64,000 bases of DNA. Source: Mycobacterium barrassiae (GTDB lineage: Bacteria > Actinomycetota > Actinomycetes > Mycobacteriales > Mycobacteriaceae). Both the position numbers and the translations under genes were made by a program. This document shows positions 1 through 64,000 of this stretch, piece after piece. Location: contig NZ_JACKUK010000029.1 of the NCBI RefSeq assembly GCF_025822765.1, positions 329,412-393,411 of the forward strand, read 5' to 3'. The stretch's first letter is position 1; each line of letters starts with the position of its first letter. The notes beneath the pieces are model-generated. The model worked only from the letters and a program-made list of their open reading frames with translations, did not search any database and had not been told where the DNA came from.

Positions 1-88
1 AGCTGCGTCGGGGCGAAGCTGGAATCGTGGGCCATTGCCTCAATGATGCGACGGGTCGGCTCGGCTTGCAGGTCGGTAGGGTGACGAC

Positions 89-754
89 ATGCCGACGGCT
101 ATGATCACCGGCGCGTCTCGGGGGCTCGGTGCGGCTATCGCGGCGGCGCTGGCTCCGACCCACACTCTGTTCCTTGCGGGGCGGCCGTCGGCCGAGCTCG
201 ACGCCGTCGCCGAGCAGTTCGGCGCCACCACCTGGCCGATGGATTTCGGCGATCCCGATGCCATCGAGACGGTCGTGGAACCGATCGACGAATTGGACGT
301 GCTGATCCATAACGCGGGCGTGGCCTACCCCGCCACCGTCCCCGAATCGACGGTCGACGAGTGGCGCGCCACGATGGCCGTGAATGTCGTTGGCCCGGTG
401 GCGCTTACGCTGCCGCTGCTGCCGGCACTTCGCGCCGTGGGCGGCCACGTCGTCTTCGTCAACTCCGGCGCGGGGATCAACGCCTCACCCGGCCTGGCGT
501 CCTACACCGCGAGCAAGTTCGCGCTGCGCGGTTTCGCCGACTCGCTTCGCAACGACGAGCCGTCGCTACGGGTGACGTCGGTGCATCCGGGCCGGATCGC
601 CACCGAGATGCAGGAGAGCCTGGTCGCGTACGAAGGCCGCGAGTACACGCCCGAGAAGTTTCTCAGCCCGGAGACCGTCGCCAAGGTCATCGCCGACGCG
701 GTCAACGCCCCCCGCGACGCGCACATCCACGAGATCATCGTCCGCCCCCGGTGA
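89..754 (+). CDS. SDR family oxidoreductase
   Basis: A 221-residue short-chain dehydrogenase/reductase of the classical, cytosolic, NAD(P)-dependent type. The N-terminus carries the cofactor loop TGASRGLGAAIA (about residues 7-18), followed by the HNAG element near residue 73, a catalytic Ser in the stretch VFVNSGAG and the YTASK active-site motif (YxxxK). The length is slightly short for the family, as in many mycobacterial SDRs next to leuS. The ATG at 89 follows a GGTAGGG stretch that can act as ribosome-binding site. The gene converges on leuS, and its stop codon is fused to a palindromic repeat. The substrate cannot be deduced. Confidence 0.85.
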   Translation: MPTAMITGASRGLGAAIAAALAPTHTLFLAGRPSAELDAVAEQFGATTWPMDFGDPDAIETVVEPIDELDVLIHNAGVAYPATVPESTVDEWRATMAVNVVGPVALTLPLLPALRAVGGHVVFVNSGAGINASPGLASYTASKFALRGFADSLRNDEPSLRVTSVHPGRIATEMQESLVAYEGREYTPEKFLSPETVAKVIADAVNAPRDAHIHEIIVRPR

Positions 755-805
755 TTTGCGTGCGTTTAGGAGCGGTGAGCGCTCTCGAACGCACACAAAT
801 CGCAG
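751..805. repeat. dispersed palindromic repeat, copy 1
   Basis: An imperfect inverted repeat with 14-base arms at 753-766 and 788-801 (one mismatch) around a roughly 21-base centre. It starts within the stop codon of the SDR gene and ends just before the leuS stop. A close second copy lies at 47634-47688. Its position between convergent genes suits a bidirectional terminator or a REP-like element. Confidence 0.75.
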
Positions 806-808
806 GGA

Positions 809-3658
809 TCAAGCGACGATATTGACCAGCCGACCCGCCACCACGATCACCTTTTTCGGTGTCGCGCCGTTGAGAAACTCCTGCACCTTCGCGTCGGCCA
901 GCGCCGCGGCCTCCAACGCGTCGGCATCGGCGTCGGCGGCCACGGTGATGCGCCCGCGCACCTTGCCGTTCACCTGCACCGGCAGCTCGACAGTGTCCTC
1001 GACGAGGTACTGCGGGTCGGCCACCGGGAACGGGCCGTGCGCCAGCGACGACTCGTGACCCAGCCGCCGCCACAGCTCCTCGGCCAGATGCGGCGCCAGC
1101 GGTGCGACCATCAACACCAGCGGCTCCAGCGCCGCGCGCGCCGTGACCCCCTGCTTCGTCAGATGGTTGGTGTACTCGATCAGCTTGGCCGCCGCGGTGT
1201 TGTTGCGCAGGTTCGCGTAGTCGTCGGTGACCCCCGCGATCGTGCGGTGCAGCACCCGCAGGGTGTCCTCGTCCAACGCCTCGTGTTCGGCCACCCGCTC
1301 GGCGCCGGTCTGCTCGTCGACCACCAACCGCCACACGCGCTGCAGGAAGCGGTACGCACCAACGACATCCTTGGTCGCCCACGGCCGCGACGCGTCCAGC
1401 GGACCCATCGACATCTCGTAGACCCGCAACGTGTCGGCGCCGTAGTTGTCGCAGATCTCGTCGGGCGACACCGAATTCTTCAGGCTCTTGCCGATCTTGC
1501 CGAACTCCTGCGACACCTCGATCTCGCCGTCGGGTCCGTCCCAGAAGAACTTCCCGTCGCGCTCAACGACTTCGGCGGCGGGCACGTACGCGCCGCGAGA
1601 GTCGGTGTACGCGAACGCCTGGATGTAGCCCTGGTTCACCAGTCGGCGGAACGGCTCCTTGGAGCTGACGTGGCCCAGGTCGTAGAGCACCTTGTGCCAG
1701 AACCGCGCATACAGCAGGTGCAGCACGGCGTGCTCGACACCGCCGACGTACAGGTCGACGCCACCGGGGTCGCTTTGCCCGTGCTCGGCGGGCCGCGGAC
1801 CCATCCAGTACGCCTCGTTCTCCTTGGCGCACAACTCTTCTTTGTTGTACGGGTCGGCGTAGCGCAACTCGTACCAGGAGCTGCCCGCCCACTGCGGCAT
1901 CACGTTGGTGTCGCGGGTGTAGGGCTTGAGGCCGTCGCCGAGATCCAGTTCGACGTTGACCCAGTCGGTCGCCTTGCCCAGCGGCGGCGACGGCTCGCTG
2001 TCGGCGTCGTCCGGATCCAGCTGTGCAGGCGCGTAATCCGTGATATCGGGCAGCTCAACGGGAAGCGCCGACTCTGGGAGGGCGTGGGCCCGGCCGTCAC
2101 CGTCATAGACGATCGGGAACGGCTCACCCCAATACCGCTGCCGCGCGAACAACCAGTCCCGCAGCTTGTACTCCACGCGGGCCTGCCCACGGCCGTCGGC
2201 GACCAACCGATTGGTGATCGCCTCCTTCGCCGATGCGACGGACAGACCGTTGAGATAGTCCGAGTTGACCAGCTCACCGTCGCCCGGATACGCCTCGGCC
2301 GAAATATCGCCGCCCGCAATCACTTCGACGATCGGCAACCCGAACTCGTGCGCGAACTCCCAGTCGCGCTGATCATGCCCGGGCACCGCCATGATGGCCC
2401 CGGTGCCGTAGCCCAGCAGCACGTAGTCCGCGATGAACACCGGAATCCGTTCGCCGTTGGCGGGATTCGTCGCATAGGCGCCGAGGAACACACCGGTCTT
2501 GGTCTTGTTCTCCTGGCGCTCCAGATCCGACTTAGCGGCAACGGAGGCGCGGTAGGCGGCGACGGCCTCCGCGGGGGTCGCCGCTCCGAAGGTCCAGCGC
2601 GCATCGACGTCCGCCGGCCATTGGTCGGCGACCAGCGCGTCGACCAGTTCATGCTCGGGCGCCAGCACCATGTAGGTCGCGCCGAACAACGTGTCGGGCC
2701 TGGTGGTGAACACCTCGATGTCGCCGGCATCGGTGCCGAACAGGACCGATGCCCCTGTCGACCGGCCGATCCAGTTGCGCTGCATGGTCTTGACCTTCTC
2801 CGGCCAATCCAGCACGTCGAGATCGTCGAGCAGTCGATCGGAGTACGCGGTGATACGCATCATCCACTGCCGCAACCGTTTCCGGAACACCGGGAAGTTG
2901 CCGCGTTCGCTGCGGCCATCGGAGGTGACCTCCTCGTTGGCCAGCACCGTGCCCAGGCCGGGGCACCAGTTGACCAGCGAATCGGCCCGGTACACCAGCC
3001 GGTACGAGTCGATGACGTCGGCGCGCTCATCCGCCGACAGGTCCTGCCACGACCGGCCGTCGTCGACAGCCCTGCTACCGGACTCGAATTCGGCGATCAG
3101 CTCGGCGATCGGCCTGGCCTTGTTGGCCGCCGGGTCGAACCACGCGTTGTAGATCTGCAGGAAGATCCACTGCGTCCACTTGTAGAAGTCGACGTCGGTA
3201 GTGGAGAAGCTGCGCCGCGCGTCATGTCCGAACCCGAGCCGGCCCAGCTGCCTGCGGAAGTTGACGATGTTGGCCTCGGTCCGGATCCGCGGATGCGTGC
3301 CGGTCTGGATCGCGTACTGCTCGGCGGGCAGCCCGAAGGCGTCGAAGCCCAACGCGTGCAACACATTGCGTCCGGTCATCCGGTAGTAGCGCGCGTAGAC
3401 GTCGGTGGCGATGTAGCCGAGCGGATGGCCGACGTGCAGGCCCTCCCCCGACGGGTAGGGGAACATGTCCAGTACGAACATCTTGTCGGCGGGCACCGCC
3501 GCTCCGTCGGGCGCCGCCAACGAGCCCACCGGGTTGGGCACGTGGAACGTCCCCGAATCGGCCCAGCGCTGCTGCCAGGCGCGCTCGATCTGCCCGGCGA
3601 GCGCCGCGGTATAGCGGTGCTGCGGGACATCCGTGCCGGCGTCAGGCGAGTCAGTCAC
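809..3658 (-). CDS. leuS: leucyl-tRNA synthetase
   Basis: A class I aminoacyl-tRNA synthetase that charges tRNA-Leu with leucine in the cytosol. It has 949 residues, normal for the mycobacterial enzyme. The HIGH-type signature HVGHP is at about residues 75-79 and the KMSKS-type loop KIGKS at about residue 719. Between them is the CP1 editing domain, including the [12 protein letters not shown] stretch typical of LeuRS. I chose the GTG at 3656-3658 (protein start VTDSPDAG) because the homologous region begins there. The gene is divergent from the Mtc28-like gene and convergent with the SDR gene. The identification is secure; the exact start is less so. Confidence 0.97.
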
Positions 3659-3738
3659 GTGAACAGGGTATAAGCCCGTCGATCGGGGCCCACCGGCCAC
3701 AGGTTGGTCTCGGTTCCGTCACCGGCCGGTCAGGGCTT

Positions 3739-3758
3739 GGTTCCAGGTCGGTTCCAGG
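3739..3758. repeat. two GGTTCCAGG direct repeats, 11-bp period
   Basis: GGTTCCAGG occurs at 3739-3747 and again at 3750-3758, one helical turn apart, in the divergent promoter region between leuS and the Mtc28-like gene. It could be an operator, but no regulator can be named. Confidence 0.35.
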
Positions 3759-3850
3759 CCTAGTGACCGTCACTTCGCCCTGGATACATTCGGCGCCTGC
3801 ACTAAATGGCCAGCGATTCCCAGTGGACCCAGTGGAAAGGACCGACGTCG

Positions 3851-4930
3851 ATGACCGACACCGCCCGACGCTCGAGGACCCTGGCCACTGGTGTGGCCGC
3901 CGCCGTCGTCGGTGTCCTCGGCTTCTCCGCGACGCCGGCCGCCGCCCAGCCTGCGCAGCCCCTACCTCCACAACCCAGTCCGTCCGTGGTGTCCCAGAGC
4001 GCGGCGACCGCCGGCACCGCCCTCACCCCGGCGGTGCCCAACACCGCACTAGCCGTACCGACGACCCCCGGCACCGCCGTCACCCCCGCGGTGCCGAACA
4101 CGGCCCTGACCGCCCCCCAGGTCGCCGGTCAGCCGGTGGCCACCGCGGCCGCACCCACCGCGGCGTCGCCGGCCGCCGCGACCCCGGGCGGTATCTCCAC
4201 GCCGCAGGTCGGCGCACCTGCAGCGGTACCGATCACGCCGGCGGCCTCGGGCACATTGACCGACTTCTTCCACGAAAAGGGCGTGACCCTCGAACCGCAG
4301 AACAGCAGCGACTTCAAGGCGCTCAACATCGTGCTGCCGATGCCGCGCGGCTGGGCGCACATTCCCGACCCGAATGTCGCCGACGCGTTCGTCGTCATCG
4401 CCGACCGGGTAGGCGGCAACGGCCTGTACTCGTCGAACGCCCAAGTGGTGGTCTACAAGCTGATCGGCGAGTTCGATCCGCGCGAGGCCATCAGCCACGG
4501 CTTCGTCGACGCGCAGCAGCTGCCCGCGTGGCGGAGCACCACCGGTTCCATGGGCGAGGTCGGTGGCATGCCGATGTCGACCATCGAGGGCACCTACCGC
4601 GAGAACAACATGACGCTGAACACGTCGCGGCGCCACGTCATCGCGGCCGCAGGCCCCGACAAGTACCTGGTATCGCTCGCGGTGACCACCAGCGTCGACC
4701 AGGTCGTCGCCGCGGCGGAGGCCACCGATGCGATCCTGCGCGGCTTCAAGGTCAACGTGCCGGCTCCCCCCGGCGCCACTCCCCCGGCCGCCCCACAGGC
4801 CGCGCCGCAAGCAACCCCGCAAGCAACCCCGCAAGCAACCCAAGGCCACACACCAACCGGACAGTCCGCGGCACCGGCGTCTACCGCGCCGGCCACGCAC
4901 GTCCAGCCGACCAACGGACTATCCGGATAA
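3851..4930 (+). CDS. secreted Pro/Ala-rich Mtc28-like (LpqN-type) antigen
   Basis: A 359-residue exported protein resembling M. tuberculosis Rv0040c (Mtc28, proline-rich 28-kDa antigen). It begins with a basic n-region and hydrophobic stretch ending in ATPAAAQP, a Sec signal peptide with signal peptidase I site and no lipobox. A low-complexity Pro/Ala linker follows, containing a duplicated TPAVPNTAL segment. The folded LpqN-like domain (about residues 140-310, [15 protein letters not shown] onward) is next, then a Pro/Gln tail with a tandem 12-bp repeat. The ATG at 3851 is preferred over upstream in-frame codons because AAAGGA lies 9 bases upstream and the signal peptide begins there. Its role is unknown; homologues are culture-filtrate antigens. 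Confidence 0.85.
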
Positions 4931-4936
4931 GGGCCT

Positions 4937-4970
4937 GTCCCCCCGGGCGAAGCCTGGCGCCCGGGGGGAC
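4937..4970 (+). terminator. hairpin after the Mtc28-like gene
   Basis: A perfect 11-bp inverted repeat (GTCCCCCCGGG at 4937-4947 and CCCGGGGGGAC at 4960-4970) lies 7 bases after the stop codon. There is no T tract, only AAAAAT downstream, so it is a mycobacterial-type I-shaped terminator candidate. Confidence 0.55.
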
Positions 4971-5011
4971 GCCCAAAAATCCAGGCGCTGCCGCCTCGTA
5001 TTCTGTGGCGC

Positions 5012-5359
5012 ATGTTCATCGTCGCGGTGCTGTGCTGGTGCGCCGCCGTCGCGCTCGCGGGCCTGGGGATACGGCTGTTGGTCCGGCCCCGTCCGGCGGA
5101 TCCCGCCCAGTCGGTGCTGCGCGGGGTCGCCCCCACTCAGCTGGCCGCCGCAGCCATGCTCGCGGCCGCGGGCACCGTGGCGTTTTCGAGCCGGCCCGAC
5201 ACCGCGCTCGTCGTGGTGGTCGTCTGTGTCATCGGCGCCGTGAGCACCGTGGCTGCCGGCTGTTGGCAGGCGGCGAAAGTTCTCGCCACGACGCAGAGCT
5301 CCGAAGAGATTGGCGCGTGCGGCGGCGCTTGCGCGACGTGCACGCTGTCCTGCAGCTGA
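5012..5359 (+). CDS. small membrane protein with C-terminal Cys cluster (Rv0039c-like)
   Basis: A 115-residue integral membrane protein with three hydrophobic segments (about residues 1-25, 45-63 and 68-90). By length and neighbours it corresponds to the M. tuberculosis conserved transmembrane protein Rv0039c, between the Mtc28 and YqgE genes. The C-terminal tail after the last membrane segment ends in a compact cysteine array of the pattern CxxxCxxCxxxC, plausible for metal binding or disulfides. Function is unknown. It is convergent with the yqgE-like gene, with only a few bases between the stops. Confidence 0.75.
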   Translation: MFIVAVLCWCAAVALAGLGIRLLVRPRPADPAQSVLRGVAPTQLAAAAMLAAAGTVAFSSRPDTALVVVVVCVIGAVSTVAAGCWQAAKVLATTQSSEEIGACGGACATCTLSCS

Positions 5360-5368
5360 AATACGGCT

Positions 5369-5974
5369 TCAGTTGCGGCTGATGTCGATCGGGTGCGTGG
5401 CGAGCAGCGACATCGGCAGCGGCTGACGCCGCAGCACCTTGGCCCACAAGTCGGTGCGGGGCTCGGCGAGCACGTCAGATGGCAACGCGGACAACACAAT
5501 CCAGTCGTCGCGCTCGATCTCACCGTCCAGCTGGCCGATGGTCCAGCCCGAGTAGCCGGCGAAGATTCGCACCCCTTCGACGACCGGCGCGATCGCGTCG
5601 GGATCGGCGTCCAGATCCACCATCGCCATGCGGCCCTGCACATGTCGCAGTCCGGGCAGGCCGGCGGGATCGACCCCGACCCGCAAGGTCGCCAGACACA
5701 GCGCGGCGTCCCGCTTGACGGGGCCCCCGATGAACATGGTCTTCGGTTTGGTGGCGAGCTTCGCCCACTGCGGAAGAACGTTGTACACCGCGGTCTCGCT
5801 GGGTCGGTTGAGCACGACACCCAGTGTGCCGCCGTCGTTGTGCTCGACGATGTAGATGACGCTGCGCCGGAACGTCGGCTCCAACAGATCGGTGTTCGCG
5901 AGCAGCAGTGTGCCCGCCCGCACCCGGTGTTTCGCAGGCGCGATGAAGTCCTCGGGATCCTCTGAGTGCGCCAC
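5369..5974 (-). CDS. YqgE/AlgH family protein
   Basis: A 201-residue UPF0301/YqgE-AlgH protein, orthologous by position to M. tuberculosis Rv0038. Typical signatures are [20 protein letters not shown] near the N-terminus, followed by the [10 protein letters not shown] segment and the [12 protein letters not shown] segment in the middle. Members are cytosolic and of uncertain biochemical role. The start codon is GTG at 5972-5974. It is transcribed divergently from the MFS transporter gene. Confidence 0.9.
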
Positions 5975-6094
5975 GTCACCATCATGGCATCAGCACCCAG
6001 CCAACGTGGCGAACAAGCGCGGCCCGCCGGGATATTTGTACTGTGGGTCGGGCTCCCAAATCAGCCCGACATAGAACCAACAGGACGGATTGCT

Positions 6095-7399
6095 GTGGCT
6101 GACGCGCGTGCGCCGATCGCCTGGTGGCAGTCAATCCGCGAGCTGTGGCGGTCGGTGCGTGCCCTGCCCGAATTCCAGCGCCTGCTCGAACTGCGACTGG
6201 TCAGTCAGTTCGGCGACGGACTCTTCGCCGCGGGCCTCGCGGGCGGGCTGCTGTTCAGCACCGAGCGCGCCGCGACACCGTGGGCCATCGCCGGTTCGTT
6301 CGCCGTCCTCTACCTCCCGTACTCGCTGCTCGGCCCGTTCGCCGGCGCGCTGCTGGACCGGTGGGACCGGCGCCTGGTGCTCATCGGCGCAAACACCGGG
6401 CGGCTGCTGATGGTGCTCGTCGTCGCGTCACTGCTCGCGGTCAGCGCCCACGACCTGGCCATCCTGATCGCCGCGTTGATCGTCAACGGGTTCACCCGCT
6501 TCGTGTCCTCGGGTCTGTCGGCGGCGCTGCCGCATGTGGTGCCTCGCGAACAGGTCGTGACCATGAACTCCATCGCGACCGCGACGGGTGGAGCCGCCGC
6601 GTTTCTCGGCGCCATCTTCATGCTCGTTCCGCGGTGGCTGTTCGGAGCCGACGACATCGGCGCCGCGTCGATCATCTTCCTCGTCGCGGTCCCGGTCGCA
6701 TTCGCGCTGTGGCTGTCGTGGCGCTTCTCGCCGCACCTACTCGGTCCCGACGACAGCGTGCGCGCCGTGCATGGCTCCGTGCTGTACGCGGTCGCCACCG
6801 GGTGGATGCACGGCGCCCGCACGGTCGTGTCGGTGCCGACGGTGGCGGCGACGCTGACCGGTCTCGCCGCCCACCGCATGGCGCTCGGCATCAACAGCCT
6901 GCTGGTGCTCGTGCTCGTCCGGCACACCGATGCCCCCGACGTCGCCGGTCTGGGGACCACGGCGGTGTTCTTCGCGGCCGTCGGCATCGGGCAGTTCCTG
7001 GCCGCCGCGATCATGCCGATGGCTGTCGCCCGATGGGGCCGCTACGCCACGGTCAACGGTTCGCTCGCGCTGGCGGCAGGGATTCAACTCGCCGGGGTGG
7101 GCATGCGACTACCGGTGATGCTCGTGTGCGGGTTCCTGCTCGGGCTGGTCGGCCAGGTGGTCAAGCTGTGCGCCGACAGCGCCATGCAGTTGGACGTCGA
7201 CGATGCACTGCGCGGCCACGTGTTCACGGTCCAGGACGCGTTGTTCTGGATTTCGTTCATCGCCGCGGTGACGGCGGCCGCCGCGGTGATCCCGCCCGGC
7301 GGCCATCAGCCCGGACTCGTCGTGGCCGGGTCCGCGGTCTACCTGCTCGGCCTGGCCGCTCACGCCGCGATCGGCCGTCGGGCCCGGCCCTCGGGCTAA
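6095..7399 (+). CDS. MFS transporter (Rv0037c-like)
   Basis: A major facilitator superfamily permease of 434 residues, located in the cytoplasmic membrane, with about 12 hydrophobic segments. The loop [20 protein letters not shown] between segments 2 and 3 is the family signature. The orthologue by order is M. tuberculosis Rv0037c. The reading frame is open further upstream, but the GTG at 6095 has AGGACGG 7 bases before it and begins the conserved part (VADARAP), so I chose it. The gene is followed closely by the MDMPI-like gene, probably in one transcript. The substrate is unknown. Confidence 0.85.
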
Positions 7400-7409
7400 G
7401 GTGACCGGC

Positions 7410-8189
7410 ATGGCTGGTGCCGAGCCGATGGTCGCCGATCTGCGCGACGAAAGCGATGAGCTCGACGCGCTGGTGGCCGACCTTCCCGCCGAACGCTGGG
7501 CCGAGCCCACCCCGTCACCGGGATGGACGATCGCCCATCAGATCGCCCACTTGTTGTGGACCGACCGGGTGGCCCTAATGGCGGTCACCGACGAACCTGC
7601 GTTCGCCGCACTGCTCGAAGAGGCCGGCAAAGACCCCGGCGGCTTCGTCGACGCGGGCGCCGAAGAACTCGCCGCGGCATCGGCCAACGAACTGCTCGCC
7701 GACTGGCGCAACACCCGCAACCGGCTGCATGACGAGCTTCTGACCGTGGCCGAGGGCCGCAAGCTGCCGTGGTTCGGACCGCCGATGAGCGCCGCGTCGA
7801 TGGCCACCGCCCGGCTGATGGAGACATGGGCGCACGGCCTCGACGTGGCGGACACGCTCGGCGTCGACCGGCCCGCCACGGGGCGGCTGCGGTCGATCGC
7901 ACACATCGGGGTGCGCACCCGCGACTTCGCCTTCGCCGTCAACGGCCTTGCGCCACCGGCGGATCCGTTTCTCGTTCAGCTGCGCGCACCGGATGGGTCG
8001 ACGTGGTCGTGGGGCCCTGAGGACGCAACACAGCGCGTCACCGGGTCGGCGCTGGACTTCTGCATGCTCGTCACCCAGCGCAGGCCGCTCTCGAAGTTGG
8101 ACGTGACGGCCACCGGGGAGGACGCCGAGCGGTGGCTCGGCATCGCGCAGGCGTTCGCCGGCCCCCCGGGCGCGGGCCGGTCAGCTTGA
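7410..8189 (+). CDS. DinB/MDMPI-type (TIGR03084-like) protein, Rv0036c-like
   Basis: A 259-residue protein of the maleylpyruvate isomerase N-terminal/DinB-like fold, whose members are often mycothiol-dependent metal enzymes. The metal-binding pattern is visible as [19 protein letters not shown] near the N-terminus and [13 protein letters not shown] in the middle, supplying His residues at the expected spacing. The orthologue by order is Rv0036c. ATG at 7410 follows AAGG at 7398-7401; a GTG at 7401, adjacent to the MFS stop, is the alternative. The gene lies directly after the transporter, so co-transcription is likely. The reaction cannot be assigned. Confidence 0.8.
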
Positions 8190-8618
8190 GCCAGGCTGGA
8201 ACACCACGGTTGGCGGCTTTGGTGGAGAGCTTTGTTGCGGCGTATCCGTGTCCACGATCACCGGCGGCAACGGCCGAGGGGCCTGTGGCCGAGGGGCCTG
8301 CGTCTCGCCCTGATCGAGCACCCCGGTCGGCGCTTTGGGCATGACATCGACCGCCGGTCGTGCGGGCGGGGCAGTGCATGTGCCGAAGCTGCCCTCCAAT
8401 TCCCCGCCAGACAGGATGCAGCAGTGCATGGTCTCGTCTAGCTTCTGCTCATAGGTGATCTCGTCATCCAAGAATCTCTGGTCCACCTTTTTGATGCAGT
8501 TGTCGTACACCCCGATGTCCCATTCCTTTTCGGCGTGTGCCACCGCGGGCGTCATTAGTGCGCCGATCGCGATCGCGGCCGCGCCAGCCACGGCTGCTGT
8601 TGCGCTTCTGCGCCACAA
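8181..8618 (-). CDS. small secreted Cys-containing, Pro-rich-tailed protein
   Basis: A 145-residue protein with a clear signal peptide: an Arg pair, an Ala-rich hydrophobic core, and a cleavage site around AVAHAEKEW. The mature part has four cysteines ([20 protein letters not shown]), suggesting two disulfides outside the membrane. It then passes into a Pro-rich tail containing a repeated APRPQAPRP element. It resembles the short conserved secreted proteins common in mycobacteria, and I know no function for it. Its last codons overlap the convergent upstream gene by 9 bases. Confidence 0.75.
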
Positions 8619-8910
8619 CGGAATTGGGTGTCAATGTTGCACGGTTTGGTTGCGTGTGTCGGGATGGTATTCATCGGTTAGCCCTTCTGCATGGTGGTTC
8701 GTCCGTCGACGGCCCCCGACTAGCCGCCTTCAGATGTGATTGGGTCCTGCACAGCATCCGGACGGCGTTGGCGCACCACAAGATCCCCGTACCAGCCAGT
8801 GATACAAGCGCCGAAATCAAGGGAACTCGTCGGATGTCCGCTGCGCGGTGTTACGGGGGCGCAGCGCATTCCCGTTCGTCGCGCTCGGTGACCGATTGCG
8901 CTCGATGTCG

Positions 8911-9768
8911 CTACGGTTGGGCCGGAGGCTCGGCTCCAGGCCACGTGTAGCCAATTCCGGTGCTTTGGTTGAACATCGGCGTGTTCCATACGACTGCAGA
9001 CCGGGGTTGCACTGCCGCCTTCAACTCTTCCAGGAGTGTTTCGCCGAAGCGCAGCAACGCATTTCGTAGTCCTCGAGCATCCGGGTGACTGCGCCGTCCC
9101 GTCACGCCGATGGCGCCGACCAGCTTTCCGGAGGGCTCACGGACCGCGGCCGCCGTACACCCCACCCCCAGCACAGCCTGCTCTGCCTCGTACGCGTAGC
9201 CAGTGTCGCGAACCTCCCGAAGGCGCTGGCGAAGCCGGCCGGTGTCGGTAACGGAGTGCCGGGTCAGCGGACGCAGTTTGTCGGTGAGCACGCCCTCGAC
9301 CAGCTCGGGATGATGCCCCACCTCGATGACACCCGCGGCGAGAAGCACTCTGCTTGGACCGAGCTTGGACATGTTCGGAAACCAGGACTTGGCCATCGGT
9401 TCCATGTACGAGCGCCCGAAAGCGGCGCCGGCCAGCATCAGTTCACCGCCATGCACGGTCGCGAACCAAGCGGCTTGACCCCGTGTACGCAGATGCAGCT
9501 CCTGCAGATAAGGCTGCGCGGTGACGGCGATGCCGTGGCGGTGTGCGGAGAGCATCCCGTGGCGCATCAGGCGTTGTCCGGGTGCGTAGCCGTCGGGAGC
9601 GCGGTCGAGCATGCCGCGCGCGACGAGATCGTTCGCGATACGACGGACCGTCTGTTTCGGGATGCCTGTGCGGCGAGTCAACTCCGCCAAGGTGATGGGC
9701 GCTGCGCTTTCCACGACGGTGTCCAGAATCGTGACGGCGCGTCCGACAACGGTGTGATCGTCAGCCAC
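8911..9768 (-). CDS. IclR family transcriptional regulator
   Basis: A 285-residue DNA-binding regulator. The N-terminal winged helix-turn-helix (about residues 5-65) contains ITLAELTRRTGIPKQTVRRI. The C-terminal two thirds is the IclR effector-binding domain (AAVREPSGKLVGAIGVTG near the end). The frame is open further upstream, but GTG at 9766-9768 is preceded by AAGGAG at 7 bases, a strong ribosome-binding site, and starts the domain as VADDHTVV. It lies 82 bases downstream of the Asp-rich gene on the same strand. Its effector and target genes are not evident, and no catabolic cluster adjoins it. Confidence 0.88.
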   Translation of the reverse strand: MADDHTVVGRAVTILDTVVESAAPITLAELTRRTGIPKQTVRRIANDLVARGMLDRAPDGYAPGQRLMRHGMLSAHRHGIAVTAQPYLQELHLRTRGQAAWFATVHGGELMLAGAAFGRSYMEPMAKSWFPNMSKLGPSRVLLAAGVIEVGHHPELVEGVLTDKLRPLTRHSVTDTGRLRQRLREVRDTGYAYEAEQAVLGVGCTAAAVREPSGKLVGAIGVTGRRSHPDARGLRNALLRFGETLLEELKAAVQPRSAVVWNTPMFNQSTGIGYTWPGAEPPAQP

Positions 9769-9850
9769 TTCGACGCTCCTTCGCAGCATCGGTGGCCCGG
9801 TCGTGCGGGTACATCGCACCCCTTTCGCGGTGACGGTCGCTCGAGATACG

Positions 9851-10375
9851 TCACCGGGGCGGAAAAGGTTCATTTCGCAATCTCAGCTCGTCGGCACCGT
9901 CCGCCTTGCCGTCGGCATCGCGGTCGCTCAGCTTGACGTCCCACCGGCCGTCGGCGTCGGTGTCGACGTAGGCCTGATCGCCGCTCACCGCGCGGTCGGC
10001 CACCCCGTTGCCGTCGACGTCGAAAAGTCGGTCGTCGGCCTGACCGTCCGCGTCGACGTCGACCACGACCCCACCGCTGTGCTCGACCCCGTCGAGCCCG
10101 AACCACCGCAGGAGACCGGCCCGGTCCAGACTCACCGCCCACGTGCCGGTGCCGTCATCAGTGAAGTACGCCGCGCCGACGCCGAGGGCGAAGTCGCGGA
10201 CCAAGTGGTCGGCGACACCGTCGGCATCGAGGTCGACCATCGCGTCATCGAGCAGACCGTCGTCATCGAAATCCAGCGCTGCCGCCTCGAACGCGCCGTC
10301 GCCGTTCAGGTCGATATCGGGTGCTGTCGTCCACATCGAAGCCGAACCGTCGCCGTCACCGAGGCAGTACTCCAT
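9851..10375 (-). CDS. Asp-rich repeat protein (calcium-binding-like)
   Basis: A 174-residue, very acidic protein made of recurring DxDxDG-type loops, such as DLNGDGAFEAA, DFDDDGLLDD, DLDADGVADH, DVDADGQADD, DVDGNGVADR and DTDADGRWD. Loops of this type bind calcium in dockerin, EF-hand-like and thrombospondin type 3 repeats. No signal peptide or membrane segment is visible, so the location is uncertain. The start ATG is six bases after the pcnA stop on the same strand, which suggests translation from the pcnA transcript. I do not recognise a named family or function. Confidence 0.75.
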   Translation of the reverse strand: MEYCLGDGDGSASMWTTAPDIDLNGDGAFEAAALDFDDDGLLDDAMVDLDADGVADHLVRDFALGVGAAYFTDDGTGTWAVSLDRAGLLRWFGLDGVEHSGGVVVDVDADGQADDRLFDVDGNGVADRAVSGDQAYVDTDADGRWDVKLSDRDADGKADGADELRLRNEPFPPR

Positions 10376-10381
10376 GACCGT

Positions 10382-11830
10382 TCAGACGGTGCGCTCACCC
10401 CGCGCGTTCCACCATTTCGTCAACTCGTCGACGGCTTCCTCGTGCGACAGCGGGCCGCGGTCGAGACGCAGCTCTTTCAGGTACCGCCATGCCTCACCCA
10501 CCTCGGGCCCGGCCGGAATGTCGAGGATCTTCATGATCTCGTTGCCGTCGAGGTCCGGGCGCACCCGCGCCAGATCCTCCTTGGCGGCCAGCTCGGCGAT
10601 GCGGTGCTCGAGATCGTCATAGGCGGCCTGCAGGCGGGCCGCGCGGCGCTTGTTGCGGGTCGTGCAGTCGGCTCGCACCAGCTTGTGCAGCTTGGGCAGC
10701 AGCGGTCCCGCATCGGTGACGTAGCGGCGCACGGCGGAATCGGTCCAGCGGCCATCGCCGTAGCCGTGGAACCGCAAGTGCAGGTACACCAGCTGCGAGA
10801 CGTCGTCGATCATCTGCTTGGAGTACTTCAGCGCGCGCATCCGCTTGCGCACCATCTTCGCGCCGACCACCTCGTGGTGGTGGAAGCTCACCCCGCCGTC
10901 GGGCTCATGCTTGCGGGTGGCGGGCTTGCCGATGTCGTGCAGCAGCGCCGCCCAGCGCAACACCAGATCCGGACCCTCATCCTCGAGGTCGATGGCCTGG
11001 CGCAACACCGTCAACGAATGCCAGTAGACGTCCTTGTGCTGGTGGTGCTCGTCGATGGCCATCCGCATGGCGCCCACCTCGGGCAGCACGACGTCGCCAA
11101 GGCCGGTCTGCACCATCAGGTCGATGCCCGCGACCGGATCCGCACCGAGCAGCAGCTTGTCCAACTCGGCGGCCACCCGTTCCTTGGAGATCCGCTCCAG
11201 CTGGGGCGCCATCTCGATCAGGGCCGCGACCACCCGCGGGGCGACGCTGAAGCCCAGCTGCGAAACGAACCTCGCCGCCCGCAGCATCCGCAACGGATCG
11301 TCGCCGAACGACGTCTCCGGCGCGGCGGGAGTGTCCAGTGTCTTGGCGCGCACCGCCGCCAACCCGCCGAGCGGATCGTGGAACTCCCCGGGTCCGTCGG
11401 CGGTGATACGCACCGCCATCGCGTTCGAGGTGAAGTCGCGACGCACCAGATCGTCGTCGAGGCGGTCACCGAAGCGCACCTCCGGGTTGCGCGACACCTG
11501 GTCATAGGTGTCGGCGCGGTACGTGGTGATCTCCAAGCGGTGGCCGGACTTACCGACCCCGACCGTCCCGTACTCGATGCCCATGTCCCACAGCGCCTCG
11601 GCCCAATCGCGCAGGAACTTCTGCATCTGCTCGGGGCGCGCATCGGTGGTGAAGTCGAGGTCGGAGCCCAGGCGGCCCAGCAGGGCGTCGCGCACGCTGC
11701 CGCCAACCAGGAACAGTTCGTGGCCCGCATCAGCGAACACCCGCCCGACGTCGCGCAGAACGTCGCCGTGCCGATTCAGCGCAACCTGCGCCGAGGCAAG
11801 CAGTTCTGCGTCAGCAGCGGATCCGGCCAC
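10382..11830 (-). CDS. pcnA: CCA tRNA nucleotidyltransferase / poly(A) polymerase
   Basis: A 482-residue class II nucleotidyltransferase that adds or repairs the 3' CCA of tRNAs in the cytosol. The N-terminal head shows LVGGSVRDALLGR followed by SDLDFTTDARP, whose two Asp are the catalytic metal ligands. The neck has the RMLRAARFVSQLGF element. The C-terminal half has an HD domain (ALLHDIGKP). It corresponds to M. tuberculosis PcnA (Rv3907c) and is divergent from mutT4, as in that genome. The ATG at 11830 gives the usual length. Confidence 0.95.
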   Translation of the reverse strand: MAGSAADAELLASAQVALNRHGDVLRDVGRVFADAGHELFLVGGSVRDALLGRLGSDLDFTTDARPEQMQKFLRDWAEALWDMGIEYGTVGVGKSGHRLEITTYRADTYDQVSRNPEVRFGDRLDDDLVRRDFTSNAMAVRITADGPGEFHDPLGGLAAVRAKTLDTPAAPETSFGDDPLRMLRAARFVSQLGFSVAPRVVAALIEMAPQLERISKERVAAELDKLLLGADPVAGIDLMVQTGLGDVVLPEVGAMRMAIDEHHQHKDVYWHSLTVLRQAIDLEDEGPDLVLRWAALLHDIGKPATRKHEPDGGVSFHHHEVVGAKMVRKRMRALKYSKQMIDDVSQLVYLHLRFHGYGDGRWTDSAVRRYVTDAGPLLPKLHKLVRADCTTRNKRRAARLQAAYDDLEHRIAELAAKEDLARVRPDLDGNEIMKILDIPAGPEVGEAWRYLKELRLDRGPLSHEEAVDELTKWWNARGERTV

Positions 11831-11915
11831 GTTCGGACAGCCTAATGTGCAACGGCTCCATCACGACCGGTGAGTGCGGCGGGAACGAAACTTCGTGGCA
11901 GCTACTATCGCTTGG

Positions 11916-12698
11916 GTGTCGGACGGCGAACAGGCCAAGCCCCGACGGCGCCGCGGGCGTCGTCGCGGCCGACGCGCGGCAGGTCCCCCGGACGCCGAGG
12001 CCACACAGCCCGGCGGCACCCCCAACAGCGCCGACAACTCCGCCGTCCCAGGCGCGACGGACCAGCCCATCCCGCGCCCCAAACCCCAGAAGACCCGGCC
12101 ACGCCGCCCACCGGAGCGCCTGCGCACCGTGCACGAGACATCGGCCGGGGGCCTGGTCATCGACGGTATCGACGGGCCCAAGGACAACCAGGTGGCGGCG
12201 CTGATCGGCCGCACCGACCGCCGCGGCCGGATGCTGTGGTCGCTGCCCAAGGGCCACATCGAGCTCGGCGAGACCGCCGAGCAGACCGCCATCCGCGAGG
12301 TCGCCGAGGAAACCGGGATCCAGGGCAGCGTGCTCGCCGCGCTCGGCAGCATCGACTACTGGTTCGTCACCGAGGGGCGCCGCGTGCACAAGACCGTGCA
12401 CCATTACCTGATGCGATTCCTGGACGGCGAGCTGTCTGACGAGGATCTCGAGGTCAGCGAGGTCGCTTGGGTGCCGCTGAGGGAGCTGCCGTCCCGGTTG
12501 GCCTACGCCGACGAACGCCGACTCGCCGAAGTGGCCGGTGAGCTCATCGACAAACTGCACGCGGACGGCCCCGCCGCGTTGCCGCCGCTGCCACGGACCT
12601 CGCCACGGCGGCGGGCCCAGACGCACTCGCACACCCGCAACCGTCGTCCCGACGAAAAGACAACTCGGCGGACGAACGGCTGCGGCCAAGGGCCGTGA
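11916..12698 (+). CDS. mutT4: Nudix hydrolase MutT4
   Basis: A Nudix-family pyrophosphohydrolase of 260 residues. The Nudix box [20 protein letters not shown] matches GX5EX7REUXEEXGU and holds the metal-binding glutamates. A basic Arg-rich N-terminal tail precedes the domain and a basic tail follows it. It matches M. tuberculosis Rv3908. The GTG at 11916 (VSDGEQAK) is the start by homology; an in-frame codon at 11874 would add residues that look noncoding. It is first in a plus-strand cluster, and its stop overlaps the next start in a GTGA arrangement, indicating translational coupling. Confidence 0.93.
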
Positions 12699-15187
12699 CC
12701 ACCGCGGAGTCGCGCATGTCGCCTGCGGCAGTCGCGCGCCTGCTTCTCGCGATCGGGATGTTGGCGCTGTTCATGGTTCCGCTCGCGAATCCCCGCGACG
12801 CCGCCGGGCAGCCGGGCGTCACCCCGTTTCTGACCGTGCACATCGACCGGGTCACCCCCGAGGTCGTGACCACGACCAGCGACCCGATCGTCACCGTCAC
12901 CGGCACCGTGGAGAACGTCGGCGACCGGCCCGTCCGCGACGTAATGGTGCGCCTCGAGGACACCGGGGCGGTGACGTCGTCGGCGGGGCTGCGGACCAAT
13001 CTCACAGGCAACGTCGACCAATTCGAACCCGTCGCCCAATTCATCGCTCTCGCACCGGAATTGGATCGCGGCGACGCGGTCCCGTTCGTGCTGTCCTACC
13101 CGCTGCGATCCGCGCAGGACCCGTCGCTGGGCATCGAGGAACCCGGCGTCTACCCGTTGATGGTCAACGTCAACGGCACACCCGACTACGGAGAGCCGGC
13201 CCGTCTCGACGCCGCCCGCTTCCTGCTACCGGTGCTCGGCGTCCCGCCCGATCCGGATTCCGACGAAAGCGACGCCGTGACGGCCGTGGTTCCCGCGGAC
13301 ACGTCCAGACCGGTCGGCCTGACCGTGCTGTGGCCGATCGCCGACAAGCCCCGGCTGGCCGCGGGGGCACCGGGCGGCACCACACCCGTCCGGCTCATCG
13401 ACGACGACCTCGCCACCTCGCTGGCCGCGGGCGGCCGGCTGGACAGCCTGCTGTCGGCCGTCGAGTTCGCGACCGGCCCACAGGTCGATCCCGACGGGCA
13501 TGTCCGGCAGGCGACGTGTCTGGCCGTCGACCCCGACCTGCTCGTCACCGTCAATGCGATGACGGGCGGCTACGTCGTCAACGACGGTCCCGACGCCGGG
13601 CCGGGCACACCGACGCACCCCGGCGCCGGGCAGGACGCCGCCGTGGCCTGGCTCAACCGCCTGCGGGGGCTCGCCAAACAGATGTGTGTCGTGCCGACCA
13701 CGTACGCGCAGGCCGACCTCGACGCGCTGCACCGGGTCGGGGATCCCGGCCTGTCGGGAATCGCCGTCAAGGGCGCGGGCGACATCGCCGACCAGATCCT
13801 CGGCGTCGCGTCGGTGCGCGGCGCCAACCTGATCGGCGACGGGCCCCTGACCGGGTCGGCGGTGCAGCTGCTGTCCCAGCAAGGCCAGACGGTCGCGATC
13901 GGCGCCGCCGAGGTGACGGCGGACTCCGAGTCCGACGGATCCAGCCCGACGCAGGGACCCGCGGACCTCAAGCCGGTGCGCTACACACCCGACGTCGCCG
14001 CGGCGCCGTTCGACCCCGCGGTGGGGGCAGCGCTGGCCGGAGTGGGCTCCGACCCGGTGTCGCCGTCATACCTCGACCCGTCCCTCAACGTGCCGCTGCA
14101 GCACGCGTCGGAGGTGGCGCGTAGGCAGGACGCCCTCGGTGCGCTGATGTGGCGAGCGCTGCGACCCGACATCGAACCCCGGACCGAGATCGTCATGCCG
14201 CCGTTGACGTGGAGCGCCCAACCGGCGGATGTGCAGGCGGTCCTGACCGCGACGGCCACCATGATCAACGCCGGGCTGGCACGCCCGCGGCCGCTCACCG
14301 AGGTGATCGCGGACGGCAACGCGGTACCGCCGCAACGAATCGCGCCGCTGCCCGAGAACGACCTGGGCGATCCGCGCGGGCGATTCGACGACGCCGTCGT
14401 CTCCGGCATCGCCGCCGTCACCGGCCGGCTGTGGGGTCTGACCGCTGCGTTGACCACCGACGAGCGCACCGGCCTCACCGGCTACGGGTACACCGCACCG
14501 CTGCGGGAGGACTCGCTGCGCGCCTTGAGCCAGTCGGTGCCGCCGGATGCCCGCAATGGCCTTGCGCAGCAACGGCTTACCACGGTGGGCCGCACAGTCG
14601 ACGATCTTTTCAAGGCCGTCACCATCGTCAACCCCGGCGGCTCGTACACGCTGGCGACCGAACGCAGCCCGCTGCCGCTCGCGCTGCGCAACAACCTGCC
14701 TGTGCCGATCCGGGTACGCCTGGACGTCGACGCTCCCCCGGGCATGTCGGTCACGGACATGGGTGTCATCGAACTGCCGCCCGGCTTCCTGCCGCTGCGG
14801 GTGCCGATCGAGGTGCACTTCACCCAGCGCGTCGCCGTCGACGTCGCGCTGCGCACCGAGAACGGCTTGCCTCTGGGCGAAGACGTGCGGTTGTCGGTGC
14901 ACTCCAACGCCTACGGCAAGGTGCTCTTCTTCATCACCCTGACCGGGGGCGCGATCCTGGCGCTGCTGGTCGGACGTCGGCTGTGGCATCGGTTCCGCGG
15001 CCAGCCCGACCGCGCCGACCTCGACCGGCCGGATCCGCTGGAGGTCGCGTTGCGCTTCGACGAGGAAGTCGACAAGGACGTCGACAAGGACGTCGAGAGG
15101 GACACCGACGCCGACGCGTCCCTCACCCGGACCCCTGATCCCGGCCCAGGCCGAATCGCCGGTTCCACCGGCCCAGGCGACAAATGA
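12695..15187 (+). CDS. DUF6049-like membrane-anchored protein (Rv3909-like)
   Basis: An 830-residue protein with an N-terminal hydrophobic segment (about residues 13-30, signal or anchor) and a large predicted extracytoplasmic region. A single membrane segment lies near residue 750 ([16 protein letters not shown]), followed by a short acidic cytosolic tail with repeated DVDKD units. By position it is Rv3909, always found directly before murJ in mycobacteria. It starts with GTG in a GTGA overlap with mutT4 and ends in an ATGA overlap with murJ, so all three are coupled. A role supporting lipid II flipping or wall assembly is inference from context only. Confidence 0.85.
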
Positions 15188-18100
15188 GCACCGCCGGGCG
15201 CCGCGCCCGCCCCGGGACCCCCCCTGCGCGCGTCGATCTCGGCGGCCCGTTGCCGCCACCCCGGCAGGCCGCGCCCCCTCCGCGGCTTCCTCGCGGACCC
15301 GCGCCGCGACGCCGCGCTGGGCGCCCGGAACTGTCCGACGCCGCCGTGGTGTCCCGCTCGTGGGGCATGGCGATCGCGACCCTGATCAGCCGGCTGACCG
15401 GGTTCGCCCGCATCGTGCTGATCGCCACCATCCTGGGCGCCTCGCTGGCTAGCGCGTTCTCGGTGGCCTATCAACTTCCCAACCTGATCGCCGCGCTTGT
15501 GTTGGAGGCGACGTTCACGGCGATCTTCGTGCCGGTGCTCGCCCGCGCCGAACGCGACGATCCCGACGGCGGCACGGCATTCGTGCGCCGGCTGGTCACC
15601 CTCGCGACCACCCTGCTCCTGGTCACCACCGCGCTGGCGGTGGCGTCGGCGCCACTGCTGGTCGGCCTGATGCTGGGCAACGACCCCCAGGTGAACCGCG
15701 ACCTCACCACCGCGTTCGCCTATCTCCTGCTGCCGCAGGTGTTGTTCTACGGGCTGTCGTCGGTGTTCATGGCAATCCTGAACACCCGCAATGTGTTCGG
15801 ACCGCCTGCGTGGGCGCCGGTGTGCAACAACATCGTCGCGATTCTGACGCTCGTCCTGTACCTCGTTGTTCCAGGCGAACTTTCGGTGGATCCGGTGCGG
15901 ATGGGCAACGCCAAGCTGCTCGTTCTCGGCATCGGAATGACGATGGGCACGGTGACGCAGGTCGTCGTCCTGCTGATCGCGTTACGGCGAGAGCGGGTCA
16001 GCCTGCGCCCACTGTGGGGGATCGACAACCGGCTGAAGCAGTTCGGCGCGATGGCGGCCGCGATGGTGCTCTACGTGCTGATCAGCCAGATCGGCCTGAT
16101 CGTCGGCAACCGAATCGCCAGCGGCGCAGCGGCTTCCGGCCCGGCGATCTACAACTACACCTGGCTTGTGCTGATGCTGCCGTTCGGCATGATCGGCGTG
16201 ACGGTGTTGACCGTCGTGATGCCTCGGCTGAGCCGCAACGCCGCCGCCGACGACCTTCCCGCGGTGCTGGGGGACCTGTCGCTGGCCACCCGCCTGACGA
16301 TGGTCACACTCATCCCGATCGTGGCGATGATGACCGTCGGCGGCCCGGCCATCGGCAGCGCGCTGTTCGCCTACGGAAACTTCGGCGATGTCGATGCCGG
16401 ATATCTCGGCATGGCGATCACGCTGTCGGCGTTCACGCTGATTCCGTATGCCCTTGTGCTGCTGCAACTTCGGGTGTTCTACGCCCGGGAGCAGCCGTGG
16501 ACGCCGATCGCGCTGATCGTGGTGATCACCACCGTCAAGATCGCGGCATCCATCGCGGCACCGCACCTCACCGACGATCCGGACCTGGTGGCCGGCTATC
16601 TCGGCACAGCCAACGGCCTGGGCTTCCTCGCCGGGGCGATCGTCGGCTACTACCTGTTGCGCGCGAACCTCAACCCGCCGAGCGGACGGCTGCTCAACCT
16701 GGAGGTGGTGCGCACCATCCTGGTCACCATCTGCGCATCACTGATCGCCGGTCTCGTCGCCCACGTCGTCGACCGGCTGCTCGGCGTGGAGTCGCTGACG
16801 ACCAACTTCGGCGGCGGCGGATCGTTGCTTCGCCTGCTGGTGCTCGGTCTGATCATGGTGCCGATCATCGCCGGAGTGCTACTCAGCGCCCAGGTACCCG
16901 AGGCACAGGCGGCGCTCGCCGTCGTCCGGCGTCGCCTCGGCAAAGGGGAAAGGGTGCCCTCACCACCGACAACGCCGCCCGACCGGCCTCCAACAGGCAA
17001 GCCCCTCACGTACGCTCATCAGAGGAATTCGTCCGCGCCAGGGCGGCGGCCGGGCCCGCCGGTCGTGCGGCGCGGACCCACGGCGACGGTCGCCGGGGAC
17101 CGGATAGGGAAAGGACCAGCGGTGAGCGACGAATCCGCAAGCGGCGCCACGCCGGGTCCGGACCACACCGCCACCGCCAAGATCCCGCTGTCGCAGCGGC
17201 CCGAGGCACCGCAGGCCGAGGCGGACAGCTTCCAGCCTGACGTGCAGGATCCCGCCGACCTCACCGAGACGTCGCGGATTTCGACCGAAGGGCCCAACGG
17301 CACAGGCCCGTCACCGACGTCCGGGCGACCGCCCTCGGACTACGGCGGCGATCCGACCCGCGAATCGCTGCCATTCGACGTGCCGCGCGAGCCACCCATC
17401 GAGGCCGCCACCTCCGACGAGGACGTCCATCTCATTCCGGGCGCCGTCATCAGCGGCGGCCGGTACCGGCTGCTGGTTTTCCACGGTGGCCCGCCGACCC
17501 TGCAGTTCTGGCAGGCGCTCGATACGGCGCTCGACCGCCAGGTGGCGCTGACATTCGTCGACCCCGACGCGACGCTGCCCGACGAGAAGGTGCAGGCGAT
17601 CCTTTCGCGCACGTCCAAGCTGAGCCGGCTCGACATGCCCGGTGTCGCCCGCGTCCTCGACGTCGTCAACACCGGATCGGGTGGGCTGGTGGTGTCCGAA
17701 TGGATCCGCGGTGGATCCCTGGCCGAGGTCGCCGACACGTCACCGTCACCGGTCGGCGGCGCGCGGGCAATCCAGTCGCTGGCCGCCGCGGCCGAGGCGG
17801 CGCACCGCGCCGGTGTCGCGCTGTCGATCGATCACCCCAGCCGTGTCCGGGTGAGCATCGAAGGCGACGTGGCGCTGGCCTTCCCGGCGACGCTGCCGCA
17901 GGCCACCCCGGAGGACGACATCCGCGGTATCGGTGCCGCGCTCTACGCGCTGCTCATCAACAGGTGGCCGCTGCCCGAATCCGGCGTGCGCAGCGGTTTG
18001 GCTCCTGCCGAGCTCGATCCGGCGGGCAAGCCCGTGGAACCGCGGTCCGTCGACCGCCAGATCCCGTTCCAGATCTCCGCGGCGGCCGCCCGCGCGGTCC

Positions 18101-18894
18101 AGGAGGGCGGCGGCATCCGCAGTGCCCCGACGCTGCTGAACCTGCTGCAGCAGGCCACCGCGATCGCCGACCGCACCGAGCTCATCTCCCCCGTCGACGA
18201 ACCCGAGGCGCCGGCTCCGGATCGGGTCCGCGTCCGTCCCGCCGACGATCCCGAAGCGCTGGCCCGTCGCCGCAAGGCGCTCTATATCGGGCTCGGTGTC
18301 GGTGCCGCGGTCATCCTCCTCGCGTTGATCCTGCTGGGCACGGTGCTGAGCCGGATCTTCGGCGACGTCGGCGACGGTCTCGGCGGCGACGAGCTCGGAC
18401 TCAACGCCCCCACCACGTCGGCGGAGTCCAGTGACAATGCCGGCGAAATCGTGAAACCCGTTTCGGCGACGGTCTTCTCGCCCGAGGGTGAGGCCGATGC
18501 ACCCGACCAGGCGCGGCTGGCGATCGATGGCAATCCGACCACGGTGTGGCCGATCGACACCTACACCGATCCGGTGCCCTTCCCCAACTTCAAGAACGGC
18601 GTGGGACTGATCCTGGCGCTGCCGAAGCCGACCAAGATCGGCGAAGTCACCGTGGACCTCAACAGCACAGGCACGGCGGTGGAGATCCGGTCGGCGAAGT
18701 CGCAATCACCCGCCTCGCTGGCGGATACCACCGTGTTGAAGTCGGCCACTCCCCTTCGGCCCGGCAAGAACACCATCAAAGTGGACAGCGACGAGCCCAC
18801 CTCCTACCTGCTGGTGTGGGTGTCCACCCTCGGCACCGTCGACGGCAAGAACCGTTCGGACATCGCCGAGATCACAGTGAAGGCGGCCGGGTAG
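15184..18894 (+). CDS. murJ: MurJ-type lipid II flippase with pseudokinase domain (MviN)
   Basis: A 1236-residue fusion. The N-terminal portion (about residues 60-570) has some 14 hydrophobic segments and the MurJ/MviN pattern (RLTGFARIVLIATILGASLA), so it should flip lipid II across the membrane. A Pro-rich linker leads to a kinase-like domain (about residues 760-990) that starts GGRYRLLVF. It lacks a glycine-rich loop, an HRD catalytic Asp and a DFG motif, so it is a pseudokinase. One membrane segment (about 1033-1056) and an extracellular beta-rich domain (about 1080-1236) follow. In M. tuberculosis (Rv3910) the phosphorylated pseudokinase domain is reported to recruit FhaA; fhaA and pknB are also in this window. 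Confidence 0.93.
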   Translation: MSTAGRRARPGTPPARVDLGGPLPPPRQAAPPPRLPRGPAPRRRAGRPELSDAAVVSRSWGMAIATLISRLTGFARIVLIATILGASLASAFSVAYQLPNLIAALVLEATFTAIFVPVLARAERDDPDGGTAFVRRLVTLATTLLLVTTALAVASAPLLVGLMLGNDPQVNRDLTTAFAYLLLPQVLFYGLSSVFMAILNTRNVFGPPAWAPVCNNIVAILTLVLYLVVPGELSVDPVRMGNAKLLVLGIGMTMGTVTQVVVLLIALRRERVSLRPLWGIDNRLKQFGAMAAAMVLYVLISQIGLIVGNRIASGAAASGPAIYNYTWLVLMLPFGMIGVTVLTVVMPRLSRNAAADDLPAVLGDLSLATRLTMVTLIPIVAMMTVGGPAIGSALFAYGNFGDVDAGYLGMAITLSAFTLIPYALVLLQLRVFYAREQPWTPIALIVVITTVKIAASIAAPHLTDDPDLVAGYLGTANGLGFLAGAIVGYYLLRANLNPPSGRLLNLEVVRTILVTICASLIAGLVAHVVDRLLGVESLTTNFGGGGSLLRLLVLGLIMVPIIAGVLLSAQVPEAQAALAVVRRRLGKGERVPSPPTTPPDRPPTGKPLTYAHQRNSSAPGRRPGPPVVRRGPTATVAGDRIGKGPAVSDESASGATPGPDHTATAKIPLSQRPEAPQAEADSFQPDVQDPADLTETSRISTEGPNGTGPSPTSGRPPSDYGGDPTRESLPFDVPREPPIEAATSDEDVHLIPGAVISGGRYRLLVFHGGPPTLQFWQALDTALDRQVALTFVDPDATLPDEKVQAILSRTSKLSRLDMPGVARVLDVVNTGSGGLVVSEWIRGGSLAEVADTSPSPVGGARAIQSLAAAAEAAHRAGVALSIDHPSRVRVSIEGDVALAFPATLPQATPEDDIRGIGAALYALLINRWPLPESGVRSGLAPAELDPAGKPVEPRSVDRQIPFQISAAAARAVQEGGGIRSAPTLLNLLQQATAIADRTELISPVDEPEAPAPDRVRVRPADDPEALARRRKALYIGLGVGAAVILLALILLGTVLSRIFGDVGDGLGGDELGLNAPTTSAESSDNAGEIVKPVSATVFSPEGEADAPDQARLAIDGNPTTVWPIDTYTDPVPFPNFKNGVGLILALPKPTKIGEVTVDLNSTGTAVEIRSAKSQSPASLADTTVLKSATPLRPGKNTIKVDSDEPTSYLLVWVSTLGTVDGKNRSDIAEITVKAAG

Positions 18895-18961
18895 CCTAAG
18901 CTATCCCCAGCCCGGCAAAGATGTGTCGGAGGGTCCCCGCCGCGCCGTTTAGTGTTCGGCT

Positions 18962-19570
18962 GTGGGGACGTTCGGGGAGATCTCGGCAACCGGTGAAGAC
19001 GAGAGAACCGATGCGGAGCTGCTCGCCGCACACGTCGCCGGTGAGCGGTACGCGTTCGAGAAACTGTTCCGTCGGCACGACCGGCAGCTGTACCGGCTCG
19101 CGCTGCTCACCAGCCGCAACCCCGACGACGCCGCCGACGCGCTGCAGGACGCGATGCTGTCGGCGCACCGCACCGCTCCCGCGTTCCGCCACGACGCCGC
19201 CGTCAGCAGCTGGCTGTATCGCATCGTCGTCAACGCCTGCCTGGACCGGCTGCGGCGCAACAAGTCCCGGCCCACCACCGCGCTGCTGGACGACAGCTGC
19301 CACACCGGAGATCCGATGCCGCAGGTGGACACCGCCATCGTCATCGAGCGTGCGTTGATGCGCCTGCCCGTGGAGCAACGCGCCGCCGTCGTGGCGGTCG
19401 ACATGCAGGGGTACTCGGTGCTCGAGACGGCCCGCATGCTCGGTGTCGCCGAGGGGACCGTGAAGAGCCGCTGCTCCCGTGCACGCCGCAAGCTCGCCGA
19501 GACGCTGCAGTACTTCGTATTGGCGGACGGTGGAACCGCACAGTCGCCGCCGTCGTCTAATCCTCCGTGA
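18962..19570 (+). CDS. sigM: ECF sigma factor SigM
   Basis: A 202-residue extracytoplasmic-function sigma factor. Region 2 spans about residues 20-90 (FEKLFRRHDRQLYRLALLTS, then DALQDAMLSAHR and SWLYRIVVNACLDRLRR). Region 4 spans about 125-180, with the helix-turn-helix YSVLETARMLGVAEGTVKSR. The start is GTG at 18962. It follows murJ by 67 bases and precedes its anti-sigma factor gene by 40, the same order as Rv3910-3912. It directs RNA polymerase to a small envelope-related regulon in mycobacteria. Confidence 0.94.
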   Translation: MGTFGEISATGEDERTDAELLAAHVAGERYAFEKLFRRHDRQLYRLALLTSRNPDDAADALQDAMLSAHRTAPAFRHDAAVSSWLYRIVVNACLDRLRRNKSRPTTALLDDSCHTGDPMPQVDTAIVIERALMRLPVEQRAAVVAVDMQGYSVLETARMLGVAEGTVKSRCSRARRKLAETLQYFVLADGGTAQSPPSSNPP

Positions 19571-19610
19571 TGGAGACTGGCTGACGTCAGGGCAACCGGC
19601 GGGAGCGAGA

Positions 19611-20252
19611 GTGGACAACGACACCGACGGCGTCGAGGACGACCTCGATCCTGCCGTGGTCGAGCGTGTCCGGCGCGACCTCGCCCAGCTGGCCTCGGAC
19701 CGCGCCTCTGCGCCTGAGGTACCGCCAGACGTCACCGCACGGGTGGTTGCCGCGCTGCGGGCCGAATCGGACCCGGTGGCAGCGGCTCATGCGGTGAAAC
19801 GGCCCCCGCTGCCGCGGCTGCATCGTCTTGGGCTCGTCGTCGGCGTCGGTGCCGCGCTCACCGGCGTCATCGTCGGCACCTCGATGCTCAACCGCCATCC
19901 CGCACCCCGCTATCCGGCCGGCCCGACCGCCGAAAAGATCACCGTGAGCCGGCCCGCCACCACCATCCCCCTCTCTGATCCGGAGATCCTCGGCCTGCTG
20001 TCGCAATCCCCGGACTTGGGCCCGCTCACCGACCCCGCGCGCCGCGACTCCTGCCTCGGCGGCCTCGGCTACGCGCCGGGAGCGCAGGTGCTGGGCGCCC
20101 GTCCCCTGGACATGCACGGCAGGCCCGCGGTGCTGATGCTGCTGCCACCGGACGTATCCGAGGCCGAGACGGTGGTGGCTGTGGTGGTCGAACCCGAATG
20201 CAATGGCGCCCACACCGGCCTGTTGGCCAAGGCGGTCGTCACGCGCACGTAA
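19611..20252 (+). CDS. rsmA: anti-sigma-M factor RsmA
   Basis: A 213-residue membrane protein with a cytosolic acidic N-terminal region (residues 1-60), one transmembrane segment at about 64-88 (LGLVVGVGAALTGVIVG) and an extracytoplasmic C-terminal domain. By position it is Rv3912, the anti-sigma factor that sequesters SigM. I see no HxxxCxxC zinc motif in the N-terminal region. GTG at 19611 is preceded by GGGAG at 5 bases and begins VDNDTDGV; the frame extends upstream into sigM but that part does not look coding. Confidence 0.85.
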   Translation: MDNDTDGVEDDLDPAVVERVRRDLAQLASDRASAPEVPPDVTARVVAALRAESDPVAAAHAVKRPPLPRLHRLGLVVGVGAALTGVIVGTSMLNRHPAPRYPAGPTAEKITVSRPATTIPLSDPEILGLLSQSPDLGPLTDPARRDSCLGGLGYAPGAQVLGARPLDMHGRPAVLMLLPPDVSEAETVVAVVVEPECNGAHTGLLAKAVVTRT

Positions 20253-20271
20253 TCTGTCCATCAGGCCTGGC

Positions 20272-20298
20272 GGGAACACCCCGGCTTAGGCTGGTGTT
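20272..20298 (+). promoter_or_regulatory. SigH-type promoter for trxB-trxC
   Basis: GGGAAC at 20272-20277 and GTT at 20296-20298 are separated by 18 bases, matching the SigH consensus (GGAA...GTT) reported upstream of M. tuberculosis trxB2. The predicted transcript would start about 35-40 bases before the trxB ATG. This links thioredoxin expression to redox or heat stress. Confidence 0.6.
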
Positions 20299-20342
20299 AC
20301 ACCCGTGCCGACGAAAAATCGGCGGAAAGGCGCAGGGCGCTC

Positions 20343-21317
20343 ATGACCTCCACCCCCACGGTTCATGACCTGATCATCATCGGATCCGGGCCAGCGGGTT
20401 ACACCGCGGCTATCTACGCGGCCCGCGCCCAGCTGTCGCCGCTGGTGTTCGAAGGTGTTCAATTCGGCGGGGCGTTGATGACCACCACTGAGGTGGAGAA
20501 CTACCCAGGCTTCCGCGACGGCATCACGGGCCCGGAACTGATGGACCAGATGCGCGAGCAGGCGCTGCGTTTCGGCGCCGACCTGCGCATGGAGGACGTC
20601 GACGCCGTCGATCTGACCGGCCCGATCAAGAAGGTCACCGTCGGTGACGAGACCTATCAGAGCCGCGCCGTCATCCTCGCGATGGGCGCGGCCGCCCGGC
20701 ACCTCGGTGTGCCCGGTGAGGAGGCCCTGATTGGCATGGGTGTCAGCACCTGCGCCACCTGCGACGGCTTCTTCTTCCGTGACGAGGACATCGTCGTGGT
20801 CGGCGGCGGCGATTCCGCGATGGAGGAGGCGACGTTCCTGACCCGTTTCGCCCGCAGCGTCACGATCGTCCACCGTCGTGAGGAGTTCCGGGCGTCGCGC
20901 ATCATGCTGGAACGCGCCCGTGCCAACGAGAAGATCACCTTCCTGCTGAACACGCAGGTCACGGCCATCGAGGGCGACCCGAAAGTCAGCGGAGTGCGGC
21001 TGCGCAACACCATCACCGGCGAGGAATCCAAGCTCGACGTGACCGGCGTCTTCGTCGCCATCGGCCACGACCCCCGCTCGGAGCTGGTCCGCGGCCAGGT
21101 CGAGCTGGACGAGGACGGCTATGTTCAGGTCGGCCAGCACAGCACCGCCACGTCCGTCGAGGGCGTCTTCGCGGCGGGCGACCTTGTCGACCACATCTAC
21201 CGACAAGCGATCACCGCAGCGGGCACCGGCTGTTCCGCATCGATCGATGCCGAACGCTGGCTGGCCGAAATCGGTTCTGTCCCAAGCGATGAAGAGACTT
21301 CCACCCCTGTTCGATAG
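20343..21317 (+). CDS. trxB: thioredoxin reductase
   Basis: A 324-residue FAD- and NADPH-dependent oxidoreductase that reduces thioredoxin in the cytosol. It shows the FAD-binding [16 protein letters not shown] at about residues 14-29, the redox-active CATC dithiol at about residues 138-141, the NADPH-binding [10 protein letters not shown] just after it, and the C-terminal FAD motif [10 protein letters not shown]. The length is typical. The ATG at 20343 is preceded by GGAAAGG. trxC begins 11 bases after its stop, forming the trxB-trxC operon, with a SigH-type promoter upstream. Confidence 0.97.
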
Positions 21318-21328
21318 GAGTTAGACCC

Positions 21329-21661
21329 ATGACTGGAACCTCAGCGACGATCACCGTCACCGACGACTCGTTCTCCAGCGATGTGCTGTCCAGCAGTACG
21401 CCGGTACTGGTGGACTTCTGGGCCACCTGGTGCGGCCCGTGCAAGATGGTTGCGCCCGTTCTCGAAGAGATCGCCGGCGAGAAGGCCGGTCAGCTGACCG
21501 TTGCCAAGATCGACGTCGACGAGAACCCGGCCACCGCGCGTGACTTCCAGGTGGTGTCCATTCCCACGATGATCCTGTTCAAGGACGGTGCGGCGGTGAA
21601 GCGCATCGTCGGCGCAAAAGGCAAGGCCGCGCTGCTGCGCGAACTCGCTGACGTGGTGTAA
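21329..21661 (+). CDS. trxC: thioredoxin
   Basis: A 110-residue thioredoxin, the disulfide reductant recycled by TrxB. The active site WCGPCK is at about residues 34-39, after VLVDFWAT, and the cis-Pro element VVSIPTMILFKDG lies in the second half. The ATG follows TAGGAG at 8 bases. It forms one operon with trxB and corresponds to M. tuberculosis TrxC (Rv3914). Confidence 0.97.
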   Translation: MTGTSATITVTDDSFSSDVLSSSTPVLVDFWATWCGPCKMVAPVLEEIAGEKAGQLTVAKIDVDENPATARDFQVVSIPTMILFKDGAAVKRIVGAKGKAALLRELADVV

Positions 21662-21796
21662 CGCCGAAATTCGGCGGGTCGGACACCCGCCTGGCGTTTT
21701 CTCGAATCCCAGACGCGTCTGAGACAATGCTGTCTAGCTCTGCTACGCCTTGTCGGCGCTCTGCGACCGCCGGCATCCGTGACCGAAAGGCCGCCT

Positions 21797-22993
21797 ATGT
21801 CGAGTCTGCGTCGCGGTGACCGCGGGAGCGCGGTCACCGAGATCCGGGCTGCTCTGGCGTCCTTGGGCATGGTCGAAAACCCTGACGACGACCTCACGAC
21901 CGGTAAGCACGTCGCGCTCGACGTGTTCGACGACGAACTCGACCGCGCGGTGCGCGCATTCCAGCAGCATCGCGGGCTGCTGGTCGACGGAGTCGTGGGT
22001 GAAGCCACCTATCGCGCGCTGAAAGAGGCCTCGTACCGCCTCGGCGCGCGCACCCTCCACCATCAGTTCGGCGCACCGATGTTCGGCGACGACGTCGCCA
22101 CACTGCAGGCTCGACTGCAGGATCTCGGGTTCTACACCGACATGGTCGACGGACACTTCGGCCTGCATACCCATAACGCGCTGATGTCCTACCAGCGTGA
22201 GTACGGACTGTATCCGGACGGCATCTGCGGCCCGGAAACGTTGCGCTCCTTGTACTTTCTGGGTTCGCGCGTCACCGGTGGGTCCCCGCACGCGATCCGC
22301 GAGGAGGAGCTGGTGCGCAGCTCCGGACCGCGGCTGTCGGGTAAGCGGATCATCATCGACCCGGGCCGCGGCGGTGACGACCACGGCCTGATCATGCAGA
22401 GTCCCGACGGGCCGATCAGCGAAGCAGACATCCTGTGGGACTTGGCAAGTCGGCTCGAGGGTCGGATGACTGCCATCGGCATGGAGACGTTCCTCTCGCG
22501 GCCGGCGAACCGCTCACCGTCGGATGCCGCGCGCGCCGCAACGGCCAACTCGGTGGGCGCCGACCTGATGATCAGCCTGCGCTGCGCCACGCAGCCCAGC
22601 CCCGCCGCCAACGGCGTCGCCTCCTTCCACTTCGGCAACTCGCACGGTTCGGTGTCCACCATCGGGCGCAATCTGGCCGACTTCATCCAACGAGAAGTGG
22701 TGGCGCGCACCGGATTACGTGACTGCCGCACACACGGGCGAACCTGGGATCTGCTGCGGCTCACCCGCATGCCGACGGTGCAGGTCGATGTCGGATACAT
22801 CACGAACCCGCGCGACCGCGGGCTGTTGGTGTCCCACCAGACCAGGGACTCGATCGCCGAGGGCATCCTGGCCGCTGTCAAGCGGTTGTATCTGCTCGGC
22901 AAGAACGACCGCCCAACGGGCACTTTCACTTTCGCCGAGCTGCTGGCCCACGAACTCTCCGTCGAACAGGCCGGGCGGGTCAGCCCCAGCTGA
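21797..22993 (+). CDS. cwlM: CwlM, amidase-like regulator of peptidoglycan synthesis
   Basis: A 398-residue cytosolic protein with two peptidoglycan-binding-like repeats (about residues 5-75 and 85-160) and a C-terminal N-acetylmuramoyl-L-alanine amidase type 3 fold (about 180-370). The motif that in active amidases reads DPGHGG is DPGRGG here, so a zinc-binding His is replaced by Arg. This fits reports that CwlM is not a hydrolase but, when phosphorylated by PknB, activates MurA. The C-terminal Thr-rich stretch DRPTGTFTF is where phosphorylation is reported in relatives. ATG at 21797 has AAAGG 6 bases upstream; a GTG at 21779 is the alternative. Confidence 0.93.
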   Translation: MSSLRRGDRGSAVTEIRAALASLGMVENPDDDLTTGKHVALDVFDDELDRAVRAFQQHRGLLVDGVVGEATYRALKEASYRLGARTLHHQFGAPMFGDDVATLQARLQDLGFYTDMVDGHFGLHTHNALMSYQREYGLYPDGICGPETLRSLYFLGSRVTGGSPHAIREEELVRSSGPRLSGKRIIIDPGRGGDDHGLIMQSPDGPISEADILWDLASRLEGRMTAIGMETFLSRPANRSPSDAARAATANSVGADLMISLRCATQPSPAANGVASFHFGNSHGSVSTIGRNLADFIQREVVARTGLRDCRTHGRTWDLLRLTRMPTVQVDVGYITNPRDRGLLVSHQTRDSIAEGILAAVKRLYLLGKNDRPTGTFTFAELLAHELSVEQAGRVSPS

Positions 22994-22996
22994 TTT

Positions 22997-23023
22997 GGGC
23001 GCCCCTAACAGGGGTTGGCGCCC
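22997..23023. terminator. hairpin between convergent genes
   Basis: GGGCGCC at 22997-23003 pairs with GGCGCCC at 23017-23023, and CCCCT/AGGGG inside extends the stem. It starts 4 bases after the cwlM stop and overlaps the last codons of the opposing gene, so it may end transcription in either direction. No T tract is present. Confidence 0.5.
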
Positions 23024-23793
23024 GCACCCACCGGCTGCTGCAGCTGCGCACTTTCCAACAGGCGTTCCAGCGCCGCCTCGACGTCCGCCTTCCAGCCCAG
23101 TCCCTGCTCCAACTCCAGCCGCAGTCGCGGGAAATACGGATGCGGTGACACCACCACGAACCCGGCATCCTGCAGCAGGTCGGCGCCGAGCACACACTGG
23201 TCCACCGAGCAGTCCCCCAGCACGTCGACGATCGGCCGGAGCACCGGCGAGACCGCCCGCGGGTCCGACAGTTCGGCCACATCCGCGGTGTGACCGAACG
23301 CCTCGAGTGCGCGCACGCCGCGGCGCACGAGATCACCCACGACGGCGGCGATCAGGCTGCGCGGTAAGCCGTCGGCATCGTCGCAGGGTTCCACCCCCAA
23401 GGTGGTGAGCAGCACCGCGTCGGCGCTGACCGGACCCGACGGGAAGAGCCGGGCGCGCGGGACGGCGCGTGGCGGGGCATAGAACGCGTAGCCCAGGCAC
23501 GGCTCGTCTCCTGTCAGAGTGTGGTCGTCACCCGCCGACGCGGGACACTGCACCGCCATCTGACCGCAGGCACCCCACTCGAGCATGACCATCGACAGCC
23601 AGGCTTCCTTCTCGAATTCGGGGTCCCACAGCTGATTGCCGCCGGATTGTGTGGTCGGCAGGGTCGACGGATCCACCTCCCAGAACACGCACCGGCGGGC
23701 GTGCTTGGGCAGCTGCTCGAACGATTCGAGCCGCAGGGGTGTGATTCGTGACGGCACTAGCTTCTCCGGGTTCCGCACGGTGCTTTTGCGCAC
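23005..23793 (-). CDS. GNAT-like acetyltransferase (Rv3916c-like)
   Basis: A 262-residue protein in the position of M. tuberculosis Rv3916c, between cwlM and parB. The body has a GNAT-like plan: a central beta hairpin with EPCLGYAFYAPP, a long helix region VVGDLVRRGVRALEAFG, and a C-terminal GADLLQDAGFVVVSPHPYFP that resembles the acetyl-CoA-fold ending. A canonical Q/RxxGxG/A loop is not obvious, so the activity is uncertain. The GTG at 23791-23793 has GGAG 8 bases upstream and is my choice; the frame extends upstream to 23928 without a better signal. Confidence 0.65.
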   Translation of the reverse strand: MRKSTVRNPEKLVPSRITPLRLESFEQLPKHARRCVFWEVDPSTLPTTQSGGNQLWDPEFEKEAWLSMVMLEWGACGQMAVQCPASAGDDHTLTGDEPCLGYAFYAPPRAVPRARLFPSGPVSADAVLLTTLGVEPCDDADGLPRSLIAAVVGDLVRRGVRALEAFGHTADVAELSDPRAVSPVLRPIVDVLGDCSVDQCVLGADLLQDAGFVVVSPHPYFPRLRLELEQGLGWKADVEAALERLLESAQLQQPVGAGANPC

Positions 23794-23981
23794 GGCTGCC
23801 ACTCCAGGATAGAAGGGCGGCGCGCAGATGGCCCAAAATCGCCGCTGCGATCCTTCCGGAACGCTGTCGACGACGAAAGTCGTTGGTGCACAGGGTGTTT
23901 CCGTGCGGAGCCGACCTCCATGAGCCACCTCTCAAGGGTATGTGTCACAGTGACGTAATTACCGCGGGTAGACGGTTAGCG

Positions 23982-24938
23982 CTAGGACGGACTCATCAGC
24001 TCGACGATCCGCTGTAGGTCGTCCACCGACCCGAATTCGACGACGATCTTGCCCTTGCGTTTGCCGAGGGCGACCGTGACGCGGGTGTCGAACGCCGTCG
24101 ACAGGCGCTCAGCAACATCCTGCAGTCCCGGCATCTGGATCGGCTTGCGCCGCGGCGCCGAGGGCGTCGTCGTCTCGGCGCGGTTTGCCAGGGTGACGGC
24201 CTCCTCGGTGGCGCGCACCGAGAGTCCCTCGGCGACGATGCGCGCCGCGAGCTCCTCCTGCTTCTCCGGGCCGCCCTCGAGGGAAAGCAGCGCACGCGCA
24301 TGCCCGGCGGACAGCACGCCGGCGGCCACCCGGCGCTGGACCGCGATCGGAAGCCGCAGCAAGCGGATCATGTTGGTGATGAGCGGCCGCGACCGTCCGA
24401 TGCGGGCAGCCAGTTCATCGTGGGTGACCCCGAACTCGTCGAGCAACTGTTGGTAGGCGGCAGCCTCTTCCAACGGGTTCAGCTGGACGCGATGGATGTT
24501 CTCGAGCAGGGCGTCGCGCAGCATGCTGTCGTCGCCGGTCTCGCGGACGATCGCCGGGATGGTCGCCAGCCCCGCCTGCTGAGCGGCCCGCCACCGCCGC
24601 TCCCCCATCACGAGTTGGTACCTCGGCGTCGACTCGCCGGGGACCGCGCGCACGACGATCGGCTGCATCAGCCCGAACTCCTTGATGGAGTGGACGAGTT
24701 CCGCGAGCGCCTCTTCGTCGAAGACCTGTCGGGGCTGCTTCGGGTTAGGGTCGATCGCCGCCGGATCGATTTCTCGGTAGACAGCCCCCGACACATTCAC
24801 CGGACCGCCGATCACCACATCGGCGGCGGCGTCACCCATCTTTCCGAGCGACGACTGCTCACCGTCGGACGGCCCGGTGGGAATGAGCGATGCCAGGCCA
24901 CGGCCCAGACCGCTGCGCTTGTTCTTGGGCTGAGTCAT
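23982..24938 (-). CDS. parB: chromosome partitioning protein ParB
   Basis: A 318-residue DNA-binding CTPase of the ParB/Spo0J family that loads on parS and spreads to form the partition complex. The N-terminal ParB domain has [19 protein letters not shown] and the [12 protein letters not shown] box (arginine-rich CTP-binding motif). The helix-turn-helix is [20 protein letters not shown], and a C-terminal dimerisation domain follows. It is downstream of parA on the same strand. Three parS sites lie 1-2.7 kb upstream, inside parA and at the rsmG start. Confidence 0.97.
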
Positions 24939-25009
24939 TCCGATCTCCTCATCTACAACCTCGGCTCTTCACGCAAGCGCTCATCGCCACCCACTCATTG
25001 CCACCCCAC

Positions 25010-26724
<1,715 letters not shown>

Positions 26725-26765
26725 TCAGGTTGCACCGAACTACATCGATGTAACTCTGCTCGTGG

Positions 26766-27335
26766 TCAGTCGATGAGGACGACGACGCGACGCGACGGCT
26801 CCACGCCCTCGCTCTCGCTGTGCACACCGTCCACCGCCGCGACCGCGTCGTGCACGATCTTGCGCTCGAAGGGCGTCATCGGGGGCAACTCTTCGCGCTC
26901 GCCCGTCGCCAGCACTCGCCGCGCCACCTTGTCCCCCAGCGCCGCCAACTCGTCGCGGCGGCGCCGGCGCCAGCGCGCGATGTCGAGCATCAGCCGGCTG
27001 CGCTCGCCGGTCTTCTGGTGCACCGCCAGCCGCGTCAACTCCTGCAGCGCGTCGAGCGTCTCGCCCTTGCGGCCGACCAACTTGTTGAGGTCGCTGCCGC
27101 CGTCGATGCTGACCACCGCGCGGTCGCCTTCGACATCCAGATCGATGTCGCCGTCGAAGTCGAGAAGGTCGAGCAACTCCTCCAGGTAGTCGCCGGCGAT
27201 CTCGCCCTCGGCCACCAACCGCTCCTCCAGGTCGTCCGCGCCTGAATCGCCGGCATCCTGCACGGTGTCTTCTGCGTCTTCTCTGGTGGCCTCGACCAAT
27301 TCCTCGCTGCGTTCAGTCGTCTCAGCGTCAGTCAT
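26766..27335 (-). CDS. jag: Jag/KhpB-type RNA-binding protein (KH-R3H)
   Basis: A 189-residue protein with an acidic N-terminal region, a KH domain (about residues 75-140, with the GxxG loop VGRKGETL) and an R3H domain (about 145-189). It matches Rv3920c. In other bacteria Jag (KhpB) binds RNA with KhpA and links to cell-wall synthesis. It lies between yidC and rsmG, the usual mycobacterial order, 105 bases downstream of the yidC stop. Confidence 0.92.
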   Translation of the reverse strand: MTDAETTERSEELVEATREDAEDTVQDAGDSGADDLEERLVAEGEIAGDYLEELLDLLDFDGDIDLDVEGDRAVVSIDGGSDLNKLVGRKGETLDALQELTRLAVHQKTGERSRLMLDIARWRRRRRDELAALGDKVARRVLATGEREELPPMTPFERKIVHDAVAAVDGVHSESEGVEPSRRVVVLID

Positions 27336-27439
27336 TTGTGTGTCTCTCCCTGTCCTCCGGTGTCACACCGGTCGTCTTCGGGTTGTCCTGTTGCCCTTCG
27401 GCCGCGGAGGCATCCGCCGCGGCGACTACTGAGGGCCGG

Positions 27440-28549
27440 TCAACGTTTCCGTTTCTTGGGCCGAGCGCCCGGCCGTGGCGTCGCCCCCGGCCGCGGGCTT
27501 CGGTTGCCGGAGCCCGACGCTGTCTTGCCCGGACTCCCGCCGGTCGCCTTCGCGTTGGTCGATCCGTTCTCCGATGAGACGTCGACATCGTCGCCGTCGC
27601 TCGTCGTGATCTCGTGCGGCTCCGCGGCGGCCGCCTTCGGTTGCTTCTTCGGCTTGGCCCCGGGCGGCGGCGCGTTCTGTGCGCGCCGTTCCTTCGCCTC
27701 GAGCTTCTTCGCCTCTTCCTCTTTCGCGATCATCCCGAACACGTAGTGCTGCTGTCCGAACGTCCACACGTTGTTGGCGAGCCAGTAGATGATGATGGCC
27801 AGCGGCAGAAACGGCCCGCCGACGACCACGCCGAGCGGGAACACGTACAGCGCAAGCTTGTTCATCATCGCGGTCTGCGGATTGGCTGCCGCTTCCGGGC
27901 TCTGCCTCGCGACCGACGCGCGGCTGTTGAAGTAGGTGGCGATGCCAGCCAGGATCATCAAAGGCACGCCGACGCCGATGACCGCCGCCCGGTTGAACGA
28001 GGTGAACGCCTCGAGGCCGTGCTGCTGGATCATCGTCGCGCCAAGCGGTGCGCCGAACAGATTCGCATCAAGGAAGTGGCCGACGTCCGCCGCGCTGAAC
28101 ACGTAGTTGCCCAGCGACCGGTTCTCCTCCACGGACAGACCCAGGCGTCCGATCCCCGTCTGGGTCCGGTTGAACGACATGAGCACGTGATAGAGACCGA
28201 GGAAGACGGGCACCTGGGCCAGCATCGGCAGACAGCCGAGGATCGGGTTGAACCCGTGCTCGCGCTGCAGCTTCTGCATCTCCAGCGCCATCCGCTGGCG
28301 GTCCTTGCCGTACTTCTTCTGCAGCGCCTTGATCTGGGGCTGCAACTCCTGCATCTGCCGCGTGGTGCGGATCTGCCTGACGAACGGCTTGTAGAGGATG
28401 GCGCGCAGGGTGAAGACGAGGAACATCACCGCCAGCGCCCACGCGAAGAAATTCTCCGGGCCGAGCACAAAGCTGAACGCCTTGTACCAGACCCACATGA
28501 TCGCCGACACCGGGTAGTAAATGATGTCCAGGCTGAACCAATTAAACAC
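27440..28549 (-). CDS. yidC: membrane protein insertase YidC
   Basis: A 369-residue insertase of the Oxa1/YidC family in the cytoplasmic membrane, which helps inner membrane proteins fold and insert. It has five or so hydrophobic segments; the family pattern is clear in the [20 protein letters not shown] region. A long C-terminal tail (about residues 285-369) is rich in Lys, Arg, Pro and Ala, consistent with ribosome binding. Its start overlaps the yidD stop by 8 bases, within the rpmH-rnpA-yidD-yidC-jag-rsmG run. Confidence 0.96.
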
Positions 28550-28895
28550 GCGTCTCGCTCTCTGCTCGCGATGTCCGGGTACCCGTCACATCGTCGGCTG
28601 CATCCGGAACTACCCGGTGCTCGTCTGCGTCACCGCACGATTCATGCGAACCGCCGCGGCGCTCCGGTATCGGATCCCATCCTCCCTTATGCCACGGCCC
28701 GCATTTCAGCAACCGCACCATGGCCAGCCACCCGCCCTTCACGACGCCGTACTCGGTCAGCGCGTCGACCGCGTACTGGCTACAGGTCGGCATGAAGCGA
28801 CACGTCGCCGGCCGGAGCGGAGAGATCATGTGGCGGTAGAGCTGAATGACATAGATCAGCGCACGCGCAGCGGACGACCCGATCGAACGCTTCAC
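28542..28895 (-). CDS. yidD: membrane protein insertion efficiency factor YidD
   Basis: A 117-residue member of the YidD family, small amphipathic proteins that assist YidC. It shows the signature [15 protein letters not shown] at about residues 32-46 and [15 protein letters not shown] at about 61-75, with the conserved cysteines. It overlaps rnpA by an ATGA (28892-28895) and yidC by 8 bases. The C-terminal 40 residues are variable. Confidence 0.94.
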
Positions 28896-29257
28896 GGTGC
28901 CGCTCCAGACGGTCCGCTCTTCACCAGCGCGCGGCGCAAGGCCGTCCGCAACTCTTGTTCGAGTCGCGCGGAGATGGCGTACCGACTACCCGGCAACGCC
29001 CGGATGACCACTCGGTCCGTGGGCTGCAATTCGTCGATGACTGTGCGCGCCACATGGCGCAGCCGTCGGGCGACGCGGTGCCGTTGTACCGCGCTCCCAA
29101 CGGATTTCGAGACGACGAGCCCGATTCGAGGGCCTTGGTCGTCGACCGCATTGCGCAAGGTGTGCACGACGAGATCGGGCTGCACCGCGCGCACCCCTTG
29201 GCTGACCGTGGCACCGAACTCGGACGACCTCGTCATCCGGTACCGCGCCGGAAGCAC
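28892..29257 (-). CDS. rnpA: ribonuclease P protein component
   Basis: The 121-residue protein subunit of RNase P, which matures tRNA 5' ends together with the catalytic RNA (not in this window). The RNR-type motif appears as [18 protein letters not shown] at about residues 50-67. It is small and basic as expected. It lies 19 bases after rpmH, the classic rpmH-rnpA arrangement, and overlaps yidD by 4 bases. Confidence 0.95.
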
Positions 29258-29276
29258 TGCTAGACCCTGTGTGGGA

Positions 29277-29420
29277 TCACGCAGTCAGCTTGCGGCGACC
29301 CTTGGAACGCCGGCTCGACACGATCGCCCGGCCTGCCCGGGTCCGCATCCGCAGCCGGAATCCGTGCACACGCGCGCGGCGCCGGTTGTTCGGCTGAAAA
29401 GTCCGCTTGCCCTTGGCCAC
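29277..29420 (-). CDS. rpmH: 50S ribosomal protein L34
   Basis: A 47-residue basic ribosomal protein with the L34 signature [20 protein letters not shown] and ending in GRRKLTA. The start is GTG at 29418-29420, with GAGGAG 8 bases upstream on the minus strand. Longer in-frame starts lack this signal and conserved sequence. It is the first gene of the minus-strand run leaving the origin, divergent from dnaA. Confidence 0.96.
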
Positions 29421-29721
29421 GGCTGTCTCTCCTCGTTTCCGTCTGGCGCCCACGGCCCACACCAGTGCACAGTCATGCCGGTGGGACGCGGTTGCCGTTG
29501 GTAAGCTCGTCCGTCTTGCTTAACCGGCGCGGTCCCCACAAAATCCGTGGGTCGCAGCCGTGCCGCCACGTTCGGGCGACTGTTCGAGGGTACTGACGAG
29601 ATTTCCCTAGGTCAAACCGCGGTCGGGGCCGCCGCGGCCGGGCTCAGATCTTCACATTCGCCACAGCTGTCACCGTGTTTTGCGCCGACCAAAGTAACCC
29701 TCAAACAATGTTGCAGAACGG

Positions 29722-29750
29722 TTGGCACCCGCGAAGAAAACTGTTAGCTT
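29722..29750 (+). promoter_or_regulatory. candidate dnaA promoter
   Basis: TTGGCA at 29722-29727 and TAGCTT at 29745-29750 are 17 bases apart, a fair primary-sigma promoter. Transcription would begin near 29757, giving a leader of about 235 bases before the TTG start. Confidence 0.5.
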
Positions 29751-29785
29751 CTGCCAGTGTCGTTTCGATAACGAAACGGCGGCAG
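29751..29785 (+). other. hairpin at the predicted dnaA mRNA 5' end
   Basis: CGTTTCG (29761-29767) and CGAAACG (29772-29778) form a perfect stem with loop ATAA, and CTGCC/GGCAG at 29751-29755/29781-29785 adds an outer stem. It coincides with the start of the predicted dnaA transcript, so it could be a DNA palindrome for a protein or a leader structure. Confidence 0.5.
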
Positions 29786-29914
29786 ACAACGAAGCGGAGA
29801 TGCCCACCCAGTCGCGAGCCCACAGACCCAGCAGTACCCCTGTGACGAGCCCCGGCCAGCGGAATCTCAGCCCGTAGACAACCGAACGACGACGACTGTC
29901 CGATCTCCACAACC

Positions 29915-29935
29915 TGTGGATAACTATGTGGACAG
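29915..29935. promoter_or_regulatory. DnaA boxes upstream of dnaA
   Basis: TGTGGATAA at 29915-29923 is the exact complement of TTATCCACA, and TGTGGACAG at 29927-29935 differs from the complement of TTGTCCACA by one base. They suggest autoregulation of dnaA. Confidence 0.65.
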
Positions 29936-29990
29936 TTCGTCATCGTCACTTTGGCCTTCCCTGAAATGGCCGGCGAGGGGGTACGCGTCA

Positions 29991-31502
29991 TTGACAGCTG
30001 ACCCCGATCCCCCTTTCGTAGCCATCTGGAACACGGTTGTAGCCGAACTCAACGGTGACATCGAAGCGGTCGGAGTGGCGAACGGTGACGCCGGCCCGGT
30101 ACTCACGCCGCAGCAAAGAGCATGGCTGAAGCTGGTCAAACCTCTGGTCATCACCGAGGGCTTTGCCCTGTTGTCCGTTCCCACCCCCTTTGTCCAGAAC
30201 GAGATCGAACGCCACCTGCGTGAGCCGATCATCAGCGCCCTGAGCCGTCAGCTCGGTCAGCGCGTCGAACTCGGGGTCCGCATCGCCGCACCCGAAACCT
30301 CCGATCCAGACGACGGGTTGAACGGCTTCGGGCCCACATCGACCGTCGCCGACGCCGAGGACATCGACGACGACATCGACGAGGACCAGGCGGCGCTCGC
30401 CAGCGCCGAGGAGAGTTGGCCCACCTACTTCTCCCGCCGCGCGCAGAGCGACGTCGCCGACGACGCGGCCGCGGTCAACCTGAATCGCAGATACACCTTC
30501 GACACCTTCGTCATCGGTGCGTCCAACCGGTTCGCACACGCGGCGTCGCTGGCCATCGCCGAGGCGCCGGCCCGGGCGTACAACCCGCTCTTCATTTGGG
30601 GTGAGTCCGGCCTGGGCAAGACTCACCTCCTGCACGCGGCAGGCAACTACGCCCAACGCCTCTTCCCCGGGATGCGGGTCAAGTACGTCTCCACCGAAGA
30701 ATTCACCAACGACTTCATCAACTCACTGCGCGACGATCGCAAGGCGTCGTTCAAGCGCAGTTACCGCGACATCGACGTGCTGCTCGTCGACGACATCCAG
30801 TTCATCGAGGGCAAGGAAGGTATCCAGGAGGAGTTCTTCCATACCTTCAACACGCTGCACAACGCGAACAAGCAGATCGTCATCTCCTCGGACCGGCCGC
30901 CCAAACAGCTGGCGACCCTCGAGGACCGGCTGCGCACCCGATTCGAGTGGGGTCTGATCACCGACGTTCAGCCGCCCGAACTCGAGACCCGCATCGCGAT
31001 CCTGCGCAAGAAGGCGCAAATGGACCGCCTCGACGTTCCCGGCGACGTTCTCGAACTCATCGCCAGCAGCATCGAACGCAATATCCGCGAACTCGAGGGC
31101 GCGCTGATCCGTGTCACCGCGTTCGCATCTCTGAACAAGACGTCGATCGACAAATCGCTCGCCGAGATCGTGCTGCGGGATCTCATCTCCGACGCGTCCA
31201 CCATGCAGATCAGCACCGCCGCGATCATGGCCGCCACCGCGGAGTACTTCCAAACCACCGTCGAAGAACTGCGGGGTCCCGGAAAGACACGTGCACTCGC
31301 ACAATCCCGCCAGATCGCGATGTATCTGTGCCGCGAACTCACCGATCTGTCCCTGCCCAAGATCGGCCAGGCGTTCGGCCGCGACCACACCACGGTCATG
31401 TATGCCGAGAAGAAGATCCGCGGCGAGATGGCCGAACGACGCGAGGTCTTCGACCACGTCAAGGAACTCACGACGCGAATCCGCCAGCGCGCCAAGCGCT
31501 GA
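29991..31502 (+). CDS. dnaA: chromosomal replication initiator DnaA
   Basis: The 503-residue initiator that binds DnaA boxes and melts oriC. Domain I is at the N-terminus and an acidic linker (about residues 100-145) follows. The AAA+ domain has Walker A GESGLGKT at about residue 204 and Walker [10 protein letters not shown]. The C-terminal domain IV carries the box-binding signature [14 protein letters not shown] chose the TTG at 29991 (LTADPDPP), as in M. smegmatis; GAGGGGG lies 9 bases upstream. The frame opens earlier, but that stretch covers the DnaA boxes and does not look coding. Confidence 0.97.
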
Positions 31503-32051
31503 ACTCCACCCGTTCTGCTCCCCCAAACGCGCTCGCATGCGCCGAGCGGTCCTGTGCGCCCAAAAAATCTTCAAAAAACTTGCGTCCCGTCGGCATCACT
31601 TGTCACACGCCGGCCATGTGCACACCCATGTGGACAACTTGGGATCAACCATCGAATGATTCGCCGCTTGTTTCACAACCGCGGCCGTCTCCACAACAGC
31701 TGAACAACAACGCCGCATTCATCCACAGGAACTTCACAGGCCCACACAGCCGACATCCAGCGCAGACACCGATTCATCCCCAGTCTCCACAGGCCCTAAT
31801 ACTGTTGCTCGTATATCTCCCTAGAAAGTTCTTCGAAGAAGCCTGCTGGGGAACACGCGAAAACCTCCTGGCTGTGCCCTCTCGACCCCCCGAATGTCAG
31901 CGTGATCGATTAGCTTTCAACTTGGAGCCGAAAGCTCTACGGTGGTTCAGCGACAGCCGTTACGGTCGTCACGACGCATCGGTCGAAGACGTGTTGAGAC
32001 ACCAGGAAACCGCTGCTTAGCGCTTGTTGTGAGTTTGATCGAAGGGACTGT
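31503..32051. other. chromosomal origin of replication, oriC (dnaA-dnaN intergenic)
   Basis: These 549 bases between dnaA and dnaN hold no gene. They contain a perfect DnaA box at 31629-31637, degenerate boxes such as TCATCCACA at 31719-31727, repeated CTCCACA elements (near 31689 and 31785) and TTGTCACAC at 31600-31608. There is an A-rich stretch at 31561-31580 in an otherwise G+C-rich chromosome. Position and box cluster match the mapped oriC of other mycobacteria. A hairpin AGCTTTC/GAAAGCT at 31912-31936 lies near the dnaN side. Confidence 0.9.
31629..31637 (-). promoter_or_regulatory. perfect DnaA box in oriC
   Basis: TGTGGACAA is the complement of TTGTCCACA, the preferred mycobacterial DnaA box. 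Confidence 0.8.
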
Positions 32052-33251
32052 ATGGACGTGGCGACCACAACCGTTGGTGTCACAGATTTGAAGTTCCGTC
32101 TGGTGCGAGAAGACTTCGCCGATGCCGTGGCCTGGGTGGCGCGCAATCTGCCGAACCGGCCGACCGTTCCGGTCCTGGCGGGTGTGCTTCTCACCGGCTC
32201 CGAGGATGGGTTGACGATCTCGGGGTTCGATTACGAAGTGTCGGCCGAGGTGCAGGTTGCCGCCGAAATAGCTTCTCCCGGAAGCGTTTTGGTCTCCGGC
32301 CGGTTGCTCTCGGACATCACCAGGGCGTTGCCGGCCAAACCCATCGACGTCAGCGTCGAGGGCACCCGGGTGTCGTTGACCTGCGGTAGCGCCAGGTTCT
32401 CGCTTCCGACGATGGCGGTCGAGGATTACCCGACGTTGCCTGCCCTGCCCGACGAGACCGGTGTCGTTCCCGCGGACCTGTTCGCCGAGGCCATCGGTCA
32501 GGTCGCGGTGGCGGCCGGCCGTGACGACACCTTGCCGATGCTCACCGGCATCCGCGTCGAGATTTCGGGTGAGAACGTGATTTTGGCGGCGACCGATCGC
32601 TTCCGTCTTGCAGTTCGCGAGTTGACGTGGTCGACCGCGGCGGCGGACACGGAGGCCGCGGTGTTGGTTCCGGCCAAGACTCTGGCCGAAGCCGCCAAGG
32701 CCGGTATCGACGGATCCGAGGTCCACCTTGCGTTGGGATCCGGTGCCGAAGTCGGTAAGGAAGGGCTGCTGGGTATCCGCAGCAACGGCAAGCGCAGCAC
32801 CACACGTCTGCTCGACGCCGAGTTCCCGAAGTTTCGTCAGCTGTTGCCCACCGAGCACACGGCGATCGCAACCATGGGTGTCGCCGAACTCACCGAAGCG
32901 ATCAAGCGTGTCGCGCTGGTCGCCGACCGCGGCGCGCAGGTACGCATGGAGTTCGCCGACGATGTCCTGCGGTTGTCCGCCGGCGCCGATGACGTCGGCC
33001 GCGCGGAAGAAGATCTGCCGGTCGCGTTCGCCGGTGAGCCGCTGACCATCGCGTTCAACCCGACGTATCTGACTGACGGGTTGGGGTCGCTGCACTCCGA
33101 GCGCGTGACATTCGGTTTCACGACACCCAGCCGACCTGCGGTACTGCGGCCCGCAAGCGACGATGATGGGGATGTCGGCGCGACGGGACCCTTCCCGGCT
33201 GCGCAGAGCGATTACGTCTATCTGTTGATGCCGGTGCGGCTTCCTGGCTGA
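32052..33251 (+). CDS. dnaN: DNA polymerase III sliding clamp (beta subunit)
   Basis: The 399-residue beta clamp that tethers polymerase III to DNA. The three clamp domains are recognisable, beginning [20 protein letters not shown] and ending with the [12 protein letters not shown] tail that shapes the partner-binding pocket. ATG at 32052 follows AAGGGA. An insertion near the end ([11 protein letters not shown]) matches other mycobacterial clamps. It follows oriC and precedes gnd. Confidence 0.97.
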
Positions 33252-33279
33252 CCGGCCTGACGCCACGACGGGGGCGCAC

Positions 33280-34173
33280 ATGCAATTGGGTCTGGTCGGC
33301 CTGGGCAAGATGGGTTTCAACATGCGCCAGCGGCTCCGCGAGGGCGGGCACGAGGTCATCGGCTATGACCCCAGACCGGAAGTCACCGACGTCCCGACGC
33401 TCGCGGCACTCGCGGAGGCTCTCGACGCCCCCCGCGTGGTGTGGGTGATGGTGCCGTCGGGACATATCACCGATGAGACCATCACGTCGCTGGCGGAGGT
33501 GCTGAGTCCCGGTGATCTGGTGATCGACGGCGGTAACTCCCGCTATACCGAGGACGGACCGCACGCAAAACTTTTGGGAGACAAGGGGATTGCCTTTATC
33601 GATGCCGGCGTATCGGGAGGCATCTGGGGGTTGACCGAGGGTTACGGCCTGATGGTGGGCGGCAGCAAAGAAGATGTGGCCCGAGCCATGCCGATATTCG
33701 AGACCCTGCGGCCCCCGGGCGAGCTGGCCGACGGATTCGTCCGCGCCGGACCCGTCGGCGCCGGCCACTACGCGAAGATGGTGCACAACGGCATCGAGTA
33801 CGGCCTGATGATGGCGTACGCCGAGGGGTACGAACTGCTGGCGGCCGAAGATCTGATCGAGGACACCCAGGCCGTCATCCAGGCGTGGACCAACGGGACC
33901 GTGGTGAGGTCCTGGCTGCAGCAGCTGCTGGCCAAGGCGCTCAAGGAAGACCCCCAATTCGACGACATCACCGGATACACCGAAGACTCCGGCGAGGGCA
34001 GGTGGACGGTGGAGGAAGCCATCAACCACCGTGTCCCGATGCCGGTGATCGCGGCGTCGCTGTTCGCCAGATTCGCGTCGCGCCAAAAGGACTCCCCCAC
34101 CATGAAGGCGGTGTCGGCGTTGCGTAACCAGTTCGGCGGGCACGCCGTGACGAGGATCAGTGAGTCCGGATAG
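33280..34173 (+). CDS. gnd: 6-phosphogluconate dehydrogenase (decarboxylating), short type
   Basis: A 297-residue enzyme of the pentose phosphate pathway, short (GntZ/YqeC-like) form. The Rossmann fingerprint GLVGLGKMGFNM is at residues 4-15, the substrate-binding VIDGGNSRYTEDG at about 85-97, and the catalytic Lys region GAGHYAKMVHNGIEYGLM at about 160-177. It is 28 bases after dnaN and directly abuts recF. Presence between dnaN and recF is, from memory, typical of fast-growing mycobacteria and absent in M. tuberculosis. Confidence 0.93.
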   Translation: MQLGLVGLGKMGFNMRQRLREGGHEVIGYDPRPEVTDVPTLAALAEALDAPRVVWVMVPSGHITDETITSLAEVLSPGDLVIDGGNSRYTEDGPHAKLLGDKGIAFIDAGVSGGIWGLTEGYGLMVGGSKEDVARAMPIFETLRPPGELADGFVRAGPVGAGHYAKMVHNGIEYGLMMAYAEGYELLAAEDLIEDTQAVIQAWTNGTVVRSWLQQLLAKALKEDPQFDDITGYTEDSGEGRWTVEEAINHRVPMPVIAASLFARFASRQKDSPTMKAVSALRNQFGGHAVTRISESG

Positions 34174-35361
34174 TTGTACATCAGGAACCTTGCGCTGACC
34201 GACTTCCGGTCCTGGGCACGGGTCGAGATCGATCTCTCGCCGGGCCGCACGGTCTTCGTCGGCCCGAACGGTTTCGGTAAGACGAATATCGTTGAGGCAC
34301 TGTGGTATTCATCGACGCTCGGCTCACACCGCGTCGGTACCGATGCGCCACTGATCCGGGCCGGCGCCCAGCGCGCCGTCGTCTCGACCATCGTCGTGAA
34401 CGACGGCCGGGAGCTCGCGGTCGATCTGGAGATCAACGCCGGGCGCGCCAACAAGGCCAGACTGAACCGCTCCCCCGTCCGCAGCGCCCGCGAAATCCTC
34501 GGTGCCCTGCGGGCGGTGCTGTTCGCACCGGAGGACCTGGCCCTCGTGCGGGGTGACCCCAGCGAACGGCGCAGGTACCTCGACGAACTGGCCACCACCC
34601 GGCGACCCCAGGTGGCCGCCATCCGCGCCGATTACGAGAAGGTTCTCAAACAGCGCACGGCGTTGTTGAAGAGCGCCGCGGGCGCCAGATATCGCGGTGA
34701 TCGCAGCGTGCTGGACACCCTGGACGTGTGGGACGGTCACCTGGCGGCACACGGTTCGCGGCTCATTGCGGCGCGAGTCGACCTGGTGAACCAGCTGGCC
34801 CCCGAAGTGGAAAAGGCCTATCAGCTGTTGGCGCCGGCGTCGCGCCCGGCGGCCATCCGCTACCGCAGCGGCGTCGAGCTGGTCGAGAACGAGGCCGCGG
34901 CGGGTACCGGCAGCGCGGAGCTGTTCGAAGCAGCGTTGTTGGACGCGCTGGCGCGCCGCCGCGATGCCGAGCTGGAACGCGGCGTCTGTCTGGTGGGCCC
35001 GCACCGCGACGATCTGGAGTTGCGGCTCGGCGATCAGGTCGCGAAAGGCTTTGCAAGCCATGGCGAATCGTGGTCGATGGCACTGGCGTTGCGGTTGGCG
35101 GCCTATGAACTGCTGCGCGCTGAGGGCGGCGATCCGGTGTTGCTGCTGGACGACGTGTTCGCCGAACTCGACAGCGCCCGCAGGCAGGCGTTGGCCAACG
35201 TCGCGGCATCGGCCGAACAGGTGCTCGTCACCGCCGCGGTACACGAGGACATCCCGCAGGATTGGGATGCGGACAAGATCGAGATCACCATGAGCCACGA
35301 CGACACCTGCCGGATCTCCCAGGTACAAGCGAGAACTCGAGCGAACGAGGATCGAGAATGA
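34174..35361 (+). CDS. recF: DNA replication/repair protein RecF
   Basis: A 395-residue SMC-like ATPase that helps load RecA at gaps. Walker A GPNGFGKT is at residues 30-37, and the Walker B region reads [13 protein letters not shown] near residue 325. The start is TTG at 34174, immediately after the gnd stop with zero spacing, and gives [14 protein letters not shown], which aligns with other RecF N-termini. Its stop overlaps the next gene in ATGA, so gnd, recF and the DUF721 gene are translationally linked. Confidence 0.95.
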
Positions 35362-35906
35362 GTGCCGACGGCGTGGAACCTCCGCCACACCTGGCCCATC
35401 TAAAGGGTATGGATCTGGTGCGTCGCACCTTGGAAGAGGCGCGTGGCGCGGCCCGCAGCCAGGGTAAGGATGTGGGCCGCGGGCGCAGCTCGAGGCCACG
35501 CAAGGTCGCGGGTGCGAGTCGGCGGCGCTGGTCGGGTCCGGGTCCGGATTCGCGAGACCCGCAGCCGTTGGCCTCGGCGGCGCGCGACCTCGCGCGCAGC
35601 CGCGGCTGGTCGGACCGGGTGGCGCAGGGGTCGGTGTTCGGGCGGTGGAACGCGGTCGTCGGCGAACAGATCGCAGCCCACGCCACCCCGACCGGATTGC
35701 AGGACGGGGTGCTCACGGTTTCGGCGGAGTCGACGGCCTGGGCCACCCAGTTGCGGATGGTGCAGGCACAACTTCTGGCCAAGATCGCCGCCGCCGTCGG
35801 CGACGGTGTGGTGAAGTCACTGAAGATCGTCGGCCCGGTGGCCCCGTCGTGGCGCAAAGGCCGCTATCACATCGCCGGCCGAGGTCCCCGCGACACGTAT
35901 GGTTGA
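35358..35906 (+). CDS. DUF721 family protein (Rv0004-like)
   Basis: A 182-residue protein of the DciA-like DUF721 family. A basic, disordered N-terminal region (residues 20-80) precedes the compact domain (about 85-180) with [18 protein letters not shown] and [18 protein letters not shown]. DciA proteins load or assist the replicative helicase in bacteria lacking DnaC, which fits the position between recF and gyrB. The ATG at 35358 overlaps the recF stop by 4 bases. Confidence 0.9.
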
Positions 35907-36059
35907 CGGGGGGTTTTCGCAGTTGGCTGAGAGCCGCGAGAACGCCACGAGCGCCTTTCTCAAGCGTCATCACGCACCTTCGGCCGAAAAATTCCATTTA
36001 CGGCGCAAATAGGTGAGTAGAAACGCTGCCTCAGAGTCGGTGCTGACGGTGCGTGACGG

Positions 36060-36065
36060 TAGACT
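36060..36065 (+). promoter_or_regulatory. candidate -10 element for gyrBA
   Basis: TAGACT at 36060-36065, about 75 bases before the gyrB GTG, resembles a primary-sigma -10 hexamer. No convincing -35 is visible at 17 bases. The rest of the 232-base gap contains no gene. Confidence 0.35.
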
Positions 36066-36126
36066 GGTTTCATGACTTGCCGGCGGTGACAGATGACCGC
36101 CTGAGCCCCACCCCCAAAGAGAGTAG

Positions 36127-38166
<2,040 letters not shown>

Positions 38167-38210
38167 TCCGCATCGCATCGACAATATTGACGATTTAAGG
38201 CTGAAAACAC

Positions 38211-41200
38211 ATGACTGATACCACGTTGCCCCCTGGCGGCGGCGAATCCGATCGCATCGAGCCTGTCGATATTCAGCAGGAGATGCAGCGCAGCTACATC
38301 GACTACGCGATGAGCGTCATCGTCGGCCGCGCGTTGCCGGAGGTGCGTGACGGCCTCAAGCCGGTGCACCGCCGCGTGCTGTACGCGATGTTCGACTCGG
38401 GCTTCCGGCCCGACCGCGGCCACGCCAAATCGGCACGATCGGTGGCCGAGACGATGGGCAACTACCACCCGCACGGCGACTCGTCGATCTACGACACCCT
38501 TGTCCGGATGGCCCAGCCGTGGTCGCTGCGCTACCCGCTGGTCGACGGTCAGGGCAACTTCGGTTCGCCGGGCAACGATCCGCCGGCCGCCATGCGTTAC
38601 TGCGTGACCGGCGATGCATTGGTGCGGCTGCCGTTTGGGCAGTCGCTACGTATCTCAGACGTCGTACCCGGTGCTCGGCCGAACACAGACCACGTTGTGG
38701 ACGCAAAGGTTCTGGACCGCCACGGCAATCCGGTTGCAGCGGATCGCCTCTTCCACTCCGGTGAGCATCAGACCTACACCGTCCGCACCGCGGAAGGCTA
38801 CGAGGTCACCGGCACGGCGAACCATCCGCTGCTGTGCCTGGTGAGCGTCGCGGGCGTGCCCACGCTGCTGTGGAAGTTGATCGAGGAGATTCGTCCTGAC
38901 GATCGCGTGGTGATTCAGCGGACTCCACCGACGGAATTCGGCGGAGCTGATCGGCACGACACGCTTGAGGCGCTTCTTTTGGGCGCTCTAATCAGCGAGG
39001 GGTTCGTTTCGCGGCGGCGGGCTGGCTTCAACAATCTTGACCGCGACTACTTCAATATGGTGGTCGCCGCCTATGACATCGTCGTCGGGGGACCCCGTTA
39101 CGTTTCGGAGCGGACCATCCTGTCTGGCTCGAGTCTGCTGGAGCTGGACGTCCACAACTTGACCGCACTCCGTAGAACTCGCTTGGCCTGCTTGGTGGGC
39201 CAGCGATCTGCCGACAAGGCCGTTCCCGACTGGATGTGGCAGTCTGCGGCGGCAGTGAAGCGAGCCTTCCTTCAATCGTTGTTTGAAGGCGACGGGTCGT
39301 GTTCTGCCCTCCCCCGCAACACGATTCAAATCTCCTACTCGACCAGAAGCGGTCGGTTGGCCAAGGATGTCCAACAGATGTTGTTGGAGTTCGGGGTTAT
39401 CTCACGCCGCTATCTCCATGCGACAGGTGAACACAAAGTCGTCATCACGAACCGTGCGCACGCCGATATGTTTGCGAAACAGGTTGGTTTTGGCGGCGCG
39501 AAGCAGTCCAAACTGTCCCGATTGTTGGAGGCGCTGCCTGATAAGGCTTCCGGCCCGGACACGGACCACGTTCCCGGTCTCGCTACTTTCATCCGCGCTC
39601 ACAGCGGTGGCCGTTGGGTTGATAAGGAGTGGCTGCGAAAGCACAACATCGATCGACTATCTCGGTGGCAGCGTGACGGAGCTGAAATTCTCAGCCATAT
39701 CGCCGACCGAGATGTTCGTGCCATCGCGTCGGACTTGACCGACGGCAGGTTCTACTTCGCGAAGGTCACCTCGGTGACAGATGCGGGCGTCCAGCCGGTG
39801 TACAGCCTGCGAGTGGACACGGACGACCACGCCTTCATCACCAACGGCTTTGTCAGTCACAACACCGAGGCGCGTCTCACGCCGCTGGCGATGGAGATGC
39901 TGCGTGAAATCGACGAGGAGACAGTCGATTTCATCCCGAACTACGACGGGCGCGTGCAGGAACCGACGGTCCTGCCGAGCCGGTTCCCGAACCTACTCGC
40001 CAACGGCTCCGGTGGCATCGCGGTCGGCATGGCCACCAACATGCCGCCGCACAACCTGCGCGAGCTCGGCGAGGCGGTGTTCTGGTGCCTGGAGAACCAC
40101 GACGCCGATGAAGAGGCGACGCTGGCCGCGGTCACCGAACGGGTCAAGGGGCCCGACTTCCCGACCGCAGGCCTGATCGTCGGCTCGCAGGGCATCAGCG
40201 ACACCTACACGACCGGGCGCGGGTCGATCCGGATGCGCGGCGTCTGCGAAATCGAAGAGGACAGCCGCGGCCGCACCGGCATCGTCATCACCGAACTGCC
40301 GTATCAGGTCAACCACGACAACTTCATCACCTCTATCGCGGAGCAGGTCCGCGACGGCAAGCTGGCAGGCATCTCGAACATCGAGGACCAGTCCAGTGAC
40401 CGCGTCGGGTTGCGCATCGTCGTCGAGCTCAAGCGCGACGCTGTGGCCAAGGTGGTTCTGAACAACCTCTACAAGCACACCCAGCTGCAGACCAGCTTCG
40501 GCGCCAACATGCTGGCCATCGTCGACGGCGTGCCGCGCACGCTGCGCCTCGACCAGCTGATCCGCCACTACGTCAACCATCAACTCGATGTCATCGTGCG
40601 GCGCACGACCTACCGGTTGCGCAAGGCCAACGAACGGGCCCACATTCTGCGCGGTCTGGTCAAGGCGCTCGATGCCCTCGACGAGGTGATCGCCCTGATC
40701 CGGGCGTCGGAGACCGTCGACGTCGCCCGCGCCGGCCTGATCGAGTTGCTCGACATCGACGAGATCCAGGCGCAGGCCATCCTCGATATGCAGCTGCGAC
40801 GGCTCGCCGCCCTGGAGCGTCAGCGCATCATCGACGACCTGGCCAAGATCGAGGCCGAGATCGCCGACCTCGAGGACATCCTGGCCAAGCCGGAGCGCCA
40901 GCGCGCCATCGTGCGCGACGAGCTCAAGGAGATCGTCGACAAGTACGGCGACGATCGCCGGACCAGGATCATCGCCGCAGACGGCGACGTCTCCGACGAG
41001 GATCTGATCGCGCGCGAAGAGGTGGTCGTCACGATCACCGAGACGGGCTACGCCAAGCGGACCAAGTCCGATCTCTACCGCAGCCAGAAGCGTGGCGGTA
41101 AGGGTGTGCAGGGCGCGGGCCTGAAGCAGGACGACATCGTCAACCACTTCTTCGTCTGCTCCACCCATGACTGGATCCTGTTCTTCACGACGCAGGGCCG

Positions 41201-41981
41201 GGTCTACCGGGCCAAGGCGTACGACCTGCCCGAGGCGTCGCGCACGGCGCGCGGTCAGCACGTCGCCAATCTGCTGGCCTTCCAGCCGGAGGAGCGCATC
41301 GCGCAGGTCATCCAGCTCAAGAGCTACGAGGATGCGCCGTATCTGGTGCTGGCCACCCGCAACGGTCTGGTCAAGAAGTCCAAGCTCACCGACTTCGACT
41401 CGAACCGCTCCGGCGGCATCGTCGCGGTGAACCTGCGCGACGGCGACGAGCTGGTGGGTGCGGTGCTCTGCTCGGCGGAGGACGACCTGCTGCTGGTGTC
41501 CGCCAAGGGCCAGTCGATCCGCTTCTCAGCTACCGATGAGGCGCTGCGTCCGATGGGTCGCGCCACGTCCGGTGTGCAGGGCATGCGGTTCAACGAAGAG
41601 GACCGACTGCTGTCGCTCAACGTGGTGCGGGAGAACACGTACCTGCTGGTCGCGACGTCCGGCGGCTACGCCAAGCGCACAGCGATCGACGAGTACCCGG
41701 TCCAGGGTCGCGGTGGCAAAGGGGTGTTGACGGTCCAGTTCGACAAGCGGCGTGGCAGTCTTGTCGGAGCGTTGATCGTCGATGACGACACAGAGCTGTA
41801 CGCCATCACCTCGGGTGGAGGTGTCATCCGGACCGCGGCTCGCCAGGTGCGCAAGGCCGGGCGGCAGACCAAGGGCGTTCGGTTGATGAACCTGGGAGAG
41901 GGCGACACACTGGTTGCCATCGCGCGCAACGCCGAGGAAGGCGACAGCACCGACGAGGTCAACACCGACGTCGGCGAGTAG
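38211..41981 (+). CDS. gyrA: DNA gyrase subunit A precursor with intein
   Basis: A 1256-residue precursor. After removal of the 421-residue intein (131-551) the mature subunit is 835 residues. The quinolone-resistance region reads [18 protein letters not shown], so the residue equivalent to M. tuberculosis Ala90 and E. coli Ser83 is Ser91 here. The catalytic Tyr is Tyr130, the residue just before the intein, so the enzyme cannot cleave DNA until splicing occurs. The C-terminal domain contains beta-pinwheel repeats and the GyrA box QKRGGKG. It is 44 bases after gyrB, in one operon. Confidence 0.97.
38601..39863 (+). other. GyrA intein with LAGLIDADG-type homing endonuclease
   Basis: An in-frame protein intron of 421 residues between Tyr130 and Thr552 of the precursor, at the active-site position used by the M. 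xenopi and M. leprae GyrA inteins. It begins [13 protein letters not shown] (nucleophile Cys1) and has the block B motif GTANHPLLC with the TxxH residues. It ends with [18 protein letters not shown] and the terminal His-Asn before the acceptor Thr. The middle carries two dodecapeptide endonuclease motifs, [10 protein letters not shown] and [10 protein letters not shown], each with an acidic residue. The full-length form, unlike the M. xenopi mini-intein, may still be active in homing. Confidence 0.95.
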
Positions 41982-42022
41982 GCCGGCAGGTGTGACCAGT
42001 AGTGACCAGTTAGGAGCCGTAG

Positions 42023-43084
42023 GTGAGCTCACCGAACGAGCCCGGGTATCCGCGCGCGGCCGAGGGAGGCGCGAACGGCTCCGGTTCGGGTCCCGCTGCA
42101 GAGGGCGGCTCCGCGGGCCCTGCCCCAGCACGCGGTCCGCAACCGAGCGGGACGGGCCCCGAGCGCATCGCCGACCCCGCCGACGTCCCGCCATGGCAGC
42201 GGGGCCGTGGGCCGAAGCCGGCGAACAGGGCACCCGAGGGGGCCGCGCGGCCAGAGGCGCCGCGTCCTGACGCACCACGGCGCGGCAACGGCGGCCCGGC
42301 GAGCCCCTCCCCAGGCATGGATGCTCGACTCAACCGGTTCCTGACCGGCGGCGCGCCGTCGCCGTCCGAGCAGGACGCCGGCGGGTGGGCCGATCCGTCC
42401 GAGCAGCGGCCGGAAGGACCCGCGCGGCCGGAGGGGCCGCGAGGTGATCAGCCTGCGCGGCCCGAACAACCCGCGCGAGGCGAACAGCCCCCGCGGTCCG
42501 AACCGCCCACGCGCGCAGAGCAGCCGTCGCGCCCTGAGCCGCCCACCCGAGCAGAGGCGCGCCCGGATACGCCCGCGCGGCCCGATCAGTACGCCAGCGA
42601 GATCCCCGATCTGTCCGGCCCGCCGCGCGCCACGACGCGCAAGCCGGCGACCGAGCGCTCGGGACAGGAACCGGCCGGCCGGCCAGGAGGTCGGCTGCAG
42701 GTTGGCACCCGCCACCAGGGCCCCGTTCGGGCGAGCATGCAGATCCGACGGGTCGACCCGTGGAGCGTGCTGAAGGTCTCGGCGGTGTTGTCCGTCGCGC
42801 TGTTCTTCGTCTGGATGATCGCCGTCGCGTTCCTGTATCTGGTGCTCGGCGGCATGGGCGTCTGGAGCAAGCTGAACAGCAACGTCGGCGACCTGCTGAC
42901 CAGCGCCAGCGGTACCTCCGGCGGTGAGCTGGTGTCCAGCGGAACGATATTCGGTGGCGCGGCGCTCATCGGACTGGTCAACATCGTGCTGTTGACGGCG
43001 ATGGCGACCGTCGGCGCGTTCATCTACAACCTCACGACCGACATCGTCGGCGGCGTCGAGGTCACGCTGGCCGACCGCGACTGA
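42023..43084 (+). CDS. DUF3566 membrane protein (Rv0007-like)
   Basis: A 353-residue protein with a long, disordered, Pro/Arg/Glu-rich N-terminal region (residues 1-240) made of loose PxRxEQP repeats. The C-terminal DUF3566 domain has two transmembrane segments (about residues 255-280 and 310-340) and starts with [19 protein letters not shown]. It always follows gyrA in mycobacteria (Rv0007). The start is GTG at 42023. Its function is not established. It ends 3 bases before an inverted repeat. Confidence 0.88.
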
Positions 43085-43087
43085 TTC

Positions 43088-43143
43088 GACTCTGCGCTCA
43101 CGGCGGCGAAAAGCCGTGCGATCGGCGCCCTCAGCGCAGAGTC
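43088..43143. repeat. inverted repeat after the DUF3566 gene
   Basis: GACTCTGCGCT (43088-43098) is perfectly inverted as AGCGCAGAGTC (43133-43143), with an inner CACGGC/GCCGTG stem. It starts right after the stop codon. It may act as a terminator before the tRNA genes or be a member of a dispersed repeat family. Confidence 0.6.
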
Positions 43144-43241
43144 AACGTGTCCAGGCTCACCCCCGGCCCCGCAGCGCATCCGCGGTTTGGGCGGGAGCTT
43201 ACGATTGCGGTAGTCTCGTCGCTCGGCCGTACCGGCAGAAC

Positions 43242-43315
43242 GGGGCTATAGCTCAGGCGGTTAGAGCGCTTCGCTGATAACGAAGAGGTCGGAGGTTCGA
43301 GTCCTCCTAGCCCCA
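43242..43315 (+). tRNA. ileT: tRNA-Ile (GAT)
   Basis: A 74-base cloverleaf. The acceptor is GGGGCTA/TAGCCCC, the D-arm GCTC...GAGC, the anticodon arm CTTCG/CGAAG with loop CTGATAA (anticodon GAT), and the T-arm GGAGG TTCGAGT CCTCC. CCA is not encoded. It follows gyrA as in other mycobacteria. Confidence 0.98.
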
Positions 43316-43331
43316 CGGAAAGGTTCACACC

Positions 43332-43445
43332 ATGAGGGTTGTGGTGCTGCTCGCCACAGCGGTCGCGGCGGTTGTCGCCGTGACGCTCTGGCGGTCTCGG
43401 CACGGAGTCGAGGTGTGGCACGCGGCGGCCGACGTGCCGGCCTGA
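43332..43445 (+). CDS. DLW-39-type small protein
   Basis: A 37-residue gene between two tRNAs. GGAAAGG lies 8 bases before the ATG. The product starts with a hydrophobic stretch, VVVLLATAVAAVVAVTLW (residues 3-20), then RSRHGVEVWHAAADVPA. This matches the pattern of the actinobacterial DLW-39 family: one membrane helix, a basic turn, then a D/E-hydrophobic-W motif, here EVW. Its place between tRNA-Ile and tRNA-Ala is the family's typical one. The function is unknown. Confidence 0.8.
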   Translation: MRVVVLLATAVAAVVAVTLWRSRHGVEVWHAAADVPA

Positions 43446-43458
43446 ATCATCCCGTCGA

Positions 43459-43531
43459 GGGGCCTTAGCTCAGTTGGTAGAGCGCTGCCTTTGCAAGGCA
43501 GAAGTCAGGGGTTCGAATCCCCTAGGCTCCA
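43459..43531 (+). tRNA. alaT: tRNA-Ala (TGC)
   Basis: A 73-base cloverleaf. The acceptor is GGGGCCT/AGGCTCC, the D-arm GCTC...GAGC, the anticodon arm CTGCC/GGCAG with loop TTTGCAA (anticodon TGC), and the T-arm AGGGG TTCGAAT CCCCT. CCA is not encoded. Confidence 0.98.
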
Positions 43532-43541
43532 CTCACACCAG

Positions 43542-44336
43542 TCATTCGTCGCTGGGGGCGATCAACCCGAGACCACCGTCGTAGCGCGGGTACAGCAGCC
43601 GGCCCCGCCCGCTCGCGGGCTCTGTGTAGAACAAGAAGTGCAGATTCTGCTCGCGCATCCGATCCTCAGCGGCGGCGTCGGTCAGTGTCGGCACCGGATG
43701 CGAGTTGACGACCAGTGGCACCGGAGGGGTGGCGGCTGCAGGCGACCACGACCACCCGGGCGGGTACATCTGGTGCTGACGTGCCAGCCGAAGGCCGGAC
43801 GGTCCTGCGCGATACACCACCGCGTCCTCCCCGGCCTCGAAATCGGCGAACAGATACACGTCGTAGTCCATCGCATCCATCGCCGCGACCGCCTCCAGCG
43901 GTGTAATCCGTTGCAGAACATAACTTTTGCGGCGGACCAGCTGCGCGTCGGAGTGGGCGGCGAGCAGACGGCGTGACAAATCGGGCCACGGCCCGGGACG
44001 CCACGGCCCCCACACACGCACGATCTGGCGGTCCAGGCGGGACAGGGCCGTCGGCAGATCGCCCAGCCCTGCCGTGACCACCTGCGCTCGGGTCGGCACG
44101 CCGCGCACCGACAGGTTCACCTGGACGAGCTGCTTCGCATCCCCGATGGTGGCCACCCGAACCCGCGCGCCCCCAGTGATTCCACGATGCTGCAGCACCC
44201 TGCCGACACCACGCGCAATGTAGTAGGCATCGCTCGCGCGCAGCGAACCGTCCGAAAGCACGGAGACTTCGGGAAACTCGGGCGCGCAGGGGGATTCGAC
44301 CTCGGGTCCGAGGCGGTCAATCATCGTTCTCTCCAT
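43542..44336 (-). CDS. HPF/DATIN-like ribosome-associated protein (Rv0079-like)
   Basis: A 264-residue protein resembling the dormancy-associated M. tuberculosis protein Rv0079, which belongs to the DosR regulon and relates to long hibernation factors. The N-terminal half is a divergent S30AE-like domain. Two copies of the C-terminal hibernation-factor motif follow: one around RRKSYVLQRITPLEAVAAMD with DVYLFADF (about residues 135-185), and one ending LLYPRYDGGLGLIAPSDE at the C-terminus. It should bind ribosomes and limit translation under hypoxia or dormancy. ATG at 44336 has GGGGGA 7 bases upstream. A DosR-like palindrome lies 62 bases upstream. Confidence 0.82.
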   Translation of the reverse strand: MERTMIDRLGPEVESPCAPEFPEVSVLSDGSLRASDAYYIARGVGRVLQHRGITGGARVRVATIGDAKQLVQVNLSVRGVPTRAQVVTAGLGDLPTALSRLDRQIVRVWGPWRPGPWPDLSRRLLAAHSDAQLVRRKSYVLQRITPLEAVAAMDAMDYDVYLFADFEAGEDAVVYRAGPSGLRLARQHQMYPPGWSWSPAAATPPVPLVVNSHPVPTLTDAAAEDRMREQNLHFLFYTEPASGRGRLLYPRYDGGLGLIAPSDE

Positions 44337-44397
44337 GTTCTCGTCCCCCGAACTGCGCAGACGTAAGAAGGCTTACGCGTCGCCGGGGGCCGGGAAA

Positions 44398-44414
44398 AGG
44401 GCCGAAAGGCCCTA
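44398..44414 (-). promoter_or_regulatory. DosR (DevR)-like box
   Basis: Read on the minus strand this is TAGGGCCTTTCGGCCCT. The core GGGCCTTTCGGCCCT differs by one base from the DosR-box form GGGACTTTCGGCCCT that I recall from M. tuberculosis. It sits 62 bases upstream of the HPF/DATIN-like gene, a plausible activator position. Confidence 0.55.
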
Positions 44415-44486
44415 CACGGACCACAGAGCCTCGACAAAAGTTGGGCCAGAATCGATGCGGACGCGAGTTAGCTATAGGAGGCTCGA

Positions 44487-44840
44487 TTGAGCGACTACGA
44501 AGTGAAGATGATTGTGTTGTCGACCGACGACCTGGATGAGTCGATCCGGTTCTACAGCGAGACCCTCGGGATGCCACTGAAGTTCCGCGACGGCACCCAC
44601 TTCGCAGCCCTCGACGGTGGACCCGTCACGCTGGCGCTGGCGACCGCAGTGGACCACCCCATCCACGGTCAAGTGGTGGTCGGCGTCAAGACCGCCGACG
44701 TCGACGCCGCCGCGAAAGCCATTGAGGCCAGCGGTGGCGGCATCGTCAAAGGTCCGTACGACGACGCACACGAACGCCGCGCCGTGGTCTACGACAACAA
44801 GGGCAACGGATTGGTGTTCTACAGCCCGCTGGCGCGGTAA
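44487..44840 (+). CDS. VOC (glyoxalase/bleomycin resistance-like) protein
   Basis: A 117-residue single-module vicinal oxygen chelate protein. It has a betaalphabetabetabeta layout with DLDESIRFYSETLGMPLKF at residues 15-33 and the C-terminal GPYDDAHERRAVVYDNKGNG with YDNKGNGLVFY. The start is TTG at 44487, supported by a perfect AGGAGG 5 bases upstream. The substrate is unknown. It is convergent with cwsA, 10 bases away. Confidence 0.87.
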   Translation: MSDYEVKMIVLSTDDLDESIRFYSETLGMPLKFRDGTHFAALDGGPVTLALATAVDHPIHGQVVVGVKTADVDAAAKAIEASGGGIVKGPYDDAHERRAVVYDNKGNGLVFYSPLAR

Positions 44841-44850
44841 GCGCCGAAGG

Positions 44851-45282
44851 TCAGGGCTTGGGCGAAACCTCGACGCTGGGCGCCAGCGGCGACGGGTCCG
44901 GCTGCGTCGAACGGCGCACGATCGAGAACGCCACCGCTCCCCCGGCCAGCACCACTACGCCCAGCGCAGCGAGCAGCAGCGGCCGCTTGCGCCGTCGCGT
45001 GCGCGCCTTCTGCAGCGCCTGCGGGAGGTTTGACACGACCTCCTGCGCGGCAGCCAACTCCTGCGCGATGGTCTCCTGCGCGGCGGCCAGCTCCTCGCTC
45101 AGCTGAGCCTTCAGCCGGCTGCGCCGGTACAGGTCACCGATCCAGTCCGCCGAGGACTGCGCCCCGTCCAGGCTCAGGCCCACAGCCCCGCGCGTGACGT
45201 CGACCGGACCGACCGCCGAGTATTTGAGGCCGCGCGACAAGCGCTGCCCAGGGGTCAATCGAGTCTCGGTCTTCGAAGGCAT
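44851..45282 (-). CDS. cwsA: cell wall synthesis protein CwsA
   Basis: A 143-residue protein in the position of M. tuberculosis Rv0008c (CwsA), reported to interact with Wag31 and CrgA in polar growth and division. The conserved N-terminus RLTPGQRLSRGLKYSAVGPV is followed by an Ala/Gln/Glu-rich coiled-coil with a duplicated EELAAAQE unit (about residues 62-88). After that come a basic RTRRRKR stretch, one transmembrane segment (about 101-122) and a Pro-rich tail. Confidence 0.85.
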   Translation of the reverse strand: MPSKTETRLTPGQRLSRGLKYSAVGPVDVTRGAVGLSLDGAQSSADWIGDLYRRSRLKAQLSEELAAAQETIAQELAAAQEVVSNLPQALQKARTRRRKRPLLLAALGVVVLAGGAVAFSIVRRSTQPDPSPLAPSVEVSPKP

Positions 45283-45389
45283 AACGCACCTCTTTCGCGG
45301 GCTGAAAGGGAATTGCTACCAGACTGCCACCATCGGCAACACAGCGGTGCCCGTTGGGCATCGAACGGGGCGTGGCACACTGGCATGCC

Positions 45390-45917
45390 GTGACGAGCCC
45401 CATTCAGACAGCGACCGCGACGCTGCACACCAACCGCGGCGACATCAAGATCGCCCTCTTCGGAAACCACGCGCCCAAGACCGTCGCCAACTTCGTGGGA
45501 CTGGCACAGGGCACCAAGGACTACAGCACCGGGAACGCCTCGGGCGGATCGTCGGGCCCGTTCTACGACGGCATGATCTTCCACCGGGTGATCGACGGAT
45601 TCATGATCCAGGGCGGCGATCCCGAGGGCACCGGCCGCGGCGGCCCCGGCTACGAGTTCGCCGACGAGTTCCACCCCGAGTTGCAGTTCGACAAGCCCTA
45701 CCTGCTCGCCATGGCGAACCGGGGGCCGGGGACCAACGGCTCGCAGTTCTTCATCACGGTCGGCAAGACGCCGCACCTGAACCGCAAGCACACGATCTTC
45801 GGCGAGGTCGTCGACCCCGAGTCGCAGAAGGTGGTCGATGCGATCGCGTCGACGCCCACCGATCAGCGCGACCGGCCGACCGATCCGGTCGTCGTCGAGT
45901 CGATCACCATCGCCTGA
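45390..45917 (+). CDS. ppiA: peptidyl-prolyl cis-trans isomerase (cyclophilin)
   Basis: A 175-residue cytosolic cyclophilin that isomerises Xaa-Pro bonds. The core has [20 protein letters not shown] with the catalytic Arg at about residue 65, [15 protein letters not shown], and [11 protein letters not shown]. The length matches Rv0009. GTG at 45390 (VTSPIQTAT) is chosen as the point where similarity begins; a TTG at 45354 is possible but adds unlikely residues. It is divergent from cwsA. Confidence 0.95.
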
Positions 45918-45919
45918 CT

Positions 45920-46336
45920 CTAGGAGCCAGCGAAACCGGCGGCTGTCAGGTCGTCGAGCACACGCAGCGGGTCGGTGCCCAGGTCCCACCGGGTGAAGAC
46001 AAGTAGCCGACCGTCAACCGTGTCGATCTCGAGCAGACGCGTCTTGCGGCCGATCCGGCGGAACTCCGTGATCCGGATCAGCTTGATATCGGGCGGCCGC
46101 AGTTCGGTTTCACGCCACAGTCCGCGGCTGACGAGGGCGTCATTTTTGATTGCCAGCTTCGGCCGCGCTCGCCAGGACAAGATTGCGAACGCAAGTAAGC
46201 CGATTGCGGCAACGCTCACCAAAACGCGCCCCGGAGGGTCTGTGATCAGGGTCACAGCACCTACAGCCAAGATAATTCCACCTATGCCGCATGCCGCGAT
46301 GCCCACAGGGGACGGGCTCCACTCAGTTTGCTGCAT
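45920..46336 (-). CDS. PH-domain-like membrane protein (Rv0010c-like)
   Basis: A 138-residue protein with two N-terminal transmembrane segments (about residues 10-30 and 36-53) and a C-terminal bacterial PH-like domain. The domain contains ALVSRGLWRETELRPPDIK and ends RWDLGTDPLRVLDDLTAAGF. It matches Rv0010c, between ppiA and crgA. The ATG at 46336 starts MQQTEWSP as in the orthologue; the frame is open further but without support. The stops of ppiA and this gene are 2 bases apart. Function unknown. Confidence 0.85.
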   Translation of the reverse strand: MQQTEWSPSPVGIAACGIGGIILAVGAVTLITDPPGRVLVSVAAIGLLAFAILSWRARPKLAIKNDALVSRGLWRETELRPPDIKLIRITEFRRIGRKTRLLEIDTVDGRLLVFTRWDLGTDPLRVLDDLTAAGFAGS

Positions 46337-46491
46337 GGGTTGTGCACATCCTTTTACCGTGGCTAATGAACTTATCCACAAGTGCTATCCCCAATGGGGA
46401 TGAATCACAACGGTGTGATCTGGTGTCCGGGAGGTTGCTAAACGGGTAACGCTCGGCAACCGGGTTGAATCCATACCACTCGTTGTGTCAC

Positions 46492-46755
46492 TCAGCGCCA
46501 GCGCATCGTGAGCAACAGACCGCTGATCATGAAAGCGAACGCGATCGCGTAGTTCCACGGCCCGAGATCGGCCATGAACGGAATGGCGGAGGCCGCCAGT
46601 TGGAACACCAGCAGCCACGCGAGCCCGATCAGCATCAGGCCGATGAAAAACGCCACGAACCACGTGCTCGACGGCCCGGCCTTGACCTTGACCGGGGTCC
46701 GGCTCACCGGGCTGATGGTGAAGTCGTTCTTCTTGCGAACCTTGGACTTGGGCAT
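46492..46755 (-). CDS. crgA: cell division protein CrgA
   Basis: An 87-residue protein with a basic N-terminus ([12 protein letters not shown]) and two transmembrane segments (about residues 30-52 and 62-82). This is the CrgA pattern, including [20 protein letters not shown]. CrgA recruits division and wall-synthesis proteins to the septum in mycobacteria. ATG at 46755 is chosen by homology over the in-frame ATG at 46782. It is divergent from the DUF881 gene, with a tandem repeat between. Confidence 0.94.
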
Positions 46756-46802
46756 GGGTACCTTCAGGACAGACGGCGTCACACGGTGCGACGATGTACG
46801 TA

Positions 46803-46835
46803 GCCTATCGCAGGCCTATCGCAGGCCTATCGCAC
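46803..46835. repeat. three tandem 11-bp repeats (operator-like)
   Basis: The unit GCCTATCGCAG occurs three times in tandem (the last copy ends in C) between the divergent crgA and DUF881 genes. The 11-base period matches a DNA helical turn, so it may be a regulator-binding array or a variable-number repeat. Confidence 0.7.
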
Positions 46836-46882
46836 CTCAACCGCACCTCGACCGCAGTCACCGTCCCCCTGGAGACCAGCCA

Positions 46883-47632
46883 ATGGCGCCGACGACCAAG
46901 TCCGCATGGCGCTTCGGCGTGCCGGTGGTCTGCCTGTTGGCCGGACTGCTACTGGCGGCGACGCACGGCGTGTCCGGGGGCGGCGAGATCAGGCGTAGCG
47001 ACGCCCCACGCCTCGTCGACCTCGTCCGTGAGGCCCAGCAATCGGTGGATCGGCTGACCGCCGAGCGCGACGCGCTCGTGACCGCCCTGGACACTCATCA
47101 CGGCGGGACGCCGGGGGCCGATGCCGCCCTGGTGGCGATCACCGAACGGTCGGCCCGTCTCGCCGTCGAGGCCGGCCTCGAGCCGATGCGCGGACCGGGC
47201 CTGGTGGTGACCCTCAACGACGCGCAGCGTGACGCTCAGGGCCGATTTCCCCGCGACGCCTCCCCCGACGACCTTGTCGTGCACCAGCAGGACATCGACG
47301 CCGTGCTGAACGCGCTGTGGAGCGCGGGCGCGGAGGGCATCCAGATGCAGGACCAACGCATCATCGGAACCTCAGCGCCGCGCTGCGTCGGCAACACGCT
47401 CCTGCTCAACGGCCGCACGTACAGCCCGCCGTACGTCATCACCGCGATCGGTGACGCCCCGGCCATGCAGGCCGCGCTGGCCGCCGCTCCCCTGGTGACG
47501 CTCTACCGGCAGTACGTCGTGCGCTTCGGATTGGGCTACAGCGAGGAACCCCGCGCGCAGGTGGAGCTCGTCGGACACTCGGGACCGGTGCGCATGCAGT
47601 ACGCCAAACCGGCGGGACCGGTCGGCTATTAG
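46883..47632 (+). CDS. DUF881 family protein (Rv0012-like)
   Basis: A 249-residue protein with an N-terminal membrane anchor (about residues 10-30), a coiled-coil stretch (RLVDLVREAQQSVDRLTAER) and a C-terminal DUF881 domain (GPGLVVTLNDAQRD to RFGLGYSEEP). ATG at 46883 has GGAG 8 bases upstream; the frame is open upstream but does not look coding. DUF881 proteins next to division genes are thought to be envelope-associated, but no function is established. A palindromic repeat follows its stop. Confidence 0.88.
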   Translation: MAPTTKSAWRFGVPVVCLLAGLLLAATHGVSGGGEIRRSDAPRLVDLVREAQQSVDRLTAERDALVTALDTHHGGTPGADAALVAITERSARLAVEAGLEPMRGPGLVVTLNDAQRDAQGRFPRDASPDDLVVHQQDIDAVLNALWSAGAEGIQMQDQRIIGTSAPRCVGNTLLLNGRTYSPPYVITAIGDAPAMQAALAAAPLVTLYRQYVVRFGLGYSEEPRAQVELVGHSGPVRMQYAKPAGPVGY

Positions 47633-47633
47633 G

Positions 47634-47688
47634 GCGATTTGTGTGCGTTTAGGAGCGGTGAGCGCGCCCGAGTGCACACAAATCGCGG
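47634..47688. repeat. dispersed palindromic repeat, copy 2
   Basis: Perfect 13-base arms GCGATTTGTGTGC (47634-47646) and GCACACAAATCGC (47674-47686), extended by wobble pairs. The sequence is nearly identical to 751-805, including the centre GTTTAGGAGCGGTGAGCGC. It starts one base after a stop codon, as does copy 1. Confidence 0.8.
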
Positions 47689-47704
47689 GCGGTAGCCTGG
47701 TCCG

Positions 47705-48379
47705 ATGCAGGTTCTGGTCGTCGACAACTACGACAGCTTCGTGTTCAACCTGGTCCAGTACCTGGGCCAACTCGGGGTGCACGCTGAAGTCTGGCGCAAC
47801 GACGACGACCGCCTGGCCACCGCCGCCGACATCGACACCGTCGCGGCGAGGTTCGACGGCGTGCTCCTCTCCCCCGGCCCCGGCACCCCCGAGCGGGCCG
47901 GCGCGTCGATCCCACTCGTCAAAGCCTGCGCGGCCGCGAACACACCGCTGCTCGGCGTATGCCTGGGCCACCAGGCCATCGGTGTGGCGTTCGGCGGCAC
48001 CGTCGACCGGGCGCCCGAGCTGCTGCACGGCAAGACCAGCACCGTCTACCACACGAATACCGGTGTGCTGCAAGGTCTTCCGGACCCATTCACGGCGACG
48101 CGCTACCACTCGCTGACCATCCTCCCCGAGACGATGCCCGCCGAACTCGAGGTGACCGCGCGCACCGAGGGCGGCGTCGTCATGGGAGTGCGCCACGTCG
48201 AACTGCCGATCCACGGCGTCCAGTTCCACCCCGAGTCGATCCTGACCGAAGGCGGCCACCGGATGCTGGCGAACTGGCTGGGCTACTGCGGTGCCGCGCC
48301 CGACGAGGCGCTGGTGCGTCAGCTGGAGGACGAAGTGGCCGGGGCGGTCGCCGCCGCTACGACGCGAAGCTCAGCGTAA
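47705..48379 (+). CDS. pabA: glutamine amidotransferase, anthranilate/aminodeoxychorismate synthase component II
   Basis: A 224-residue class I glutamine amidotransferase that supplies ammonia for p-aminobenzoate or anthranilate synthesis. The catalytic triad is visible: Cys in GVCLGHQAIG, and His and Glu in VQFHPESIL. The N-terminus VLVVDNYDSFVFNLVQYLG is typical. It corresponds to Rv0013, named trpG or pabA; sequence alone cannot separate the two roles. It is convergent with pknB and overlaps it by 23 bases. Confidence 0.92.
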   Translation: MQVLVVDNYDSFVFNLVQYLGQLGVHAEVWRNDDDRLATAADIDTVAARFDGVLLSPGPGTPERAGASIPLVKACAAANTPLLGVCLGHQAIGVAFGGTVDRAPELLHGKTSTVYHTNTGVLQGLPDPFTATRYHSLTILPETMPAELEVTARTEGGVVMGVRHVELPIHGVQFHPESILTEGGHRMLANWLGYCGAAPDEALVRQLEDEVAGAVAAATTRSSA

Positions 48380-50231
48380 TCCGGCTGTCGAAGTTCACCC
48401 CGCTGCCCGGAGACGGACTCTGGGTCACCACGGCATTGGTGCGCTGACCGCTGTTCTGCACGTCGGCAGCCCGGTCGAGTACGCCGGTCCAGCCCAGCGC
48501 CCGCAGCCGCGGCTCGGCATCGGTCCAGAACATGCCGCGCACGTCGGGCATGACGAACTGGTTGCCCCGCGACACCTGCAGCTGAATCACCGTGTCGACC
48601 GGAACCGTCTGCCCCGCAGGTGGATTGGTGCCGACCAACTGGCCGGCCGGACTGGTGTCGTCGACCTCGACCGGGACGGTCTTGGTGAAGCCCGACGCGG
48701 TCAGGATCTGCACGGCGCTGTCCTGCGACTGACCCTTCACGTCAGGGACCGGACGGGTCTCCGGGCCCGCCCCGAGCACGATGGTGATTTCGTTGGTGAT
48801 CGCCGACGTCTGATTGACCGGCGGGTTCGTGCCGAGAACCTTGTCCTTCATCTCAGGCGTCGACGGTGACGATGAGGGCCTGAAATTCACGAAGCCCGCA
48901 TCGGTGAGCTTCTCGACCGCCTCGTCGTAGCTGAGGCTCCTGACGTCGGGAATCTCGCGCTGCTCGGGGCCGGTGGACACGTTGATGGTGATCTCGTCGC
49001 CGGCGTCCACCGACGCGTTGGCGGCCGGATCGGTGCTGATCACATGGTCGGGCGCGACGTTGGAATCCGGCTTCTGCTGGGTGCGGGTCCGGAATCCGCG
49101 ATTCTGGAGTTCGGCGATCGCGTCCGCCGACGCCTGACCGCTCACATCCGGCACCTGGACGTCGCGGGTGGTGCCGCCGAACATGTTGATCGCCAGCGTC
49201 ACCACCACCGTCAGCACGGCCAGCACCGCGACCGCGATGAGCCACCGGGTGACCGAGCCGCGGCGTTCCCGTTCGTAGTACTGGGGCTGCGCCCGCACGA
49301 CGGGATCGATGCGCTCGGTCCGGTGATCGCTCGGCGGCGCCGACAGCAGCGAGCTGCGCTCGGCGTCGGTGAACACCTTCGGCGCATCGGGCTTCTCGCC
49401 GCTGTGCACCTTCACCAGATCGGCGCGCATCTCCGCCGCGGTCTGATACCGGTTGTCGGGGTTCTTGGCCAGCGCCTTGAGCACGACGGCGTCCAGCTCG
49501 GGGGCGATGCCCTCCTGGCGCCGTGACGGCGGTTCCGGATCTTCGCGGACGTGTTGATACGCCACTGCCACCGGCGAATCGCCGACGAAAGGTGGCTCGC
49601 CAGTGAGGATTTCGTATAGCACGCAACCCAGCGAGTACACATCCGACCGCGCGTCGACCTTCTCGCCGCGCGCCTGCTCGGGGGACAGGTACTGCGCGGT
49701 GCCGATCACCGCAGCGGTCTGGGTGACGCTGTTTGCGTCGGCCAGCGCCCGCGCGATGCCGAAGTCCATCACCTTCACCGCGCCGGTCTCGCTGATCATG
49801 ATGTTGGCCGGTTTGACGTCGCGGTGAATGATCCCGTGCTGGTGGCTGAAGTTCAGCGCCTGGCACGCGTCGGCGATGACCTCGATGGCCCGGCGCGGTT
49901 CCATCGGCCCCTCGGTGTGCACGATGTCGCGCAGGGTGACGCCGTCGACGTACTCCATCACGATGTAGGGCAGCGGCCCGTTGGGCGTCTCGGCCTCACC
50001 GGTGTCGTAGACGGCGACGATCGCGGGGTGGTTCAGGGCCGCGGCGTTCTGGGCTTCCCGGCGGAAGCGCAGGTAGAAACTTGGGTCGCGGGCCAGATCC
50101 GCACGCAGCACCTTGACGGCCACGTCGCGGTGCAGCCGCTGATCGCGCGCCAAATGGACCTCGGACATACCGCCGAAGCCCAGGATCTCGCCGAGTTCGT
50201 ACCGGTCGGACAGGTGTTGCGGGGTGGTCAT
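48357..50231 (-). CDS. pknB: serine/threonine protein kinase PknB
   Basis: A 624-residue transmembrane kinase. The kinase domain (residues 11-275) has the glycine loop GFGGMS, the catalytic Lys40 (VAVKVL), HRDVKPANI and DFG. The activation-loop threonines are in [12 protein letters not shown] juxtamembrane region, one membrane helix (about 333-353) and four extracellular PASTA domains follow; these bind muropeptides or lipid II. It phosphorylates CwlM and the MurJ pseudokinase in relatives. The ATG at 50231 overlaps the pknA stop by ATGA; upstream in-frame codons lie inside pknA. Confidence 0.97.
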
Positions 50232-51574
50232 TGTGATGTCTGTTCTGAAGCTGAGAGGCGCTGGGCCTGCCGCTCCGTGGGCGAGGACGTCACCTGCACC
50301 GTTGCCGGGGCCGCCATCGCATGGTGTCGGGTTACCCCGAATTCTGCTCCACCATGACGGATGGCCCCCTGTCCGGTCCAATTCGGCATCGCCGTCGGCG
50401 AGAACGGGGTGGTCTCGGTGATCGTGTTGGTGATGGTCGGCGGTGGTGTCTGCTCCTGCTCCTTACGGTCCTGCGCGTTGAGCACGATGAGGATCGCGAT
50501 GACGATCGCCAGGGCACCGAGCACGCCGGCGGCCCACAGCAGCGCCCGCTGGCCCGACGAGAACGTGCCGCGCGCCGGGGGAGGGGGAGTGCGATGGCTT
50601 CCGGTGGCCGGGCGGGGCCGGGCGACCGGCGCCGGCGCGCGCCCGGTCAGATCTGCGGCGGCTCGCGCCTGGGCTGCCGACGGGACCGCCGCGGGTGTGG
50701 CGCGGCCGAGCGACGGCGCCTGGTTGGGTCGCGGCGGACGTCGGCCCGAACGCACGGCGGCGACCGCGTCGGCGAACAGACCGCCGGAGCGGTAGCGCAT
50801 CCCCGGGTTCTTGACGAGGGTGATCTCGATCAGCTCGCGCACGTTGGGCGGCAGATCGGCGGGCAACGGCGGCGGCGTCTCCTTGATGTGCTTCATCGCC
50901 ACGGTCAGCGCGCCGTCACCGGTGAAGGGCCGCTTGCCGGAAACAGATTCGTAGCCAACAACTCCCAGCGAGTACACGTCGCTGGCGGCCGTCGCGTCAT
51001 GGCCGAGCGCCTGCTCGGGCGCGATGTATTGGGCGGTGCCCATCACCATGCCGGTCTGGGTCACCGGAGCGGCGTCCACCGCCTTGGCGATGCCGAAGTC
51101 GGTCAGCTTCACCTGGCCGGTCGGCGTGATGAGGATGTTGCCCGGTTTGACGTCGCGGTGCACCAGCCCTGCGTCGTGTGCGACCTGGAGGGCGCGGCCC
51201 GTCTGCTCGAGCATGTCGAGCGCGTGGCGCAGCGACAGCCGGCCGGTGCGCTTGAGCACCGAGTTCAGCGGTTCGCCGTTGACGAGTTCCATCACCAGGT
51301 AGGCGGTGCGGCCCTCACCGTCCATGTCGGTTTCGCCGTAGTCGTACACACCGGCGATGCCCGGGTGGTTCAGCATCGCGACGGTGCGCGCCTCGGCGCG
51401 AAAGCGTTCGACGAACTCGGCGTCCTCGGAGTACTCCGCCTTGAGCACCTTGATCGCGACCCGACGCCCGAGGCGGGAGTCGATACCCTCCCAGACCTGG
51501 CCCATGCCGCCGGTGGCGATCAGCCGCTGCAGCCGGTAGCGGCCCGACAGCGTCGCCCCGACGCGCGGGCTCAT
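50228..51574 (-). CDS. pknA: serine/threonine protein kinase PknA
   Basis: A 448-residue transmembrane kinase controlling cell shape and division. The kinase domain (residues 13-275) has the glycine loop ATGGMGQV, catalytic Lys42 (VAIKVL), [12 protein letters not shown], and the activation segment [20 protein letters not shown] Pro/Arg-rich linker leads to one transmembrane helix (about residues 345-368) and a short external tail without PASTA domains. It is coupled to pknB by a 4-base overlap and follows pbpA by 48 bases. Confidence 0.97.
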
Positions 51575-51622
51575 GACTCGCCTCCGGCAAGGTGACTCAC
51601 GTCTCGCCTCCGGTCCGGGCGC

Positions 51623-53098
51623 TCATGTGCCCTCCCTCAGCGCAGCGGCGATCGCAGCACGTCCGATGGGGGCGGCCAGGGCCCCTCCGGTCGCGGACAG
51701 GCGATTGCCCCCGTTTTCGACCAGCACGGCGACGGCAACCTTCGGTGCCTGCGCAGGGGCGAATGCGATATACCAGGCATGCGGTGGAGTGTTGCGCGGA
51801 TCGGTGCCGTGCTCCGCTGTGCCGGTCTTCGAAGCGATCTGCACGCCGGCGATGGCTCCCTTCTGCTGCGTCACCTGCTCAGCGGCGACCATCAGGTCCG
51901 TCAGTGTATCGGCGACCTCGTGCGACACCGCTCGCCGCTCTTCCTGCGGTGCCGTCGTCCCGATACTGGCAAGGTCTGGTCCCTTAAGGCTATCGACCAG
52001 GTAGGGCCGCATCAGCACCCCGTCGTTGGCGATGGTCGCGGCGACCATGGCGTTCTGGAGCGGGGTCACCGCGACGTCCTTCTGGCCGATGCTCGACATG
52101 CCCAGCGCCGCGGCGTCCGCGATGGGTCCGATGGTGGACTCGACCACCTGAAGCGGGATCATCGGGGGAGGGGTGTCCAGGCCGAACGACTGCGCCGTCG
52201 AGCGAAGGGCCTCCTTGCCGGTATCGAGGCCGAGCTGGACGAACGCGGTGTTGCACGAGCGGGCGAACGCCTCGCGCAGGGTGGTCGACGGACCGTTGCC
52301 GCAGGACGAGCCGCCGAAGTTCTCCAGTGTTGCGGTGCTGTCCGGCAACGGGATTCGCGCAGCGGAGGTGAGCTGGGTGTTCACCGTGGCACCGCGCTGC
52401 AGGGCCGCCGCGGTGGTGATGACCTTGAACGTGGACCCGGGCGGGTAGGTCTCGGAGATCGCGCGGTTCAACAGCGGCGAATCGGGATTGTCGCGCAACC
52501 GCTGCCAGGCGGCCGACTGTTCGTCGACGTTGTGCGTGGCCAGCAGGTTGGGGTCGTACGACGGCGACGACACCATCGCGAGGATCTTGCCGGTCGACGG
52601 CTCCAGCGCCACCACCGAGCCCTTGCAGGGGCCGTCGCAGCCGTCCTCCATCGCGTCCCAAGCCGCCTGCTGCACTTGGGGATTGATGGTGGTGTCGACG
52701 TTCCCGCCGCGCGGGTCGCGGCCGGTGAAGAAGTCGGCGAGCCGCCGCCCGAACAGGCGCTGGTCGGAGCCGTTGAGGATGCCGTCCTCGGCGCGTTCCA
52801 GGCCGGTACTGGAGTAGCGCAGCGAGTAGAAGCCGGTGACAGGCGCGTACGTGTACGGATTCGGATATACGCGCAGGAACCGGAATCGCCCGTTGGTCGA
52901 GACGGAGTACGCCAGGAGCTGGCCTCCTGCGGAGATCTGGCCGCGCTGACGCGAGTACTCATCGAGCAGCACCCGCTGGTTGCGGGGGTCGCTGCGCAGC
53001 CCGTCGGCCGTGAAGACCTGGGTGAACGTCGCGTTGGCCAGAAGCAACACGACCAGGGCCATGACGGCGACGGCGATGCGGCGAAGCGAGGCGTTCAT
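51623..53098 (-). CDS. pbpA: penicillin-binding protein PbpA (transpeptidase)
   Basis: A 491-residue class B penicillin-binding protein that cross-links peptidoglycan at the septum. It has one N-terminal membrane anchor (about residues 7-25), a dimerisation region, and a transpeptidase domain. The domain has the SxxK motif in YPPGSTFKVIT, SxN in ARSCNTAF and KTG in IASKTGTAEH. The length equals the M. tuberculosis protein. The ATG overlaps the rodA stop by ATGA; longer in-frame starts lie inside rodA. It pairs with RodA. Confidence 0.96.
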   Translation of the reverse strand: MNASLRRIAVAVMALVVLLLANATFTQVFTADGLRSDPRNQRVLLDEYSRQRGQISAGGQLLAYSVSTNGRFRFLRVYPNPYTYAPVTGFYSLRYSSTGLERAEDGILNGSDQRLFGRRLADFFTGRDPRGGNVDTTINPQVQQAAWDAMEDGCDGPCKGSVVALEPSTGKILAMVSSPSYDPNLLATHNVDEQSAAWQRLRDNPDSPLLNRAISETYPPGSTFKVITTAAALQRGATVNTQLTSAARIPLPDSTATLENFGGSSCGNGPSTTLREAFARSCNTAFVQLGLDTGKEALRSTAQSFGLDTPPPMIPLQVVESTIGPIADAAALGMSSIGQKDVAVTPLQNAMVAATIANDGVLMRPYLVDSLKGPDLASIGTTAPQEERRAVSHEVADTLTDLMVAAEQVTQQKGAIAGVQIASKTGTAEHGTDPRNTPPHAWYIAFAPAQAPKVAVAVLVENGGNRLSATGGALAAPIGRAAIAAALREGT

Positions 53099-54507
53099 AC
53101 CTTCTCGATCACCTCGGTGCTCGCCGCAGCGATGGGCGTCGCCGGCGTTTGGGTCGTGACGAGGGGACGTCGCGCGGCATGGGAGATCCGGACCAGGATC
53201 GCCAGCAGCAGGTAGTTCGCCAGCAGCGACGAGCCGCCGTAGGACATCCACGGCGTCGTGAGCCCGGTCAGCGGGATCAGCTTCGTCACGCCGCCCACGA
53301 CGATGAACAACTGGATCGCCAGCGTGGCGGCCAGCCCGGCGGCCAGCAGCTTGCCGAAGCTGTCGCGCACCGCGATCGCCGTGCGCAGGCCGCGGATGAT
53401 CACGCTGGCGTACAGCATGAGGACCGCGGCCAGCCCGACGAAACCGAGTTCCTCACCGATGGCGGCGATGATGAAATCGGTGGCCGCCGCAGGCACCGTG
53501 CTGGGCTGCCCGTTGCCCAGCCCCGTGCCGAAGATCCCGCCGGTGGCGAAGCTGAACATCGACTGCACCATCTGATACCCGGCGCCCTCAGGGTCGGCGA
53601 ACGGGTCCAGCCAGGTCTGCACGCGCACCCGCACGTGGCCGAAAAGGTAGTACGCCGCAACGCTTCCCGCCGCGAACAGCGCCAGGCCGATGACCAACCA
53701 GCTGAAGCGGTCGGTCGCCACGTAGACCATGACCAGAAAGGATGCGTACAGCAGCAGCGACGTGCCCAGATCCTTCTCGAAGATCATCACGCCGACGGAC
53801 GCGATCCAGGCCGCCAGCAGCGGCGCGAGGTCGCGCGGGCGGGGCAGGTCCATGCCGAGGAAGTGCTTGCCCGCGCTGGTGAACACGCTGCGCTTGGCCA
53901 CCAACACCGAGGCGAAGAAGACGAGCAGCAGGATCTTGGAGAACTCGGCGGGCTGAATCGAGAAGCCGGGGAACTGAATCCAGATCTTCGCGCCGTTCTG
54001 CTCGGACATCGAGCGGGGAAGCAGCGCGGGAATGGTCAGCAGGATCAGGCCGGTGAGGCCACACACATAGCCGTAGCGGGCCAGCATGCGGTGGTCGCGC
54101 AGGAAGATCACGACGAGCGAAAAACCGATGACCCCGACGAGGGTCCACAGCATCTGCTGGTCGGCGGTGCCACCGAGGCCGTGCTCGATGAGGGCGCCCT
54201 CGGCGAAGTCGAGTCGGTGAATCATCACCAGGCCCAGCCCGTTCAGCAGCGCGACAACCGGCAGCAGAATTGGGTCGGCGTACGGGGCGAACCGCCGCAC
54301 CGCGAGATGCGCGCCGGTGAACAGCGCAAGGTAGCCGGCCGTGTACTGCGCCAGATCCCACCGCAGGCCCTGTTCCTGGTTCGCCTCGACGAGCAGCAGC
54401 GCCAACGTCGTGATCACCGCGGCGAAGCCGAGCAGGAAGAGTTCAGCGTTGCGCCGGTTCGGCAGCGGGGGAGTGACGGCCACGGGTGATTGCGGCTGGG
54501 TCGTCAT
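53095..54507 (-). CDS. rodA: SEDS glycosyltransferase RodA (FtsW/RodA/SpoVE)
   Basis: A 470-residue polytopic membrane protein of the SEDS family, a lipid II polymerase that works with a class B PBP. About ten hydrophobic segments are visible, with family motifs KIWIQFPGFSIQPAEFSKI and, near the C-terminus, GVTKLIPLTGLTTPWMSYGG. ATG at 54507 overlaps the pstP stop by 4 bases, which fixes the start. It lies in the pstP-rodA-pbpA-pknA-pknB run. Confidence 0.96.
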   Translation of the reverse strand: MTTQPQSPVAVTPPLPNRRNAELFLLGFAAVITTLALLLVEANQEQGLRWDLAQYTAGYLALFTGAHLAVRRFAPYADPILLPVVALLNGLGLVMIHRLDFAEGALIEHGLGGTADQQMLWTLVGVIGFSLVVIFLRDHRMLARYGYVCGLTGLILLTIPALLPRSMSEQNGAKIWIQFPGFSIQPAEFSKILLLVFFASVLVAKRSVFTSAGKHFLGMDLPRPRDLAPLLAAWIASVGVMIFEKDLGTSLLLYASFLVMVYVATDRFSWLVIGLALFAAGSVAAYYLFGHVRVRVQTWLDPFADPEGAGYQMVQSMFSFATGGIFGTGLGNGQPSTVPAAATDFIIAAIGEELGFVGLAAVLMLYASVIIRGLRTAIAVRDSFGKLLAAGLAATLAIQLFIVVGGVTKLIPLTGLTTPWMSYGGSSLLANYLLLAILVRISHAARRPLVTTQTPATPIAAASTEVIEKV

Positions 54508-56105
54508 GACAATTCCCGGCAGTTCGTCCCTGGCTCCGGCGGTGGTGGGGGCAGGGCGGTGACCGTCTGCGACGGGGTGGGTGCAGGCGTCGGCGGGGCG
54601 GGCGACGGCGCGGGCGACGTGGCACCGGGGGAGGCGGACGGAGACGGACTGGGCGAGGGGGTGGGTGACGCCGGCTTCGTGACCGTGCGCGGCGTCTCGG
54701 GCGCAGGGGTCGCGGGGCTCTCGGTCTGCTCGCCGGTCGTCACATTGTCGGGTGGATTGTTCGGTACCCCAGGCGAATTCGTCGGGGCCGGCGAATGCGG
54801 CACCGGGCTGGTGCGCGGCGCAGGGGAAGGCGGTGGGGCGGGCGGCGCGCAGACCGGCAGCACATACTCCTGGGCGAGCTTGGTGATCTGGTCGATGGCC
54901 TCGTCCTCGGAGCCCGTCGGCAGGCCCGCTTCCACCTGCTGCCGCTCGCTCTGCTTCAGATCGCCGACCCGAAAAAGTTGACACCCGGGCGTGTCCTGCC
55001 CGGGTGCGATGAGCTTGAGTTCGTTACGGGCTGTCAAGCAGCCATGTCTATACGTTTCCTGAAGCGGCAAGCCGAGGATCGACCCCGGCACGCCGCGCAT
55101 GATCGACACGGTGCCGTCGTGTGCGGTGACGTAGTAATTGCTCCGGATGATCTCGCGGCCGATGGCCAGGCCGGCGAGCACCACCAGAATCAAAACCGCG
55201 GCGGCGATGAATATTCGCCGCCGCGATCTCGGTGCACGAACCGGCTCCTCGGGGGGCGGTTCAACACGTTTAGCGACATTGCGTCGCGGATTGAACGCCG
55301 ACGCGCGCCCTGCGGCGGTATTGGGTGGCGCGGACTGGTCGTCGTCGCCGGACACCGCACCCGCCAGGATCGGCTGGGTCTGGCCGTAGTCGTAGTCGAC
55401 GACGTCGGCCACGACGACCGTCACGTTGTCGGGTCCGCCGCCGCGCAGCGCCAATTCGATTAGGCGGTCGGCACTTTCGGCCACGTCGGGGATCTGCAGT
55501 GCCTCGAGGATGGTCTCCTGGCTGACCGGATCCGACAGCCCGTCCGAGCACAGGAGATAGCGGTCGCCCGCGCGGGCCTCGCGCATGATCAGGGTGGGCT
55601 CGACCTCGTGACCGGTGAGCGCGCGCATGATCAGCGACCGCTGCGGGTGGCTGTGCGCCTCCTCGAGCGTGATGCGGCCCTCGTCGACGAGGGTCTGTAC
55701 GAAGGTGTCGTCCTTGGTGATCTGGGTGAGTTCGCCGTCGCGCAGGAGATAGCCGCGGGAGTCGCCGATGTGCACCAGCCCAAGTCGGTTGCCCGCGAAC
55801 AGGATCGCGGTCAGCGTGGTGCCCATGCCCTCAAGTTCGGGGTCGGCCTCGACCTGCGCGGCGATCGCGTTGTTGCCCTCCCGCACCGCGGCGTCGAGCT
55901 TGCTGAGCAGATCACCGCCCGGCTCGTCGTCGTCGAGGTGGGCGAGCGCGGCGATCACCAGTTGGGAGGCGACCTCACCGGCCGCGTGACCGCCCATGCC
56001 GTCGGCAAGTGCGAGCAACCGCGCCCCGGCGTAGACGGAGTCCTCGTTGTTCGCCCGGACGAGGCCGCGGTCGCTGCGCGCGGCGTATCGAAGCACCAGT
56101 GTCAC
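54504..56105 (-). CDS. pstP: PP2C serine/threonine phosphatase PstP
   Basis: A 533-residue metal-dependent protein phosphatase that reverses PknA and PknB signalling. The PP2C domain (residues 1-240) has RANNEDSV, LALADGMGGHAAGE with the metal-binding Asp, MGTTLTA, LVHIGDSRGYLL, and LLCSDGLSD. A basic linker, one transmembrane helix (about 300-322) and an external Pro/Ser/Thr-rich tail follow. It starts with GTG at 56105, overlapping the fhaB stop. It is the only PP2C in the window. Confidence 0.96.
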   Translation of the reverse strand: MTLVLRYAARSDRGLVRANNEDSVYAGARLLALADGMGGHAAGEVASQLVIAALAHLDDDEPGGDLLSKLDAAVREGNNAIAAQVEADPELEGMGTTLTAILFAGNRLGLVHIGDSRGYLLRDGELTQITKDDTFVQTLVDEGRITLEEAHSHPQRSLIMRALTGHEVEPTLIMREARAGDRYLLCSDGLSDPVSQETILEALQIPDVAESADRLIELALRGGGPDNVTVVVADVVDYDYGQTQPILAGAVSGDDDQSAPPNTAAGRASAFNPRRNVAKRVEPPPEEPVRAPRSRRRIFIAAAVLILVVLAGLAIGREIIRSNYYVTAHDGTVSIMRGVPGSILGLPLQETYRHGCLTARNELKLIAPGQDTPGCQLFRVGDLKQSERQQVEAGLPTGSEDEAIDQITKLAQEYVLPVCAPPAPPPSPAPRTSPVPHSPAPTNSPGVPNNPPDNVTTGEQTESPATPAPETPRTVTKPASPTPSPSPSPSASPGATSPAPSPAPPTPAPTPSQTVTALPPPPPEPGTNCRELS

Positions 56106-56569
56106 GGGCGCAGCTCAATTACTGTCTTGCCGATTCGAACCGGCGTGCCCATCGGAACGCGTACCGCAGTCGTCACCTTGGCCCTGTCGAGGTATGTGCC
56201 GTTGGTCGATCCTAGGTCCTCTACGTACCATTCCGAACCTCGAGGGGACAGCCTGGCGTGCCGTGTCGAGGCGTAATCGTCGGTGAGAACCAGTGTCGAG
56301 TCGTCCGCGCGGCCGATGAGGACGGGCTGACTTCCCAACGTGATCCGGGTGCCCGCAAGCGCGCCCTCGGTGACGACGAGCTGACGCGCGACATTGCGTC
56401 GGCCCCGATTGGGCAGCAGCGAACTGCGCAACGGCAGTCCCCGCCGCACCATGACCGCTCCGGTCGGCGCATAAATATCGTTCCTCAGGATCCGCAGCAC
56501 CGACCAGATGAACAACCACAGCAGCAACAGGAAGCCGACGCGTGTCAGTTGCAGAACCAACCCCTGCAT
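56102..56569 (-). CDS. fhaB: FHA-domain protein FhaB (FipA)
   Basis: A 155-residue protein with an N-terminal membrane segment (about residues 7-28, VGFLLLLWLFIWSVL) and a C-terminal forkhead-associated domain (about 70-150). The FHA phosphothreonine-binding signature appears as LIGRADDSTLVL and YVEDLGSTNGTYLD. The orthologue, Rv0019c, joins division proteins under oxidative stress. ATG at 56569 follows GAGGA at 6 bases and gives the orthologue's exact length. The frame is open upstream to 56863, without support. Confidence 0.94.
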   Translation of the reverse strand: MQGLVLQLTRVGFLLLLWLFIWSVLRILRNDIYAPTGAVMVRRGLPLRSSLLPNRGRRNVARQLVVTEGALAGTRITLGSQPVLIGRADDSTLVLTDDYASTRHARLSPRGSEWYVEDLGSTNGTYLDRAKVTTAVRVPMGTPVRIGKTVIELRP

Positions 56570-56718
56570 CTGACGTCCTCTCCGTCCCCATTCGTCTACG
56601 TCGCATCGACGACAAACCAAGTCACCTTCGGCAACGTCACGATACTTGGACAGCCAGCGACATGAGGGTGAAGCCACAGCATCCCCCGCCGACCAACCTG
56701 CTATAGATCGGCCGAGCC

Positions 56719-58122
56719 TCAGTGCACGCGGACGACGATCTCCGAATGCCCGAGACGGATCACGTCGCCGTCGGCGAGTTGCCACTCCTGTACCGGCGCA
56801 TTGTTGACCGTCGTGCCGTTGGTGGAGTTGAGGTCGGAGAGCAGCGCGACCTGTCCGTCCCACCGGATCTCCAGATGGCGACGGGAGACGCCGGTATCGG
56901 GCAGCCGGAACTGGGCGTCCTGGCCGCGGCCGATCACGTTCGTACCTTCGCGCAGTTGATAGGTGCGGTTGCTGCCGTCATCGAGGTGCAGCGTGACGGT
57001 GGCGCCTGCGGCAGGGTAGTCCCCCTGGCCGTAGCCATAGCCCTGCTGCTGGCCGTAGTCGTATCCGCCCGCGGGTTCGCCGTAACCGGGCTCGGCGTAG
57101 CCGGCACCGGCGTCGCCGTAGCGGCCGTAGTCGGGCTGGGCGTAACCCTGGTCCTGGCGGCCGTAGGCAGGTCCGCCGTAGCCGCCCTGATCCGGGTAGC
57201 CACCTTGATCCGGGTAGCCGCCCTGGTCGGGGTAGCCACCCTGATCCGGATACGACGGCCGGGGCTCGGGCCTGCCGTAGCCCTCGTCGGGTCGAGCCGG
57301 CGGCCGGCCGTAGCCGTACTCACCCGCAGGCGGGCCAGCCGGAGGGCCGTAACCCTGACCGGGCGGGGGTCCGTATCCACCGGGCGCCTGGCGATAACCC
57401 TGGTCCGGGTAGCCGCCGCCGGGCGGCGGGCCGTAACCGGCGGGCGGGCGCTGCTCGTACGACGGCGGGTAGCCGCCCTGATCGGGGTAGCCGCCCTGAT
57501 CGGGATATCCACCCTGATCGGGGTAGCCGCCCTGGCGCGGCGGGTAGCCGCCCTGCTCCTGCGGCGGATAGGGGCCACGCGGTTCGGGCCCGCGTTCCTC
57601 GGGTCGGCCGTATCGGTCGTCGTAATATTCGTCGGCGGGCCGCCCCGGTCCCTGGCCGCCATATTGGGTCGGGTTGTCGCTCATCGGTACTCCTGATTCT
57701 GCGTTGGACGAGAGTTTTCGTGGTGGTGGGGTGGGATCGCCACCGGTGGAGTCAGGATTGACCGCCCCCCGCGCGCGAAACTGTCCGGTGTGCAGGCTGG
57801 ATGATTCTTCGAACCTGACGACCACATCACCATACGTTTGCCATCCCTGCTCATGGATGTATCCCTCCAAGTGCTTGGCAAAAGTCGCTGATGTGAGGTC
57901 CGGGTCGGCACTCACCTTCTGATAGTCAGGCACACTGAGGGTAATGACGTAGTCGTTTGGTGCCAAAACTCGCCCAGCGGCCAATTCGCGCGCACCGCTG
58001 TCGGCTTCCCGGCGAAGCATCGCCTCGACCTCTTGCGGAACGATGGATCCGCCGAACACCCGGGCGAATGCGTCGCCGACGGTCGACTCGAGCTTGCGCT
58101 CGAAACGGTCGACCAGACCCAT
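56719..58122 (-). CDS. fhaA: FHA-domain protein FhaA
   Basis: A 467-residue cytosolic protein. The N-terminal DUF3662 domain (about residues 1-125, MGLVDRFERKLESTVGDAFA) is followed by a long Gly/Tyr/Pro/Gln-rich low-complexity linker (about 150-370) with tandem GGYPDQ units. A C-terminal FHA domain (about 380-467) carries NVIGRGQDAQFRLPDTGVSR and LSDLNSTNGTTVN. In M. tuberculosis FhaA binds the phosphorylated MurJ pseudokinase and restrains peptidoglycan synthesis. It lies 150 bases upstream of fhaB on the same strand, after tRNA-Leu. Confidence 0.95.
   Translation of the reverse strand: MGLVDRFERKLESTVGDAFARVFGGSIVPQEVEAMLRREADSGARELAAGRVLAPNDYVITLSVPDYQKVSADPDLTSATFAKHLEGYIHEQGWQTYGDVVVRFEESSSLHTGQFRARGAVNPDSTGGDPTPPPRKLSSNAESGVPMSDNPTQYGGQGPGRPADEYYDDRYGRPEERGPEPRGPYPPQEQGGYPPRQGGYPDQGGYPDQGGYPDQGGYPPSYEQRPPAGYGPPPGGGYPDQGYRQAPGGYGPPPGQGYGPPAGPPAGEYGYGRPPARPDEGYGRPEPRPSYPDQGGYPDQGGYPDQGGYPDQGGYGGPAYGRQDQGYAQPDYGRYGDAGAGYAEPGYGEPAGGYDYGQQQGYGYGQGDYPAAGATVTLHLDDGSNRTYQLREGTNVIGRGQDAQFRLPDTGVSRRHLEIRWDGQVALLSDLNSTNGTTVNNAPVQEWQLADGDVIRLGHSEIVVRVH
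57181..57252 (-). repeat. tandem 18-bp repeats in fhaA (cluster A)
   Basis: About four imperfect copies of an 18-base unit encoding GGYPDQ in the FhaA linker. Copy number could vary between strains without breaking the frame. Confidence 0.8.
57467..57540 (-). repeat. tandem 18-bp repeats in fhaA (cluster B)
   Basis: A second run of about four copies of the GGYPDQ-coding unit, separated from cluster A by a less regular Gly/Pro/Tyr-rich segment. Confidence 0.8.
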
Positions 58123-58358
58123 GTCACCGCCCGCCTCACTCGTCGTTGGTCACAGTCCTACCCGCGATGGTCCTCCACCGCGTGTCGCCTGGCCACAGGT
58201 GTTGGTTGAATGGTATCGGCCCAGTACGGCGCAGCGGGACCAACGGAACTGTGAGAATCCGATCGCGCCAGGTCAGCACACCGGTGCGCGGGCACCGGCG
58301 CCGACCTCAGCGGTTGGGGAGCCAGCCGCCGTGCGTGATAGTCTTCCCCGGTTGTTGG

Positions 58359-58440
58359 GGCGAGTGGCGGAATGGCAGACGCGCTGGCTTCAGGTGCCAG
58401 TGTCCTTCGGGACGTGGGGGTTCAAGTCCCCCTTCGCCCA
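58359..58440 (+). tRNA. leuT: tRNA-Leu (CAG)
   Basis: An 82-base class II tRNA with a long variable arm. The acceptor is GGGCGAG/TTCGCCC, the anticodon arm CTGGC/GCCAG with loop TTCAGGT (anticodon CAG), the variable-arm stem GTCC/GGAC, and the T-arm GGGGG TTCAAGT CCCCC. CCA is not encoded. It is a frequent kind of integration target, and an accessory region starts after it. Confidence 0.97.
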
Positions 58441-58766
58441 CAATGAGCGGTTCTACGAACTGCGACCGCAAAGGTCACGAACCAGAAATGGTTCGTGACC
58501 TTTGTGTTTGGTGAGTAGATCTTGATCTGCATGACCTCCGGCTGGGCGTGGGAAGAGCACCCAAAAATGTCCCTTTCGGTCGTTTCTCTGTCTGAGTCCG
58601 AGCGCCCCAGCCACACCGGCGTTCTGATCGCCCAGCACTCGATGACGGAGTATCGATATACAGTTCCGTCCGATGTTCGTCCCCGGCGAGATTCAAGTCG
58701 TCCGTTGCCGGCCGGGCTTCGATGCGATCAGCGATGTACTCGACCCGGCGGTGCCAGGAGGATCTG
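58441..58766. other. intergenic region between tRNA-Leu and the island gene
   Basis: This 326-base stretch contains the terminator at 58470-58503. I see no convincing gene, promoter or tRNA-end duplication in the rest. Confidence 0.5.
58470..58503 (+). terminator. strong intrinsic terminator after tRNA-Leu
   Basis: A perfect 14-bp stem (AAAGGTCACGAACC at 58470-58483 and its complement at 58490-58503) with the 6-base loop AGAAAT, followed by a T-rich GTGTTTGG. It is unusually canonical for this kind of genome. Confidence 0.8.
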
Positions 58767-61586
58767 ATGGTCAGCGACTACCCACGCGGCTCCGAATGGC
58801 GCAAGTGGGATCTTCACCTGCACGCGCCCGGAACAAAACTTAACGACGGATACACACGTAAAAACGGCCGACCCGACCTTGAGCAGTTCTGTCAGATCGT
58901 CCACGATTCCGACGTGGCAGTTATTGCCGTCACCGACTACTTCTCCTTGGATGGCTACTTTGATGTCCGAGAGAAGTACTCCGCGCTATACCCGCGCGAC
59001 AGCCTACTCATACTGCCTAATCTGGAACTGCGGCTTTCTGTCGCGGTGAACCGACAAGACCAGGAAGCCAACGTACACCTAATCTTTCGGCCCTCGCTGA
59101 CAAGAGCCGATGCCACCAAGTTTCTCAGTCATTTGAAAACTGCGGCGACCGTTGGCGCCAGCAGGGCAGTGACGTGCGCCGACTTGAGCAGCAGAGAGGA
59201 CTTCGAGAGCGCGAGTGTTTCGATCGACGCCATAGTCGGCGCGATCAAGGCCACTTTCGGGGACCACTCCGCCGTCCCATCGCTCCGGCAGGAGCACCTA
59301 CTCGTCGTCGCGTCCGCGAAGGGCGACGGAATCCGCCCCGGAGGCAGCGGGATTCAGCGCAAGAAGCTGTTGACTGACGAGATCGACAAGTTCTCGGACG
59401 CATTCTTTGCCAATGCAGGTTCACGAGATCACTTCCTACGTACAGACCGCCTAGAAACCAACGAGCTCATCGCTCCCAAGCCGGTCTTCGATGGGTCCGA
59501 CGCCCACAGCTTCGAAGACCTCAAGATCGGACTCGGCAAGCAGGTCACAGAAGAGGGACGTCAGCGGAACGTCACCTGGATCAAGGCCGACCCGACTTAC
59601 ACGGGCCTGCTCCAGACGCTCATAGAGCCAGCTGATCGCGTTGCGATGCAGGCCACAGAGCCCGACTTCAAAGAGCCATACAAGGTGATCTCGGAGGTGC
59701 GGTTCACGGGGGCCGATGATTTCCCCTCCGAGGTGCAGTTCAACGGCAATCTCAACGCAGTTATCGGTAGCCGTTCGTCAGGGAAATCAGCATTGCTGGC
59801 CTTCATCGCTCACGCAGTTGACCCGACTGAAACAGTTCGTATTCAGATGGAAGCGGCCGGCGCTACAGACGCGAAGTCCGTTGGCCCGGCCGCAGGGTTT
59901 TCCTGGGCGGACGTTTCCGACACATCTTGCGAGGTGGTGTGGGCTTCTGGCGCCAACACAACAGGTAAGGTCATCTATGTTCCGCAGAACTCGCTCTACA
60001 CATTGAGCGAGCAACCCGACGTGATTACCAGGAAGATCGCACCCGCTCTGTTCAGGGCGTACCCGGCGATCAAGACCGCCTATGACGGCGCCATGGCGAC
60101 AGTGGCTTCCGTCAACAGTGACATAAAGAGCGCAGTTGACGAGTGGTTTGAGATTGCTGGTCGTATTGAGCTTCGAAATAGAGAGATTTCGGATCTGGGA
60201 GACAAGGCGGCGATTGCCGTCGAACGCGATCGGCTGCAAGCGGAGATCGACCGGATCAAGATAACGTCGGAACTCACTGATGACGAGGTGGCGAAGTTTC
60301 AAGAAGTCGCCCAAAGTCTCGACGCAGCGGGAGTTCGCCTGACGGAAATCGAGGTTGAATCTAGTCAGTTGGCCCAATACGTCGCCGTGTCGGATGCGAC
60401 CGTTGCCGGGGTCCACCCGCAAACAGTCGAGGTGAATATCAATGTGCGGCCGTCAGTAGGTGAAGTGCCTGAGGCAATTTCCGCACGTATCGAGGACGTT
60501 AAAGCCGTTGCAGCCGAGGAACTTGCCGCAAAGATCGAGGCGCTGCTGGTCAACGCGGCGAATGACTTGAACGTCGAAAGAGCTAGTCTGCGTGCGCTAA
60601 TTCATTCCACCACCGAGGACAATGCCGACCTCATCGCCAAACACGAAGCCAACGAAGAACTATCAACTGTTGTCGCCGAACATAAGAAGCAAGTAACGAG
60701 CCTAGACGAGATCACTAAGCGCGAAAATGCGCGCGAAAGATTGGTGCTCGATCAGTCGGCCGTTGCAGACAAGGTGATCAAGGGAATCGCTGACCGAAGT
60801 GAAGCTCTAAGGGCTTTGGAGGAAGCATTCAACGCGGATGATCGAGTCCTCAGTGACTTGAAGTTCGGAATCGAGAGCGCCGTCCCAGCCGATGTTGTCG
60901 AGCACGCTTCTCTCGGTTTCAACCAGCGCAGCGTCAACGAGTACATCAAAAACAAGGGTGAGTCGGTGGATTACGAGGGCGCCCAGGCTGACCCGAAGAA
61001 GTTTCTCGAAGCTCTGCGTGACGGCAAGGTGAACCTCAATAAACGCTATGAGCCGAGTAGCGTCGCCGCTGATGTCCTCACTCTCACAAAGGAAGTTCGC
61101 TTCTCGGCCGAGTTGGACTCCGACCGTATTGGCGGCTTCAGCCGATCGTCGATGACACCAGGGAAACAGGCGCTCTTCGCCTTGACGCTGATTCTGAACG
61201 AGTCGCAGGAGCCATGGCCATTGCTAATAGACCAACCCGAGGATGACCTCGATAGCCGTTCAATCTATGACACGATCGTGCCGTACTTGACGAAACGCAA
61301 ACGCGAGCGGCAGATCATCATGGTCAGCCACAACGCGAACCTTGTCATCGGAGCCGATTCTGAACAGGTAATAGTGGCAAACAGGCACGGCAATGACCGG
61401 AGGAATAAGGACGGTCGAACCTTCGAGTACTACACCGGCGCGCTCGAAGATTCTCGTCCGCTTAATGAAGCAAGTGCTACAGCCTTGGGGCGTTTCGGCA
61501 TCAGAGAACATGCCTGCGAGATTCTCGACGGTGGCGAAGAAGCGTTCCGAAAGCGTCGCGAGAAGTATAAGATTCGACAATCGTGA
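58767..61586 (+). CDS. PHP domain-SMC-like AAA/ABC ATPase, probable defence protein
   Basis: A 939-residue fusion. The N-terminus is a PHP-type metal phosphoesterase: DLHLHAPGTK (HxH at about residues 16-18), AVTDYF, LPNLELRL and SDAHS (Asp245, His247). An SMC/RecN-like ATPase follows: Walker A GSRSSGKSA at about residues 334-342, a long charged coiled-coil (about 450-730), the signature-like SSMTPGKQALFAL, Walker B PLLIDQPEDDLD near residue 817, and the switch VSHNANLVIG. ATG at 58767 has AGGAGG 5 bases upstream. This resembles proteins called TrlF family or Ppl (PHP-ATPase) in defence surveys, from memory. The gene is AT-richer than its neighbours, suggesting transfer. Confidence 0.82.
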   Translation: MVSDYPRGSEWRKWDLHLHAPGTKLNDGYTRKNGRPDLEQFCQIVHDSDVAVIAVTDYFSLDGYFDVREKYSALYPRDSLLILPNLELRLSVAVNRQDQEANVHLIFRPSLTRADATKFLSHLKTAATVGASRAVTCADLSSREDFESASVSIDAIVGAIKATFGDHSAVPSLRQEHLLVVASAKGDGIRPGGSGIQRKKLLTDEIDKFSDAFFANAGSRDHFLRTDRLETNELIAPKPVFDGSDAHSFEDLKIGLGKQVTEEGRQRNVTWIKADPTYTGLLQTLIEPADRVAMQATEPDFKEPYKVISEVRFTGADDFPSEVQFNGNLNAVIGSRSSGKSALLAFIAHAVDPTETVRIQMEAAGATDAKSVGPAAGFSWADVSDTSCEVVWASGANTTGKVIYVPQNSLYTLSEQPDVITRKIAPALFRAYPAIKTAYDGAMATVASVNSDIKSAVDEWFEIAGRIELRNREISDLGDKAAIAVERDRLQAEIDRIKITSELTDDEVAKFQEVAQSLDAAGVRLTEIEVESSQLAQYVAVSDATVAGVHPQTVEVNINVRPSVGEVPEAISARIEDVKAVAAEELAAKIEALLVNAANDLNVERASLRALIHSTTEDNADLIAKHEANEELSTVVAEHKKQVTSLDEITKRENARERLVLDQSAVADKVIKGIADRSEALRALEEAFNADDRVLSDLKFGIESAVPADVVEHASLGFNQRSVNEYIKNKGESVDYEGAQADPKKFLEALRDGKVNLNKRYEPSSVAADVLTLTKEVRFSAELDSDRIGGFSRSSMTPGKQALFALTLILNESQEPWPLLIDQPEDDLDSRSIYDTIVPYLTKRKRERQIIMVSHNANLVIGADSEQVIVANRHGNDRRNKDGRTFEYYTGALEDSRPLNEASATALGRFGIREHACEILDGGEEAFRKRREKYKIRQS

Positions 61587-61679
61587 ACACTTCACGCCGC
61601 GGGGTCGGAGGGCACCGAGCGTTCGATTACGCTGACGGTTGATGCTGGCATTCGTGAGTGTGTCGGGCTGCGCGGTAGA

Positions 61680-61701
61680 AGACGACAGGGGCCCGTCGTC
61701 T
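61680..61701. terminator. hairpin between convergent island genes
   Basis: AGACGAC (61680-61686) and GTCGTCT (61695-61701) form a 7-bp stem in the 145-base gap between the convergent genes. It may act as a weak bidirectional terminator. Confidence 0.4.
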
Positions 61702-61731
61702 GGGGCATAAGCGCCGACTGGCTGGCTACAT

Positions 61732-63906
61732 CTACGTCTTCGAGATTTCGTCCACGATTCTCATTGTCTCGACCGCTACCGTGGTGACCTTGGCTATGAG
61801 ACTAAGAATGTATCTGGGGTCGTCGTGCTCGTCGCACCAGTCGTTCGGATCGTTGACAATGCCGGACGCCTTGTCGGTTTTCACCATGTATCGATCGATG
61901 ATCCAGGCCAACGCCGATCGAGAGCCAATCACGTATCGATCAGCGACCTCGGGGATGCCTGCGATAGTCACCTTCGGGCTGTAGATCAGAGTGGTGACGT
62001 CGTCGACGCTCTTGCCGGTCTCGGGATCCTTCTTCTTCGCCCACCTCATCTTGGTGACCCGCCACGTCTCACGGTCCTCGGGATTGGCGCCGGGCTTGAG
62101 CTGCACCTCGACCGGGTACGGCTCTGCACTCTCATAGCCGATGTGCAGGTCGCTCAGGACGCGACCTGCCGCTTTGAGTTGCGTAAATCGTTGCTCGGAT
62201 TTCGGTATTGGGATCCGAGGGAGCATCCTCTTCAGGTCCGCGGCGTAGTTCTCGCGGTAGTCGGGGTCGTGCAGCAGGCCGTAGACGTAGAAGAAAATCT
62301 CGTCCTTGGTGACCTGGCCGCCGATCGCCTCACGGTAAGTCACCAGGATTTCGTCAGTGATGTTGTCGAGGCGGCGGTATCCAAATTCGTCGACCTCGCC
62401 GCTGCCGGTGTCCAGCGCGAGGGCGCCATCATCGGGGTCGGCCTTATCGTAAGTCCAGCGAGGAAAGTACTGGCCGGGGTTCCCCGCACCTCCCAGTGTC
62501 AGGTTCGGGATAGCGGAAGTCATCAGCGCGCTGAATGGTGCTCCTGCACTGCGGTCTGATAGCCAGATGCCAACATTGCGGTGCGATTGTGTTGGAAAGA
62601 TTGTCGGTAGCTGATAGACGCGCTCGAGAAGCGCTTTGTCGAAGTAGACCGCGTGCTTGCAGAACGGGCGATAGCTTCCGATCCGAACAGCGTTGGCTTT
62701 GAACTCATATCGTGCCCGACGGGCGAAGTCTCTCTTGGAGTTCGTTGTCCAGCTGAAAAGTCGCGTTGTTATCGTGGGTTGCGGATCTAACGTCGAATTG
62801 GCACCGGCGACCATACTTGCCCGGTCGATCTCATCGTTGTAGTACGAAATTGAGGTGCGCATGTTCTCAAGAACCTTCGCCGACGAAAAGTTGTAAACCC
62901 ATGCGTCGCGCCCAGAATTGATCCCCTGCGAGTATGTCTTGAACACTCGCAGTGCGGTCACCGGATTTGACTTGTCGCCGATTGCCGGCCACCCCGAGAA
63001 GTCATCGCTGCGTTGACTGACCCAGTCACCGTGCTCGTTTGGCGTGACTGGCCTCCAATCCACCGAGTCCAGATCGCTACCCGCAATGATCTCCAATTTC
63101 CGCTCTCGGGTTAGGTAGTCACCGATGTCTCGGTAGGAGATCGCGCAAGGCCCGTTGTTGGAAGGATTCTTCACGCCGATGAAGATGGCCACGGTATTCC
63201 GGCTGCCGGAGCCAAACACCTTGCCGCCCTCCTTCCGCGAGAGCGCGCCCCCAGTGCGTTGGTTCCCGCGCAAGTTGTAGATGTACATGCGGCTGTACTC
63301 GTCCGCTAGGGACAGACGGACACCGTCGGCAGTGTTGCCATCAATCCAGCCGCCGTTGGAAACGAACGCAACCACTCCATGGTCACCGATCCGGTCCGTG
63401 GCCCATCGGAATGCTCGAAGATATGAGTCGTAAAGGCTGTTCTTATTGGTCGCGGTAGATCGTTTGGCATAGGTGTCACCGACTCGCGAGTCCAGCGTCG
63501 GATACGCGAGGTTCGCATTGTCATCGTCGACGTTTGCCTGCCGGAGAGAGTAGGGCGGATTTCCGATGATTACGTGAATTGGTGCCGCGAGCTGTTTGAT
63601 GATGCGGGAGTTGTTCTGCGGGAACATCTCCGTGTCCATTGAGTCGTGAGACTCGGTGATCTGGAAGGTATCGGCAAGCACGATGCCCTCGAACGGGCTG
63701 TACTCCGCCTTCGTGAGTGCGTGGTAGGTGGTCTCGATGTTTACCGCGGCGATGTAGTAGGCGAGCAGCATGATCTCGTTGGCGTGCAACTCGTTTGCGT
63801 ATTTCCGGGCCAGGTCTTCTGGGCGGACGAGACCCGACTGCATCAGTCGGGTGATGAAGGTGCCAGTCCCCGTAAACGTTATGCGCTGTATTTGGGCGTG
63901 TCTCAC
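61732..63906 (-). pseudogene. 5'-truncated type ISP-like restriction-modification methyltransferase
   Basis: A 724-residue frame corresponding to the methyltransferase and target-recognition half of a single-polypeptide type ISP (LlaGI-like) enzyme. It has the SAM-motif remnant FTGTGTFITRLMQSGLV at residues 11-27, HANEIMLLAYYIAAVNIE, the catalytic NPPY at about residues 115-118, and the C-terminal SALAWIIDRYMV typical of the family. Complete enzymes begin with nuclease and helicase domains and have DPFTGTG here. In this sequence DP is replaced by IT, only ten residues precede it, and a stop follows upstream in frame. I infer a deletion or recombination junction near 63890, so it is probably inactive. 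Confidence 0.65.
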
Positions 63907-64000
63907 TCGGATCCATGCGCCACCCCGTTACAGTGCCCGCAACCCTGACTACAGAAGGGCCGTTGAGGGGGACGCTTCCGGTGGATTTGTACTTCGCTGA

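Follow-up and report, generated by a model that had tools for sequence, protein, structure and literature searches.

A TrlF-family gene beside a tRNA-Leu in Mycobacterium barrassiae and its possible role in phage defence

The window, a stretch of 64,000 nucleotides from the genome of Mycobacterium barrassiae, encodes a protein that unites a PHP-type domain with an SMC-like ATPase in a single chain, as indicated by the TrlF profile, motifs and a structural model. The locus raises the question of what such a protein does for its host. A preliminary description proposed a phage-defence protein whose ATPase senses the phage and switches on the PHP hydrolase, and considered the mechanism undescribed in mycobacteria. 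The balance of probability tips modestly towards a single-gene, horizontally moving phage-defence protein of the TrlF family that acts like Ppl. The gene occupies exactly the coordinates first given, 58767-61586 on the forward strand with 939 residues, and every motif first reported, from HxH/DxH to the H-loop, is found in the chain (counts refer to 78 aligned sequences):

58767..61586, forward strand: TrlF-family gene P0001, 939 aa (ORF translation without stops; TrlF profile)
58756..58761, forward strand: ribosome-binding site AGGAGG of the TrlF gene, 5 nt before the ATG (sequence)
58767..59651, forward strand: PHP-type domain, about residues 1-295, boundary approximate (motifs; Foldseek matches 7ug9, 9etk and PolC)
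58815..58823, forward strand: HxH, H17-L-H19 (kept in 78/78)
59499..59507, forward strand: DxH, D245-A-H247 (D245 in 78/78, H247 in 77/78)
59766..59789, forward strand: Walker A GSRSSGKS, residues 334-341 (motif inspection, alignment)
60063..60836, forward strand: coiled coil lacking a zinc hook, about residues 433-690 (AlphaFold model; Cys positions)
61149..61169, forward strand: signature-like SMTPGKQ, residues 795-801 (motif; G799 in 78/78)
61221..61253, forward strand: Walker B and D-loop LLIDQPEDDLD, residues 819-829 (motif inspection, alignment)
61329..61331, forward strand: H-loop H855 (76/78)

Judged by its profile match, the protein is a full-length member of the known NCBI TrlF family of AAA-like ATPases, scoring 493.5 bits against NF045780 (cut-off 350) with residues 7-935 aligned to positions 1-944 of the 944 in the profile. 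The first proposal needs correcting here, since the protein belongs to a named family. Because the profile reaches residue 935 of 939, a separate C-terminal domain, such as the one that holds the Arg-Glu-His triad of the anticodon nucleases PrrC and RloC, is not seen. In the AlphaFold model (mean pLDDT 88), long helices at 433-535 and 569-689 form the coiled coil. Pfam matches at E≤0.1 are limited to SMC_N and AAA_21, and the PHP family itself (PF02811) has no match at this threshold. The domain is assigned to PHP from three other lines: its metal motifs, the profiles of TrlF and Ppl, and the resemblance that Foldseek finds to RNase AM's PHP domain (7ug9, rank 41, E 1.7e-4, TM-score 0.63 by target length and 0.16 by full-length query). 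An alignment (hhalign) of the PHP profile with the corresponding domain of the genome's own DnaE1 is weak, with a probability of 2.2%, and this counts against Ppl-like defence. Foldseek also matches the model to SMC heads (5xei, E 3.3e-9) and to Wadjet and Rad50 chains, with full-chain TM-scores to SMC proteins of just 0.17-0.21 by query length. Single-sequence searches at E≤0.01 retrieve no solved relative of the window protein or of the Ppl-like protein L085. The best 60 of 77 chains in a profile search of solved structures are SMC, Rad50, AriA, PtuA, other ATPases and unrelated coiled-coil proteins, with no PHP-ATPase structure among them.

Several defence proteins had been named as comparable systems. 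OLD-like anatomy is ruled out by the lack of a Toprim match in Pfam (E≤0.1), and RloC-like anatomy by the lack of a CxxC zinc hook, the only cysteines standing at 42, 137, 388 and 917. Ppl is likewise rejected as a family name: NF042955 gives 86.6 bits, far under its cut-off of 1000. Kinship between TrlF and Ppl is upheld by hhalign, in which a 66-sequence TrlF profile aligns with L085 over 773 columns (99.9%, E 2.6e-36); since L085 reaches 406.3 of the 1000 bits of the Ppl cut-off, this comparison is with a Ppl-like protein and not a certified Ppl, a point that also weakens the case for Ppl-like defence. Two sets of relatives were drawn up: A1, with 65 of 77 (omitting L054, L059, L066, L068, L070, L071, L074, L075, L076, L080, L081 and L084), and A4, with 42.

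Conservation was read from an alignment of the window protein with 77 relatives, L016, L061 and L079 having been omitted as short from the 80 extracted. H17, H19, E87, D245, G334, G339 and K340 are invariant (78/78), D57 occurs in 72 and H104 in 67 of the 78. On this alignment the motifs are no chance match, because metal and ATPase residues alike are near-invariant. Nine residues bind metal in the PHP superfamily, in the order H H D/H H E H C/H D/N H (Table 1 in the available part of PMC3666897). By sequence matching, H17, H19, E87, H104, D245 and H247 fit this series, the third position may correspond to N26 or D27, the fourth is Tyr58 and no counterpart of the seventh is found. Active PHP exonucleases carry a full trinuclear site, according to the available parts of two sources (PMC3666897; PMC5636811). 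Such a site is not seen in the aligned window protein, because motif II reads TDY instead of TDH and no histidine stands at the seventh ligand. This variant, in which Tyr replaces the motif-II His and the seventh ligand has no aligned His, is shared by 67 of the 78 sequences, the window protein included. Persistence of the metal ligands across homologues, on which the first proposal depended, is found in part: the near clade retains HxH, E87 and DxH, but part of HxH or DxH is missing from 6 of the 11 other mycobacterial members that score above the TrlF cut-off.

The variant site and these losses count against Ppl-like defence. They would suit a PHP domain of little or no activity that binds nucleotides or metal as a regulator, leaving the ATPase to act alone on DNA. 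Shorter relatives without a PHP domain (609-654 aa) also fit this improbable alternative, as does the inactive PHP domain that E. coli Pol III keeps for stability (available part of PMC3666897). The invariance of HxH, E87 and D245, and the presence of H247 in all sequences except one, are however not expected of a purely structural domain. The site offers a good case for learning which PHP ligands nuclease action requires.

The surroundings of the gene were described as an AT-richer island beside a tRNA, and this setting is confirmed by GC bins and ARAGORN: GC content falls from 64-70% in the ten 1-kb bins before 58 kb to 55-61% in the six that follow. The relevant features are:

58358..58441, forward strand: tRNA-Leu (CAG), beside which the variable DNA starts (ARAGORN)
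58469..58504, forward strand: hairpin directly 3' of tRNA-Leu with 16-nt arms, probably its terminator (inverted repeat I4)
61732..63906, reverse strand: type ISP restriction-modification enzyme, C-terminal portion of 724 aa (PADLOC 919-1637 of 1646; Pfam Type_ISP_C)
63877..64000, no strand: a 124-nt stretch that recurs unchanged past a single N immediately outside the window, an assembly join and no biological feature (repeat comparison; the N appears as X)

The gene upstream of tRNA-Leu is common to six relatives. Downstream, the stretches fetched hold no gene common to all six, and only L118 and L122 share any. A second copy of the tRNA end, which would mark a far attachment site, is absent from the 12.4 kb searched, and a scan of the bacterium's own genome for such copies returned only a hairpin and another tRNA. 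The type ISP part is convergent with the TrlF gene. A relative of 1684 aa, placed the same way beside the TrlF gene of locus L006, matches it with 46% identity over residues 969-1672. The window TrlF gene adjoins an apparent type ISP remnant, with the assembly join at window position 64000, and lies outside any restriction-modification (R-M) operon. The contig ends 17.3 kb past the window, and beyond the window the same genome encodes an HKD-Snf2-type helicase, a type III R-M system, TIR and caspase proteins.

Relatives of TrlF occur at 306 places in the genome_contigs collection. The clade of the window protein is rich in actinobacteria and has TDY as motif II. Matches at E≤1e-10 are found in 509 plasmid records, not all of them necessarily TrlF, of which 15 cover more than 80% of the query and 352 are conjugative. 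The nearest plasmid relative, from Citricoccus, is 67.7% identical and also named TrlF. The TrlF profile places 12 of 396 same-genus genomes above its cut-off. A single-protein search recovered the gene in none of 36 other same-genus genomes; it is too insensitive, because G002, G030 and G035 among those 36 score above the TrlF cut-off. The gene is under purifying selection, with 0.75 synonymous and 0.17 nonsynonymous differences per site relative to Mycobacteroides sp. LB1. The conjugative plasmids and SMC/Rad50-like heads could be taken to mean that TrlF helps mobile elements to process DNA ends or repair DNA and has no part in defence. A recB-recD-TrlF row in Luteimonas (ORF start 25 nt after recD) and a convergent recD about 1.4 kb from TrlF in Halomonas agree with this idea. 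Sparse occurrence within the genus, kinship with the anti-phage protein Ppl and the defence genes nearby all argue against it, and it is regarded as very improbable.

Those defence neighbours are borne out by a PADLOC scan of mycobacterial neighbourhoods. At 1e-20, 114 neighbours of 11 TrlF genes (114 of 117 ORFs, the other three being TrlF genes) match 141 families, against 9 for 114 control genes (the first 114 of 125 ORFs, from 9 of the 11 genomes); these neighbourhoods come for the most part from distant members, with 17.6-24% identity in 10 of the 11 cases. Among the 25 of 141 families listed, the commonest is found in 3 of the 114 neighbour proteins. On an Enterobacter plasmid the TrlF gene adjoins an Abi gene, and on lactococcal pNP40 it lies about 4 kb or less from two DNA methyltransferases and an Abi gene. 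Some copies weigh against Ppl-like defence: of two close relatives, the one on the Citricoccus plasmid has no annotated defence gene within 12 kb and that of Mycobacteroides sp. LB1 has no R-M gene nearby, and a Staphylococcus epidermidis plasmid copy has no annotated defence neighbour except the toxin of a toxin-antitoxin pair.

The recurrent linkage of TrlF loci to R-M genes is a useful new observation, genomic in kind. Type I, III or ISP R-M genes occur at 31 of 91 TrlF loci, 90 of which are distinct, L004 and L128 coming from one genome, and at 23 they lie less than 1.5 kb away in the same orientation (ORF starts at surveyed loci are mechanical). Gene orders include HsdM-HsdS-TrlF-HsdR and Mod-TrlF-Res. 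R-M genes thin out with distance from TrlF, their density dropping from 6.69 per 100 kb to 0.79 (89 loci). The linked state, labelled by hand from the 91-locus classification, changes 20 times on the TrlF tree, 16 of them forced by supported branches. Cluster names were given on sight, and profiles confirm this genome's copies and, in bulk, the mycobacterial ones. Counts of Mod and Res include this genome's own pair outside the window; the AlbA2-named cluster, which also holds HsdS-like proteins, is not counted as R-M.

This linkage would suit a PrrC-like guard, in which TrlF is silenced by or tuned to the neighbouring restriction enzyme and fires on phage anti-restriction proteins or DNA breaks, whereupon the PHP domain cuts host or phage RNA or DNA. 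PrrC provides the precedent (available part of PMC12707154), 8 of 72 RloC genes are R-M-linked (available part of PMC2610378), and the nearest solved PHP fold found by Foldseek is that of RNase AM. The guard explanation is unlikely: 60 of the 91 loci have no R-M gene within the analysed stretch, the linkage may reflect ordinary clustering in defence islands, the TrlF gene of the window faces a truncated type ISP gene tail to tail and lies outside an R-M operon, and a second nuclease domain is not seen in the protein. Another proposal, rather doubtful, makes TrlF proteins restriction-coupled second-strike nucleases. Type I, III and ISP enzymes would create ends, which the linked PHP-ATPase would recognise when nucleotide pools fall, degrading the fragments before phage repair rejoins them; repeated capture by R-M operons and recBD adjacency in two genomes would reflect this coupling. 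The window TrlF is possibly coupled to restriction. The recurrence of TrlF-like genes in restriction operons would tie restriction to a second nuclease in a way that can be tested directly.

In the favoured reading, Ppl-like defence, genomic position suggests an anti-phage role for TrlF, and nuclease activity, polarity and trigger are taken by analogy from Ppl. E. coli Ppl is a single-stranded DNA 3'-5' exonuclease that is released by nucleotide depletion together with 3'-OH ends, according to a review (PMC12904381), and in S. epidermidis phage resistance correlated with the presence of Ppl (available part of PMC13152194). The SMC/Rad50-like half of TrlF would bind ATP and probably DNA ends, and in a healthy cell would restrain the N-terminal PHP nuclease. 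Infection, through altered nucleotide pools and/or new DNA ends, may release the PHP domain to degrade nucleic acid, the likeliest target being DNA digested from its exposed ends, which would halt phage replication. TrlF-like genes are common, yet the literature search found no functional test of TrlF, the sole mechanism in print being that of its E. coli relative Ppl. The main text of the DefensePredictor paper contains no Ppl, PHP or TrlF, nor does that of another defence survey.

Among known systems, the restriction-linked anticodon nucleases PrrC and RloC resemble TrlF in coupling an ABC-type ATPase to a nuclease and in R-M linkage, RloC also having a coiled-coil insert (available part of PMC2610378), but TrlF has an N-terminal PHP domain in place of a C-terminal nuclease region and no zinc hook. 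The PHP structures that rank first among the Foldseek matches, 7ug9 and 9etk, are those of the RNase AM exonuclease; the likeness is one of fold, and the matched entries as listed have no ATPase. Chains of Wadjet (Jet), Lamassu (Lmu), SMC and Rad50 match the ATPase fold. These chains are parts of multi-subunit complexes and are not known to carry a PHP domain. At family level the window protein does not differ from TrlF (NF045780). It has TDY58 and no PAH, whereas the Ppl-like L085, the sole sequence compared on the side of Ppl (NF042955; PADLOC PDLC02208), has the TDH and PAH histidines. The best-matching stretch of the Ppl profiles is its C-terminal head, and PHP domain, Walker A, coiled coil and C-terminal head follow one another in the same order as in Ppl-like L085.

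The gene at issue encodes a protein of 939 residues and is an ordinary member of the automatically annotated TrlF family. The NCBIfam profile for the TrlF family AAA-like ATPase matches it over the entire profile with 493.5 bits (cut-off 350), whereas the Ppl profile reaches 86.6 bits of the required 1000 and Pfam places AAA_21 above its cut-off, SMC_N below its cut-off and no PHP domain. The profile searches proposed in the preliminary description, which had read the gene as a PHP phosphoesterase fused to an SMC-like ATPase in phage defense, thus bore out TrlF and neither Ppl nor Pfam's PHP. The open reading frame and the motifs it had listed are all present, as is the AT-richer stretch beside a tRNA, GC content being 55-61% in the six 1-kb bins that begin at 58 kb and 64-70% in the preceding ten.

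Features of the TrlF gene and protein
58358-58441: tRNA-Leu(CAG)
58767-61586, forward strand: TrlF open reading frame, stop-free translation of 939 residues
5 bases upstream of the TrlF ATG, forward strand: AGGAGG, from the sequence
Residues 17 and 19: HxH
Residues D57-Y58, E87 and H104: motif reading
Residues 245-247: D245-A-H247
Residues 334-341: Walker A
About residues 433-690: coiled coil of long helices, from the AlphaFold model
Residues 795-801: signature-like SMTPGKQ
Residues 819-829: Walker B
Residue 855: H855

An alternative in-frame ATG lies at 58722, but the one at 58767 is favored because it places RGSEWRKWDLH near the start of the protein, where relatives have it.

The AlphaFold model (mean pLDDT 88.0, pTM 0.70) matches SMC, Wadjet and Rad50 chains, with a full-chain TM by query of just 0.17-0.21 in the top ten. 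Its N-terminal part matches the PHP domain of RNase AM (7ug9, rank 41, TM 0.63 by target length) and also PolC. The PADLOC Ppl model matches best along the C-terminal head. The Ppl-like protein L085, itself under the Ppl cut-off (406.3 of 1000), aligns over 773 columns with a profile built from 66 TrlF sequences (99.9%, E 2.6e-36).

By sequence, H17, H19, E87, H104, D245 and H247 fit PHP metal ligands, while of the nine ligands (PMC3666897 Table 1) the third has N26 and D27 as ambiguous candidates, the fourth is Tyr58 and no seventh was found. A full trinuclear site of the kind that active PHP exonucleases have (PMC3666897; PMC5636811, on Mtb DnaE1) is therefore not seen. H17, H19, E87 and D245 are kept in 78/78 sequences, H247 in 77 and D57 in 72. 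Two subtypes can be told apart. The larger (67/78, this protein included) has Tyr58, with H104 and H247 each in 67/67, and lacks a His at column 181; its metal site, judged by the invariant ligands and by Tyr58 without the column-181 His, is conserved yet reduced. The second (11/78; L041, L051, L057, L058, L059, L063, L066, L074, L075, L080 and L081) has His58, carries its motif-III His at column 102 rather than 104 and, in 10 of the 11, a His at column 181, and is nearer to classical PHP sites. The expected conservation of metal ligands therefore holds among these relatives but not throughout the genus, since 6 of the 11 further mycobacterial proteins that pass the TrlF cut-off have lost part of HxH or DxH, although the alignment is rough for all but L092 (71.5%), the remaining ten being 17.6-24% identical to this protein. 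Such losses count against simple catalysis across the whole family. In five shorter mycobacterial reading frames (L100-L103 and L105, 609-654 aa), the match to the TrlF profile begins only at position 276-290, so they carry the ATPase but no PHP domain.

Relatives are encoded at 306 places in genome_contigs, 79 loci of which were kept, and 12 of the 396 genomes searched in the genus pass the TrlF cut-off, this one included. On the tree, Mycobacteroides sp. LB1 is nearest, followed by a Luteimonas (63%) and then Arthrobacter terrae; the nesting of a gammaproteobacterial sequence within actinobacterial ones speaks for horizontal transfer. Of the 509 plasmid records that match at E<=1e-10, 15 do so across 80% or more of the query and 352 are conjugative. 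Two of 50,697 phage records match; they measure 22 and 14 kb, and the 14-kb one matches only over the last 16%. Relative to the LB1 copy, synonymous differences are saturated at 0.75 per site and nonsynonymous ones stand at 0.17, which indicates that selection has maintained the protein.

The next gene, convergent with TrlF, encodes 724 residues from the C-terminal end of a type ISP enzyme. In Arthrobacter terrae (L006) a type ISP gene of 1684 residues occupies the same place and orientation beside TrlF (46% identical over the shared part). In this genome the homology stops where 124 bases are repeated exactly around a single N (window 63877-64000 and L002:6389-6637, L002 being a stretch of this genome reaching beyond the window). 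This repeat marks an assembly or scaffold join located at the last base of the window; the apparent break of the gene coincides with it.

Features beyond the join
Tyrosine recombinase, two more large proteins and a small one
HKD-Snf2-type helicase; DUF4391
Type III methyltransferase and restriction subunits
ThsB-like TIR protein; caspase-like protein

The recombinase (488 aa) and the proteins of 605, 688 and 215 aa that follow it (L002:6552-12308), the last three without a Pfam or NCBIfam match, form an arrangement like the Tn554-type recombinase trios. The TIR gene lies directly before the caspase-like one (L003:8684-10231, G000:C29, about 15-17 kb past the window end), a pair resembling that of type IV Thoeris. 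In the stretches compared from six relatives, no gene 3' of this tRNA-Leu is common to all, and only L118 and L122 share any (reading frames of at least 120 aa, E<=1e-20), marking the site as a place of variable DNA. In L118 (G002:C1:3909400-3929300), the last tRNA-Leu bases and the next 70 recur (84%) about 14.7 kb downstream, as expected for an element integrated there.

The 114 genes neighboring TrlF at 11 mycobacterial loci hit 141 PADLOC families at 1e-20, against 9 for 114 control genes from nine regions in nine of the 11 genomes; the comparison counts families, not proteins, and among the 25 of 141 listed the commonest occurs in 3/114 proteins. Restriction-modification (R-M) genes stand in 4/11 of these neighborhoods and 0/9 controls. 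Among 91 TrlF loci (90 distinct), neighbor clusters, mostly named on sight, comprise HsdM-like (16), type III Mod (11), HsdR (10), Res (6) and type ISP (3) genes, the Mod and Res counts taking in this genome's pair beyond the window. At least one R-M gene is found at 31/91 loci, on the same strand within 1.5 kb at 23, with several overlapping and with orders including HsdM-HsdS-TrlF-HsdR and Mod-TrlF-Res; the other 60 have none in the available stretch, which is short for many. The density of R-M genes is 6.69 per 100 kb within 2.5 kb of TrlF and drops to 0.79 between 7.5 and 10 kb (89 loci). Mapped onto a FastTree built from 79 sequences, the linked state requires 20 changes, of which well-supported branches force 16, and so was gained or lost many times; shuffled states average 22.6 changes, with 60/500 as low as 20.

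The window's own copy is not within an R-M operon, and positions 1-58000 hold no R-M gene. The LB1 copy has none nearby, no defense gene is annotated within 12 kb of the copy on the Citricoccus plasmid (67.7%), and the S. epidermidis plasmid copy has no annotated defense neighbor except a toxin-antitoxin toxin. pNP40 is a Lactococcus plasmid known for phage resistance; its TrlF gene (L145, record 12404-14944) has an Abi gene 3.7 kb away and, at about 4 kb, two genes for DNA cytosine methyltransferases. In Luteimonas lumbrici (L005:4328-12799) TrlF begins 25 nt past recD in a recB-recD row, and in Halomonas salicampi (L048:10001-20349) genes resembling recD and recB stand about 1.4 kb from it in convergent orientation.

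We found no paper on TrlF function in the literature searched, where Ppl was the only relative with a mechanism. E. coli Ppl is a single-stranded DNA 3'-5' exonuclease; NTPs bound to both domains hold it in check, and depletion of nucleotides plus 3'-OH ends releases it (review PMC12904381 section 5). In Staphylococcus epidermidis, the presence of Ppl is reported to correlate with resistance to phage (PMC13152194). By homology to Ppl we infer every step for TrlF, which would be a nucleotide-gated PHP nuclease working at exposed ends; given the RNase AM fold match, RNA is a possible target. What deserves specialist attention in TrlF is its linkage to R-M genes and its variant metal site. The linkage suggests either that restriction may supply DNA ends for TrlF or that TrlF may guard the restriction enzyme, as PrrC does. 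PrrC is reported to sit in a type IC locus and to fire on inhibition of its restriction enzyme, dTTP also mattering (PMC12707154 section 73), and RloC was reported as R-M-linked in 8/72 (PMC2610378).
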